Positions 1 to 36,783 of a DNA stretch of 36,783 nt are shown here, in pieces (positions within the stretch are counted from its first letter, which is position 1; the number at the start of each line of letters is the position of its first letter). The notes under the pieces were generated by a model. That model saw only the letters and a list, made by a program, of their open reading frames with translations. It was not told where the DNA came from and ran no database searches. The stretch covers positions 1-36,783 of the IMG/VR virus record IMGVR_UViG_3300027754_000229; one strand, written 5' to 3'. A program made the position numbers and the translations under genes. The stretch is from a virus.

Positions 1-909
1 CGTGCGCTCAAGGTCAAGAACAAGCGCGACCTAACCATAGCCACTGCGCTGATACGCCCTGCTGCCATGACTGGTCGCACCAAGGGCGTGTTCTTTCGTG
101 ATCTCATGAGCAATGACGCACCATACGGCGATCTCAAGTATGAAAATGGCTTGATCTTTGACGAAGATGCCATCGCAATGATCATGGAAGAACTGAACTG
201 CGATGCGTATGTGGCCGACATGTATCGCAGAGCATTCATCAAAGGCAACGAAGAACTGTGCTTGGACTTCCTACAGAAGATTGGCGATAGTCCCCGCAAG
301 GCTCAGATCATGGAACTGTTTGGCAACATGGGTGGGTTTGGACTGTGTAAAGCACATGCTATCAACCTTGCCAATTTGATCTGGGGCCTGGCCTATGAAA
401 AAGTACACAACCCCCAGAAATTCTGGCTCAGCACGCTGGAGAACAACAACAGCATGTATAGACCCTGGGTGCACATGGAGCAAGCCAAAGCCACAGGATG
501 GCACATACAGGGTAACAAGCGCCCGTGGCGAGTAGATGGCAACACTCTGCGCAACAGCAATTGGCAAGTACCCATATTTGACAGCCATGCTGATCAGATC
601 CGAGCTCGTGGTTTTTGGACGCATGATGAGTTCATGCCCGGTTGTTACAGCACAGAACTGGGCAGGACCATCACATTTTGCGGATTGGTGGCCACACATC
701 GCATGTTCTGTAGGGGTTGGCACAAGGGCAAGAAGGATTACATAACCTTCTGTACCCTGGGCACAGATCGTCGCGAATTCCACGAGCTGATCTTTCCTTG
801 CGGTGTGCCACTAGGACAGTTTGACATGGTTGAAGGCGTGGGTGAGCTAGACATCAGAGACAACAATCGCACTGTCAGAGTCACAAAATGGACTTGTAAA
901 CGCCTATGA
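1..909 (+). CDS. dnaE: DnaE-like (family C) DNA polymerase III alpha subunit, C-terminal part (5' end outside window)
   Basis: The reading frame is open to the left edge, so the gene starts upstream; 302 residues are visible. The segment LIRPAAM corresponds to the (L/F)xRPGPM motif that follows the palm of bacterial DnaE. The stretch around GGFGLCKAHAINLANLIW matches the helix-hairpin-helix 'GFNKSHAxAYAL' region. It is followed by MYRPWVHMEQAKATGWHI, like the 'YPxxVYLxEAKRxGI' segment, and by an OB-fold-like tail (TFCGLVATHRM). The family synthesises DNA from dNTPs with a PHP-type palm. The catalytic Asp residues and the beta-clamp motif region would lie outside or are not recognised here. 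Finding it with a family B polymerase in the same genome is odd. It could be a repair or translesion polymerase (the tail resembles DnaE2-type OB domains) or a degenerate paralogue. Stop codon TGA. Confidence 0.8.
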   Translation, partial: RALKVKNKRDLTIATALIRPAAMTGRTKGVFFRDLMSNDAPYGDLKYENGLIFDEDAIAMIMEELNCDAYVADMYRRAFIKGNEELCLDFLQKIGDSPRKAQIMELFGNMGGFGLCKAHAINLANLIWGLAYEKVHNPQKFWLSTLENNNSMYRPWVHMEQAKATGWHIQGNKRPWRVDGNTLRNSNWQVPIFDSHADQIRARGFWTHDEFMPGCYSTELGRTITFCGLVATHRMFCRGWHKGKKDYITFCTLGTDRREFHELIFPCGVPLGQFDMVEGVGELDIRDNNRTVRVTKWTCKRL

Positions 910-915
910 TAATGG

Positions 916-943
916 TTGACACTGTCTACAGATATGCTATTGT
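916..943 (+). promoter_or_regulatory. sigma70-like promoter (TTGACA / 16 nt / TATTGT)
   Basis: A perfect -35 TTGACA at 916-921 and a -10 TATTGT at 938-943 preceded by TGC (extended -10) are separated by 16 nt. It lies directly after the polymerase stop codon and drives the small-gene cluster beginning at 984. The same arrangement recurs across the window. Confidence 0.8.
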
Positions 944-983
944 AATAATGAGGCGTAAGATTACCGGTGCAAAAGGAGTTAAC

Positions 984-1220
984 GTGGCTAGCAAAGTGCA
1001 TACTTACAGGAATACTAGCTTCCAGGAATGGCGCGATATGGTATTGTTAGAGTTTAGCAAGCGCAAGATGTTGCCATTGGAACTACACCCCAAGCGCCAC
1101 TTGCATGGGTGGGAAGCTGGCGATACTCCCTATGCTTGGGTAGATTTCTTGGTGCGGCAAGCTGCTATGCAACAGCGCACTATACAGATCAAACAAATGA
1201 ATCCGGACAGCTACCGATGA
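984..1220 (+). CDS. Hypothetical small protein (78 aa)
   Basis: I do not recognise this protein. The GTG start at 984 is chosen because AGGAG lies 5 nt upstream and the promoter at 916-943 precludes the further upstream in-frame ATG. It is Trp- and His-containing and basic in the middle (SKRKMLPLELHPKRHLHGW), with no membrane segment. The stop codon overlaps the ATG of the next gene (ATGA), so the two are translationally coupled. The gene is first in a cluster of small accessory genes of the kind phages express early. Confidence 0.6.
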   Translation: MASKVHTYRNTSFQEWRDMVLLEFSKRKMLPLELHPKRHLHGWEAGDTPYAWVDFLVRQAAMQQRTIQIKQMNPDSYR

Positions 1221-1411
1221 ACGAACAAGATCCTCGCTCCTGGAACATCAGCTACAGCTGGACACAGCCTCATCGTGCTCCACATTGGACAGATGAGATT
1301 AACCAACTGCAGCTGATCATGCTGGCCATGGAAATCATGGAATGCGACATAGACGAAAACGACTGCACCGAAGCACAGATGATGCTCGCCAATATAGGGA
1401 TTAAATGCTGA
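1217..1411 (+). CDS. Hypothetical small acidic protein (64 aa)
   Basis: Not recognised. The start is set by the ATGA overlap with the preceding stop. The N-terminal third is Trp/Pro-rich (WNISYSWTQPHRAPHW). The rest is helical and acidic, with a Met-rich segment (LIMLAMEIMECDIDENDC). It has three Cys, but the spacing is not that of a zinc finger. It overlaps the next gene by a few bases, so it sits inside the same polycistronic unit. Confidence 0.5.
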   Translation: MNEQDPRSWNISYSWTQPHRAPHWTDEINQLQLIMLAMEIMECDIDENDCTEAQMMLANIGIKC

Positions 1412-1641
1412 TGGCTAAGCAACGCAACGACTACCATATTCGTCCATATGCTACCAAACGCAACCCAGAGCGCGAACTTTGGCAAGTGTATATTGGTGAA
1501 GACGAAGTCATTACTACTTGTCGCAGCCTTGAAGGCGCACAGGAACTGGTTCGCAATCTCAACATTGATCCGTGGTTCCTTGGTCGCATGCAGACTCGCG
1601 ATGATCGAAATGCAAACCGCACCATGCGGCTTGCGTGGTAA
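1405..1641 (+). CDS. Hypothetical small basic protein (78 aa)
   Basis: Not recognised. Two in-frame ATGs (1405 and 1411) are possible; AGGGA at 1396-1400 could serve either. The protein is rich in Arg and Asn (KRNPERELW, RMQTRDDRNANRTMRL). The middle, WQVYIGEDEVITTCRSLEGAQELVRNLN, has the beta-beta-helix rhythm of a small alpha/beta domain. It overlaps the preceding gene and belongs to the same operon. Confidence 0.55.
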   Translation: MLMAKQRNDYHIRPYATKRNPERELWQVYIGEDEVITTCRSLEGAQELVRNLNIDPWFLGRMQTRDDRNANRTMRLAW

Positions 1642-1672
1642 ACAGAATTCATAGAATCAGAGGAGACTGGCC

Positions 1673-2299
1673 TTGCCCAACTGGTGTTCAAATTTTGTAG
1701 AGTTTACACATGCAGATCCTGCTCAGGTACAGCGGGTGTTTGCTGCTTATAAGCGCGGCGAATTGTTTAACGAGTTTGATCCTTGCCCATTAGAGCTGTT
1801 GGCCGGAGTGCCGGCCGGTGATGACTACAGTGCTCGCGTAAAAGCCTGGGAAGAACATAACGAGGAAGAACACGGCTACAAGAACTGGTACGATTGGTGC
1901 GTTGCTAACTGGGGCACTAAGTGGGACATTAAAGAGATCTGGGAAGATGCAGAAGGGCCAGACCCAGGCGGCACTATGATTGGCCTTAGCTTTGACACAG
2001 CCTGGGCACCTCCGGTTGAGTTCTATCGTACCATGACCGACGAGTATGGATTTACTGTTGAAGCACACTATCTAGAAGAGGGTATTGGATTTGTCGGCAA
2101 GTACACAAGTGAGGATGACGACGACTGCTACGAGCTAGAAGATCTTGACCTCACTGAGGTACCAAAGGACATTCGTGATCATTGGGATCTAGAAGATATC
2201 ATGGTTAATCGTGCCATGTGGGATTACGACGATGCTGACGACTCTGAATCAGATAATGATGTTACAGAGTCAGAAGTAAACAACGACTCGGCCGAATAA
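1673..2299 (+). CDS. Api92-like / YubB ferredoxin-fold phage protein
   Basis: The 208-aa protein begins MPNWCSNFVEF, the signature start of the Api92-like (YubB, ferredoxin-like domain) family common on phages and plasmids. Its later WAPPVEFY and YLEEGIGFVGKY motifs fit as well. No biochemical role is established for the family. The start is TTG, supported by AGGAG 8 nt upstream; no ATG gives the conserved N-terminus. The last ~55 residues are extremely acidic (runs of D and E), which may mimic nucleic acid or be a disordered tail. It is the last gene before a new promoter. Confidence 0.75.
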   Translation: MPNWCSNFVEFTHADPAQVQRVFAAYKRGELFNEFDPCPLELLAGVPAGDDYSARVKAWEEHNEEEHGYKNWYDWCVANWGTKWDIKEIWEDAEGPDPGGTMIGLSFDTAWAPPVEFYRTMTDEYGFTVEAHYLEEGIGFVGKYTSEDDDDCYELEDLDLTEVPKDIRDHWDLEDIMVNRAMWDYDDADDSESDNDVTESEVNNDSAE

Positions 2300-2304
2300 A
2301 CTGG

Positions 2305-2332
2305 TTGACACACAGCAGAGCTGTGCTATTGT
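2305..2332 (+). promoter_or_regulatory. sigma70-like promoter (TTGACA / 16 nt / TATTGT)
   Basis: TTGACA at 2305-2310 and TATTGT at 2327-2332 with a TGC extension and a 16-nt spacer. It is 34 nt upstream of the next start codon and is nearly identical in layout to the promoter at 916. Confidence 0.8.
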
Positions 2333-2365
2333 ATGGTATAGGCAATAGCACAGCGGAGACTGCAC

Positions 2366-2626
2366 ATGACTCAGAACACAAACGGTTATGTCGCAGCTGG
2401 TATAGCAGATGTGTATCGTACCAAGCGCGAAGCGATGGAGCGGTTTGACTCGTTCCCTCCTGAGATACGTGCTGTGCTGCGCGATGCACCCTATAACATC
2501 ACACTTAAATCTGGTATGGAGCAGGTGGTCAAGAATCACCGCCGGCTTCGTGAAACCATTCGCAGCATCGCTCGCGAGTCTGCACTCAAGACCTATGGCA
2601 GCAACTACCCAGTCGAACTGTTGTAA
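2366..2626 (+). CDS. Hypothetical protein (86 aa)
   Basis: Not firmly recognised. GGAG lies 8 nt upstream of the ATG and a strong promoter precedes it. The motif ERFDSFPPEIRAVLRDAPYNI resembles small proteins with a 'YDxLPxxxRxxL' core (DUF6525-like), but that is an impression from the pattern only. It is mostly helical, basic and soluble. It probably forms an operon with the following gene, 16 nt downstream. Confidence 0.55.
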   Translation: MTQNTNGYVAAGIADVYRTKREAMERFDSFPPEIRAVLRDAPYNITLKSGMEQVVKNHRRLRETIRSIARESALKTYGSNYPVELL

Positions 2627-2642
2627 ATAAACGGAGATGACC

Positions 2643-3422
2643 ATGATCAGTGACAAGACTGCTAATCTAAACACCGTGATGGTAACTGAGGTGATCACTG
2701 CTGCTTGGAAGCTGTATCGCGAACAGGGCTGGGCCGATCGAGCCAATCGCAATGTGGTATATGATCCCATCTATGCCACTGACGCAGTGCCGCATCAGAA
2801 TGTGAACATTGGAGATGTGATCGTCCCTAGCTTGTACACCACTGTGCGCAACAATGTTGTAGCGCGGTGTCCTGCATATGCTTCAGTAAACAGCATACCG
2901 CTGTCATTGCCTCTGGAAATCACAGATGATATCCGTGCAGCAGCCGAAGTTGATCGAGACACAGTGATCAACGACAACGTGATGCGCACACTGCAGGATG
3001 ATCAAAACGAGTTCCGTAGCAAGGTTGCAGCCATGTTGCATAGTGATGCAGTGGCTCTGCAGGATCTCAAGACGATGTGTTATATCACTACCATGGCTGA
3101 CAGTGTGCGGGACAAAGCTGATACCGATGCGATCATGGACCGCGCTCGAGACACTGTGCTTGCGCCTGTTAACCACACAGTAGATGTAGCTGTTCAGATA
3201 CTGAGCTCGCGCTATAATCAAAACTGGAGCACCTACAATCACACTGCTATAACCGATGATGGTTGCATGGTTAGCTTCTTCCAAAAGGTCAAGATTGAAC
3301 CAATGCAGCGAGTGCGAATCACAGCTAAGGTCAAGGCGCACGGGCGCATGTATCACCGTCCAGATCTAGCAGAAACTCGACTGAATTACGTGAAAATTGT
3401 CAATGATCACAAAGGCAAATGA
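2643..3422 (+). CDS. Hypothetical phage protein (259 aa)
   Basis: Not recognised. The ATG at 2643 is preferred over that at 2637 because GGAG ends 6 nt before it. The protein has a helical N-terminus, a stretch NIGDVIVPSLYTTVRNNVV, a long helical acidic middle (~85-185) and a C-terminal part with alternating hydrophobic residues (MQRVRITAKVKAHGR) that looks beta-rich and basic. No signal or membrane segment is seen. It ends just before another TTGACA promoter. An early-expressed host-interaction or nucleic-acid role is possible but unproven. Confidence 0.6.
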   Translation: MISDKTANLNTVMVTEVITAAWKLYREQGWADRANRNVVYDPIYATDAVPHQNVNIGDVIVPSLYTTVRNNVVARCPAYASVNSIPLSLPLEITDDIRAAAEVDRDTVINDNVMRTLQDDQNEFRSKVAAMLHSDAVALQDLKTMCYITTMADSVRDKADTDAIMDRARDTVLAPVNHTVDVAVQILSSRYNQNWSTYNHTAITDDGCMVSFFQKVKIEPMQRVRITAKVKAHGRMYHRPDLAETRLNYVKIVNDHKGK

Positions 3423-3426
3423 TTGG

Positions 3427-3454
3427 TTGACACTCTGCTAGCCTGTGCTATATT
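3427..3454 (+). promoter_or_regulatory. sigma70-like promoter (TTGACA / 16 nt / TATATT)
   Basis: TTGACA at 3427-3432, 16-nt spacer, TATATT at 3449-3454 with TGC extension. It lies in the gap before the gene starting at 3489. Confidence 0.8.
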
Positions 3455-3459
3455 ACTAA

Positions 3460-3467
3460 TATAAATA
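3460..3467 (+). promoter_or_regulatory. T4-late-like promoter octamer TATAAATA
   Basis: An exact match to the T4 late promoter octamer sits 5 nt downstream of the sigma70-like -10 box and 21 nt before the next ATG. If used, the gene would have both an early-type and a late-type promoter. The match could be chance in AT-rich leader sequence. Confidence 0.5.
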
Positions 3468-3488
3468 CAAGCTGCAAGGGAGTCAATC

Positions 3489-3770
3489 ATGCATAACGCA
3501 CTCTTTGATCAACAGTCGCAACAAGCGCACATGGATCAGCTGCGCAACAAGGTTGCAGCTAAGAAACAGCGCCGCGAACTGATTAACATGCTAGGCGATA
3601 CAGAAGCTGACTGGCACGACACTCCAACTGCGCAAGAGATTCTAGCTGTTGTGAAGCATGCTCTTGCAAACAAAAAGCAAACTGCTAACCTGTCCGAGCA
3701 ATACATAGCTCGATTTGGATCAGAACGTGCGCTGTTGGAACAGTTAAATCGCGTAACTGTCAAGTCATGA
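3489..3770 (+). CDS. Hypothetical small helical protein (93 aa)
   Basis: Not recognised. A GGGAG ribosome binding site lies 7 nt upstream. The protein is Gln-, Lys- and Ala-rich and almost entirely helical, with a coiled-coil-like N-terminus (DQQSQQAHMDQLRNKVAAKK). It overlaps the start of the next gene by 4 nt (ATGA), so the two are coupled. Because the partner resembles a RelE-type toxin fold, an antitoxin-like role is conceivable, but no antitoxin family is recognised. Confidence 0.55.
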   Translation: MHNALFDQQSQQAHMDQLRNKVAAKKQRRELINMLGDTEADWHDTPTAQEILAVVKHALANKKQTANLSEQYIARFGSERALLEQLNRVTVKS

Positions 3771-4423
3771 GAATAGATGAAATACTAAGCTTTGATCGAC
3801 GACCAGTAGCCACCGATCAGTTTAGAACAGATCTTAAAGCTATATCAGCTGAACACCCAGAGATAGTATCCAAACTAAACAAATTAATAGAGTTCAAGCG
3901 ACATTCTGCACCAGATCAGTCATCGAGCAAGAAAGATTACATCTTAAAATACGGATCGCTGCATGGCTACTGGCATTATCATTTGATATTTGGCACGATA
4001 ATCTTGTATTATGCGCTAGACAAGGATCAGATACGTCTCATACGAATTGGTCCGCACAGCTGGATCGAAGGCGGCAATAATCAAGGACTGGTGCAATATA
4101 TTAGCGGATTGACACCAAAAGATTACACACCTTTTATACCAACTAACCTTGATGACGTTAGCAAAGTTACTATTACCGACTCTGAGTTAGAAAAGCTAAA
4201 CGATACACTTTACGGTCTAGCTACCGACGCAGCTGATCGTAAAATGTTATTGGCAGCTACCAAAGGGAACATAGATCAAGACATGATTGATTACATGGTA
4301 TCTAACATAGATGGTTCGGCTAGTGATTCTGAAAAGTGGGATAGTATCCTGCAAGCGTTTGGCGGACCAAATAAGTTTTCTAAAACTATTTCAGAGATAT
4401 TACACAACACTAAAACCATTTGA
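3767..4423 (+). CDS. Possible RelE/YafQ-fold protein with N-terminal MRIDEIL tag and C-terminal extension
   Basis: The first ~115 residues match the pattern of YafQ/RelE-type mRNA interferases. There is a helical FRTDLKAISAEHPEIVSKL segment, then SLHGYWHYHLIFG, then strands IILYYAL and IRLIRIGPHSW ending in the G-x-H pattern near the fold's C-terminus. YafQ has PLQGSWKGYRDAHVEPDW and RTGTHA at the same places. The final His and one of the middle His are kept; the YafQ Asp is not obvious, so activity is uncertain. A ~100-aa helical C-terminal extension is unlike stand-alone toxins. The N-terminal MRIDEIL resembles the tag on the probable virion cargo proteins elsewhere in the window. Local GC is lower than in its neighbours. 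Confidence 0.5.
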   Translation: MRIDEILSFDRRPVATDQFRTDLKAISAEHPEIVSKLNKLIEFKRHSAPDQSSSKKDYILKYGSLHGYWHYHLIFGTIILYYALDKDQIRLIRIGPHSWIEGGNNQGLVQYISGLTPKDYTPFIPTNLDDVSKVTITDSELEKLNDTLYGLATDAADRKMLLAATKGNIDQDMIDYMVSNIDGSASDSEKWDSILQAFGGPNKFSKTISEILHNTKTI

Positions 4424-4448
4424 CAATATCTGTATAGCATGCTATGTT
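4420..4448 (+). promoter_or_regulatory. sigma70-like promoter (TTGACA / 17 nt / TATGTT)
   Basis: TTGACA at 4420-4425 contains the TGA stop of the preceding gene. The TGC-extended -10 TATGTT is at 4443-4448. It drives the phosphatase/SDR pair. Confidence 0.7.
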
Positions 4449-4477
4449 AAAGCATGAAACATACACAGGGATCAAAC

Positions 4478-5071
4478 ATGTCAAATAAGGTCATTGTAAC
4501 TGACGCAGACGGCGTACTGCTCAACTGGGAATGGGCCTTTGAGGTCTGGATGGAAGAGCATGGTCACAAGTTGCAGGCAGAACATGCTACAGCGTATGAC
4601 ATGGGTCTACGCTACGGTATCACCAAAGAGGATAGCCGCAAGCTGATCAAGCTGTTCAACGAAAGTGCTGCTATCGGGTTCCTACCTGCGCTGCGCGACG
4701 CTACGTACTACGTAAAGATGCTGCATGAGAAACACGGATACGTGTTTGATGTGGTTACTAGCCTTAGCACTAATCCCTATGCACAAAAGCTGCGCAAGAA
4801 GAATCTCCGCAAGCTGTTTGGCGAAACTGCATTCCGCAAGTTTAAGTTCCTGGCAACTGGTGCAGACAAAGACGCTGCACTAGCACCGTACAAGGACAGC
4901 GGACTGTTTTGGATCGAAGACAAGACCGAAAATGCAGTGCTAGGCGATACGTTAGGACTGAAAAGCTTGTTAGTAGCGCACGGACACAACTACACTTATG
5001 AACATGATCGTATCAAGGTAGTTAAGGACTGGTCTGAGATATACAACATTGTGTTGGAAAGCGAACAGTGA
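4478..5071 (+). CDS. HAD-superfamily hydrolase (5'-nucleotidase-like phosphatase)
   Basis: The HAD motif I is clear: VTDADGVLLNW (nucleophile Asp and general acid Asp two residues on). A motif II-like VTSLS and a motif IV-like FWIEDKTENA follow, in a 197-aa protein, the size of deoxyribonucleotidase-type HADs. It would hydrolyse a phosphomonoester in the cytoplasm, possibly a nucleotide, but the substrate cannot be read from sequence. The ATG at 4478 is chosen over 4454 because AGGGA lies 6 nt upstream, and 4454 would be almost at the transcription start of the promoter at 4420. The stop overlaps the GTG of the next gene. Confidence 0.75.
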   Translation: MSNKVIVTDADGVLLNWEWAFEVWMEEHGHKLQAEHATAYDMGLRYGITKEDSRKLIKLFNESAAIGFLPALRDATYYVKMLHEKHGYVFDVVTSLSTNPYAQKLRKKNLRKLFGETAFRKFKFLATGADKDAALAPYKDSGLFWIEDKTENAVLGDTLGLKSLLVAHGHNYTYEHDRIKVVKDWSEIYNIVLESEQ

Positions 5072-5604
5072 TAGCTATAACCGGACATACTGGTAGTATT
5101 GGTCAAGAGATATACAGCAGGTTTAACCCAGATAATCTGGGTTTTAGCCTTTCCAATGGTTACGATATCACCGAACGTGCATCACGAAAAAAGATCATAA
5201 ATGCTGCAAGAGCCTGTGATGTGTTTATTAACAATGCAGCTGCTGGATATGGTCAAGTAGATCTTCTGATAGAATTGTTCACAGAATGGAAAGACTGCTC
5301 CAAGCTGATCGTCAATGTCGGTAGCCGTATTGCAGAAGTGATGCTAGGTGAATCTCATTTGCATCTACTGCAATATTCTGCACAGAAAAAAGCACTTAAA
5401 TCAACTGTTAACGAGATACAAGGCTACAACTGTAAAGTTGAGTATGTTTGGTTTGCATATGTTGGTACTGATAAGATACTGGCCAAGTACCCACACTTCA
5501 CAGAAGCAGATTACATATCAGTAGCAGCTGCGGCCGATCTAATCATACAGCCAGTTCTAGATTATCGCAGTCGCAATGGTTTAGCAGTATCGCCGGCTAT
5601 CTGA
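5068..5604 (+). CDS. SDR-like NAD(P)-binding Rossmann protein
   Basis: The N-terminus ITGHTGSIGQEI is the TGxxGxxG dinucleotide-binding loop of short-chain dehydrogenases. NNAAAG matches the NNAG strand, NVGSR the catalytic-Ser strand, and YSAQKKAL the YxxxK catalytic pair. At 178 aa it is shorter than usual SDRs (~250 aa), so the substrate-binding C-terminal region is reduced. The start is GTG, overlapping the stop of the phosphatase gene, so the two are co-translated. The last 43 nt overlap the end of the convergent gene on the other strand. The substrate is unknown; sugar or nucleotide metabolism is possible. Confidence 0.7.
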   Translation: MIAITGHTGSIGQEIYSRFNPDNLGFSLSNGYDITERASRKKIINAARACDVFINNAAAGYGQVDLLIELFTEWKDCSKLIVNVGSRIAEVMLGESHLHLLQYSAQKKALKSTVNEIQGYNCKVEYVWFAYVGTDKILAKYPHFTEADYISVAAAADLIIQPVLDYRSRNGLAVSPAI

Positions 5605-6389
5605 TCGTTAGTAGTATCAGGCCAGGCGTAGATGTAACCACCAGCAAAATCGCGCACCACTAAGAACCGCATACCAGCTGTGGCATAAACTTGTGTCTGT
5701 GCTTCGTAGCCCGGTATGGTTGCACCAAAATCCATGTTGGCCGAGTCTATCTTCTTGGCATTGGTCTTGAGCCAACCAGCAACACCCGAAACTTCGCGAT
5801 CACTGTTTGGACCCTGTCCACCTAGATTGGCGATGAGACTGATTTCTTCAATCGGAGTATCAGTGAATTCGCCTAATGATGCACGGCCCATAGCACGTAT
5901 CGGACGTTGCATGTAGCCCGGTAAGTTCTTGATCTGATGCCACTCTGGATTGATCGCGCTGGGATCACTGGCTGCTATAGCAGTGCTAATACGAGCAGGC
6001 ACACCTGACGGTGGCGGCGGTTCTGGCACTGCTTCTTCGTGATCGACGTCGCCCGGCATCTCTGGTTCATTGGCTATAGCATCATCTGGCACGTTGATAC
6101 GGCTTAGCATATCGCGCATCTGATCAGTCGGAGTAATATTAGCTGCCGCGCGAGCAGTAGTTGCTGCTGATGCTTTGCGCAAGTTAGGCGCTTCTGGCGC
6201 TGCTTTGAAATCTTCCTTGCCCTTAGGTGGCTCTACTCTGGCAATGGGTTTAGACTCGGGCTCATCAAACATTGAGCCCCAGTCTAGTTCATCTGGTTCT
6301 GGTTCTTTGAATTGGGTTTGAGAAGAGCGAGGCTCATTGGCCTTTTTCTTCTTGGGCTCATCGGCCTCTGTGAGTTCGTTCATCAGCAT
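5562..6389 (-). CDS. Hypothetical proline/glutamate-rich phage protein, probably virion-associated
   Basis: Not recognised by function. The first ~130 residues are disordered and charged (Pro, Glu, Lys rich, with PEPPPPSG). The last ~140 form a compact domain with WHQIKNLPGYMQRPIRAMGR and GMRFLVVRDFAGGYIYAW. The N-terminal MNELTEADEP contains L-T-E followed by Ala, as at T4 prohead protease sites. A TATAAATA octamer ends 4 nt before the ATG at 6389; ATG 6383 (MNELTE) is an alternative start, and neither has a good Shine-Dalgarno. The 3' end overlaps the convergent SDR gene. Confidence 0.65.
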   Translation of the reverse strand: MLMNELTEADEPKKKKANEPRSSQTQFKEPEPDELDWGSMFDEPESKPIARVEPPKGKEDFKAAPEAPNLRKASAATTARAAANITPTDQMRDMLSRINVPDDAIANEPEMPGDVDHEEAVPEPPPPSGVPARISTAIAASDPSAINPEWHQIKNLPGYMQRPIRAMGRASLGEFTDTPIEEISLIANLGGQGPNSDREVSGVAGWLKTNAKKIDSANMDFGATIPGYEAQTQVYATAGMRFLVVRDFAGGYIYAWPDTTNDQIAGDTAKPLRLR

Positions 6390-6393
6390 CACT

Positions 6394-6401
6394 TATTTAT
6401 A
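6394..6401 (-). promoter_or_regulatory. T4-late-like promoter octamer TATAAATA
   Basis: Exact TATAAATA on the minus strand, 4 nt before an ATG. T4 late transcripts start about 6 nt after the octamer, so a transcript from here would be leaderless or nearly so. Confidence 0.55.
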
Positions 6402-6420
6402 ACGCTGATGAACCTTTTTG

Positions 6421-6813
6421 TTAAAGCCCTAGCACGCCTTTGACATCTGGTGGGGTCCAGCCTGCAGGCTTCAAGACTTTACCATCTTCTCTGCGTATGA
6501 CCTTGCCATCTACCAGCTTGGCCATGTTGCTGCGATGCACTTCGGCAAACACCTTGTCCAGCGGTATGCCGTATGCCACAGCAGTGCCACAGGCGATGTA
6601 GATGATATCAGCCAGCGCATCAGCTATCTCTACCAGGTCGTTTGCTGATTCGGCATCTGTGTATTCTTGCCATTCTTCTGCTAAGAGATTCTTGCGCAGA
6701 TCTCTTACATCTTGGCTGGGCAGTGCCGGGGCGTCTCCACGAGGCAAACCAAATGCCTCGTGAAAAGCGTCTACTGCATCGTAGGGATGCAGCAACAGAT
6801 AAGCGTCGTTCAT
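6421..6813 (-). CDS. MazG-like nucleotide pyrophosphohydrolase
   Basis: This 130-aa protein has the all-alpha NTP pyrophosphatase pattern. EEWQEY supplies the ExxE metal ligands and EIADALADIIYIACGTAVAYG the ExxD helix. It is followed by the typical phage tail HRSNMAKL, DGKVIRREDGKVLKPAGWTPPD. The family hydrolyses (d)NTPs to monophosphates; in phages it is thought to adjust nucleotide pools or alarmone levels. The start ATG overlaps the stop of the sliding clamp gene upstream, placing it in the replication operon. Confidence 0.85.
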   Translation of the reverse strand: MNDAYLLLHPYDAVDAFHEAFGLPRGDAPALPSQDVRDLRKNLLAEEWQEYTDAESANDLVEIADALADIIYIACGTAVAYGIPLDKVFAEVHRSNMAKLVDGKVIRREDGKVLKPAGWTPPDVKGVLGL

Positions 6814-7550
6814 CAGCGCACCTTAGCTGGGAAGATGTAGCGATACGTACCAACCCCAGTGTTCAGCGTGATCTGGATCACACCCTTGCTGCTAAACGAC
6901 ATCTCGCAGTCTGCAGTTTCGCTCAGCTTGAGCACAGCCATGATCTGCGCGATCTTCCACTTGTGCTGTGCTTCAAACTTCTCAGTTAGGTCAGTTGCAA
7001 ACACAACGCCGCCGCGCTGGCTAGCAGCATCTTCCTCACCAATAAAGAACTTCAACTGACCGTCTTGGATCTTGGGAATGAAGTACTGTTCATACGCACC
7101 GAGACCTGCGCTAGCCCAACCAAACTGCTGGATGTTGCTCTTGCTTGGCTTGATAGTTACGTCCCAAGCAGGTTCCATGAACTTGGGTTGATCTGGGATC
7201 AGCTGCTTGCTCATAAAGCGATAGTTGATATAGCTCTTGCTCTTGTTCTGATACGCAAGCTCAGTTGGAACCTTTTCGCCGTTCTTGGTCTCATACTTGA
7301 TCTCAACAGTAGAGTCCTTGCTGTTAAACTCGCTGTCGCTAGCAATGTGACCCAGCAAGCTGAGGTTGCTAAGACCAAACTCGCCATCCATCTCGGCCAT
7401 TGGATTAGTGAAGCTGCCTTTAAGTACTACTTCCTTTTCCTTCTCAAGTGCTTCTACCTTGATGGCCTTTTGATCAGCAGTGATCTTGATCTTGTCAAAG
7501 AATCCTGTTGACACTACGTATTTGGTTAGATCCTGGATGTAGTCCTTCAT
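6813..7550 (-). CDS. 45: Sliding clamp (T4 gp45-like DNA polymerase processivity factor)
   Basis: The 245-aa protein has the length and pattern of T4 gp45 (228 aa). It has an N-terminal helix plus beta-rich repeats (FFDKIKITADQKAIKVEAL, MAEMDGEFGLSNLSLLGHI), a central FFIGEEDAA segment and a C-terminal strand region ending TYRYIFPAKVR. It would form a ring on DNA that tethers the family B polymerase; in T4 it also couples late transcription. It overlaps the MazG-like gene downstream and the small gene upstream by single bases, so the three are one operon from the promoter at 7834-7862. No gp44/gp62 clamp loader is in the window. Confidence 0.8.
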   Translation of the reverse strand: MKDYIQDLTKYVVSTGFFDKIKITADQKAIKVEALEKEKEVVLKGSFTNPMAEMDGEFGLSNLSLLGHIASDSEFNSKDSTVEIKYETKNGEKVPTELAYQNKSKSYINYRFMSKQLIPDQPKFMEPAWDVTIKPSKSNIQQFGWASAGLGAYEQYFIPKIQDGQLKFFIGEEDAASQRGGVVFATDLTEKFEAQHKWKIAQIMAVLKLSETADCEMSFSSKGVIQITLNTGVGTYRYIFPAKVR

Positions 7551-7816
7551 TACCTAAATGCTCCTGACTTATTGCCAATTTGTGATTGCTGATCTTCTTC
7601 ATGCTTGAGCTTGACGTTGAGCTTCACACGCTCTTCAGTCCAGCCACATAGTTCTTGCATGATGAAACGCTTGCTCATCCAGCTGGGTGCTATCTGGATA
7701 GCTTCCATTAGTGTCTTGAGCTCGTCTGGTGTGTATCGTATCCCGTTACTAGTCACGGGTAGATGCTGCGTGTATGTTGTCGCAACATCTGCTGCGGTTG
7801 TCTGCTTATTTGCCAT
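7550..7816 (-). CDS. Hypothetical protein in sliding clamp operon (88 aa)
   Basis: Not recognised. It is helical and soluble, with TPDELKTLMEAIQIAPSWM and ELCGWTEERVKLNVKLKHEEDQQ. It lies first in the clamp operon, 17 nt downstream of the -10 box, and its stop overlaps the clamp ATG. The position recalls T4 genes 62/RegA near gp45, but length and sequence do not match either. The last ~15 residues are probably disordered. Confidence 0.6.
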   Translation of the reverse strand: MANKQTTAADVATTYTQHLPVTSNGIRYTPDELKTLMEAIQIAPSWMSKRFIMQELCGWTEERVKLNVKLKHEEDQQSQIGNKSGAFR

Positions 7817-7833
7817 GTGATATCCTCTGTAAC

Positions 7834-7862
7834 ATGATACTTGACAGTGTTATGATTGTCAA
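7834..7862 (-). promoter_or_regulatory. sigma70-like promoter for clamp operon (TTGACA / 17 nt / TATCAT)
   Basis: On the minus strand TTGACA (7857-7862) and TATCAT (7834-7839) are 17 nt apart, just upstream of the gene starting at 7816. There is no other room for a promoter between the polymerase stop and this gene. Confidence 0.7.
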
Positions 7863-7870
7863 TGCCTGCA

Positions 7871-10636
7871 CTAAAAGCTAAACAGATCTTCAAAGCTAGT
7901 GTTGGCCTTGTGCTCGTTGATGTTCCATTTCAACACACCCAACAAGTTGTCCAGCTTCTTGTCTATCAGCGCTGCTTCCATAGCATCGTGATCAAACGGC
8001 AACTCCTTGAACCACTGTGGCAGCTTGAGCTCGTCAGTTGGATATGCCACGCTGGTCATACCGCTTGGATTTGGCAACAGCTTGCACACGATCACCTTTT
8101 GACCGTCCTGGATTGGCATGCTATAATGATCACTGTAGATCTTCTTGAGCTTATTCCAGTTAAGGCTAGCTAGCACATGTCCGGGTATCATCACCTTCTT
8201 AGTAGCCACGTTGTTTTTTCCGAACGTGACCTTTTCTGAGATTTCTTGATTCTTGGCATGATTAGTGATGTTGTTAGCACGCTTGGGTGAACCTTTTTCC
8301 CAACCGGGCCAGCTGCGGAACTCTTTACGAAAGCGCATGATCATTTCCATAGCACCGGCTTTATCAGCGCCGGTCAGCACTCCAACCAACACTTCTTGTA
8401 GGAAGTCTTGCACAGTCTTTGGAGTATCGCTGCGCTTGAGATCTAATCCCATGGCTTTGATCTCACCCGGCTTGCCATTTTGATCCTTGCGCTTGCCTTC
8501 TTTGTCGTAGATCAACACTGCATAACGCTTCTTGGTAATAAACAAGCCTTTGATCGCACAGAGTTCGCGTGCTGCCTTGATGATCTTGCCGTTGATTTCT
8601 GGTGCACCAAACGCATCGTTCATAAATTGCGGAAAGCTGGCATTGGTCATGTCAGCAATCTTGTCATAGAGATCAATTACATTTTCTTTGGTCCATGCGT
8701 AGTCAGCAAACTCTGCTTGACCGCGCATAACTTCAAAAGCTGTGAAATACGCGCTGTCAGTGTCACCATATACAATGCTTTGACCAGTGTGATCATAGCT
8801 ACCAGCAATGATTTCGTTGATCTTGCCTGCCATGTGTCGCACAATACAGCGTCCACTTAGCGTAGTGCTTTGTGCCACACGCGGATCATACCAACGCGAT
8901 CCAGGATTACCAATAGCACCGTACAAACTGTTGAGCAAAATCTTCTTGATCAGCTGTCGTTGGTCATAGAACACTGCTTGCTTCTTGGCATGTGTCTTGG
9001 TGTCCGGATCATTGGCTTCGTCGGCCAGCTTGGACCATTTCTTGTATTCTGCTTGCAGTTCTTTACGCTCGGCAAACCAACGTGTAAGCACACCCGGAAT
9101 TAGACCAGGCTTGCTATAGTCAAAGATAGTACCATTTGCACTCAGTGTTAGTGTCCTGCCGCTGCTCCAAACTAAGTCGTACACTTCCTTAGCAGTCACT
9201 GTAGCGTTAGATCCGTCTTCAAAGTCCAGCGTTAGTATGTTGTTGTTCTGTTCCATCACGGCTTGATACTCAAGACTACCAAACACGCTGTTCCATGCGT
9301 CAGCAAATGTCTTTTTATTTGCCACCTGCTGCTTGATAAAAGCATCTGTGAGATCTGGGCGTATTTGTCCAATCACAGTCTCCGGGCTCATGTTCAATGC
9401 ACGAATCACACTGGGATACAGACTGTTAATATCAACTCCGCCGATCCAATCATGCATGCCCGGCTTGGGATCAGCAACATATGCACCAACCACAGAGCCG
9501 CCCATCTCTTCTTCTTCTGCCCAGCGTTCTTCCTTCTGTGCTTCAGTTTCACGTAACTTAGCAGGTACCATGAGATCCAAATCGTGTGCAGCGTTCACAA
9601 TAGCTTGGTCAATCAGCTGCACAGCTCCCATGGTAGTCTGCAGCAACACACAGTTGGTATGTGCCAAGTTGTTGGCTAGATCAATGAACTTTAGCTTAGC
9701 ATCGATCTTAACCAACAGCATAACGTCCTGGCGCGAGTATTCAATGAACTTCTTAAAGTCATTATTATACAGCTGATCCAGCGTGCCTTCATACTGCGTC
9801 TTGTGATCGCCAACTTCGTACTCGCCAATCGCATCTAGTCGATAGCTGTGCATCTCGTGATAGGTATGCTTGCGATACAGCTGTAAGTAGTCCAAGTGCA
9901 CTCGACCAACTAGGTCATAGGTAATAGTCTGTCGGCCATAGCTTTCATACTCGCGCTTTTTAGGATGCTTACCCCACAAGCATAACCGTCGCGTTTCGTC
10001 TTTGCCTAGCACTTGTATGATGCGATTGTACAGATATGGAATATCAAAGCCTTCGCTGTTCCAACCTGTAAGCACATCAACATCTTCAATCAGCGTGAGA
10101 AAGATGTGCAACAATTCTTTTTCGTCTGAGCATAGCATAGTATCTGGAAACTCTTCCACAATAGCCTGTGCTGCAGCGTCGCTCATGCCCTTGGGTTTAA
10201 GCACTAGCGTGAAGTTTCGTTCCATCCAATTTAGATAGATACTAATAGCTGTAACTGCTGCAAACGCATCATCTGGGCTACTGAAACCGCGCAGTGGGTC
10301 AAAGTCCACCTCAATGTCGAAGAACCCTACGTGTAGGTCAGTGGGCGCTGCATCTCGGTAGTTGTCATAAAGACAGCGAAAGATTGGATTGATATCGTTT
10401 TCATGCAGCTTGCCCTTGGGTAATACCCCCAGTTCGCGCTTGAATTCTTTGTCCTTAGCTGTTTGGAATTTTTCTAGCTTGGTACCAAATATACTGGTGT
10501 ACTTACCACGTTCACTGGGCCAATATACCACATAGCGTGTGGGATGTTCTACAAACTGTCTTTCGCCCTTAGCAGACCTTTCGACCACATAGATAGTATT
10601 GCGTTCTCTGTCTAACAGTGCGTCTACATAACTCAT
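7871..10636 (-). CDS. 43: Family B DNA polymerase (T4 gp43-like)
   Basis: 921 residues, close to T4 gp43 (898). The 3'-5' exonuclease motifs are intact: FFDIEVDFD (Exo I, Asp107/Glu109), GWNSEGFDIPYLYNRI (Exo II) and YSRQDVMLL (Exo III). Polymerase motif A is DINSLYPSVI (Asp402), motif B is KKILLNSLYGAIGN (about 564-577), and motif C is YGDTDSAYF (Asp625/Asp627). It is therefore an active-looking replicative polymerase with proofreading. AAGGAG lies 6 nt before the ATG. Stop codon is TAG. It acts with the adjacent sliding clamp. A sharp promoter is not obvious in the 110-bp leader. Confidence 0.97.
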   Translation of the reverse strand: MSYVDALLDRERNTIYVVERSAKGERQFVEHPTRYVVYWPSERGKYTSIFGTKLEKFQTAKDKEFKRELGVLPKGKLHENDINPIFRCLYDNYRDAAPTDLHVGFFDIEVDFDPLRGFSSPDDAFAAVTAISIYLNWMERNFTLVLKPKGMSDAAAQAIVEEFPDTMLCSDEKELLHIFLTLIEDVDVLTGWNSEGFDIPYLYNRIIQVLGKDETRRLCLWGKHPKKREYESYGRQTITYDLVGRVHLDYLQLYRKHTYHEMHSYRLDAIGEYEVGDHKTQYEGTLDQLYNNDFKKFIEYSRQDVMLLVKIDAKLKFIDLANNLAHTNCVLLQTTMGAVQLIDQAIVNAAHDLDLMVPAKLRETEAQKEERWAEEEEMGGSVVGAYVADPKPGMHDWIGGVDINSLYPSVIRALNMSPETVIGQIRPDLTDAFIKQQVANKKTFADAWNSVFGSLEYQAVMEQNNNILTLDFEDGSNATVTAKEVYDLVWSSGRTLTLSANGTIFDYSKPGLIPGVLTRWFAERKELQAEYKKWSKLADEANDPDTKTHAKKQAVFYDQRQLIKKILLNSLYGAIGNPGSRWYDPRVAQSTTLSGRCIVRHMAGKINEIIAGSYDHTGQSIVYGDTDSAYFTAFEVMRGQAEFADYAWTKENVIDLYDKIADMTNASFPQFMNDAFGAPEINGKIIKAARELCAIKGLFITKKRYAVLIYDKEGKRKDQNGKPGEIKAMGLDLKRSDTPKTVQDFLQEVLVGVLTGADKAGAMEMIMRFRKEFRSWPGWEKGSPKRANNITNHAKNQEISEKVTFGKNNVATKKVMIPGHVLASLNWNKLKKIYSDHYSMPIQDGQKVIVCKLLPNPSGMTSVAYPTDELKLPQWFKELPFDHDAMEAALIDKKLDNLLGVLKWNINEHKANTSFEDLFSF

Positions 10637-10745
10637 TTATTCTCCTTACCGCTTGTGGCCGGCCAACCTTGCTAATGTATTGTACAATGACAAACCCCAA
10701 AACAATATCTCTGCGGTTTGTTAATTTTTATTTGAAAGTTTTTTA

Positions 10746-11021
10746 TTACTTGCTTTTGTTAGCAATCATCAAAATCTCTTCAATCTCATCCAGTTCGTCG
10801 CGGCCGTCTGCGATTGCATCGCGATTTTCTTGCATCTTGTACGCCACGCGGATAGCCTTGTTTAGTACTGCTTTCTTGATCTCTAGCTCTACTGCAATCG
10901 CGTCAACAGTTTCCTTCAGACCTTCCTTCAGGGTTTCTACGTCGCGTGTGACAGCAACCCCCTGATTGATCAGTTCTTTTACCTTTGCCTTGTCGCTCTC
11001 GCTGAGGCTTCCGATGCTCAT
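10746..11021 (-). CDS. dsbA: DsbA-like double-stranded DNA-binding protein
   Basis: The 91-aa protein matches the length and layout of T4 DsbA (89 aa), a dsDNA-binding protein linked to late promoters. It has a helical N-terminus (SESDKAKVKELINQG), a middle helix (KEGLKETVDAIAVEL) and a conserved-looking KKAVLNKAIRVAYKM followed by an acidic DELDEIEEIL tail. The ATG is preceded by GGAG at 5 nt spacing and by its own promoter. It sits directly upstream of the family B polymerase gene. Identification rests on pattern and size, so other small DNA-binding proteins remain possible. Confidence 0.6.
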   Translation of the reverse strand: MSIGSLSESDKAKVKELINQGVAVTRDVETLKEGLKETVDAIAVELEIKKAVLNKAIRVAYKMQENRDAIADGRDELDEIEEILMIANKSK

Positions 11022-11050
11022 ATTGAATCTCCAAAAGTTAACAATATCTG

Positions 11051-11079
11051 ATTGTAACGTTAGATCACTGCGTTGTCAA
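11051..11079 (-). promoter_or_regulatory. sigma70-like promoter (TTGACA / 17 nt / TACAAT)
   Basis: Minus-strand TTGACA (11074-11079) and TACAAT (11051-11056) are 17 nt apart, 30 nt upstream of the DsbA-like gene. The -35 lies in the 3' end of the upstream coding sequence. Confidence 0.65.
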
Positions 11080-12187
11080 TGTGTTTTATAGCTTGGCGAA
11101 ATCGCTGCGCATTGATCACAGCCATATCGCTAGATATTTCCACGAACAGCCGACGATTGCGCAGCAATCTTGATTCGTGTACTCTACGCCACTGTTGCCA
11201 GTAGGTCAATGGTTTTTCGCATATCAACTGCAGCTGGTCAACTGCTAGATTAACTCTTAGCAGTGCATCTGGCTGGCTATCATATGTATGGTCTATTACA
11301 TCATCAAAGCAATCAAATCCGAGATCGCGCAGTGCAGCAACAGTGCCAGCAGCGCTGTTCAATATGAACAGCTGACCTAAGAGTAAAGGTTTGCTAGATT
11401 TCTCAGTCAGTTGCATGTTTTTCCATCTACCACTAACTGCTGTATCTGGATCTTCCCAGTTGCTTTCGCATACTAGTTGCACAAACGCACCCGTAACAGC
11501 AGGATGCAATACGCTGTTAATGTGTACAGCAGGGTCTGAGTACGCAACTGGTCCGTCTAGGTATATAGGGAATATTGGTCGCAAGCGTTCTGGTACTAGT
11601 TGGAATTCTTTCTGACCGTAGGTATAGTCCTCGTACCCACCGCTGCCGCAGCTCATGTGTCCAAACGCCTGTAGCTTTCTATCAATTATCTCGCATGCTG
11701 CTATGATCCTGTGCCGCCGCGGTACTCTAGCTAGCATAACCCAATGGTGCGAAACCTCCTGGCTATAAGTTGCCACACAATTGGTGTCTGGGTTGCTAAA
11801 AGCAGTGAGGCTCTGCCCACTTGCAATTTTAGCGCCGGATTGAGGTCCGGCATCGCTCCATATCATCATACGGCGGTAGGGTATACCAAGGCGGCGCAAT
11901 TTATCTAGAATGCCGCTGATTTCAATCAAGCTAGTAGCTATACCTTCGTCATCTAATACTACAATAGTTGGATTGGCTGCCCAGGCAGTTGCTATGTGAT
12001 CAAGTGGTACTGTCTTGAGGCATTCTATTGCTAGCTGGTGTACTATTAAAACTTTAGTGTCTAAATCTTGCAGCCTATAGGCCCATTTTTCACACCAATT
12101 ATCAATATCAAATGGTTGGTAGGCTGCTAGATTGGGTGACCCTATTAGTAGGTGATTGCCTACAGTATTGCATTGCCATGTAATCAT
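11060..12187 (-). CDS. Putative glycosyltransferase-like protein
   Basis: The 375-aa protein contains LTEKSSKPLLLGQLFI followed by LRDLGFDCFDDVIDHTYD. This is the pattern '(S/T)EK-x-x-KP ... LGFxTFDDxxDxSYD' found in many phage and bacterial proteins annotated as glycosyltransferase- or exostosin-like. The donor and acceptor are unknown; modification of capsid, tail or host glycans would fit. The start is set by the ATGA overlap with the stop of the beta-propeller gene upstream, so they are co-translated. A longer frame extending to 12304 would overlap that gene by 120 bp and is not supported by a ribosome binding site. Confidence 0.5.
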   Translation of the reverse strand: MITWQCNTVGNHLLIGSPNLAAYQPFDIDNWCEKWAYRLQDLDTKVLIVHQLAIECLKTVPLDHIATAWAANPTIVVLDDEGIATSLIEISGILDKLRRLGIPYRRMMIWSDAGPQSGAKIASGQSLTAFSNPDTNCVATYSQEVSHHWVMLARVPRRHRIIAACEIIDRKLQAFGHMSCGSGGYEDYTYGQKEFQLVPERLRPIFPIYLDGPVAYSDPAVHINSVLHPAVTGAFVQLVCESNWEDPDTAVSGRWKNMQLTEKSSKPLLLGQLFILNSAAGTVAALRDLGFDCFDDVIDHTYDSQPDALLRVNLAVDQLQLICEKPLTYWQQWRRVHESRLLRNRRLFVEISSDMAVINAQRFRQAIKHIDNAVI

Positions 12188-13353
12188 GCAGCTATGGTTA
12201 ACCCATACATTTGTACACCGTTGTTCCACGGTAACCATACGGTCCCATTTGTGCTGGTCCAGTAAGTATATTCTGTCAGCGTGCTGTATGCACCAGCTAC
12301 CCAATGGTCTTCAAACCAAATGATAGATCTAAAGAAATACCCTAAGTCTGAGAACGTGGTCCATCCAACCCTGTCATTGCTGAATATGATAGTACCGCTG
12401 CTCACAGCAGCTAAATCACCTGCTGGGTTAACTGCTATGCCAACAAAGTCCAACTGATTGTTGGATTTACCATCCTCTGGCAGTGCAGCAGCAATGCTGA
12501 AATTAGTACCTAGTTCTGTATTGGTACTACTAGTAACTGGTTGTCCAACTAGCATGCTGTTGGGCGGGGTGATCAAATTACTAACACCATTAAAGAACGG
12601 ACTCTCGTTCCACACAGGGTCCCCGAGATCATCAGTGTTGATCACCACACCCCTGCCGCTGAAATACAGCATGCCGTCGTACACCGCGACATCGTAAAGC
12701 GGTCGGTTCACGAAACTGCTGGGTATGCTTACTTGTTGCCATGTACTAGTGTCTGGTGCACCTGTGATGATGTCCCAGTTGATCAGTTCGCTGTACCAGA
12801 TGTCAGGCTGTCCTGCTACATGACCTACTGCCACCCATACACTTGTGCTGATACCGTTGACCATGATATTGTCAAAATAGCGAACATTGTGGAACCAACT
12901 GTTCTTATAGGGATGGGTAAATGCTTGATCCCAAGTATAGATGCTACCAGTTTCGTTGATTAAAATCTCAGCTACTTGATCATTTAACTCGTATTCGCCT
13001 GGTAACGTGTTATCATCGTTATAGATGCGCGATCCGGCTACAGCAAACACCGGTCTGGCGCCGCTGCCATTGATGCCCCAGCTGATGCCCAGCGCAGTGA
13101 AATTGTTGTCCAGCAACCTAGTGTTCTGCCAAACGGTGAGATCAGTGCTGGTTGCAGCAAATCCACTGTCACTGATAGCCACGTATACGTTGCTACCACC
13201 GTTTGTTGCAATACCCTGTGCTCGCATGTTAGCAGGGAACGGTTGCGTTATCTCAGATTCGCTGCTCCACAGATATCCGTCGGTGCTGGTAGTGATGCCG
13301 CCGACACCTATCACGCGATCATATCGCTGCCCTGCACCAATTAAAATGCTCAT
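12184..13353 (-). CDS. Beta-propeller-like (BNR-type) protein, probably tail or receptor-binding
   Basis: The 389-aa protein is beta-rich and built from repeats with W/T/S patterns typical of BNR/sialidase-like blades: GGITTSTDGYLWSS, GFAATSTDLTVWQN, WVAVGHVAGQPDIWYS, YFSGRGVVINTDDLGDPVW, FSNDRVGWTTFSD, YWTSTNGTVWLPW. About five to six blades can be counted. Such domains occur in phage tail fibre and receptor-binding proteins. AAGGAG lies 5 nt upstream of the ATG and a CATAAATA octamer 18 nt upstream, consistent with late expression. No signal peptide is seen. Confidence 0.6.
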   Translation of the reverse strand: MSILIGAGQRYDRVIGVGGITTSTDGYLWSSESEITQPFPANMRAQGIATNGGSNVYVAISDSGFAATSTDLTVWQNTRLLDNNFTALGISWGINGSGARPVFAVAGSRIYNDDNTLPGEYELNDQVAEILINETGSIYTWDQAFTHPYKNSWFHNVRYFDNIMVNGISTSVWVAVGHVAGQPDIWYSELINWDIITGAPDTSTWQQVSIPSSFVNRPLYDVAVYDGMLYFSGRGVVINTDDLGDPVWNESPFFNGVSNLITPPNSMLVGQPVTSSTNTELGTNFSIAAALPEDGKSNNQLDFVGIAVNPAGDLAAVSSGTIIFSNDRVGWTTFSDLGYFFRSIIWFEDHWVAGAYSTLTEYTYWTSTNGTVWLPWNNGVQMYGLTIAA

Positions 13354-13371
13354 AACGTCTCCTTGCTGGGA

Positions 13372-13379
13372 TATTTATG
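13372..13379 (-). promoter_or_regulatory. T4-late-like promoter octamer CATAAATA
   Basis: One mismatch from TATAAATA, 18 nt before the ATG of the beta-propeller gene, with an intervening AAGGAG site. Confidence 0.5.
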
Positions 13380-13381
13380 GG

Positions 13382-13960
13382 TCACTTGATGCCGATCTTC
13401 ATCCAGCGAGTGTATTTGTCGTCGGGGTCTTTAAGCGATACTTGTCCAGTAAACATGGTATCCGCTAATGGATATTCGGCATCAAACTCTTTCCAGCTGT
13501 GCACTACGTTGAATCGGTTTTGTGGTTCGTCGCTTCGCCCCTGCAGTGCTACCCAAGTACCACTAGGTATGCGATCTAACCAACCAGCATTGCGCATGTT
13601 ATTGGTGCTGTTGTTGATCACCAAGCTGGGCTCTTGTATGTCATAGTTCAATCTGTTGCAGTCACCTGCGATGCTGATCAATCTACCCTGCTTGTGCAGC
13701 CGAGGCATGAGCTTTTCTGCTACGGCCAAGTGCTTGGGATCCAAGTCTACATCAACCATAGTATGGAACGGAACTTGCTTGATCAGCATGAACAGTGCCA
13801 TGTTACCATACCAACTACCTAAGGAATATACCTTATTGAATTGATTGATATTTTCTTTGCGCATTAGGCGTTTTAGTACTGAACACATCCACAGCTTGCT
13901 TATCTGCAAGCTGGGAGTAAAGCTGCCTTTTAGTGTATCTGGTGCGGATTCTACGATCAT
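13382..13960 (-). CDS. SAM-dependent methyltransferase-like protein
   Basis: The 192-aa protein has the class I methyltransferase layout. VYSLGSWYGNMALFML is motif I (glycine-rich SAM loop), MVDVDLDPKHL is the acidic strand-2 end, and ISIAGDCNRLNY is motif III-like. LVINNSTNNM could be the motif IV strand. The substrate is unknown. An ATG at 13960 follows a CTTAAATA sequence by 4 nt with no evident Shine-Dalgarno. The MetK fragment elsewhere in the window could supply its SAM. Confidence 0.55.
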   Translation of the reverse strand: MIVESAPDTLKGSFTPSLQISKLWMCSVLKRLMRKENINQFNKVYSLGSWYGNMALFMLIKQVPFHTMVDVDLDPKHLAVAEKLMPRLHKQGRLISIAGDCNRLNYDIQEPSLVINNSTNNMRNAGWLDRIPSGTWVALQGRSDEPQNRFNVVHSWKEFDAEYPLADTMFTGQVSLKDPDDKYTRWMKIGIK

Positions 13961-13964
13961 ACTG

Positions 13965-13972
13965 TATTTAAG
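13965..13972 (-). promoter_or_regulatory. Weak T4-late-like octamer CTTAAATA
   Basis: Two mismatches from TATAAATA, 4 nt before the methyltransferase ATG, the same spacing as at 6394 and similar to 19944. Confidence 0.3.
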
Positions 13973-13988
13973 TTCAAAAGGTGGGGTT

Positions 13989-14019
13989 GTGCTGCTTGCT
14001 AGGTCATAACAAGCAGCAC
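13989..14019 (-). terminator. Perfect 10-bp hairpin after release factor gene
   Basis: GTGCTGCTTG and CAAGCAGCAC form a 10-bp stem with an 11-nt loop, starting 4 nt after the release factor stop codon. No U-tract follows on the minus strand, so it may be an attenuator or mRNA stabiliser rather than a classic intrinsic terminator. Confidence 0.5.
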
Positions 14020-14023
14020 GGCA

Positions 14024-14713
14024 TTAGTGCCAAAGCCGATACATGCAGCCTCGCATGTAGTCTGAGGCTTTGATGCGCTTGTCGGTACGGTGATCGGTAG
14101 CACGGTCATCCTGGAAGCGTATGGTACGTATCTTGTCACCTCGCTGCCCGCTGCCAACTTGTATCTTCTTGGCTGTGCTGGATTCTGTCATGTGTTGGTC
14201 AGCAGCCAGCTTTTCTAACCTAGCCCTGATGTCATCCAGTGCTTGCTTGTAGCTGTTGTCTCTGTTGCGAGTCTGTGCTGTGACCAGTATGCCACTTGGT
14301 AAGTGGGTCAATCTGCAGCTGTTTTGGTGCTTGTTGCGATGTTGACCACCTGCGCCTGTTCCGCTAAACCATTCTATGCGCAGATCTTTGTCTTTGATGT
14401 CAATGATCTGTGTGTTGGATGGGTCTAGCACTGCTACAGTGACCGTGCTGGTGTGGACTCTACCGTTGCGCTCAGTTGGTGGGATGCGTTGCAGCCTATG
14501 GCCGCCTGCTTCCTGTTCTAGCTTGGATAAGTCCGGCCCGTCTATCTCGAGCGTGATGCTCTGATGACCCTGGCTACCTGGCCTGGTATCGACCAGGTGG
14601 TGCGTTCAGCCAAACCGAGTGCTGAGCTTGATGTAGGCTTCTGCCAAATCGCGGACAAACAGCTTGCTGTCATCGCCGCCTTCGGCAGCATTGATTTCTA
14701 TGATCTTCTTCAT
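14024..14713 (-). CDS. RF1-type peptide chain release factor lacking domain 1, interrupted by an in-frame UGA
   Basis: Read through one UGA (14606-14608), the frame gives 229 codons matching RF1 domains 2-4. IIEINAAEGGDDSKLFVRDL corresponds to the 'IEIRAGxGGDEAxLFAxDL' segment. HRLQRIPPTERNGRVHTST carries a PxT-type anticodon motif (PPT). GTGAGGQHRNK is the GGQ loop that triggers peptidyl-tRNA hydrolysis. QVGSGQRGDKIRTIRF and ATDHRTDKRI match the C-terminal region. The N-terminal domain 1 is absent, as in PrfH-type factors. The UGA falls after Gly35, where many RF1 proteins have Trp; both other frames soon hit stops. GAGGAGG sits 5 nt before the ATG. Possible explanations are regulated UGA readthrough, recent inactivation, or a sequencing error. 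Confidence 0.8.
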
Positions 14714-14738
14714 GCATGCCTCCTCTGAAGATGCTTTA

Positions 14739-14767
14739 CTTATAATATGTTATTGGCTGCATGTCAA
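14739..14767 (-). promoter_or_regulatory. sigma70-like promoter for release factor gene (TTGACA / 17 nt / TATAAG)
   Basis: Minus-strand TTGACA (14762-14767) and TATAAG (14739-14744) are 17 nt apart; an alternative TTATAA gives 16 nt. It lies 26 nt upstream of the release factor ATG. Confidence 0.6.
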
Positions 14768-14788
14768 GAGCAAAGACGCAATACACAG

Positions 14789-15604
14789 TTATAATAGCCT
14801 GATGTAGGATCTTATTTTATCATCAACGTCTCTGGCTATTCGCTTGACTGAATACAGTCCTTGGCTAGGAAAAGGTGCATATGCATATGTGAAATTATGA
14901 GGTTGCCAAAATGTAACGGGATTGCCGTTGCGTATGTCGTCTATAAACTGCGTGTCGCTGAGGAAATGCTGATCATGACGAAACGCACAGTATGGATGAG
15001 TGTAACCTTTACCGCCTGTGATCAACCAGCTTAGCGTAGGAAACAGCGATTCTTCTAGTGCATATGGTAGTACCAGTTGTTCCAAACTATAGCGTGCAGT
15101 AATGCATCTAACCATCTCAGCAAAAAGTTCTCTGCGATACCAACTGCCTTCTATGAGGTTGCCTAAGTATGCAGGTAATCCGGGCCACATGTGGCGAACA
15201 TGCAACATAGGCGGCCAGCTGGGGTCCTGTGGTTGCGTGTCGGACGTGAACCATAAGCTGTGATCATATGGCGCAATGTGCTGGCTCAAACCTGTACGTA
15301 CAAATAACTCGCTGGTGTGCAATATAGACATGTGGGTAAATGGCAAGACCAGCTGCACAGCGTGTTCAAAGTTGCTAACATGTGTGGGTATCTGGCAATG
15401 TGCATGCTGTGTGGGCCAACGCTGCGGGTTCATCCATACGTTTGCGTCATTGTCTGCAATGCTGGCATCAAATCCGTGCCAATTGGCATCTGCATGGATC
15501 ATGATTGGGTGATCATATCCGTTGAACTTGCGCACGTTTGCGATGGTGTCGCGAACAGTGTCATTGCTTTCGTGTGCGGGTAAGCTGAATAATATAGTGG
15601 CCAT
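14789..15604 (-). CDS. Glycosyltransferase-like protein (resembles core-2/I-branching type)
   Basis: 271 aa. ILFSLPAHESNDTVRDTIANVRKF followed by IMIHADANWHG resembles the start of branching-type glycosyltransferases ('LLxxxNxAxxHxDxKS'). The patterns NFEHAVQLVLPFTHMSILHTSELFV, EGSWYRRELF and LEESLFPTLSWL resemble their later 'SFxxREF' and 'PEExFFQTLL' motifs. The acceptor is unknown. It lies between the release factor and the 1441-aa protein, and 9 nt separates it from the latter. Assignment is by pattern only; an unrelated phage-specific fold is possible. Confidence 0.45.
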   Translation of the reverse strand: MATILFSLPAHESNDTVRDTIANVRKFNGYDHPIMIHADANWHGFDASIADNDANVWMNPQRWPTQHAHCQIPTHVSNFEHAVQLVLPFTHMSILHTSELFVRTGLSQHIAPYDHSLWFTSDTQPQDPSWPPMLHVRHMWPGLPAYLGNLIEGSWYRRELFAEMVRCITARYSLEQLVLPYALEESLFPTLSWLITGGKGYTHPYCAFRHDQHFLSDTQFIDDIRNGNPVTFWQPHNFTYAYAPFPSQGLYSVKRIARDVDDKIRSYIRLL

Positions 15605-15612
15605 GCAGCCTA

Positions 15613-18600
15613 TTATGTGGCCAAGAAGTCTTCAATGTCAGCTTCACTGTAGCCTAAAAGACGTCCAAGCTCAGTATGATATTCTGCATCCGGTGGCTGT
15701 TTGCTCTTGTTCATGTTGTACACCAGCTGTCCTATGCGCTTGACCCTGTCTAGCTCACCGGGCTGTCCAATCACATAGAAGTTGTGCTCCATGTCTGGTA
15801 ACCAAAACTTCTTGGCTATCCAATTGTGTTCAGCTATATGAGGTGCGTATAGTTTTTCAAACTCAAGTTCGTTTATCAGCGCTGCCGGCTTGGTACCAGC
15901 TAGCATCATAGCTGCTTCTTTGCGATTGTCGCCGTGTGCGGGTGCAGCTTCGTTGGTCTCTGCACGACCTCTGCGCATGTTTGCTTGCCAATGTGCTAGC
16001 TGACCTTTGCGGCCACCTTGATGTGCAATCTTATCTAGCTGTGCCAGCGTTGCATGCTTGGGTATACCGTGGCGTTTACTGTCACCTTTGTCTTCGGGAT
16101 GTTTTCCATCAGCAAAGTTTTCAGTTACATCTTCCAATGGTGAAAATTTATATACAACATGATCGTCGTTGTCTTCCCGCCACAGGTCATATCCCCATGC
16201 ACGGGCATAACGCTGAACTAGTCTATCGTATAACTTAACTCTGCTTTGGCTACTTTGTCCGGGCTCTACATCTTTGCTTGCAGCGAATTCCAATATCCGT
16301 GGTTTGTATTTTTTAAGGAATTTTTGTATAGTCTGTAGCACAGTAGCAAATATTCGTTGTGCATCGCCTTCGCCTGTTACTGCTTGACTATGGTTTCTAT
16401 GGAATTCAACATGCCAATAGTCGCCGCCGAAATTATGGAAGTTGATACTTATATTGGTACCATCTGGTGACTTGGCCAACACATCAACATCGTCATAGTC
16501 ACTCGTTTCCCATTTTGATTTATATGGCGTATCAAATGTTTCTGTTAGTTGCGTATCGTCCAAGTGCTGCTTGATCATATCGCTCATGATCTTGCGATAC
16601 TTCTGCTGTACAGTGTTAAAATCTTGCTTGTGTATGTCTGGGTGGCCTTTGCGGATCAGTTCAGCATGATACATGAAATCGCCAAAGCCCGGTTCAGCGT
16701 GAGATATGTTCTTGTTGGCATAATCTTCTAGTGCATCAGCTAGTTTTAAGTATTTTTCACTGGGTGTGACTTTGCTTTCGTCTAGGCCGTTATCAATTGG
16801 TATATAGCCGGGAATGCTAACTCCCAAGTTCTTTGCAGCTTGCGCACGGTGGTTGCCATCTATCACGGTGCGACCAGGACCCATGATGATGGGATTAACC
16901 AATTGTCCTGCACGCAATATGCGCTCATACTTGGTAACAGCAGCGTCGTCTAACCAAATAGTCCTGCTAAACGGATCAGCATCTTCATCGTCATTGTACA
17001 GGTCTTGCAACTGATGGGGTTCGATCGTGTCAAGGCTCCAAGTTTGCTTGGCAATCCACTGCTCCATCTGCTTGTTAAAGCCGTGGTCGCGATGCATCTT
17101 TTTAAAGATGCCCAGCATGTCTTTGCCGTTTATTAAGCCATCTGTGCTGTTCTCAGTTACCGGTTGCGCTGGCATTTTCCTAGTTAACAAATAAGTCACA
17201 TAATCATCGTCTTGTGCTTGCTCTTTAGAATCATACCCAAGGACGCTTGCAAATCTTTTGACCATAGCACTGTAGAGTTTTGGTCTACTGCTTGTTGTTT
17301 CGTCGGGATCTTTTTGAGCATAAAAGCTAAACTTTTCTGGTTGCATTTGACGAACAAAATCTTTTGCTATATCAATCACAGTTGCAAATATCTTAAATTG
17401 ATCGCCTTCGCCAGTAGCAGTCATGACATTGTTCCTATCAAACGACATGTTCCATACTCCAAGACTTTTTTGAAAATCGAACATTACATCAACATCATTA
17501 AATTCTGCTATCCATATACTCCTATTTTTACCACTAGACGTCCACGTCCAAGGATATGGCTGGTCAAATACTTCGTTTAGCTGTGCCTTATTGGCAATGT
17601 TCTGCGGAACATTCTCTGGTAATTTCTTACGATCGGCACGCAGGCTACGTTCTATAGCATCCAGTTCGGGCCAACCTAGATTGAGTTTCTTAATTTTTGG
17701 CAATACATATTTTATTAATTCCGTGTTGGATGTACGACCATCTCTTAAATTAGATAACAATGCTAATATAGCACTTTTTTTGTTATCATTTAGATATTTG
17801 ATAATCCACGGTGCCCTATAACCCCTGACAACAAGTGTGGCTATTTCTCTTAATGCGGCATCAAGTGGATATAATCCGTATCTTACAGATGTTGTTTTTG
17901 ACTTGTTATACCATGAAATTAACCCAAGTGCATTATCGTCTATGATCTTATGCAATCTTGCATTTTTATCCAATCTTATATTGAAATATTTTAGAAACAT
18001 TGATATTAAGTTGTAACTATTATCTGCAAAATGGTTTTGTAATATATTAGCAAGTTCGTCGTCTGTATATCCATTGCTGTCTTCAACTAACATGCTTGCT
18101 ACAGCATCTATCTGTTCATAAAAGCGTGCATCAACTTGACGCTTGAGATCAGCTATGGCTTCGTCATGCGTGCGGCCCTGTTTGATCAGTGTTTTGATCA
18201 TGCCATCAATGATGGTCTTAGCGCGGCGCTTCTTGGCTTCTAGTATTGGAGTTGACTGACTTTCGTTAGCATCTTTCTTGTCTGTTAAGGGACCACCTGT
18301 GACCCAAGCGTCGCAGGTTCTTCTTGATGCACACTTGAATTTCAAGAATCTGCAATAGCCGAGATCACCAGCTTCGATGGTAGGATCTTCTGCTCCTTGG
18401 TCTGACCCTATACCTTGAGCAATGCAATCCAATGTGTCTGCACGCTGATCAAACGCTGCACAGTTGCCGCACAGGCTTTGTTTTGCTTCTTCTACTGAAT
18501 CTAAATTCCATTCATCAACCTTTTTCATCCAAAACTTATTGTTAGGCAAGTCTGGATTCAACGGACCATAACCATATTCATCAATGGCTTTTTGTCTATT

Positions 18601-19938
18601 TTTTAGATTAAGTGTGATATCCTGGGTAGCAGGCGGGCACTTATTATCCGATTCTTCTAGCCCAGCATGCTTGAGCGTGTCATAGTAGTAGAGCTTTTCA
18701 CCAAGATGGTCTAGCGCTATCTCACGAGCAATCTTGCGATCATCGGTGTGTTCTAGCTCAACCTTGATGCCTCGAGCCAGCTGTTGCTTGATCTCAGAAA
18801 CGCCTACGCTGTACTTCTTGGCCAGCACTGCTTCGGTTGGTGTATCCTTGCCTAGCATTGCTGATTCTGTGAATGGTTTCTTGTTCTGCACAGCTTTGTA
18901 CTGTGCCATGCGTGCCATCTTCTCACGCTGCTCTGCTGTCTTGCCATTGAACTTGGGATGCCTGCTGGCTTTAAATACTGCTATCCACTTTGCCACAGGA
19001 TCTTTGTAGGTGAGACCTTCGCTAATCATACTGTGCCATTGCTCGACCAAAGCGTGATATATGTCGTCATCTTGATGGTTGCTTGCAGCGGCCTCAACCA
19101 TGATCGTGGCTTGATCAGCCCCTTGTTTTAATCTAGGATGCACGGTTTTTAACACATACACATGTTTACCACCTGGGTGCTCAACCTTGGCTGCACCTAT
19201 ACCTGTGCCATTCTTGGCTCGTATCACGAATGCACTGTCAATGGCTAAAGCGTTGAGCTCATCTGCATGCAGCTTGAACGTGTCTCTGATCATGTTGGCC
19301 ACTTGCTTGGGTGCTACAAATCTGTCAGGGTCTGGATCAACCATGCGATCTAGTATATGCTGCCGCACATCTATCTCAAAACCATTGATCAACATGCGAT
19401 TGGTCTTGGGATCTATTCTAACGTACTTTGCGTTTTGTGCCATCGGATCAGCAACCACGGTCTCGTCGACTGTTGGATCCCACGCCATAACGTCGGCACC
19501 TTTATTAACGGGCTTAAATCCTGTACTCTGGTAGAACTTTTTTAGTTTGGCCTGGCTTATTCGTCCGTTTTTCCAAGGCCACAAGGTTAATGTTATACCA
19601 TCTTCGCGTGCCATGTCTTGCAGCACTTGCATTGCCCGGGTGCCAACACCCTGACGCAGCGGATAGGCTTGGAACCATTTGACCTCTACCGCGCCCCGCT
19701 TGGTATAACTTGGCGATAGTTCAAACATAGCAAACTGTTGATCATTGCCTTCGCCGCCCATGGACATCAAATGGTTGTTATCCCAAGTCTGCGGAAACTT
19801 TGCATAGACCTTGTTAATCCATTTTCTCGCAGGGCTGGGATCGGGTTTGTCATCCGGACCTTTAGGAAAGCCTTGCAGCTGTATCCTAACTGGTTCGTCG
19901 TCGTTATCGTTGGGTGAGTTGATGTCATTTACACGCAT
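15613..19938 (-). CDS. 1441-aa multidomain virion-type polyprotein (GNAT, DUF5661, Cys-rich, duplicated module, ParB-like)
   Basis: Modules in order: tag MRVNDINSP; GNAT acetyltransferase (~70-150, RQGVGT loop); a DUF5661-like domain (~356-430, KYSVGVSEIKQQLARGIKVE and EHTDD..AREIALDHL); a Cys-rich segment with C490/C493/C505/C529/C536/C542; an AT-rich helical module (~620-750); repeat copy A (~790-920); a ParB/sulfiredoxin-like domain (~1005-1050, TVIDGNHRAQAAK); repeat copy B (~1134-1266); and a basic GGRKGQLAHWQANMRRGR module. LNE789 and LTE1133 immediately precede the two repeat copies. LEE429, ILE567 and INE1357 lie between other modules, fitting T4-type prohead protease cleavage. ATG 19938 follows an AATAAATA octamer by 5 nt without a ribosome binding site. 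It is probably packaged in the head; the biochemical activities are inferred. Confidence 0.75.
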   Translation of the reverse strand: MRVNDINSPNDNDDEPVRIQLQGFPKGPDDKPDPSPARKWINKVYAKFPQTWDNNHLMSMGGEGNDQQFAMFELSPSYTKRGAVEVKWFQAYPLRQGVGTRAMQVLQDMAREDGITLTLWPWKNGRISQAKLKKFYQSTGFKPVNKGADVMAWDPTVDETVVADPMAQNAKYVRIDPKTNRMLINGFEIDVRQHILDRMVDPDPDRFVAPKQVANMIRDTFKLHADELNALAIDSAFVIRAKNGTGIGAAKVEHPGGKHVYVLKTVHPRLKQGADQATIMVEAAASNHQDDDIYHALVEQWHSMISEGLTYKDPVAKWIAVFKASRHPKFNGKTAEQREKMARMAQYKAVQNKKPFTESAMLGKDTPTEAVLAKKYSVGVSEIKQQLARGIKVELEHTDDRKIAREIALDHLGEKLYYYDTLKHAGLEESDNKCPPATQDITLNLKNRQKAIDEYGYGPLNPDLPNNKFWMKKVDEWNLDSVEEAKQSLCGNCAAFDQRADTLDCIAQGIGSDQGAEDPTIEAGDLGYCRFLKFKCASRRTCDAWVTGGPLTDKKDANESQSTPILEAKKRRAKTIIDGMIKTLIKQGRTHDEAIADLKRQVDARFYEQIDAVASMLVEDSNGYTDDELANILQNHFADNSYNLISMFLKYFNIRLDKNARLHKIIDDNALGLISWYNKSKTTSVRYGLYPLDAALREIATLVVRGYRAPWIIKYLNDNKKSAILALLSNLRDGRTSNTELIKYVLPKIKKLNLGWPELDAIERSLRADRKKLPENVPQNIANKAQLNEVFDQPYPWTWTSSGKNRSIWIAEFNDVDVMFDFQKSLGVWNMSFDRNNVMTATGEGDQFKIFATVIDIAKDFVRQMQPEKFSFYAQKDPDETTSSRPKLYSAMVKRFASVLGYDSKEQAQDDDYVTYLLTRKMPAQPVTENSTDGLINGKDMLGIFKKMHRDHGFNKQMEQWIAKQTWSLDTIEPHQLQDLYNDDEDADPFSRTIWLDDAAVTKYERILRAGQLVNPIIMGPGRTVIDGNHRAQAAKNLGVSIPGYIPIDNGLDESKVTPSEKYLKLADALEDYANKNISHAEPGFGDFMYHAELIRKGHPDIHKQDFNTVQQKYRKIMSDMIKQHLDDTQLTETFDTPYKSKWETSDYDDVDVLAKSPDGTNISINFHNFGGDYWHVEFHRNHSQAVTGEGDAQRIFATVLQTIQKFLKKYKPRILEFAASKDVEPGQSSQSRVKLYDRLVQRYARAWGYDLWREDNDDHVVYKFSPLEDVTENFADGKHPEDKGDSKRHGIPKHATLAQLDKIAHQGGRKGQLAHWQANMRRGRAETNEAAPAHGDNRKEAAMMLAGTKPAALINELEFEKLYAPHIAEHNWIAKKFWLPDMEHNFYVIGQPGELDRVKRIGQLVYNMNKSKQPPDAEYHTELGRLLGYSEADIEDFLAT

Positions 19939-19943
19939 ACAGA

Positions 19944-19951
19944 TATTTATT
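19944..19951 (-). promoter_or_regulatory. T4-late-like promoter octamer AATAAATA
   Basis: One mismatch from TATAAATA, 5 nt before the ATG of the 1441-aa protein, which would put the initiating A at about +1. Confidence 0.5.
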
Positions 19952-19985
19952 GGCAAACCCACTTGCTAACTTCCCAGAAGTAGCC

Positions 19986-19993
19986 TATAAATA
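19986..19993 (+). promoter_or_regulatory. T4-late-like promoter octamer TATAAATA
   Basis: Exact match on the plus strand, 58 nt before the decarboxylase ATG. No TTGACA-type promoter is seen in this divergent gap, so the decarboxylase may be a late gene. Confidence 0.55.
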
Positions 19994-20051
19994 AATCCTC
20001 TAAGCGCAAGGGTCACACCCCCCATGCATGAGATATTTTGGAGGGGTAAAC

Positions 20052-21179
20052 ATGAACAAGCTAGAGCAATACATACGCACGAACACCTTTGATCGCCCAA
20101 CGCTGGTGCTGGACATAGATCAAGTTGAAACCAATTATCATGCGCTCAAGAGCGGCATGCCTGATGCACTCATACACTATGCAGTCAAGTCAAATCCGCA
20201 TCCAGACATACTGTCAAGGTTGGTAACACTTGGCTGCAGATTTGATGCTGCTAGCAGGCAAGAGATCCAGATGTGCTTGGATGCCGGTGCTAAACCACAC
20301 GAAATAAGCTACGGCAACACCATCAAGCGGGCTAGCGACATAGATTGGGCAGCTGCTGCAGGCATTACATTATTCAGTGCTGACGCTGAAGAAGAGCTTG
20401 AAAAGCTAGCAGTGCATGCACCAGGTGCTAGCGTGTTCATACGCATAATGGTCAGCAGTGCAGAAGCAGAATGGCCGTTGTCGCGCAAGTTTGGTTGCAG
20501 CACTAGCTATGCGCTGCCCTTGCTTGATCGTGCTAAAGCACTTGGCTTGGCACCAGTCGGACTTAGCTTCCACGTTGGTAGCCAGACCAAGCATCCCTAC
20601 ATGTGGTATGATTGCCTAGATATCGTAGCAGCGATCTGGGAAAATGCTCGCGCAGAAGGTCACAAGCTATGGCTGCTGAACATAGGCGGCGGATTTCCAG
20701 CTTACTATGGCGTAGACATAACCGAACCTACGCAGTATGGTACAGAACTGATACAGGCCATACGTGATAGATTCGAGGGTGTTGACTATATCATGGCCGA
20801 ACCAGGTCGCGGCATGGTTGGATCTGCAGGTGCCATGGCTACAGAATGCTTGCTGGTATCTCGCAAGATACCGGGAGATCCTGTGCGCTGGGTGTTTCTC
20901 GATGCGGGACGATTTAGCGGCCTAGCCGAAGTAGAAGGCGAAGCTATCAAGTATCAGTTTGTAGTGTTTGGTAAAGAAACACATGCAACCAGTGCTTGCA
21001 TAGTAGCCGGTCCAACTTGCGACTCTGCTGATATACTCTACGAGAAGAACAAGGTTGAGTTACCAGTGGATCTTGCCAGCGGCGACAGATTTATGATCAA
21101 GACCTGCGGTGCTTATACTAGCACCTATAGCACTGTAGCATTCAATGGATTTCCGCCACTAGCTGTAGTATCTATATAG
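20052..21179 (+). CDS. Ornithine decarboxylase-like PLP enzyme (fold type III)
   Basis: 375 aa, the size of short alphaproteobacterial ornithine decarboxylases. YAVKSNPHP carries the PLP lysine (Lys46). SFHVGSQ, NIGGGFP and EPGRGM form the phosphate-binding and barrel motifs. GPTCDSAD carries the catalytic Cys323 and substrate-binding Asp. The C-terminal GAYTSTYSTVAFNGFPP matches the family. The expected reaction is ornithine to putrescine and CO2; lysine or diaminopimelate as substrate cannot be excluded. GGAGGGG lies 6 nt before the ATG, ruling out the ATG at 20028. It is the only plus-strand gene in this part, flanked by divergent and convergent genes. Polyamines would help neutralise packaged DNA. 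Confidence 0.85.
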   Translation: MNKLEQYIRTNTFDRPTLVLDIDQVETNYHALKSGMPDALIHYAVKSNPHPDILSRLVTLGCRFDAASRQEIQMCLDAGAKPHEISYGNTIKRASDIDWAAAAGITLFSADAEEELEKLAVHAPGASVFIRIMVSSAEAEWPLSRKFGCSTSYALPLLDRAKALGLAPVGLSFHVGSQTKHPYMWYDCLDIVAAIWENARAEGHKLWLLNIGGGFPAYYGVDITEPTQYGTELIQAIRDRFEGVDYIMAEPGRGMVGSAGAMATECLLVSRKIPGDPVRWVFLDAGRFSGLAEVEGEAIKYQFVVFGKETHATSACIVAGPTCDSADILYEKNKVELPVDLASGDRFMIKTCGAYTSTYSTVAFNGFPPLAVVSI

Positions 21180-21223
21180 CTTAGCAGCTATATCTTGTAA
21201 TTATAGCTTAGCAGCTATATCTT
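21175..21223. repeat. Tandem duplication (two 22-bp copies, 27-bp period) forming twin hairpins between convergent genes
   Basis: Copies at 21175-21196 and 21202-21223 are identical. Each is centred on AGCT-TAGC-AGCT: copy 1 folds as an 8-bp stem (ATATAGCT/AGCTATAT) with a TAGC loop, copy 2 as a 7-bp stem. The first copy carries the decarboxylase stop, the second encodes the end of the SGNH protein. The pair probably acts as a bidirectional terminator, although no clear U-tract follows. Confidence 0.7.
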
Positions 21224-21992
21224 CTGCTAACAACTGATGCACGTCTCTGTTCCAGTGCAGGTCAGGGCATCTGGGCGTTGCTATGTTAGCTGCTAGATCA
21301 CCCATGCTGCGACTATGCCAACAGTCTTGCTTTACTCTATCGTATAAACCGCGCAAAGGTGCCACTTCTGGATGCAGATCTAAGCTCTGCTCCATGTCTG
21401 GCATGCTGGTGTTGACCAGCGTGAGACCTACACCTAGCGATCGCATGGTACTGCAAAGGCCAATGGTGCTGATCAACCATCGTGTCATCAAGCTAGTGTC
21501 TGTTTCATTGGCATCTAGCAGTTGATACAGCGGGCCATTGCCGCTCATGCTTTGGCTGTAATTGCTCCATCCAAGTGCAGCATCGTGATATTGGCATCTG
21601 TGTCTGCTGGTGGGCTGCACGATAACAGCAATATCACTTGGTGCATGATCCTGCAGCAGTACGCTAACGTCTTCTAGCGTTTGCCTAGCTATCCATTCCA
21701 TGCTAGCCCCAATCAATGCTTGGCTAACCATCTTAGCACTGGTTAGCTTGGCTAGCCGCGCAGGCCAAGCTTGCTCGTTTTCAAGACGTTGCCATTCAGC
21801 CATACCAACAGGTTTAGTATTGCGCAAGCTGCGATCTCTAAATTCGCGCCATCTGCCGAGCTGTCGTTGGTCTCGCAGATCTATCTCTGTTTCAGCAAAG
21901 AATCCGGGATGCTGTTCTGGCCACAGCAGATCATCAACTAATTCCCCGCCGGCTGTGTGGCTGTCGCCACAGACGTAGATGATATTAGGCAT
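21201..21992 (-). CDS. SGNH/GDSL-type hydrolase-like protein
   Basis: The 263-aa protein starts IIYVCGDSHTAGGEL, the block I GDSxT(A/N) motif with the nucleophilic Ser. It ends with CPDLHWNRDVHQLLAEDI, matching block V DxxH with an aromatic residue after His. In between, ALIGASMEWI could be block II. Such enzymes deacylate or esterolyse lipids, glycans or cell-wall substituents. No signal peptide is present, so it acts in the cytoplasm or as a virion part. Together with the two glycosyltransferase-like proteins it suggests glycan modification. Its last codons arise from the duplicated repeat at 21175-21223. Confidence 0.65.
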   Translation of the reverse strand: MPNIIYVCGDSHTAGGELVDDLLWPEQHPGFFAETEIDLRDQRQLGRWREFRDRSLRNTKPVGMAEWQRLENEQAWPARLAKLTSAKMVSQALIGASMEWIARQTLEDVSVLLQDHAPSDIAVIVQPTSRHRCQYHDAALGWSNYSQSMSGNGPLYQLLDANETDTSLMTRWLISTIGLCSTMRSLGVGLTLVNTSMPDMEQSLDLHPEVAPLRGLYDRVKQDCWHSRSMGDLAANIATPRCPDLHWNRDVHQLLAEDIAAKL

Positions 21993-22001
21993 ACAACTTC
22001 T

Positions 22002-22196
22002 CTACAGATACACGATCAGTGCTACAATGATATACACTACAGCAGCAATGAGAATGTAAGCACCAACGTGTCCAGCAGCATCAATTCCCACGACTGCCCA
22101 TGTGCCACCTACTGCTGTCACTGACAGTATGAGCCAGCCTAACAGTCTAGGATTAAGCATGCAAGCTATTATAACAGTCACGATCAGTAGTAACAT
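22002..22196 (-). CDS. Small membrane protein, copy 2 of a tandem pair (64 aa)
   Basis: It is almost entirely hydrophobic, with two predicted membrane segments: LLLIVTVIIACMLN with WLILSVTAVGGTWAVVG, and YILIAAVVYIIVALIVYL. It shares the pattern 'ACxLNPxxLxW ... GIxAAGxxG' with the 68-aa neighbour upstream, so the two arose by duplication. Holin-like size and topology are suggestive, but no holin family is recognised. It is in an operon behind the promoter at 22443-22470. Confidence 0.55.
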   Translation of the reverse strand: MLLLIVTVIIACMLNPRLLGWLILSVTAVGGTWAVVGIDAAGHVGAYILIAAVVYIIVALIVYL

Positions 22197-22209
22197 GGCT
22201 ACAGTTCCC

Positions 22210-22416
22210 CTATGACCACACGATAACGATTAGCCGCAGCACGAAATAACATATGTACATGATGAACATGATGCAACCCAACATGCCTGCGGCACCGATA
22301 CCACCAACCAGCCCTACCACAGCCAGTATCAGCACTATCCATACCATCCACAGCAACATGTTTGGATTGAGTGCACAAGCAACGTACAACGTGATTAAAA
22401 ACACAAGCACAGACAT
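22210..22416 (-). CDS. Small membrane protein, copy 1 of a tandem pair (68 aa)
   Basis: Hydrophobic throughout, with segments VLVFLITLYVACALNP, LLWMVWIVLILAVVGLVGG and CIMFIMYICYFVLRLIVIV. It is paralogous to the 64-aa protein downstream (shared ACxLNP and GIGAAG patterns). Its ATG is preceded by GGAG and by a strong promoter 27 nt upstream. The function is unknown; membrane-acting phage proteins of this size include holins and superinfection-exclusion proteins. Confidence 0.6.
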   Translation of the reverse strand: MSVLVFLITLYVACALNPNMLLWMVWIVLILAVVGLVGGIGAAGMLGCIMFIMYICYFVLRLIVIVWS

Positions 22417-22442
22417 GATGGCGCTCCATTGTTTGACTCACT

Positions 22443-22470
22443 ACAATAGCACGGATATAGGATGTGTCAA
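22443..22470 (-). promoter_or_regulatory. sigma70-like promoter (TTGACA / 16 nt / TATTGT)
   Basis: Minus-strand TTGACA (22465-22470) and TATTGT (22443-22448), TGC-extended, spacer 16 nt, directly upstream of the membrane-protein pair. Confidence 0.8.
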
Positions 22471-22474
22471 CCAG

Positions 22475-22966
22475 TTAGTGTGATACAGCGCCTAGGCCAA
22501 ACAGTTCTGGATTTTCTTGGTCAAATCTGCGCATGATCTGACCTGCCATTGCATTGGCTTCGTTTTCGATTGGACTGCCAGTTTCACCACTGTCTGGACC
22601 AATTCTGCGCTCGGTATCCTGCTTGTAATGCACTAGTTCGTGTGCTAGCGTGCGCATTATGTCTATGGGATGGCGATTGCGCATTATGATCTTGATGCTC
22701 TTGTCAGTGTTGGTAAAACGTCCAAAGCTAGGACTATCTGGAGCAATCTTGTCGTCCCAACTCCAATATATCTTGGGCAGTTTTTCAAGTCCAATTTCTT
22801 CTTTGGCTATCACGAGAAACTTGCTCATAGCATCAAGCAGGTCATCGCGATTGATACCTGCAGACTCGTTAACGGTGTTTGTTATGCTTTCGGCTGATTC
22901 TATTATTTGTCTGAATCTAGCAAAGAGGTCTGGCAAATGTGCCGGTATATCATATTTCTTCGTCAT
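22475..22966 (-). CDS. Zinc metallopeptidase-like protein (HExxH)
   Basis: TLAHELVHYKQD is a classic HExxH zinc site. ENEANAMAGQIM downstream offers the third ligand (E in a gluzincin-like pattern). The 163-aa protein is small for a peptidase; the first ~55 residues are helical. It could process virion or host proteins, and its position among probable virion cargo genes is suggestive. Starts at 22981, 22978 or 22966 are possible; none has a clear ribosome binding site, and the gene overlaps the end of the one upstream, implying coupling. The C-terminal FDQENPELFGLG looks structured. Confidence 0.65.
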   Translation of the reverse strand: MTKKYDIPAHLPDLFARFRQIIESAESITNTVNESAGINRDDLLDAMSKFLVIAKEEIGLEKLPKIYWSWDDKIAPDSPSFGRFTNTDKSIKIIMRNRHPIDIMRTLAHELVHYKQDTERRIGPDSGETGSPIENEANAMAGQIMRRFDQENPELFGLGAVSH

Positions 22967-23387
22967 CGTCAAATTCATCATCTAAATTGTCATTATACTG
23001 TTTTAGCAATGCCTGCATGCTTTTTTCTATAGCTGTTAGCTCTTGCCAATCGGCACCAATTTTTCTTAGGTTAGCGATGCCACTATTGATCTCATCTTCC
23101 CACTCTTCTAGGTCACTTTCACTAGAAAGATCTCTGTATTCCTTGAGTATAGTCTTCTTAGCATCGGCCCAACTATTCTCGTTGGGTTTAGCCCCAATGG
23201 CTGACATATAGTATGGCAGGAGTTCTATGAATAAGGTCGAGGATTCATATCCGCCCCCGTTATACCAATCAATGAGGCAATCTATCAAATGAATTCGAAT
23301 TTCTAACGGATCGGTTATTTCCCAAGAGTCAAACCTACTTTCGGTAAGTATCTTAACCTTGTTTAATATGTCTCTCATGTCTGTCAT
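22950..23387 (-). CDS. Hypothetical acidic protein with cargo-type N-terminus (145 aa)
   Basis: Not recognised. MTDMRDILNKVKILTES contains the M-R-D-I-L tag-like start and an I-L-T-E site followed by Ser. The body is helical with many acidic residues (SSESDLEEWEDEI) and ends in a Asp/Glu-rich tail (DDEFDDDEEI). It lies between the NMNAT-type protein and the metallopeptidase, overlapping the latter by 17-32 nt depending on its start. A virion-associated role is inferred from context only. Confidence 0.55.
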   Translation of the reverse strand: MTDMRDILNKVKILTESRFDSWEITDPLEIRIHLIDCLIDWYNGGGYESSTLFIELLPYYMSAIGAKPNENSWADAKKTILKEYRDLSSESDLEEWEDEINSGIANLRKIGADWQELTAIEKSMQALLKQYNDNLDDEFDDDEEI

Positions 23388-23390
23388 ATC

Positions 23391-24752
23391 TTATCGCCTC
23401 GCTGCCCAGATGTTGTCTACCATGTTCGGATATTTGCGCCCAGCAGCTTTGGCACGTGCCTTGGCAGCAGCCTTGTCTTTGTCACTGAGATGCTTGTGTT
23501 TTTTTACAGGATTTGGCTTGTCCCAGACGTCAGCTTCGTTCATGTCATCTAGCTGCACCGGGTCGTTATCGTCAGTGAACGCATCGCCAGTCTTGCCAGG
23601 ACCGTTAGTATCGCCTTCTGGATCCAGTGGATTCTGCAGGTATGCGTCTTGATCCTCGTCTACTTCGCCGCCTAGCTTGTCGTCAAACATGTTGCGTATC
23701 TCGCCAGATGTTTTGCCATACAAGTCCTTGACGATCTGATCACGAGTTGCAGGGTCAGCAGCACGATATGCTTTGCGCACTTGTGTTGCACTGGTCGCAG
23801 GCTTGCCTAGCACGTCAAACTCTACTGTTGGAGCAGCAATCACGTAACCGTGTTGGTCCATGGTCTTGGCATGGCTGAGGTCTACCCACTTTTGCATATA
23901 GGCAGGAGTTCCGTCTTTCTTGAGCGCAGGGCCGTCAGTGTTGAACTGGAAGCGCGGGTCTTCGTCCATGTCTTTCTGTCCAACAGCAAACACCAACACT
24001 GTGTTGTCGGGTGCGTACAGTGCCTTGATCTCATCCGCTTGGTATGGGTTCTTGACCTGCACGATCTTGTCAGCAGGTATGCCAGCAGCACGAGCCATCC
24101 TCAGCTTGTCTGCAAAATCAAACGGGCTCTTGTCAGCGTCAGTCTTGTTGCTGGTAGCAATATACACAGTGGGCCCAAACTTCTTGACTAGCTCGTCGTA
24201 CACAGACTTATGCCCGCGATGCAGCGGTTGGAAGCGTCCTGGATACAACACCAGCACCTGCGGCAAGCCTCTGGTCGGCGTTGCTTGATGCGGTGTGGCG
24301 CGATCATCAGCAGGCGATAGGTTGTCAATGGTTAGGCTCTTGGGTTCAATAACCTTGCCCTGCAAATCTCCGTCACCTTCGGCTTCCATCATCTTGAACT
24401 TCATGACTGGGCTCACAGTGTTCACCCAATCAGGTTCTCGGCTCAGCGAGTGACTGATCTCATCTGTGGCAAAACCAGCTTGCTTGGCTGCTAAGCGTAT
24501 GGTCTCTAAGTCCTGTGCAGTGTAACCGATCATGGTAAGATACTGCGTCCAAGGCTGTACCCGCCTGAAAGGAACTTCGCCTGCTGCCACAGCCCTGGCT
24601 GCAGCCATGTCGGTCATGAATCGATACTGTTGGTAACTGTTGCTGTTGTCGAGATCCTTGATCACTATCACAGGTGGCAGTGCATCGCCAATGTCACTGC
24701 CTATCTTGCCATCTAGGCTGTTAAAATTCTCAAATAGATCAGATAGTCTCAT
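23391..24752 (-). CDS. NMNAT/NadM-like nucleotidyltransferase inside a virion-type protein
   Basis: 453 aa. The N-terminal tag MRLSDLFENF is followed by a helical domain (~40-115). Then comes a cytidylyltransferase-fold domain (~164-345): VLYPGRFQPLHRGH is the nucleotide-binding HxGH-type motif and SATQVRKAYR resembles the ISSTxVR motif of nicotinamide mononucleotide adenylyltransferases. After an acidic linker, the basic C-terminal module (KHKHLSDKDKAAAKARAKAAGRKYPN) resembles DNA-binding tails of phage head proteins. MNEADVWDK and LFEN flank modules. The expected reaction is NMN + ATP to NAD, but a different substrate is possible. It overlaps the 55-aa gene upstream by 14 nt. Confidence 0.75.
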   Translation of the reverse strand: MRLSDLFENFNSLDGKIGSDIGDALPPVIVIKDLDNSNSYQQYRFMTDMAAARAVAAGEVPFRRVQPWTQYLTMIGYTAQDLETIRLAAKQAGFATDEISHSLSREPDWVNTVSPVMKFKMMEAEGDGDLQGKVIEPKSLTIDNLSPADDRATPHQATPTRGLPQVLVLYPGRFQPLHRGHKSVYDELVKKFGPTVYIATSNKTDADKSPFDFADKLRMARAAGIPADKIVQVKNPYQADEIKALYAPDNTVLVFAVGQKDMDEDPRFQFNTDGPALKKDGTPAYMQKWVDLSHAKTMDQHGYVIAAPTVEFDVLGKPATSATQVRKAYRAADPATRDQIVKDLYGKTSGEIRNMFDDKLGGEVDEDQDAYLQNPLDPEGDTNGPGKTGDAFTDDNDPVQLDDMNEADVWDKPNPVKKHKHLSDKDKAAAKARAKAAGRKYPNMVDNIWAARR

Positions 24753-24906
24753 GTGTCATAGCCTCGCTTAATTGTATGAGGCCACGAAGCTTAGGCACGC
24801 TGCTCTCGGGCATGCTATGTGGGAAGCTGGGAGGCAATCCGTCCACTGGTGCACCAACGCTGATTGCGTTCTCAAATAGGTCCCCGTATAGATCATGGAT
24901 TCGCAT
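24739..24906 (-). CDS. Small cargo-tag protein (55 aa)
   Basis: MRIHDLYGDLFENAISV repeats the start of the next protein (MRLSDLFENF) and carries L-F-E and a later L-S-E followed by Ala. The rest is Pro/Ser-rich. GGAG lies 8 nt before the ATG at 24906, favouring it over 24912, and a CATAAATA octamer lies 17 nt upstream. It overlaps the following gene by 14 nt. It could be a free scaffold or internal peptide; function unknown. Confidence 0.6.
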   Translation of the reverse strand: MRIHDLYGDLFENAISVGAPVDGLPPSFPHSMPESSVPKLRGLIQLSEAMTHETI

Positions 24907-24923
24907 AGGCATTTCTCCACAAG

Positions 24924-24931
24924 TATTTATG
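24924..24931 (-). promoter_or_regulatory. T4-late-like promoter octamer CATAAATA
   Basis: One mismatch from TATAAATA, immediately after the stop of the 1019-aa gene and before the 55-aa/NMNAT operon. Confidence 0.5.
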
Positions 24932-24933
24932 GC

Positions 24934-27900
24934 TCATTTGCCCTTGAGTATCTTGCCTACTGGCTTTGCAGTCCACATCTTACAGGACCAGTAGTTGGCC
25001 TTGGTACGCGGTCCTGGATTATCACAGTGATGGCGAGCGCGATAGTTCTTCCTACGCTTGGGATCATCGCGCTTGATGCTAAGCCCAGTGGTGTCGCCAA
25101 AGCGAACCATCTTGATGTTGCCAGACTTGGGATCGCGCACATAAACCTTGAACTTGCCACCTTCGCTGGGGCTTGTGCGTATGGGTTTGCCCAGTGACAC
25201 TGTTTTGCCTTGGTATTTTGCTTCATCGAGATCTGGTCTATCGCCTAAGCGAATGAACCCTTTGTTGTTATAGTGATGGCCCATGGGCAACTTGGTCATC
25301 AAATTTGGGTTATTGTCACCAATTTTGGCACCATATCTGATAGCATTGTTATGTGCTTTGATCGTGCGATCCAATTTTGAACCAGACATCGGTGCTGCTA
25401 GCGCATTTTTCAGTGCACCTAACATTGACTGTGCTTCGCCAAGACCAGTACTTGCAAGACCGGGAGTGTCAGAAACGTACTGGCTCGGGGGAGTATCAGT
25501 CTTGTTCTTAGGTGACGCAGCCAGTATAAATCCTGGAGTTCGCATCATCATTCGAGTGCCTTTACCAGTATACCTGCTGTGCTGGCTGATGGTAAAGATG
25601 TCATTGCCATCAGCATCCTCGTTCTCAAATTCTAACGAGTAGCGCATGTTTGGTATCAACCCAAGTTGTTTTACCATGGGCTTACCTATTGGGAAGCTGT
25701 AGGTAGGAGTATTGGGAATATCAATGTTGCGCGAACTCTTGTCGCTAGCACGGCGGAAACCCAGTTGGTCCATCTCTGTGCCAAACTTTTGATACCATTC
25801 TGGACCTGCACTGATCAGTCGCGGTTGGCCATCTGTGCCCTTTTCAAACTTGAAGAAATGCCCAGTCTTGGGATCCATGTATTCGCGAGTGAAGTCTACG
25901 TTGAAATCTATCACGTAGTTTTCGTAGTCGTCTGGGTTCAAGCTAGCACGATTGGCATCTATAGCTTTGCTAGACACATCTTCAATCGCACCATTCTGTG
26001 TCATTGCCACGCCAATATGCTGCTTGCGCGGATCATCTTTCAGTATGGCTTTGGCCACGTACTTGGGATTAGGACCAGTTAGTGCAGGCATCACCACAGG
26101 TTCCTTGCTGACCATAATAAACCATCTACCATGCGTCATATAGTCATAGCGCGGATCTTTGGTGCTGAATCCCTGTATAGCTTCATTGACCTTGTGCATG
26201 GCTGCAGGCTCTTCCAAATATTGGAAGTTCAACATCTTCAGCGTACCGTAGTCAGAGGCGTCAATGTATGATCCCAGATTCTTGAGGTAGAACGCAGCTT
26301 CTGTGTTGCCCTTGGCTGCTTCTGCTGACAGCGCCTGGCCCAACGGTGTGTTCCTAGCTGACAGATGATCCAGCGCTGCGCTTGCACCGTAACCAGTCAA
26401 TCCAACCAATGCCAATATCTTCAGCCAATTCTTTGCACCTTCGTCAAGCTCGTGGTCAGGCCTGTTCATCTCAGCTTGGTGTTGCAGCCGTTCTTGGTCC
26501 TTGGCGATCACTGCTTTGGCGCCAGCAATCAGCTCGTTGCGCTTGACAAAGTATGGACTGATGCGTATCCAACCCACGCTGCGCCATACCTTTGCCATCT
26601 GATCATCCAACCCAATTGGATCTTCCAGGTGGTATACTTCGTATGAAAGCTTCCTTACATCGTCGTCACTTTCATCTTGCTCGGCTATCCAATAACCGTC
26701 GCCCATGTCTTCTACGAGATCAAGATCCCATTTGCGCATCATGTGTGCTTCATTTAATCCCAGCACCGCCGGTGCAGGATCTTCGCTTACCAAACCTTTG
26801 ATCTTGTGCCAGTAGTCATCTGTTGGATGCCCAGCTTTGGCGGCCATGTTTTGTGCAAACTGCTTGACTGGCTTGCCTTCAACACCGCTGTGGCTCTTCA
26901 TCCACACTGCTAGCATCGCACGATCCTTGGGATCGAGACGCTTGCGCACTATATCTTCTTGCTCACCAAGGCTATCACCCATCTCGTCTAGCTTGCTAGC
27001 CACAGCGTCTTCCCAGGCACGTTGATCATCTAATCCCAGCTCGTCACCCAGGTGCACATGCTGCTGCCTCCATATGCGGCCCCACTTGCGAGGAGATTCG
27101 CGATCCAGCGCACGATTGCGGAACAGTGCAGCCCACCCTTCTGGTGTGTCTGCTTCCAACTCATCTACTAAGGAGTTCCAAGCCATTGCTACGGGACTTA
27201 CCTTGCTGCTGCTTTGTATCTTGAGGTGTTCGTGATCTGGTGCTTCATCTAACCATTGATGGGCAGTTTCATCCAGCGCCAGTATCAGGCTATTGCCGCG
27301 CAGCTCAGCTATTGGAGCGTGTATAGCACGCCCGTCTGCTAGCTCAAGTATCATGATATCGCCGATTGCTGGCTGGTTTGATACACGGTTCTCGCTCATG
27401 CTTGCCAAAGGCAGTGCCCCTGTCTGTACCTTGGCTTTGACCAGCTTGGCCTGTTGTGCTGCAGTACGATCGCTAGGCAGCACTGGTACAGTCTCTTTGG
27501 CACCTGCTGCAGCTTGCTGTGCTGCGGCTGTGGCACCAGTGCTGTTGCCAGCTATGTTTTGTTGTGCATTGTAAGCAGCGCCAGCTGCGGTGTTGCTTTG
27601 TCCTGCAGGCGTGCCAGTGGTTGGTGCCATCTTGCCCGCTTGTGGAGCATTACCTACCTGTGCAGGGTTACCACCCTGTGGCGATTGTGCAGGGTTGCTG
27701 TTAGCTACTTCGGTATCTGGATGATTTGGATCGTCCTTGCTGTCTTCTGCAACGCTGCTGCCTAGGTTCTTCATCACTTGATTTACCATGATGCTGAGAT
27801 CGCTGGTACCAAGCTCTTCGGCTCCTGCATGGAAATCTGCTATGTCATCTACAGCAGCTATGACAGCATCTAACCCGTGTGTTCGCAGCAACTTAGCTGC

Positions 27901-27993
27901 TGCACCAGTTGCCATCATCCTCTGTATTATAGCAGCACTGAGATCATCTCTGCTTATGCCCTCGTCGGCACCTAATACGTCGTCTATCTTCAT
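24934..27993 (-). CDS. 1019-aa multidomain virion-type protein with conserved C-terminal Cys/Arg module
   Basis: The order is: tag MKIDDVLGADEG; a helical domain to ~80; an Ala/Gln/Pro-rich low-complexity linker (~85-190); a small beta domain (~205-245); helical modules; a possible membrane-like helix (~524-541, KILALVGLTGYGASAALD); a mixed domain (~600-820); and a C-terminal module (~925-1007) with KVYVRDPKSGNIKMVRFGD, RKNYRARHHCDN and YWSCKMW, a module I recall as common in T4-like marine phage proteins. LDE250, LNE415, LDE518, LGE853 and LDE924 are each followed by Ala or Gly at apparent module borders, like T4 prohead protease sites. It is probably a head-internal or head-processed polyprotein. 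No enzymatic motif is recognised. Confidence 0.7.
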   Translation of the reverse strand: MKIDDVLGADEGISRDDLSAAIIQRMMATGAAAKLLRTHGLDAVIAAVDDIADFHAGAEELGTSDLSIMVNQVMKNLGSSVAEDSKDDPNHPDTEVANSNPAQSPQGGNPAQVGNAPQAGKMAPTTGTPAGQSNTAAGAAYNAQQNIAGNSTGATAAAQQAAAGAKETVPVLPSDRTAAQQAKLVKAKVQTGALPLASMSENRVSNQPAIGDIMILELADGRAIHAPIAELRGNSLILALDETAHQWLDEAPDHEHLKIQSSSKVSPVAMAWNSLVDELEADTPEGWAALFRNRALDRESPRKWGRIWRQQHVHLGDELGLDDQRAWEDAVASKLDEMGDSLGEQEDIVRKRLDPKDRAMLAVWMKSHSGVEGKPVKQFAQNMAAKAGHPTDDYWHKIKGLVSEDPAPAVLGLNEAHMMRKWDLDLVEDMGDGYWIAEQDESDDDVRKLSYEVYHLEDPIGLDDQMAKVWRSVGWIRISPYFVKRNELIAGAKAVIAKDQERLQHQAEMNRPDHELDEGAKNWLKILALVGLTGYGASAALDHLSARNTPLGQALSAEAAKGNTEAAFYLKNLGSYIDASDYGTLKMLNFQYLEEPAAMHKVNEAIQGFSTKDPRYDYMTHGRWFIMVSKEPVVMPALTGPNPKYVAKAILKDDPRKQHIGVAMTQNGAIEDVSSKAIDANRASLNPDDYENYVIDFNVDFTREYMDPKTGHFFKFEKGTDGQPRLISAGPEWYQKFGTEMDQLGFRRASDKSSRNIDIPNTPTYSFPIGKPMVKQLGLIPNMRYSLEFENEDADGNDIFTISQHSRYTGKGTRMMMRTPGFILAASPKNKTDTPPSQYVSDTPGLASTGLGEAQSMLGALKNALAAPMSGSKLDRTIKAHNNAIRYGAKIGDNNPNLMTKLPMGHHYNNKGFIRLGDRPDLDEAKYQGKTVSLGKPIRTSPSEGGKFKVYVRDPKSGNIKMVRFGDTTGLSIKRDDPKRRKNYRARHHCDNPGPRTKANYWSCKMWTAKPVGKILKGK

Positions 27994-28026
27994 GGTGATG
28001 CTGTCCTTGTTCGCTGTGCTGCTGGA

Positions 28027-28034
28027 TATTTAGC
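28027..28034 (-). promoter_or_regulatory. Weak T4-late-like octamer GCTAAATA
   Basis: Two mismatches from TATAAATA, 33 nt before the ATG of the 1019-aa gene, which has an AAGGAC ribosome binding site. Listed because the other probable virion genes have better matches at similar places. Confidence 0.3.
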
Positions 28035-28053
28035 AGTCTGACTGCGTGGTTCA

Positions 28054-28290
28054 CTACTGAAGATAATGTTCAATACTGCTAGGTATACAGATTGTTAACT
28101 TGGACTTCTGTGAGATTCTCTGTGACATGATAGCATGATTTAATACGTATCGTATGCGTGGATTAATTTGACTATATATTCTTTTATTTTTCGCTAGATC
28201 CATAGCCACAAGACGACAGTAGTGTGTCATCATGTGGCTAAAAAGGTAGAGCTTTTCGCTGAGTCTTTTCACCTGTCCATCTGTTTGCAA
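28054..28290 (-). CDS. Doubtful small ORF (78 aa)
   Basis: The frame starts at TTG (28290) or GTG 21 nt later, without a convincing ribosome binding site. The protein would be basic and helical (MTHYCRLVAMDLAKNKRIYSQINPRIRYVL). It is AT-rich and adjacent to a hairpin-rich non-coding stretch, so it could be a real small gene, a decayed one, or chance. Confidence 0.25.
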   Translation of the reverse strand: MQTDGQVKRLSEKLYLFSHMMTHYCRLVAMDLAKNKRIYSQINPRIRYVLNHAIMSQRISQKSKLTICIPSSIEHYLQ

Positions 28291-28651
28291 CTTATATTGC
28301 TATAAGCAAGGGGCTGTTACGATTGCCTCCCTTTTACGCTAAATGCTTGCCCATCTCGTCCAGTAGCCTACGGACTAACACTACCACTGGATTTCATAGA
28401 TGTGGGATTACCGTCGCTATCCCAAGTGTCAAATATAGCTTTGACTTGTCGTACTGCTGTTGTTTTTATCCTAGTGCGCAGAGCTTTTGATTTGTATCGC
28501 AGAACCGGAGGTATGTCCGGAAGCTTCGCATCCCACCATCAGTGGGTTAGTGCGCATTAGCCGTGCTGTCGCCCACGTGCATCCCTCCCCGTAGAAGGTG
28601 AGCAGTCCAATTCAACCGCCTGGACCGGCTATCGACAGTGTTCGTATAGAA
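28291..28651. other. Hairpin-rich intergenic region, candidate structured RNA
   Basis: No convincing reading frame on either strand. Local inverted repeats include TCCAGT/ACTGGA (28358-28390 area), GGGAT/ATCCC (28405-28424), CCGGA/TCCGG (28505-28520), CCCAC/GTGGG (28532-28546) and GTCCA/TGGAC (28605-28625). This density of GC-rich stems suggests a structured RNA or cis element. I could not match it to tRNA, tmRNA, RNase P RNA or a group I intron core. Direction of transcription is unclear. Confidence 0.45.
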
Positions 28652-29668
28652 TCAAGCTGTTAGATGTTCAAACAGCTTTTGGCTTGCAAGATTCTTAGCC
28701 TTGCTTTCGCACATGATATCAAAGTTGTTGTTAAAGCCAAGTGCCCAATCATTTGCAGCAGTGTTCCAATAGAAATCACTGTGCGCACGCAGCTGCTGCT
28801 TCTTATATCCTGCTGACAGCAGTGCTGCCATGTCAGGTAGTGCGGTGCTATCAAATCCTACAAGGTAGTCTTCTCGGCTGACGCTGTAGTGCATTGCAGG
28901 GCGCACTCCGCGCCAGCTGTCTTGCACACGCTGCACTCGGTCGTCGCTAGCTTGGATATACTCACCTTCGCGGATCCAATGGTGATGGATATCAAGCACG
29001 ACAGGCAAGATGTCAGCTAGCTCAAGGCAAGAATCTAGTCCCCACGAGTTTTCTTCGTTTTCGATCGTAATAGTGTTTCGGGCTTCGGGGGATAGTCTCG
29101 AGTAGGCACTGCGTATACCGGCTGGACCGGCTTTACCTGAGATGTGCACGTTGATCTTGAAGTCTTGGAAGGTCTTACCGTATCCCATCCAGCGGGCGAT
29201 ATCCGCATGATACTCAAACTCCTCTAGTGACCGGTTGACAATATCCGGATTATCGGAAGCCAAAACGGTGAACTGCCCAGGGTGCATAGACAAGCGTACA
29301 TCAAGCTCACGTGCAATCTGGCCAATGCGCGAGTACGTTCGCTCGAGCCTTGCGCGGACACTTCCATCCCGATAAAAATAAGACCAATCACTGTGAGTAT
29401 AAGCAGGCAACTGACCTGACCCAACACGTACCATCCGTAGTTCTGGGGGTAAAGATCCAACATATTCAATAAGCTTTTCCAATGCTTGAGCGTTGTGGTC
29501 TATGATGTCTGACAGCCGTTGCTCAGCAACATCACGCGGTTGATTGTTGAGCCACGTGATAGTTGTGGACTTTTCGTTGAGTGGTCGTTGCAGTTCTTCC
29601 AGCAGTTTTGCAGGCTGCGACTGATCTGGGTGCATGTATTTACATGCAAAGCCAATGCGATTAACCAT
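28652..29668 (-). CDS. uvsE: UV damage endonuclease (UvsE/UvdE family)
   Basis: 338 aa, typical for the family. The N-terminal RIGFACKY is the usual start. SMHPGQFTVL, EFEYHADIARWMG, NVHISGKAG, ITIENEENSWGL and VVLDIHHHWI are the conserved TIM-barrel segments carrying the His, Glu and Asp metal ligands. The enzyme nicks DNA 5' of cyclobutane dimers and 6-4 photoproducts, starting alternative excision repair. ATG 29668 is chosen because it gives the canonical MVNRIGFACKY start and overlaps the stop of the gene upstream. It is the last clear gene of the operon starting at 31054. Confidence 0.93.
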   Translation of the reverse strand: MVNRIGFACKYMHPDQSQPAKLLEELQRPLNEKSTTITWLNNQPRDVAEQRLSDIIDHNAQALEKLIEYVGSLPPELRMVRVGSGQLPAYTHSDWSYFYRDGSVRARLERTYSRIGQIARELDVRLSMHPGQFTVLASDNPDIVNRSLEEFEYHADIARWMGYGKTFQDFKINVHISGKAGPAGIRSAYSRLSPEARNTITIENEENSWGLDSCLELADILPVVLDIHHHWIREGEYIQASDDRVQRVQDSWRGVRPAMHYSVSREDYLVGFDSTALPDMAALLSAGYKKQQLRAHSDFYWNTAANDWALGFNNNFDIMCESKAKNLASQKLFEHLTA

Positions 29669-30080
29669 CAAACACCTGTTCATTTTCTGGACTAAACCAT
29701 GCCAGAGCTTCTTGTACGCTGTAAGATTCCCTGAGTTCTGCGAACATGTTCTCGTCGCGCTTGCGCATCCATTTGCTCAACTGGCTGAGATAGCGACCAG
29801 CAGGATCACCGTCAAAGTGACTCATATATGCATCCCAGTTGACATTGCCAAATGCACCAAGCCTATAAGCACGCACAGCTTCGTTGTAGGCCATCTGTTT
29901 CATCTTGGGACTGGGATGCTGGGCGTTCCATATCATGCTCATGCACAGCAGTGCGCTGGCTCGCACCATAGCTATACCTTGCCAGTAGACCAAATGGCTA
30001 TCGCTGCGCGGATGATATGCACACGCAGGTGTGAGGCTCAACCGGCTCCAAGTGCTTAGCGTTTCATGTGTAGTCATCAT
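29661..30080 (-). CDS. Hypothetical protein (139 aa)
   Basis: Not recognised. It is helical, with many Met, Trp and Tyr (MVRASALLCMSMIWNAQHPSPKMKQMAYNEAVRAYRL), soluble and mildly basic. The start ATG is placed within the end of the preceding frame (17-nt overlap), and its own stop overlaps the uvsE start, so it is tightly coupled in the repair operon. It lies between a nucleotidyltransferase-fold protein and UvsE, so a nucleic-acid role is possible. Confidence 0.55.
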   Translation of the reverse strand: MMTTHETLSTWSRLSLTPACAYHPRSDSHLVYWQGIAMVRASALLCMSMIWNAQHPSPKMKQMAYNEAVRAYRLGAFGNVNWDAYMSHFDGDPAGRYLSQLSKWMRKRDENMFAELRESYSVQEALAWFSPENEQVFDG

Positions 30081-30705
30081 CACCTGCTGACCAGTTAAGG
30101 GTTGTTGCTGCAAAGATCGTGTTGAGCTCTAGCTCAGTTGGTTCGTAGCCATAGACCCAATACTTGACCAGGCGCTTGGCACTACCTGCACTTAGCTTGT
30201 TGAACCTCAAGCGCTTGTGTGCTACATCTCGTGCAAAATGCTCGCTGGTCCAGATGCGTTTTCCGTCTGTGGCAATCTGGCACACAGTGATGTCAAAGTC
30301 GTCAATGATAGACTCTGGCGTTTCGTAGAACTCTCGCTTGATCAGCTGCACCTTGTAGTTTTGGCTTGACGTGTGCCCTGCCAGACGCTTGGCCATCGTA
30401 TATGTTACAGCATTATCAGTGGTGTGTCGCTCGCTCACGATCCATGTGGGATTTGGACTTGGCGGTTGGTAATTGAATGACGCAGTATGAGAGTTGTCAT
30501 ACAACTTGCTCAGCCGATCATTCAGCTTTTCGTACACTCGTTTGCCGCGAAAAAACAAGTCGATATCACTGTCACAGGGCTTGCCCTGATACCAGTTCAG
30601 CACAGTGCCGCCAGCGATCCAAAAGTGATCGTCGTAGTATACCAAGCTGGAGATATAGTCAATGATAGGACGATCTAGGTTGTGCACGATGCCAGCACTG
30701 CTCAT
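30064..30705 (-). CDS. Nucleotidyltransferase-fold protein (Pol-beta-like)
   Basis: IAGGTVLNWYQGKPCDSDIDLFF is the GG-x(9-13)-DxD signature of the polymerase-beta-like nucleotidyltransferase superfamily: Gly-Gly for the triphosphate and two Asp (DSDID) for metals. DDFDITVCQI could supply the third Asp. At 213 aa it is of the size of minimal NTases. The substrate may be RNA ends, a protein or a small molecule. Its ATG overlaps the stop upstream. In an operon with UvsE and near DNA and RNA ligases, an end-processing role would be plausible. Confidence 0.65.
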   Translation of the reverse strand: MSSAGIVHNLDRPIIDYISSLVYYDDHFWIAGGTVLNWYQGKPCDSDIDLFFRGKRVYEKLNDRLSKLYDNSHTASFNYQPPSPNPTWIVSERHTTDNAVTYTMAKRLAGHTSSQNYKVQLIKREFYETPESIIDDFDITVCQIATDGKRIWTSEHFARDVAHKRLRFNKLSAGSAKRLVKYWVYGYEPTELELNTIFAATTLNWSAGDDDYT

Positions 30706-30905
30706 TCAATGGTCTCCATCACTTCGCCGCTGGCATAATACGAATCGCTGTAGTCGCTGCTCTTGGCTTCCCACCAATCCTCATACTTGTCTTTGGCGTG
30801 CTCAGCAGTGTCAGCAACGACCAAGCGCAGGTCTTCGAACGTATGAGTATCACCCATGTAGGGAGTATGGCGAACACGACCTTTGACCAAGAAATAAGTC
30901 TTCAC
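30702..30905 (-). CDS. Hypothetical small protein (67 aa)
   Basis: Not recognised. The GTG start overlaps the stop of the 50-aa membrane protein gene. The sequence begins as a beta-hairpin (KTYFLVKGRVRHTP), then LRLVVADTAEHAKDKYEDWWEA, the pattern of small alpha/beta domains that occur as single-copy phage proteins. It is acidic and Tyr/Ser-rich at the end. Confidence 0.55.
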   Translation of the reverse strand: MKTYFLVKGRVRHTPYMGDTHTFEDLRLVVADTAEHAKDKYEDWWEAKSSDYSDSYYASGEVMETIE

Positions 30906-31054
30906 ATCAAGTACCTCTCAACGATCTTTTCAACTACCAAGTAGTAGCCCCACAGCGGGATAATCACAGCAAAGAACGTGCTCCAAAAGCCTTTAGCAAG
31001 CACGATACCTGCTAACCAAGCAACGATTAGTACTAATTGTATCAAGTGTTTCAT
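30902..31054 (-). CDS. Small membrane protein (50 aa)
   Basis: First gene of the repair operon. IQLVLIVAWLAGIVLAKGFW and FFAVIIPLWGYYLVVEKIV form two hydrophobic segments, with a basic N-terminus. The ATG at 31054 is preferred; an in-frame ATG at 31075 lies at about +1 of the promoter. The stop TGA overlaps the GTG of the next gene. Function unknown. Confidence 0.6.
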   Translation of the reverse strand: MKHLIQLVLIVAWLAGIVLAKGFWSTFFAVIIPLWGYYLVVEKIVERYLM

Positions 31055-31081
31055 TGCATCATCCACTGTTCTCATATGCTC

Positions 31082-31109
31082 ACTATAGCAGGTATTAGGA
31101 TTCTGTCAA
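31082..31109 (-). promoter_or_regulatory. sigma70-like promoter of the uvsE operon (TTGACA / 16 nt / TATAGT)
   Basis: Minus-strand TTGACA (31104-31109) and TATAGT (31082-31087), TGC-extended, spacer 16 nt. The -35 box overlaps the stop codon of the upstream gene. Confidence 0.8.
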
Positions 31110-31456
31110 GCGATTAGTGGCGGTTCTTCTGTGCGCACGATCATTGCTTGCCAGTGCGCCCAGACTTTGAACGCATCGTCGTTGTGATCTAGATAAAACA
31201 CCACGTGGTCATTGTAGCTGTCTACGCTGGCAAACCTCACTACTACGTCTCCCACCAGTTCGCGCTCAAACCAACGTCGCATGGCAATCATGCTGTCGCG
31301 TGTAAAGTCTGCGTGATGCGTTGAAAACCAATAGGCCCAAGGCCAAAAGCGATTGGGCCAAGGCGGATCGCGTTGATCAAACCTGATCCATTCTTCTGGC
31401 ATGATCCACAACGCACTGTTGGCATCTAGCGTGTCGAGATCGATCCAGCGTGCCAT
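31106..31456 (-). CDS. Hypothetical Trp-rich protein (116 aa)
   Basis: Not recognised. It is notable for ten or more Trp residues (PPWPNRFWPWAYWF) and many Asp. A beta-like VVVRFASVDSYNDHVVFYL segment precedes a final helix. There is no membrane segment. It is the last gene of the ligase operon, 4 nt after the preceding stop. Confidence 0.55.
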   Translation of the reverse strand: MARWIDLDTLDANSALWIMPEEWIRFDQRDPPWPNRFWPWAYWFSTHHADFTRDSMIAMRRWFERELVGDVVVRFASVDSYNDHVVFYLDHNDDAFKVWAHWQAMIVRTEEPPLIA

Positions 31457-31460
31457 GTTG

Positions 31461-31700
31461 CTACGCTTTGCTCAAGACCTGTAACAGCGCCAGCTCTGTT
31501 GGCACTTTCACGCAGCTCTTGCTGTTTACTGTGGATACGTTAGTGCTACCACGTTGCCATACAGTAAACAATTCGTGCGATACTTTCACACGCTTGTCTG
31601 TGATAGCTGAGATCTTTCCCAGTACCAATCCGCGGCCGTCGGGGCGACGTATGACCACATAGTCGTTGATTGCTAGATCTGCTCCAACGAAATCTAGCAT
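31461..31700 (-). CDS. Hypothetical small beta-rich protein (79 aa)
   Basis: Not recognised. INDYVVIRRPDGRGLVLGKI followed by KRVKVSHELF resembles a small SH3/KOW-like barrel, but this is a pattern impression. The ATG at 31700 overlaps the stop of the preceding gene. It is part of the DNA ligase operon. Confidence 0.55.
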   Translation of the reverse strand: MLDFVGADLAINDYVVIRRPDGRGLVLGKISAITDKRVKVSHELFTVWQRGSTNVSTVNSKSCVKVPTELALLQVLSKA

Positions 31701-32008
31701 CAAGCAGCCAATAATTTCATGGTAAATGCTGCTTGTGTGATATCATTTAGAGATTTAAAAAACATTTTGTGTGTTTCTTGGTTATCGGCCCAACATAGTT
31801 CTTTAACATCTAAGCTTGATGCAACCCATCCGCCGAGCTTAACATCGGCATCGCCTAGTGTTTGCTGGCAAACTTCGCGAAACTTGCGATAAGTTTTTAG
31901 ATTCTTGGGTTCAACAACATAGCTGAATCCTCGGCATGCTGCATCAGTACGGCCATCAATTGTACTTAGATAGCAGTTAGGTAAATCGTGCATTATTATT
32001 TGAGTCAT
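31700..32008 (-). CDS. Hypothetical protein (102 aa)
   Basis: Not recognised. It starts MTQIIMHDLPNCYLST, with the ATG overlapping the ligase TGA. GFSYVVEPKNLKTYRKFREVCQQTLGD suggests a small alpha/beta domain, and it contains four Cys without zinc-finger spacing. It is located directly downstream of DNA ligase in the same operon. Confidence 0.55.
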   Translation of the reverse strand: MTQIIMHDLPNCYLSTIDGRTDAACRGFSYVVEPKNLKTYRKFREVCQQTLGDADVKLGGWVASSLDVKELCWADNQETHKMFFKSLNDITQAAFTMKLLAA

Positions 32009-33363
32009 CAAGCTGCTCCTTTTTCTGCAGTCTTATCGTCGCGGAAGCCCATGAACACAGGGAAGCGCAGGCTCCAAGTGTCGCCATCCTGTGATTTAGT
32101 AAGCGCATCGCCCTTGATCTCGACCGTGCGCCCGATCACAGTGTCCTTGCTAGCCCAGATCTCATCGCGCAGTTCTTCAGTGTAGCCGCCGCCAACTGTG
32201 ACTTCAACCGTCTTGCCCTGGTCCACACCGCGGCACACCAATCCGCCCAGCGTGTTAGCAAACTTGCTTTCGGGCTTGCCGGGTTCAATGCCAATGACTT
32301 CTAAGTCAACCGTGATGAACGGTTTGATCTTCATCCATGCATCTGTGCGCTTGGTACGGTACGTGGCTCGCGGGTCCTTGATCATGATGCCTTCATAGCC
32401 AGCAGCCACAGTGTCGTTGTTGAACTCTGTGAACTGTGTTTGACCTTCAGATGTGTCCAAGTCTACCATCATCTTAGGCACCACATACACGCGATCGCCG
32501 CAGGCTTCTGCTAGCATGGGCATGAAACCTACCAATACTTCGTGTCGATCAACCTGTGTCATCTTGCATTCGCCAGCACGGAAATCCTCCAGCGGGATGA
32601 TGTCAAACAGCGCCAAGCGTGCGTCGCTGGTGTCAACGTCATCCTTGCGGTTCAGCTGCTTCATCAGATCCTGGAAGCTGCGGCTAACCATCTCGCCGTC
32701 CAACACGACGCTTTGCTTGAGATTGGGGATCAGCTTGGCAATATCAGTTGTGATCGCATCAAAGCGATCGTTTTGCCTGCCATCTCGGCTGTACTGCGTG
32801 ACTGTCTTGCTGTCAATGTCAATCACAGTGAGGATGCGCACACCATCCAGCTTGACGTCTAGGAACTTGTGTCCCACCATCTTCTTGGGATGGTCGTCAC
32901 CGTTCTTGGCCAACTGGCAGCTAAACACTGGAATTTGATACGCAAGTGCTGCACCACCGATAGCTGCAAGCACGCGATTGATAGTACCGTCAGTGATACC
33001 ACACTTGAGGTCCTTGAGCAGGATCCTGCGATACCAACCGTTCCAATCTGCAGCAGCTGCAGTGTCACTGGCTGCACGAATCACGTCGCGTGCCATGTTG
33101 CCTGTGATCTCTCGGCGCCGCAGCTTGCTTAGCACGTCGGTAAACTTGGTCCACGTGAGCACAGGCACGAATCCGTCAGGGTCAGTAGCGTCCTCAAACA
33201 ACGGGACTTTCTTAACATTGAACGTGACCAGCGCATCGTATGCCAACTTGGCACCCTCAAAGAACTCTGTGCAGCCTGCGTCCCAGGCTGCACGCACGAT
33301 GCGTTCTTTGTCGCCGCGGCCACTGTGCGCTTCTAGCTGGGCGATAACTTGTGTTGGTGTCAT
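32008..33363 (-). CDS. 30: ATP-dependent DNA ligase (T4 gp30-like)
   Basis: 451 aa (T4 gp30 is 487). DVKLDGVRI is motif I, with Lys171 as the adenylated residue. LDGEMV is motif III, EGIMIKDP motif IV and WMKIKP motif V. An N-terminal helical domain (YRRILLKDLKCGITDGTIN, the typical DNA-binding motif) and a C-terminal OB-fold (LEVIGIEPG, GRTVEIKGDALT) complete the enzyme. It seals nicks in Okazaki fragments and repair. AGGGAG lies 8 nt upstream of the ATG, and the promoter at 33386-33413 drives the operon. Confidence 0.95.
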   Translation of the reverse strand: MTPTQVIAQLEAHSGRGDKERIVRAAWDAGCTEFFEGAKLAYDALVTFNVKKVPLFEDATDPDGFVPVLTWTKFTDVLSKLRRREITGNMARDVIRAASDTAAAADWNGWYRRILLKDLKCGITDGTINRVLAAIGGAALAYQIPVFSCQLAKNGDDHPKKMVGHKFLDVKLDGVRILTVIDIDSKTVTQYSRDGRQNDRFDAITTDIAKLIPNLKQSVVLDGEMVSRSFQDLMKQLNRKDDVDTSDARLALFDIIPLEDFRAGECKMTQVDRHEVLVGFMPMLAEACGDRVYVVPKMMVDLDTSEGQTQFTEFNNDTVAAGYEGIMIKDPRATYRTKRTDAWMKIKPFITVDLEVIGIEPGKPESKFANTLGGLVCRGVDQGKTVEVTVGGGYTEELRDEIWASKDTVIGRTVEIKGDALTKSQDGDTWSLRFPVFMGFRDDKTAEKGAA

Positions 33364-33385
33364 GCGCTGTCTCCCTGTGTGCTAC

Positions 33386-33413
33386 ACAATAACATATCTA
33401 TAACTGGTGTCAA
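33386..33413 (-). promoter_or_regulatory. sigma70-like promoter of the DNA ligase operon (TTGACA / 16 nt / TATTGT)
   Basis: Minus-strand TTGACA (33408-33413) and TATTGT (33386-33391), spacer 16 nt, 22 nt upstream of the ligase ATG. Confidence 0.8.
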
Positions 33414-33490
33414 CCATTTAGATTGGCAAGGAATTCTCGGATCTTGGGCTCTAAATCCTGCCATATACCCGATGGTCTAATTTGTGTCAT
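33410..33490 (-). CDS. Possible 26-aa peptide ORF
   Basis: A short frame MTQIRPSGIWQDLEPKI... ends with a TGA that is part of the TTGACA of the ligase promoter. It starts 2 nt after the stop of the upstream gene, the normal spacing for this genome. There is no strong ribosome binding site (AGAGAC only). It may be real, as gene-packing leaves no other explanation for these 80 nt. Confidence 0.35.
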   Translation of the reverse strand: MTQIRPSGIWQDLEPKIREFLANLNG

Positions 33491-33492
33491 TC

Positions 33493-33693
33493 TTAGTCTC
33501 TGTTTTTCAATTCAATTATCAACGCTTCGATCTTGTCAAGTTTTTCCATTCTGTCGTTGAATCGGATTTCAGCTTGGGTATCATACTGATCTAGAATTCG
33601 ATGCTCGTGGTGTGAAATAGTTACTCCAATTGTTATTGCAAGTATCATTCCAATAAATGCACCAACTGCCGCCATGGCGAATACGTTTTCCAA
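33493..33693 (-). CDS. Small single-pass membrane protein with coiled coil (66 aa)
   Basis: VFAMAAVGAFIGMILAITIGVTI is one hydrophobic helix. It is followed by charged helical sequence (RFNDRMEKLDKIEALIIELKNRD) with coiled-coil heptads. This resembles phage spanin- or Rz-like topology in miniature, or an inner-membrane regulator; no family is recognised. The TTG start at 33693 follows the upstream stop directly; ATG at 33675 is an alternative. Confidence 0.5.
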   Translation of the reverse strand: MENVFAMAAVGAFIGMILAITIGVTISHHEHRILDQYDTQAEIRFNDRMEKLDKIEALIIELKNRD

Positions 33694-34716
33694 TCAGTCC
33701 CCGCTTTTCAGCAGGAACTGATTTGAGATAGTTTTAAAGCTGAAGCTGGGATCTTCGTTGCACTTCCAAACAAGACCTTCACGGATCTTGTGTGTGATGC
33801 TAGGACCTTCAGCAAGAGCAAGACCTTCTTCAACACTTTGTGGTGCAGTCCAGTCGGTTCCGAGAACCGACACATGTTCTAGATTCAACTGTTTGCATAC
33901 TTCACGCCGTGCAATCGGGCTAACATACAAGTTGGTGAACATATTGAACACATCAAAGACAAAGAACTTGTGATCTTTGAAACTTTCACGATTTCCCTGA
34001 ATACCCACACCCATGACTTCCCCCTGAAAAGCAAACCCATCTGGAATACTGTCGCCAATCTTGAGAGCCATAGCAACAAGGGTGTTGTCTTTATTTTCTT
34101 CGTTGACTTTCAGTTCAAGGTTGCGGCTGCAAACACGAAGTTCACCTTCCCAACGGAAGATCGTGCAGCTAGTACCATCCAGCTTCATAGTTACTTCATA
34201 AGTAACATCACCTTTATCCTGAATCTCTTGGAAGCAGTTTTGGATACGCTCCTGATCAGTTTTAGGAATCAAGTTAGTTGGGAACATACCACGAACTTGT
34301 CCTTGCAACTGTGCAGGCAATACAGGTTCCCACTTTTGGATGCCAAGCAGTTCGGTAACGTCAACCCCAAGGTAATCGGTAAATTTGGCACCCGGAGGTG
34401 CACCGATGCTGATGGCCATGCTGGCCGTGAACGGCAGCAGGAGTCCCTGACTGACCTGCCCACGAAGTTTGACAGTGCGAAGGCGTTCACCCTTCACAGC
34501 ATTGTATTCACGAGGCTCTTGCCCTTTCGAGAGGAACGGTGCAAGTTCAGTTGGAACCCAAGAGTCAATCTCAAGGTATACAGCAAGGTCACCTACACTG
34601 TATTCACCTTTTTTGACCACAACCTTCCAGCCATCAACAACTGCCACTTCAATAGCATCTGCATCTTTGATAGGTTGAATGTCTGCAATTTTACGGATAC
34701 TTGCAAGTTTACGCAT
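33694..34716 (-). CDS. RNA ligase, DRB0094 family
   Basis: 340 aa. An N-terminal OB-like domain (KLASIRKIADIQPIKDADAIEVAVVDGWKVVV..., with VYLEIDSWVP) precedes the ligase core, the layout of Deinococcus RNA ligase DRB0094. Motif I is TMKLDGTS (Lys178 adenylated). Motif IV is FQGEVMG and motif V GLVWK. The family seals nicks with RNA ends on duplex templates; in a phage it would repair cleaved RNAs such as tRNA. AGGAG lies 6 nt before the ATG, behind the promoter at 34744-34771. Its GC content and codon use look slightly lower in GC than neighbouring genes. Confidence 0.88.
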   Translation of the reverse strand: MRKLASIRKIADIQPIKDADAIEVAVVDGWKVVVKKGEYSVGDLAVYLEIDSWVPTELAPFLSKGQEPREYNAVKGERLRTVKLRGQVSQGLLLPFTASMAISIGAPPGAKFTDYLGVDVTELLGIQKWEPVLPAQLQGQVRGMFPTNLIPKTDQERIQNCFQEIQDKGDVTYEVTMKLDGTSCTIFRWEGELRVCSRNLELKVNEENKDNTLVAMALKIGDSIPDGFAFQGEVMGVGIQGNRESFKDHKFFVFDVFNMFTNLYVSPIARREVCKQLNLEHVSVLGTDWTAPQSVEEGLALAEGPSITHKIREGLVWKCNEDPSFSFKTISNQFLLKSGD

Positions 34717-34743
34717 GTCAGTCTCCTCGTTGTCTACACCGTC

Positions 34744-34771
34744 ACAATAGCATATCTACAGTGCGTGTCAA
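34744..34771 (-). promoter_or_regulatory. sigma70-like promoter of RNA ligase gene (TTGACA / 16 nt / TATTGT)
   Basis: Minus-strand TTGACA (34766-34771) and TATTGT (34744-34749), TGC-extended, spacer 16 nt, 28 nt before the ATG. Confidence 0.8.
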
Positions 34772-34780
34772 CCAAAAAGA

Positions 34781-34921
34781 TCACCTATTCAATGAATGGA
34801 AACAGGTATCAAACGAGTGCAGCACTTGGCACTTGGTCATAGCATCGTCGTAGCTGACCTGCATCCAATAGGTCAGCGCGGCCAGCGCACATGCAAGCAG
34901 AACCCAGAAAATCTTAGGCAT
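34781..34921 (-). CDS. Small protein with N-terminal hydrophobic segment (46 aa)
   Basis: An AAGGAG site lies 7 nt before the ATG. MPKIFWVLLACALAALTYW is a signal- or anchor-like hydrophobic stretch. It is followed by a short polar tail with two Cys (KCQVLHSFDTCF) that could form a disulfide outside the membrane. No known family is recognised. It sits between the cREC-like gene and the RNA ligase promoter. Confidence 0.55.
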   Translation of the reverse strand: MPKIFWVLLACALAALTYWMQVSYDDAMTKCQVLHSFDTCFHSLNR

Positions 34922-34977
34922 CAGCAACTCCTTTTCGAAAACAGATATGCAAGATAGTGTTGTGAACGGTTACCCGA

Positions 34978-35355
34978 TCACAGCTTTTCGCTCTTATAGT
35001 GGCGCATGTAGTTTGCCATGTAGCGGCGAATGTTTTCTGCGCCGGTGGGGTTCATGCTGTGCACTACCCAGTCAAAGTCGTGGGGTAACCCAACGTTGTT
35101 GTCCAGCACATAATCCCAGAACCATTTGGCAAACTCGTAGCCGGTGCGCTCGTGGCCTTCTTCGCCGTCATAGTGTGCATCTTCAAGGTCGTGATCAAAC
35201 GCGATGAAAAACGGTATGCCATTTTGCTTGATGCAGTCAATCGCAGCTTGCATGCTGCGCACGATGATCCAATTTCCTTCCAGAGGATAATCATATCCCT
35301 TGAGACCAAGAAAGTTGGGCACACGCTCATCGTCGAGAAACATCTTGTACTTCAT
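34978..35355 (-). CDS. Cyclic-phosphate-processing receiver-like (cREC) protein
   Basis: 125 aa. MFLDDERVP, then WIIVRSMQAAIDCI, GIPFFIAFDHDLED, TGYEFAKWF and FDWVVHSMNPTGAENIRRYMANY. This is the conserved pattern 'LFLDDERxP ... FDHDLG ... TGxxxAxWL ... VHSxNPxGAxNI' of the receiver-like family predicted to act on cyclic phosphate ends of RNA. Its location one gene upstream of an RNA ligase fits an RNA repair role. The predicted activity is from comparative genomics, not shown biochemically to my knowledge. Confidence 0.75.
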   Translation of the reverse strand: MKYKMFLDDERVPNFLGLKGYDYPLEGNWIIVRSMQAAIDCIKQNGIPFFIAFDHDLEDAHYDGEEGHERTGYEFAKWFWDYVLDNNVGLPHDFDWVVHSMNPTGAENIRRYMANYMRHYKSEKL

Positions 35356-35360
35356 CTTGC

Positions 35361-35561
35361 TTACCTAAATCCTTGTGATCCAAACTCGTTTTCAAACATG
35401 GCTGGCCAACCCTGTCCTGGCTGGCTGCGCTTGATCTCACTCAGCTTGCTGCGCAGTCGATCTGCTTCTCTGGACGGGAAGAATGCGCCACTTTCTAGCG
35501 ACTCGATTGCTTCAAGCAGCAGTGCTTCAAGCTGAGCTTCAACTGTTGACTGCGTGTCCAT
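35361..35561 (-). CDS. Hypothetical small acidic protein (66 aa)
   Basis: Not recognised. Helical, with a leucine/glutamate-rich coiled-coil-like N-terminus (VEAQLEALLLEAIESLESG) and a SREADRLRSKLSEIK helix. First gene behind the promoter at 35597-35624, followed 5 nt later by the cREC-like gene. Confidence 0.5.
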   Translation of the reverse strand: MDTQSTVEAQLEALLLEAIESLESGAFFPSREADRLRSKLSEIKRSQPGQGWPAMFENEFGSQGFR

Positions 35562-35596
35562 GTTGAGATCTACCTTATATCAATGTGTGTAACAAC

Positions 35597-35624
35597 ACAA
35601 TAGCATAGCTGTGCTAGCTGTCAA
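35597..35624 (-). promoter_or_regulatory. sigma70-like promoter (TTGACA / 16 nt / TATTGT)
   Basis: Minus-strand TTGACA (35619-35624) and TATTGT (35597-35602), TGC-extended, spacer 16 nt. It separates the MetK/HAD unit from the cREC unit. Confidence 0.8.
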
Positions 35625-35647
35625 CCACTATCTAATCTACGTTAAAA

Positions 35648-36355
35648 TTAACTTTTTTCGCCAATGAGATCAACAAGCTTTTCCCAGGTATCTTGCCAAT
35701 CACGAACATGGTATGCAACACCTAGATCTTGTTCGCGTATGGCTGTGGCCAGCCCATAATCGTTGCCAGCCGGATCCATGCGATCGCCAAAGAAGTGCAA
35801 TGGTGCTTGCGTAGCCAGCTGCTGTGCCAACTGCTGCTTGCTGCGTCCTCTGGGGTAGATGTCTATGCCAGTTTCGCCAGCTACAGTTGCTTCGATATCG
35901 GGCCAAGCTTGCATCAGCTGGGTGGCCACGTGCTCTCGCTCTCGGTTTTCCAGGTCCCATTCGTAGTAGTGCTTGCGCTGGTCAAGGTCAGCATTGCGTC
36001 CTACTATGCTTAGGTTTACCAATCCAACCCTGTGTTCAATGTGCCTGCCCGTGCGCACAGGATATGTGCTGCGTCTGACTCTGGCTTGCAGCCATGCATA
36101 GAACTCGTCATCTAGCGGCCAATCGTTCCTGGCAATCTCAACACCGCGATCAAACACATGATTGCCTGCACAGTTGTACACAGTCATCTGTTCGTAGAGA
36201 TCGTTGCCGATCTGCTCTCGAGTCTTGTCTGGGTCGCTGCCTGTAACCAACACGCTCCTACTGGCTGCGTGTTCAATGAACCAAGCTTTGAATGCCTGAT
36301 CCATCTTGCCCCTGCTGGGTGTTAGCGTTCCGTCTACGTCAAATATCAACAGCAT
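35648..36355 (-). CDS. HAD-IIB phosphatase, phosphomannomutase-like
   Basis: LLIFDVDGTLTPSRG is HAD motif I (Asp6, Asp8). VLVTGSD is motif II. LVNLSIVGRNAD matches the cap 'VNxSPxGRN' of eukaryotic-type phosphomannomutases, and FFGDRMDPAGNDY is the motif IV 'FGDKTxPGGNDYE'. 235 aa, slightly shorter than PMM (~250). It may interconvert mannose/glucose phosphates or simply dephosphorylate a sugar phosphate. GAGGTAAC precedes the ATG, and the gene follows metK after 11 nt. Sugar-nucleotide supply for the glycosyltransferases is one possible role. Confidence 0.75.
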   Translation of the reverse strand: MLLIFDVDGTLTPSRGKMDQAFKAWFIEHAASRSVLVTGSDPDKTREQIGNDLYEQMTVYNCAGNHVFDRGVEIARNDWPLDDEFYAWLQARVRRSTYPVRTGRHIEHRVGLVNLSIVGRNADLDQRKHYYEWDLENREREHVATQLMQAWPDIEATVAGETGIDIYPRGRSKQQLAQQLATQAPLHFFGDRMDPAGNDYGLATAIREQDLGVAYHVRDWQDTWEKLVDLIGEKS

Positions 36356-36366
36356 CTGCAGTTACC

Positions 36367-36783
36367 TCAGAATAGATCAATGGCTTCCCAGGGCAGATCA
36401 GCTTTGCCAAAATGCCCATAGTTGGTGGTGCTGCTGTAGATTGGACGAAACAGGTCAAACCGTTTGATGATACCACGCGGTGTTAGGTCCACGTTGTCGG
36501 TGATCCACTTGGTTAGCCTTCGGCTGTCGCCATTGCTTTCAATGTAAAAGCTCATGGGAGTTTCCACACCAATGGCATAGCTGATCTGCACAGTTGCCCA
36601 ATCAGCTTTGCCACTTGCTACGATGTTCTTGGCGAGATATCGCATCAGGTAAGCAGCACTGCGATCTACCTTGGTCGGATCCTTGCCACTGAACGCACCA
36701 CCACCGTGCGGTGCATATCCACCATAGCTGTCCACGATGATCTTGCGACCTGTTAGGCCCGTGTCGCCATCTGGCCCACCAAT
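36367..36783 (-). CDS. metK: S-adenosylmethionine synthetase, C-terminal part (5' end outside window)
   Basis: The frame is open to the right edge; 138 C-terminal residues are visible. [40 protein letters not shown] and [13 protein letters not shown] are the hallmark MetK segments (P-loop-like [10 protein letters not shown] with the ATP/Pi-binding Lys). SYAIGVETP and the final [12 protein letters not shown] also match. The usual 'GGPHGDAG' His is Asp here. It makes SAM from methionine and ATP. It would feed methyltransferases or polyamine synthesis. Confidence 0.93.

Follow-up and report, generated by a model that had tools for sequence, protein, structure and literature searches.

Why should a phage gene for a peptide chain release factor carry a stop codon inside its own reading frame? 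The question is raised by a minus-strand gene in IMG/VR virus record IMGVR_UViG_3300027754_000229. The whole 36,783-nucleotide stretch that was analyzed is referred to below as the window.

An RF1-type gene interrupted by an in-frame UGA codon

The gene begins with an ATG at 14713 and runs through 35 codons to a TGA at 14608-14606, after which 193 codons follow before a TAA at 14026-14024. The features of the locus are listed here.

14024..14713, minus strand: whole gene, encoding an RF1-type release factor that lacks domain 1; 229 codons including the UGA, then TAA
14719..14726, minus strand: Shine-Dalgarno-like AGAGGAGG, 5 nt 5' of the ATG
14606..14713, minus strand: upstream open frame, start of RF1 domain 2; 35 codons, closed by the internal UGA
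14606..14608, minus strand: internal in-frame UGA, codon 36, at the RF1 Trp position
14591..14605, minus strand: codons 37-41, immediately 3' of the UGA; ACG CAC CAC CTG GTC in the window copy
14027..14605, minus strand: downstream frame, remainder of RF1 domains 2-4; 193 codons
14474..14482, minus strand: P-P-T stop-codon recognition tripeptide (RF1-type PxT), assigned from known RF1/RF2 biochemistry
14342..14350, minus strand: GGQ peptidyl-tRNA hydrolysis motif

The 35-codon part alone matches the Pfam family PCRF, and the part after the UGA matches PCRF and RF-1. An RF1 of solved structure could be aligned with frame 0 of the window without a gap across the site, with a Trp residue facing the UGA. 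These matches bear out the proposal of an earlier, sequence-only reading of the window that the UGA interrupts a gene colinear with RF1, with no shift of frame. They also agree with its assignment of the stop to a position usually occupied by Trp, a residue found there in two exceptional members of the same clade as well (below). TAG closes the two alternative frames after about 12 and 22 codons, confirming that the +1 and -1 frames are blocked early. The site itself reads GGC TGA A with continuation in frame 0, and the RF2-type arrangement CUU UGA C with a +1 continuation is absent from it. No RF2-style frameshift fits the window, as the same reading had held.

Elsewhere in the window there are genes for an ornithine/arginine/DAP-type decarboxylase (20028-21179) and a phosphomannomutase-like protein (35648-36355) and, at the contig edge, for the C-terminal domain of an S-adenosylmethionine synthetase (36367-36735).

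The predicted product is an RF1 fold without domain 1

The best-scoring models for the window protein were those of RF1 (prfA). The match starts at RF1 residue ~107, domain 1 being missing, and its 208 bits do not reach the whole-length prfA cut-off of 400. The GGQ motif is present, the recognition tripeptide is PPT and not SPF, and QRxPPTE occurs in nearly all aligned family members. A PxT tripeptide at this position confers specificity for UAA and UAG in RF1/RF2 biochemistry. The motif implies that the window factor would be UAA/UAG-specific, although peptide release is here inferred from PPT in the absence of release data.

An AlphaFold2 model, in which the UGA was read as Trp, had a mean pLDDT of 89.9 and matched ribosome-bound RF1 with a Z-score of 22.6 over 228 residues, corresponding to RF1 positions 105-337. 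On the basis of this model the full-length protein is confidently predicted to have the RF1 fold of domains 2-4. An identity as PrfH was rejected, the score being 60 bits against a cut-off of 166.65; the structural match to PrfH was also weaker than that to RF1 (Z-score 14.4 versus 22.6). RtcB, expected directly upstream in the case of PrfH, was not found among 20 flanking proteins of the bacterial members scanned, a search that covered only some of the neighbors, and the neighboring genes of these bacterial members had no common theme.

The UGA codon is invariant among close relatives

The sequence-only reading had pointed to homologues in related phages as a check, and had named random stops elsewhere in the gene as the sign of decay. 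A first IMG/VR scan yielded 80 relatives, 78 of them covering the UGA site. The site codon is TGA in all 78 and is never TAA, TAG, or a sense codon. A second scan, which recovered largely the same phages, gave TGA in 76 of 76, and one further member was read by hand. The relatives thus hold UGA at the identical codon, and no close relative has random stops elsewhere instead. This conservation extends over considerable divergence, since 47 representatives chosen at <85% identity share 48-85% amino acid identity (median pairwise 66%, minimum 48%). An ATG start lies close to 35 codons upstream of the UGA in all 79 genes. The value of pN/pS is 0.14 upstream of the UGA and 0.24 downstream with synonymous sites near saturation, indicating that both halves are translated as protein.

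An internal stop within a metagenomic contig could in principle mark a pseudogene or an error of sequencing or assembly. However, the identical codon recurs in many independent metagenomes and also at the same place in isolate genomes of Thalassospira, Jiella, and Gemmobacter, and purifying selection acts on both sides of it. Gemmobacter caeni DSM 21823 and Thalassospira xianhensis are among the carriers of the in-frame UGA. Decay or error is refuted by this conservation and can effectively be set aside. The in-frame UGA of the window is real and not a product of decay.

The gene might instead specify two products, a 35-residue peptide and a separately initiated C-terminal protein. A few relatives do have a start codon no more than 16 codons from the UGA. 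Across the relatives, however, the distance from the UGA to the next in-frame start is scattered, and this start is mostly past the PPTE motif, which is at codon 37 after the UGA; this argues against re-initiation. A start overlaps the stop at the UGA in only 2 of 79 relatives, and the window has no in-frame start beyond the UGA until a GTG at 14431, past the recognition motif. We consider separate initiation very unlikely.

UGA terminates other genes in these phages

The residue aligned with the UGA is Trp, as would be expected if UGA were simply a Trp codon for these phages or their hosts. TGA is nevertheless the terminal stop of 736 of the 1524 long open reading frames in six jumbo phage genomes and of 19 of the 33 in the window. 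Terminal TGA is common in the window and in three genomes, and with the standard code their coding density comes to 0.77-0.84. Stretches of 49 kb from the mega-phage genomes likewise fit the standard code. Conserved in-frame TGA codons were compared across the six jumbo genomes (2.16 Mb, read in pieces, with antisense shadow frames filtered out), and the release factor site was the only aligned in-frame TGA present in more than three of the six. A UGA-reassigned phage (code 4) was rejected because UGA is neither avoided as a terminal stop nor common inside genes. Together with mega-phage UGA codons that are not aligned with the Trp of RF1 (below), these data make reassignment highly improbable.

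The phages are rich in tRNA genes. In 19 long contigs that include the gene (100-524 kb), tRNA genes number 25-61 per contig, and each contig has exactly one RF-1 domain gene. tRNAs with stop anticodons occur in all six jumbo genomes, CUA in five and UCA, in two copies, in the sixth.

G001 (L149:3408-3482): CUA tRNA
G007 (L165:1027-1103): CUA tRNA
G008 (L118:4199-4272 and 6682-6759): CUA tRNAs
G012 (L572:18611-18769): CUA tRNA
G013 (L558:13454-13621): CUA tRNA
G004 (L587:19793-20002): UCA tRNAs, two copies adjoining tmRNA

A phage-encoded opal suppressor tRNA that reads the UGA would tie production of the factor to late expression of phage tRNAs. The two UCA tRNAs of G004 are in favor of such a role, as is a UCA-anticodon tRNA in another phage (L514:4139-4210), which follows the UGA-gated release factor gene at a distance of ~1.7 kb. 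However, ARAGORN found no UCA tRNA in G001, G007, G008, G012, or G013, all of which have the same UGA and carry CUA (amber) tRNAs instead, and none was found in the 36.8 kb window fragment, which is itself incomplete. The tRNA lists rest on ARAGORN, and odd tRNAs may be missed. With CUA tRNAs in five of the six jumbo genomes and UCA in only one, a cognate opal suppressor is not general, and we judge this explanation unlikely; a near-cognate tRNA-Trp is then the default guess for the decoding tRNA.

Specialized UGA-reading forms of tRNA-Trp were considered and rejected. Of 18 phage tRNA-Trp genes, 10 have a Hirsh-like A24 and 8 lack it, so that this feature offers no general explanation. A 4-bp anticodon stem, seen in 5 of 25 cases, is not unusual for these phages and explains nothing generally.

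Several other observations were made on the RNA genes of these phages. The stop-anticodon tRNAs coexist with the RF1-type factor, so that suppressors of termination and factors for termination are encoded in one phage. G008 contains a permuted tmRNA and a match at gathering score to the Rhizobiales sRNA Atu_At1 (L116:10274-10555; L117:15953-16062), which may point to an alphaproteobacterial host. Two matches to the tRNA family (L117:9626-9748 and 7788-7910) are 123 bases long, far above normal tRNA length, and perhaps carry small inserts or introns.

The stop lies in a putative weak-termination context

The base following the in-frame stop (+4) is A, C, or G in all 154 in-frame stops of the family and T in none, whereas T is the commonest base after the terminal TGA codons of the six jumbo phages (255 of 736, 35%). 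This bias was observed directly and upholds the earlier description of the UGA context as leaky. The in-frame stop differs in its surroundings from terminal ones, and its context is one predicted to give weak termination.

Constraint continues 3' of the stop. The family consensus at codons 37-41 is ACT ACC CGC CTG ATA, which the window copy matches only partly. These codons are five of the eight most synonymously constrained columns among 178 testable, with z-scores of 12-23 against an all-column mean of 2.4. Codon 39 begins with C in 47 of 47 sequences, even though the residue encoded is Arg, His, Gln, or Leu. RNAalifold applied to the 47 sequences predicted no conserved pair or stem-loop after the UGA, suggesting that any 3' stimulator is a linear sequence element and not a hairpin.

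In-frame stops and frameshift sites interchange in a wider family

Further members were collected from one scan of bacterial genomes and three more IMG/VR scans. There were 247 unique classified loci, comprising 3 ordinary RF1/RF2 controls and 244 short RF1-like genes from phages and bacteria. When the 244 genes were sorted by gate, 145 had an in-frame stop (nearly all UGA), 88 a +1 frameshift site, 8 neither, and 3 were unclear. The searches were seeded with gated queries, so the ungated share may be underestimated, and the unique loci should not be counted as independent events.

CTT precedes the stop at every one of the 88 shift sites, 64 of which also have a Shine-Dalgarno-like element. 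The stop itself varies between CUU-UGA, CUU-UAG, and CUU-UAA, 24 of the frameshift members having UAG or UAA. In Myxococcota (Nannocystis, Minicystis, Kofleriaceae) and in many phages, a Shine-Dalgarno-like GGAG is followed by CTT TGA C, CTT TAG C, or CTT TAA C and a +1 continuation; Nannocystis exedens DSM 71 has the CUU UGA C form. This is the design of RF2 housed in an RF1-type gene. CTT TAG C sites in RF1-type genes were noted in L264, L266, L268, L252, and L531. Where the gate is UAG or UAA, an RF1-type factor could in principle regulate its own synthesis directly.

In a third group, an in-frame UGA or a CTT-stop shift lies about ten codons further on. Family members were also found among the huge-phage records of INPHARED. 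Mega-phages (635-735 kb) have one or two in-frame UGA codons at positions unlike that of the window, all before the recognition motif and none aligned with the Trp of RF1.

L289, L292, L293, and L294 (LR745206, LR756502, LR756504, and LR756501, respectively): mega-phage members with one or two in-frame UGA codons

At the +45 site, three mega-phage-type relatives have UAG in place of UGA. This replacement bears on selenocysteine, for which UGA is the codon: three members with UAG in its place, the lack of a conserved structure downstream of the UGA, and Trp both in RF1 and in the in-clade exceptions leave selenocysteine insertion scarcely credible.

Nine whole bacterial genomes that were searched have four or five RF-1 domain genes each. 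Two of these in each genome are of 351-417 codons, fitting ordinary full-length RF1 and RF2, which shows the short factor to be an extra one. Some wastewater records in INPHARED labeled as Listeria or Staphylococcus phages (L297, L298, and others) are short, unannotated, and of ordinary RF1 (prfA) sequence, and look like bacterial contamination.

In a quickly built tree of 123 rows, many of whose branches are weak, the window falls in a clade of 28 rows with a support of 100. Twenty-six of these rows have the in-frame UGA and two have a frameshift. When the three gate states are mapped on the tree, at least 14 changes are required, at least three of them forced by well-supported branches; swapping between recoding modes is thus observed within the family. 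The two frameshift members of the clade, L252 (a Hahella metagenome-assembled genome) and L531, have CTT TAG C sites and a TGG Trp codon where the others have UGA. No other single observation argues as strongly as these two TGG codons that the UGA of the window stands for Trp, and that what has been kept is the gate and not the codon.

Relation to known recoded release factor genes

The textbook self-limiting loop among release factors is the RF2 frameshift. prfB, which encodes RF2, resembles the window gene in having an early in-frame UGA and in requiring recoding for the full product. Many relatives of the window gene share the prfB cassette exactly, with the Shine-Dalgarno-like GGAG and CTT TGA C. 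Unlike prfB, the window gene and the rest of its clade stay in one frame past the stop. UGA is not the cognate stop of the encoded factor, which is RF1-type, and in part of the frameshift relatives UAG or UAA takes the place of UGA. In a published survey the prfB motif was never seen with UAG, and prfA gave no convincing case of recoding (PMC12421855).

Another counterpart is viral. The class-I release factor gene of Mimivirus and Megavirus (R726/mg280) combines readthrough of UGA-C, probably as Trp, with a CUU-stop +1 frameshift (PMC3521657). Like the window gene it is a virus-encoded release factor gene with a readthrough UGA in a weak context and a likely Trp. It differs in that the factor is of the eukaryotic/archaeal type, from amoeba viruses, and so belongs to another protein family and host domain. 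Moreover, both events occur in one gene in R726/mg280, whereas members of the window's family have one or the other, or two UGA codons. When the open-access literature, preprints excluded, was searched for internal stops in phage release factor genes, only this giant-virus case was found.

PrfH (RFH) also lacks domain 1 and retains the recognition domain and GGQ (PMC1586002), but its recognition loop is different from that of the window factor; no recoding of PrfH is mentioned in the passages retrieved. Huge phages with tRNAs, tmRNA, and RF1/RF2 release factors were described by Al-Shayeb et al. in 2020 (PMC7162821). Their release factor genes represent the same biology as the window, and recoding of these genes is not mentioned in the passages retrieved. 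A review published in 2016 stated that an early in-frame stop with in-frame continuation was unknown in bacterial RF2 and RF1 genes. This design, simpler than the frameshift and relying on readthrough by a near-cognate tRNA, had been proposed before release factor genes were sequenced; according to the same review, only an amoeba giant virus had anything similar (PMC5009743).

Proposed mechanism and function

We think it likely that the window gene encodes an accessory RF1-type factor gated by programmed stop codon recoding, namely readthrough of the internal UGA, although no protein, ribosome profiling, or reporter data are available. Ribosomes would initiate at the ATG and synthesize 35 residues. 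UGA is the stop codon read by RF2, and the majority of ribosomes would terminate there via the RF2 of the host. A fraction would insert an amino acid, most probably Trp carried by a near-cognate tRNA-Trp, and go on to complete the 229-residue factor. Both the readthrough itself and the insertion of Trp are inferences and have not been demonstrated. Relatives would build an equivalent gate from an in-frame UGA elsewhere or from an RF2-style +1 frameshift at a CUU-stop. This rebuilding indicates that selection keeps a recoded stop codon and not a Trp codon.

Such a gate would probably serve to confine synthesis of the factor mainly to conditions of slow stop decoding or low termination capacity. 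With UGA as the stop and an RF1-type factor as the product, the gate of the window would report RF2 activity and not that of the factor itself. Direct autoregulation is not expected from this combination, and a role in sensing weak termination is a guess, inferred and not shown. A backup factor produced when stop decoding stalls would fit both the UGA-gated and the UAG/UAA-gated members.

The alternative is that the UGA merely sets a low constant dose through fixed leakiness, without any sensing. The pairing of an RF1-type PPT motif with a UGA read by RF2, which precludes a direct feedback loop, is consistent with this, and surplus RF1 mildly lowers the fitness of B. subtilis (PMC12421855). 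However, a weak ribosome-binding site would suffice to hold the dose low, and that of the window is good. In addition, the repeated use of stops, including UAG or UAA in the 24 frameshift members noted above, points to stop decoding as the input. A fixed dose remains possible, but we lean against it. For the family as a whole, which comprises domain-1-less RF1 proteins of jumbo and mega-phages and of some Proteobacteria and Myxococcota, we tentatively suggest, without being able to commit to it, that these are emergency factors sensing termination failure, with a stop gate that has been rebuilt many times, at different positions and by two mechanisms. In this view the stop would prevent synthesis as long as termination works well and would admit it, through readthrough or frameshifting, once stop decoding stalls.

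Genes of this type are probably truncated or missed by gene callers. A design with an in-frame stop, held to be unknown in bacterial release factor genes, is here conserved across phages and in isolates. The occurrence of frameshift versions within the same family makes the interchange of readthrough and frameshift testable, and the family provides a natural collection of bacterial contexts for UGA readthrough. The findings suggest that large phages actively manage translation termination.
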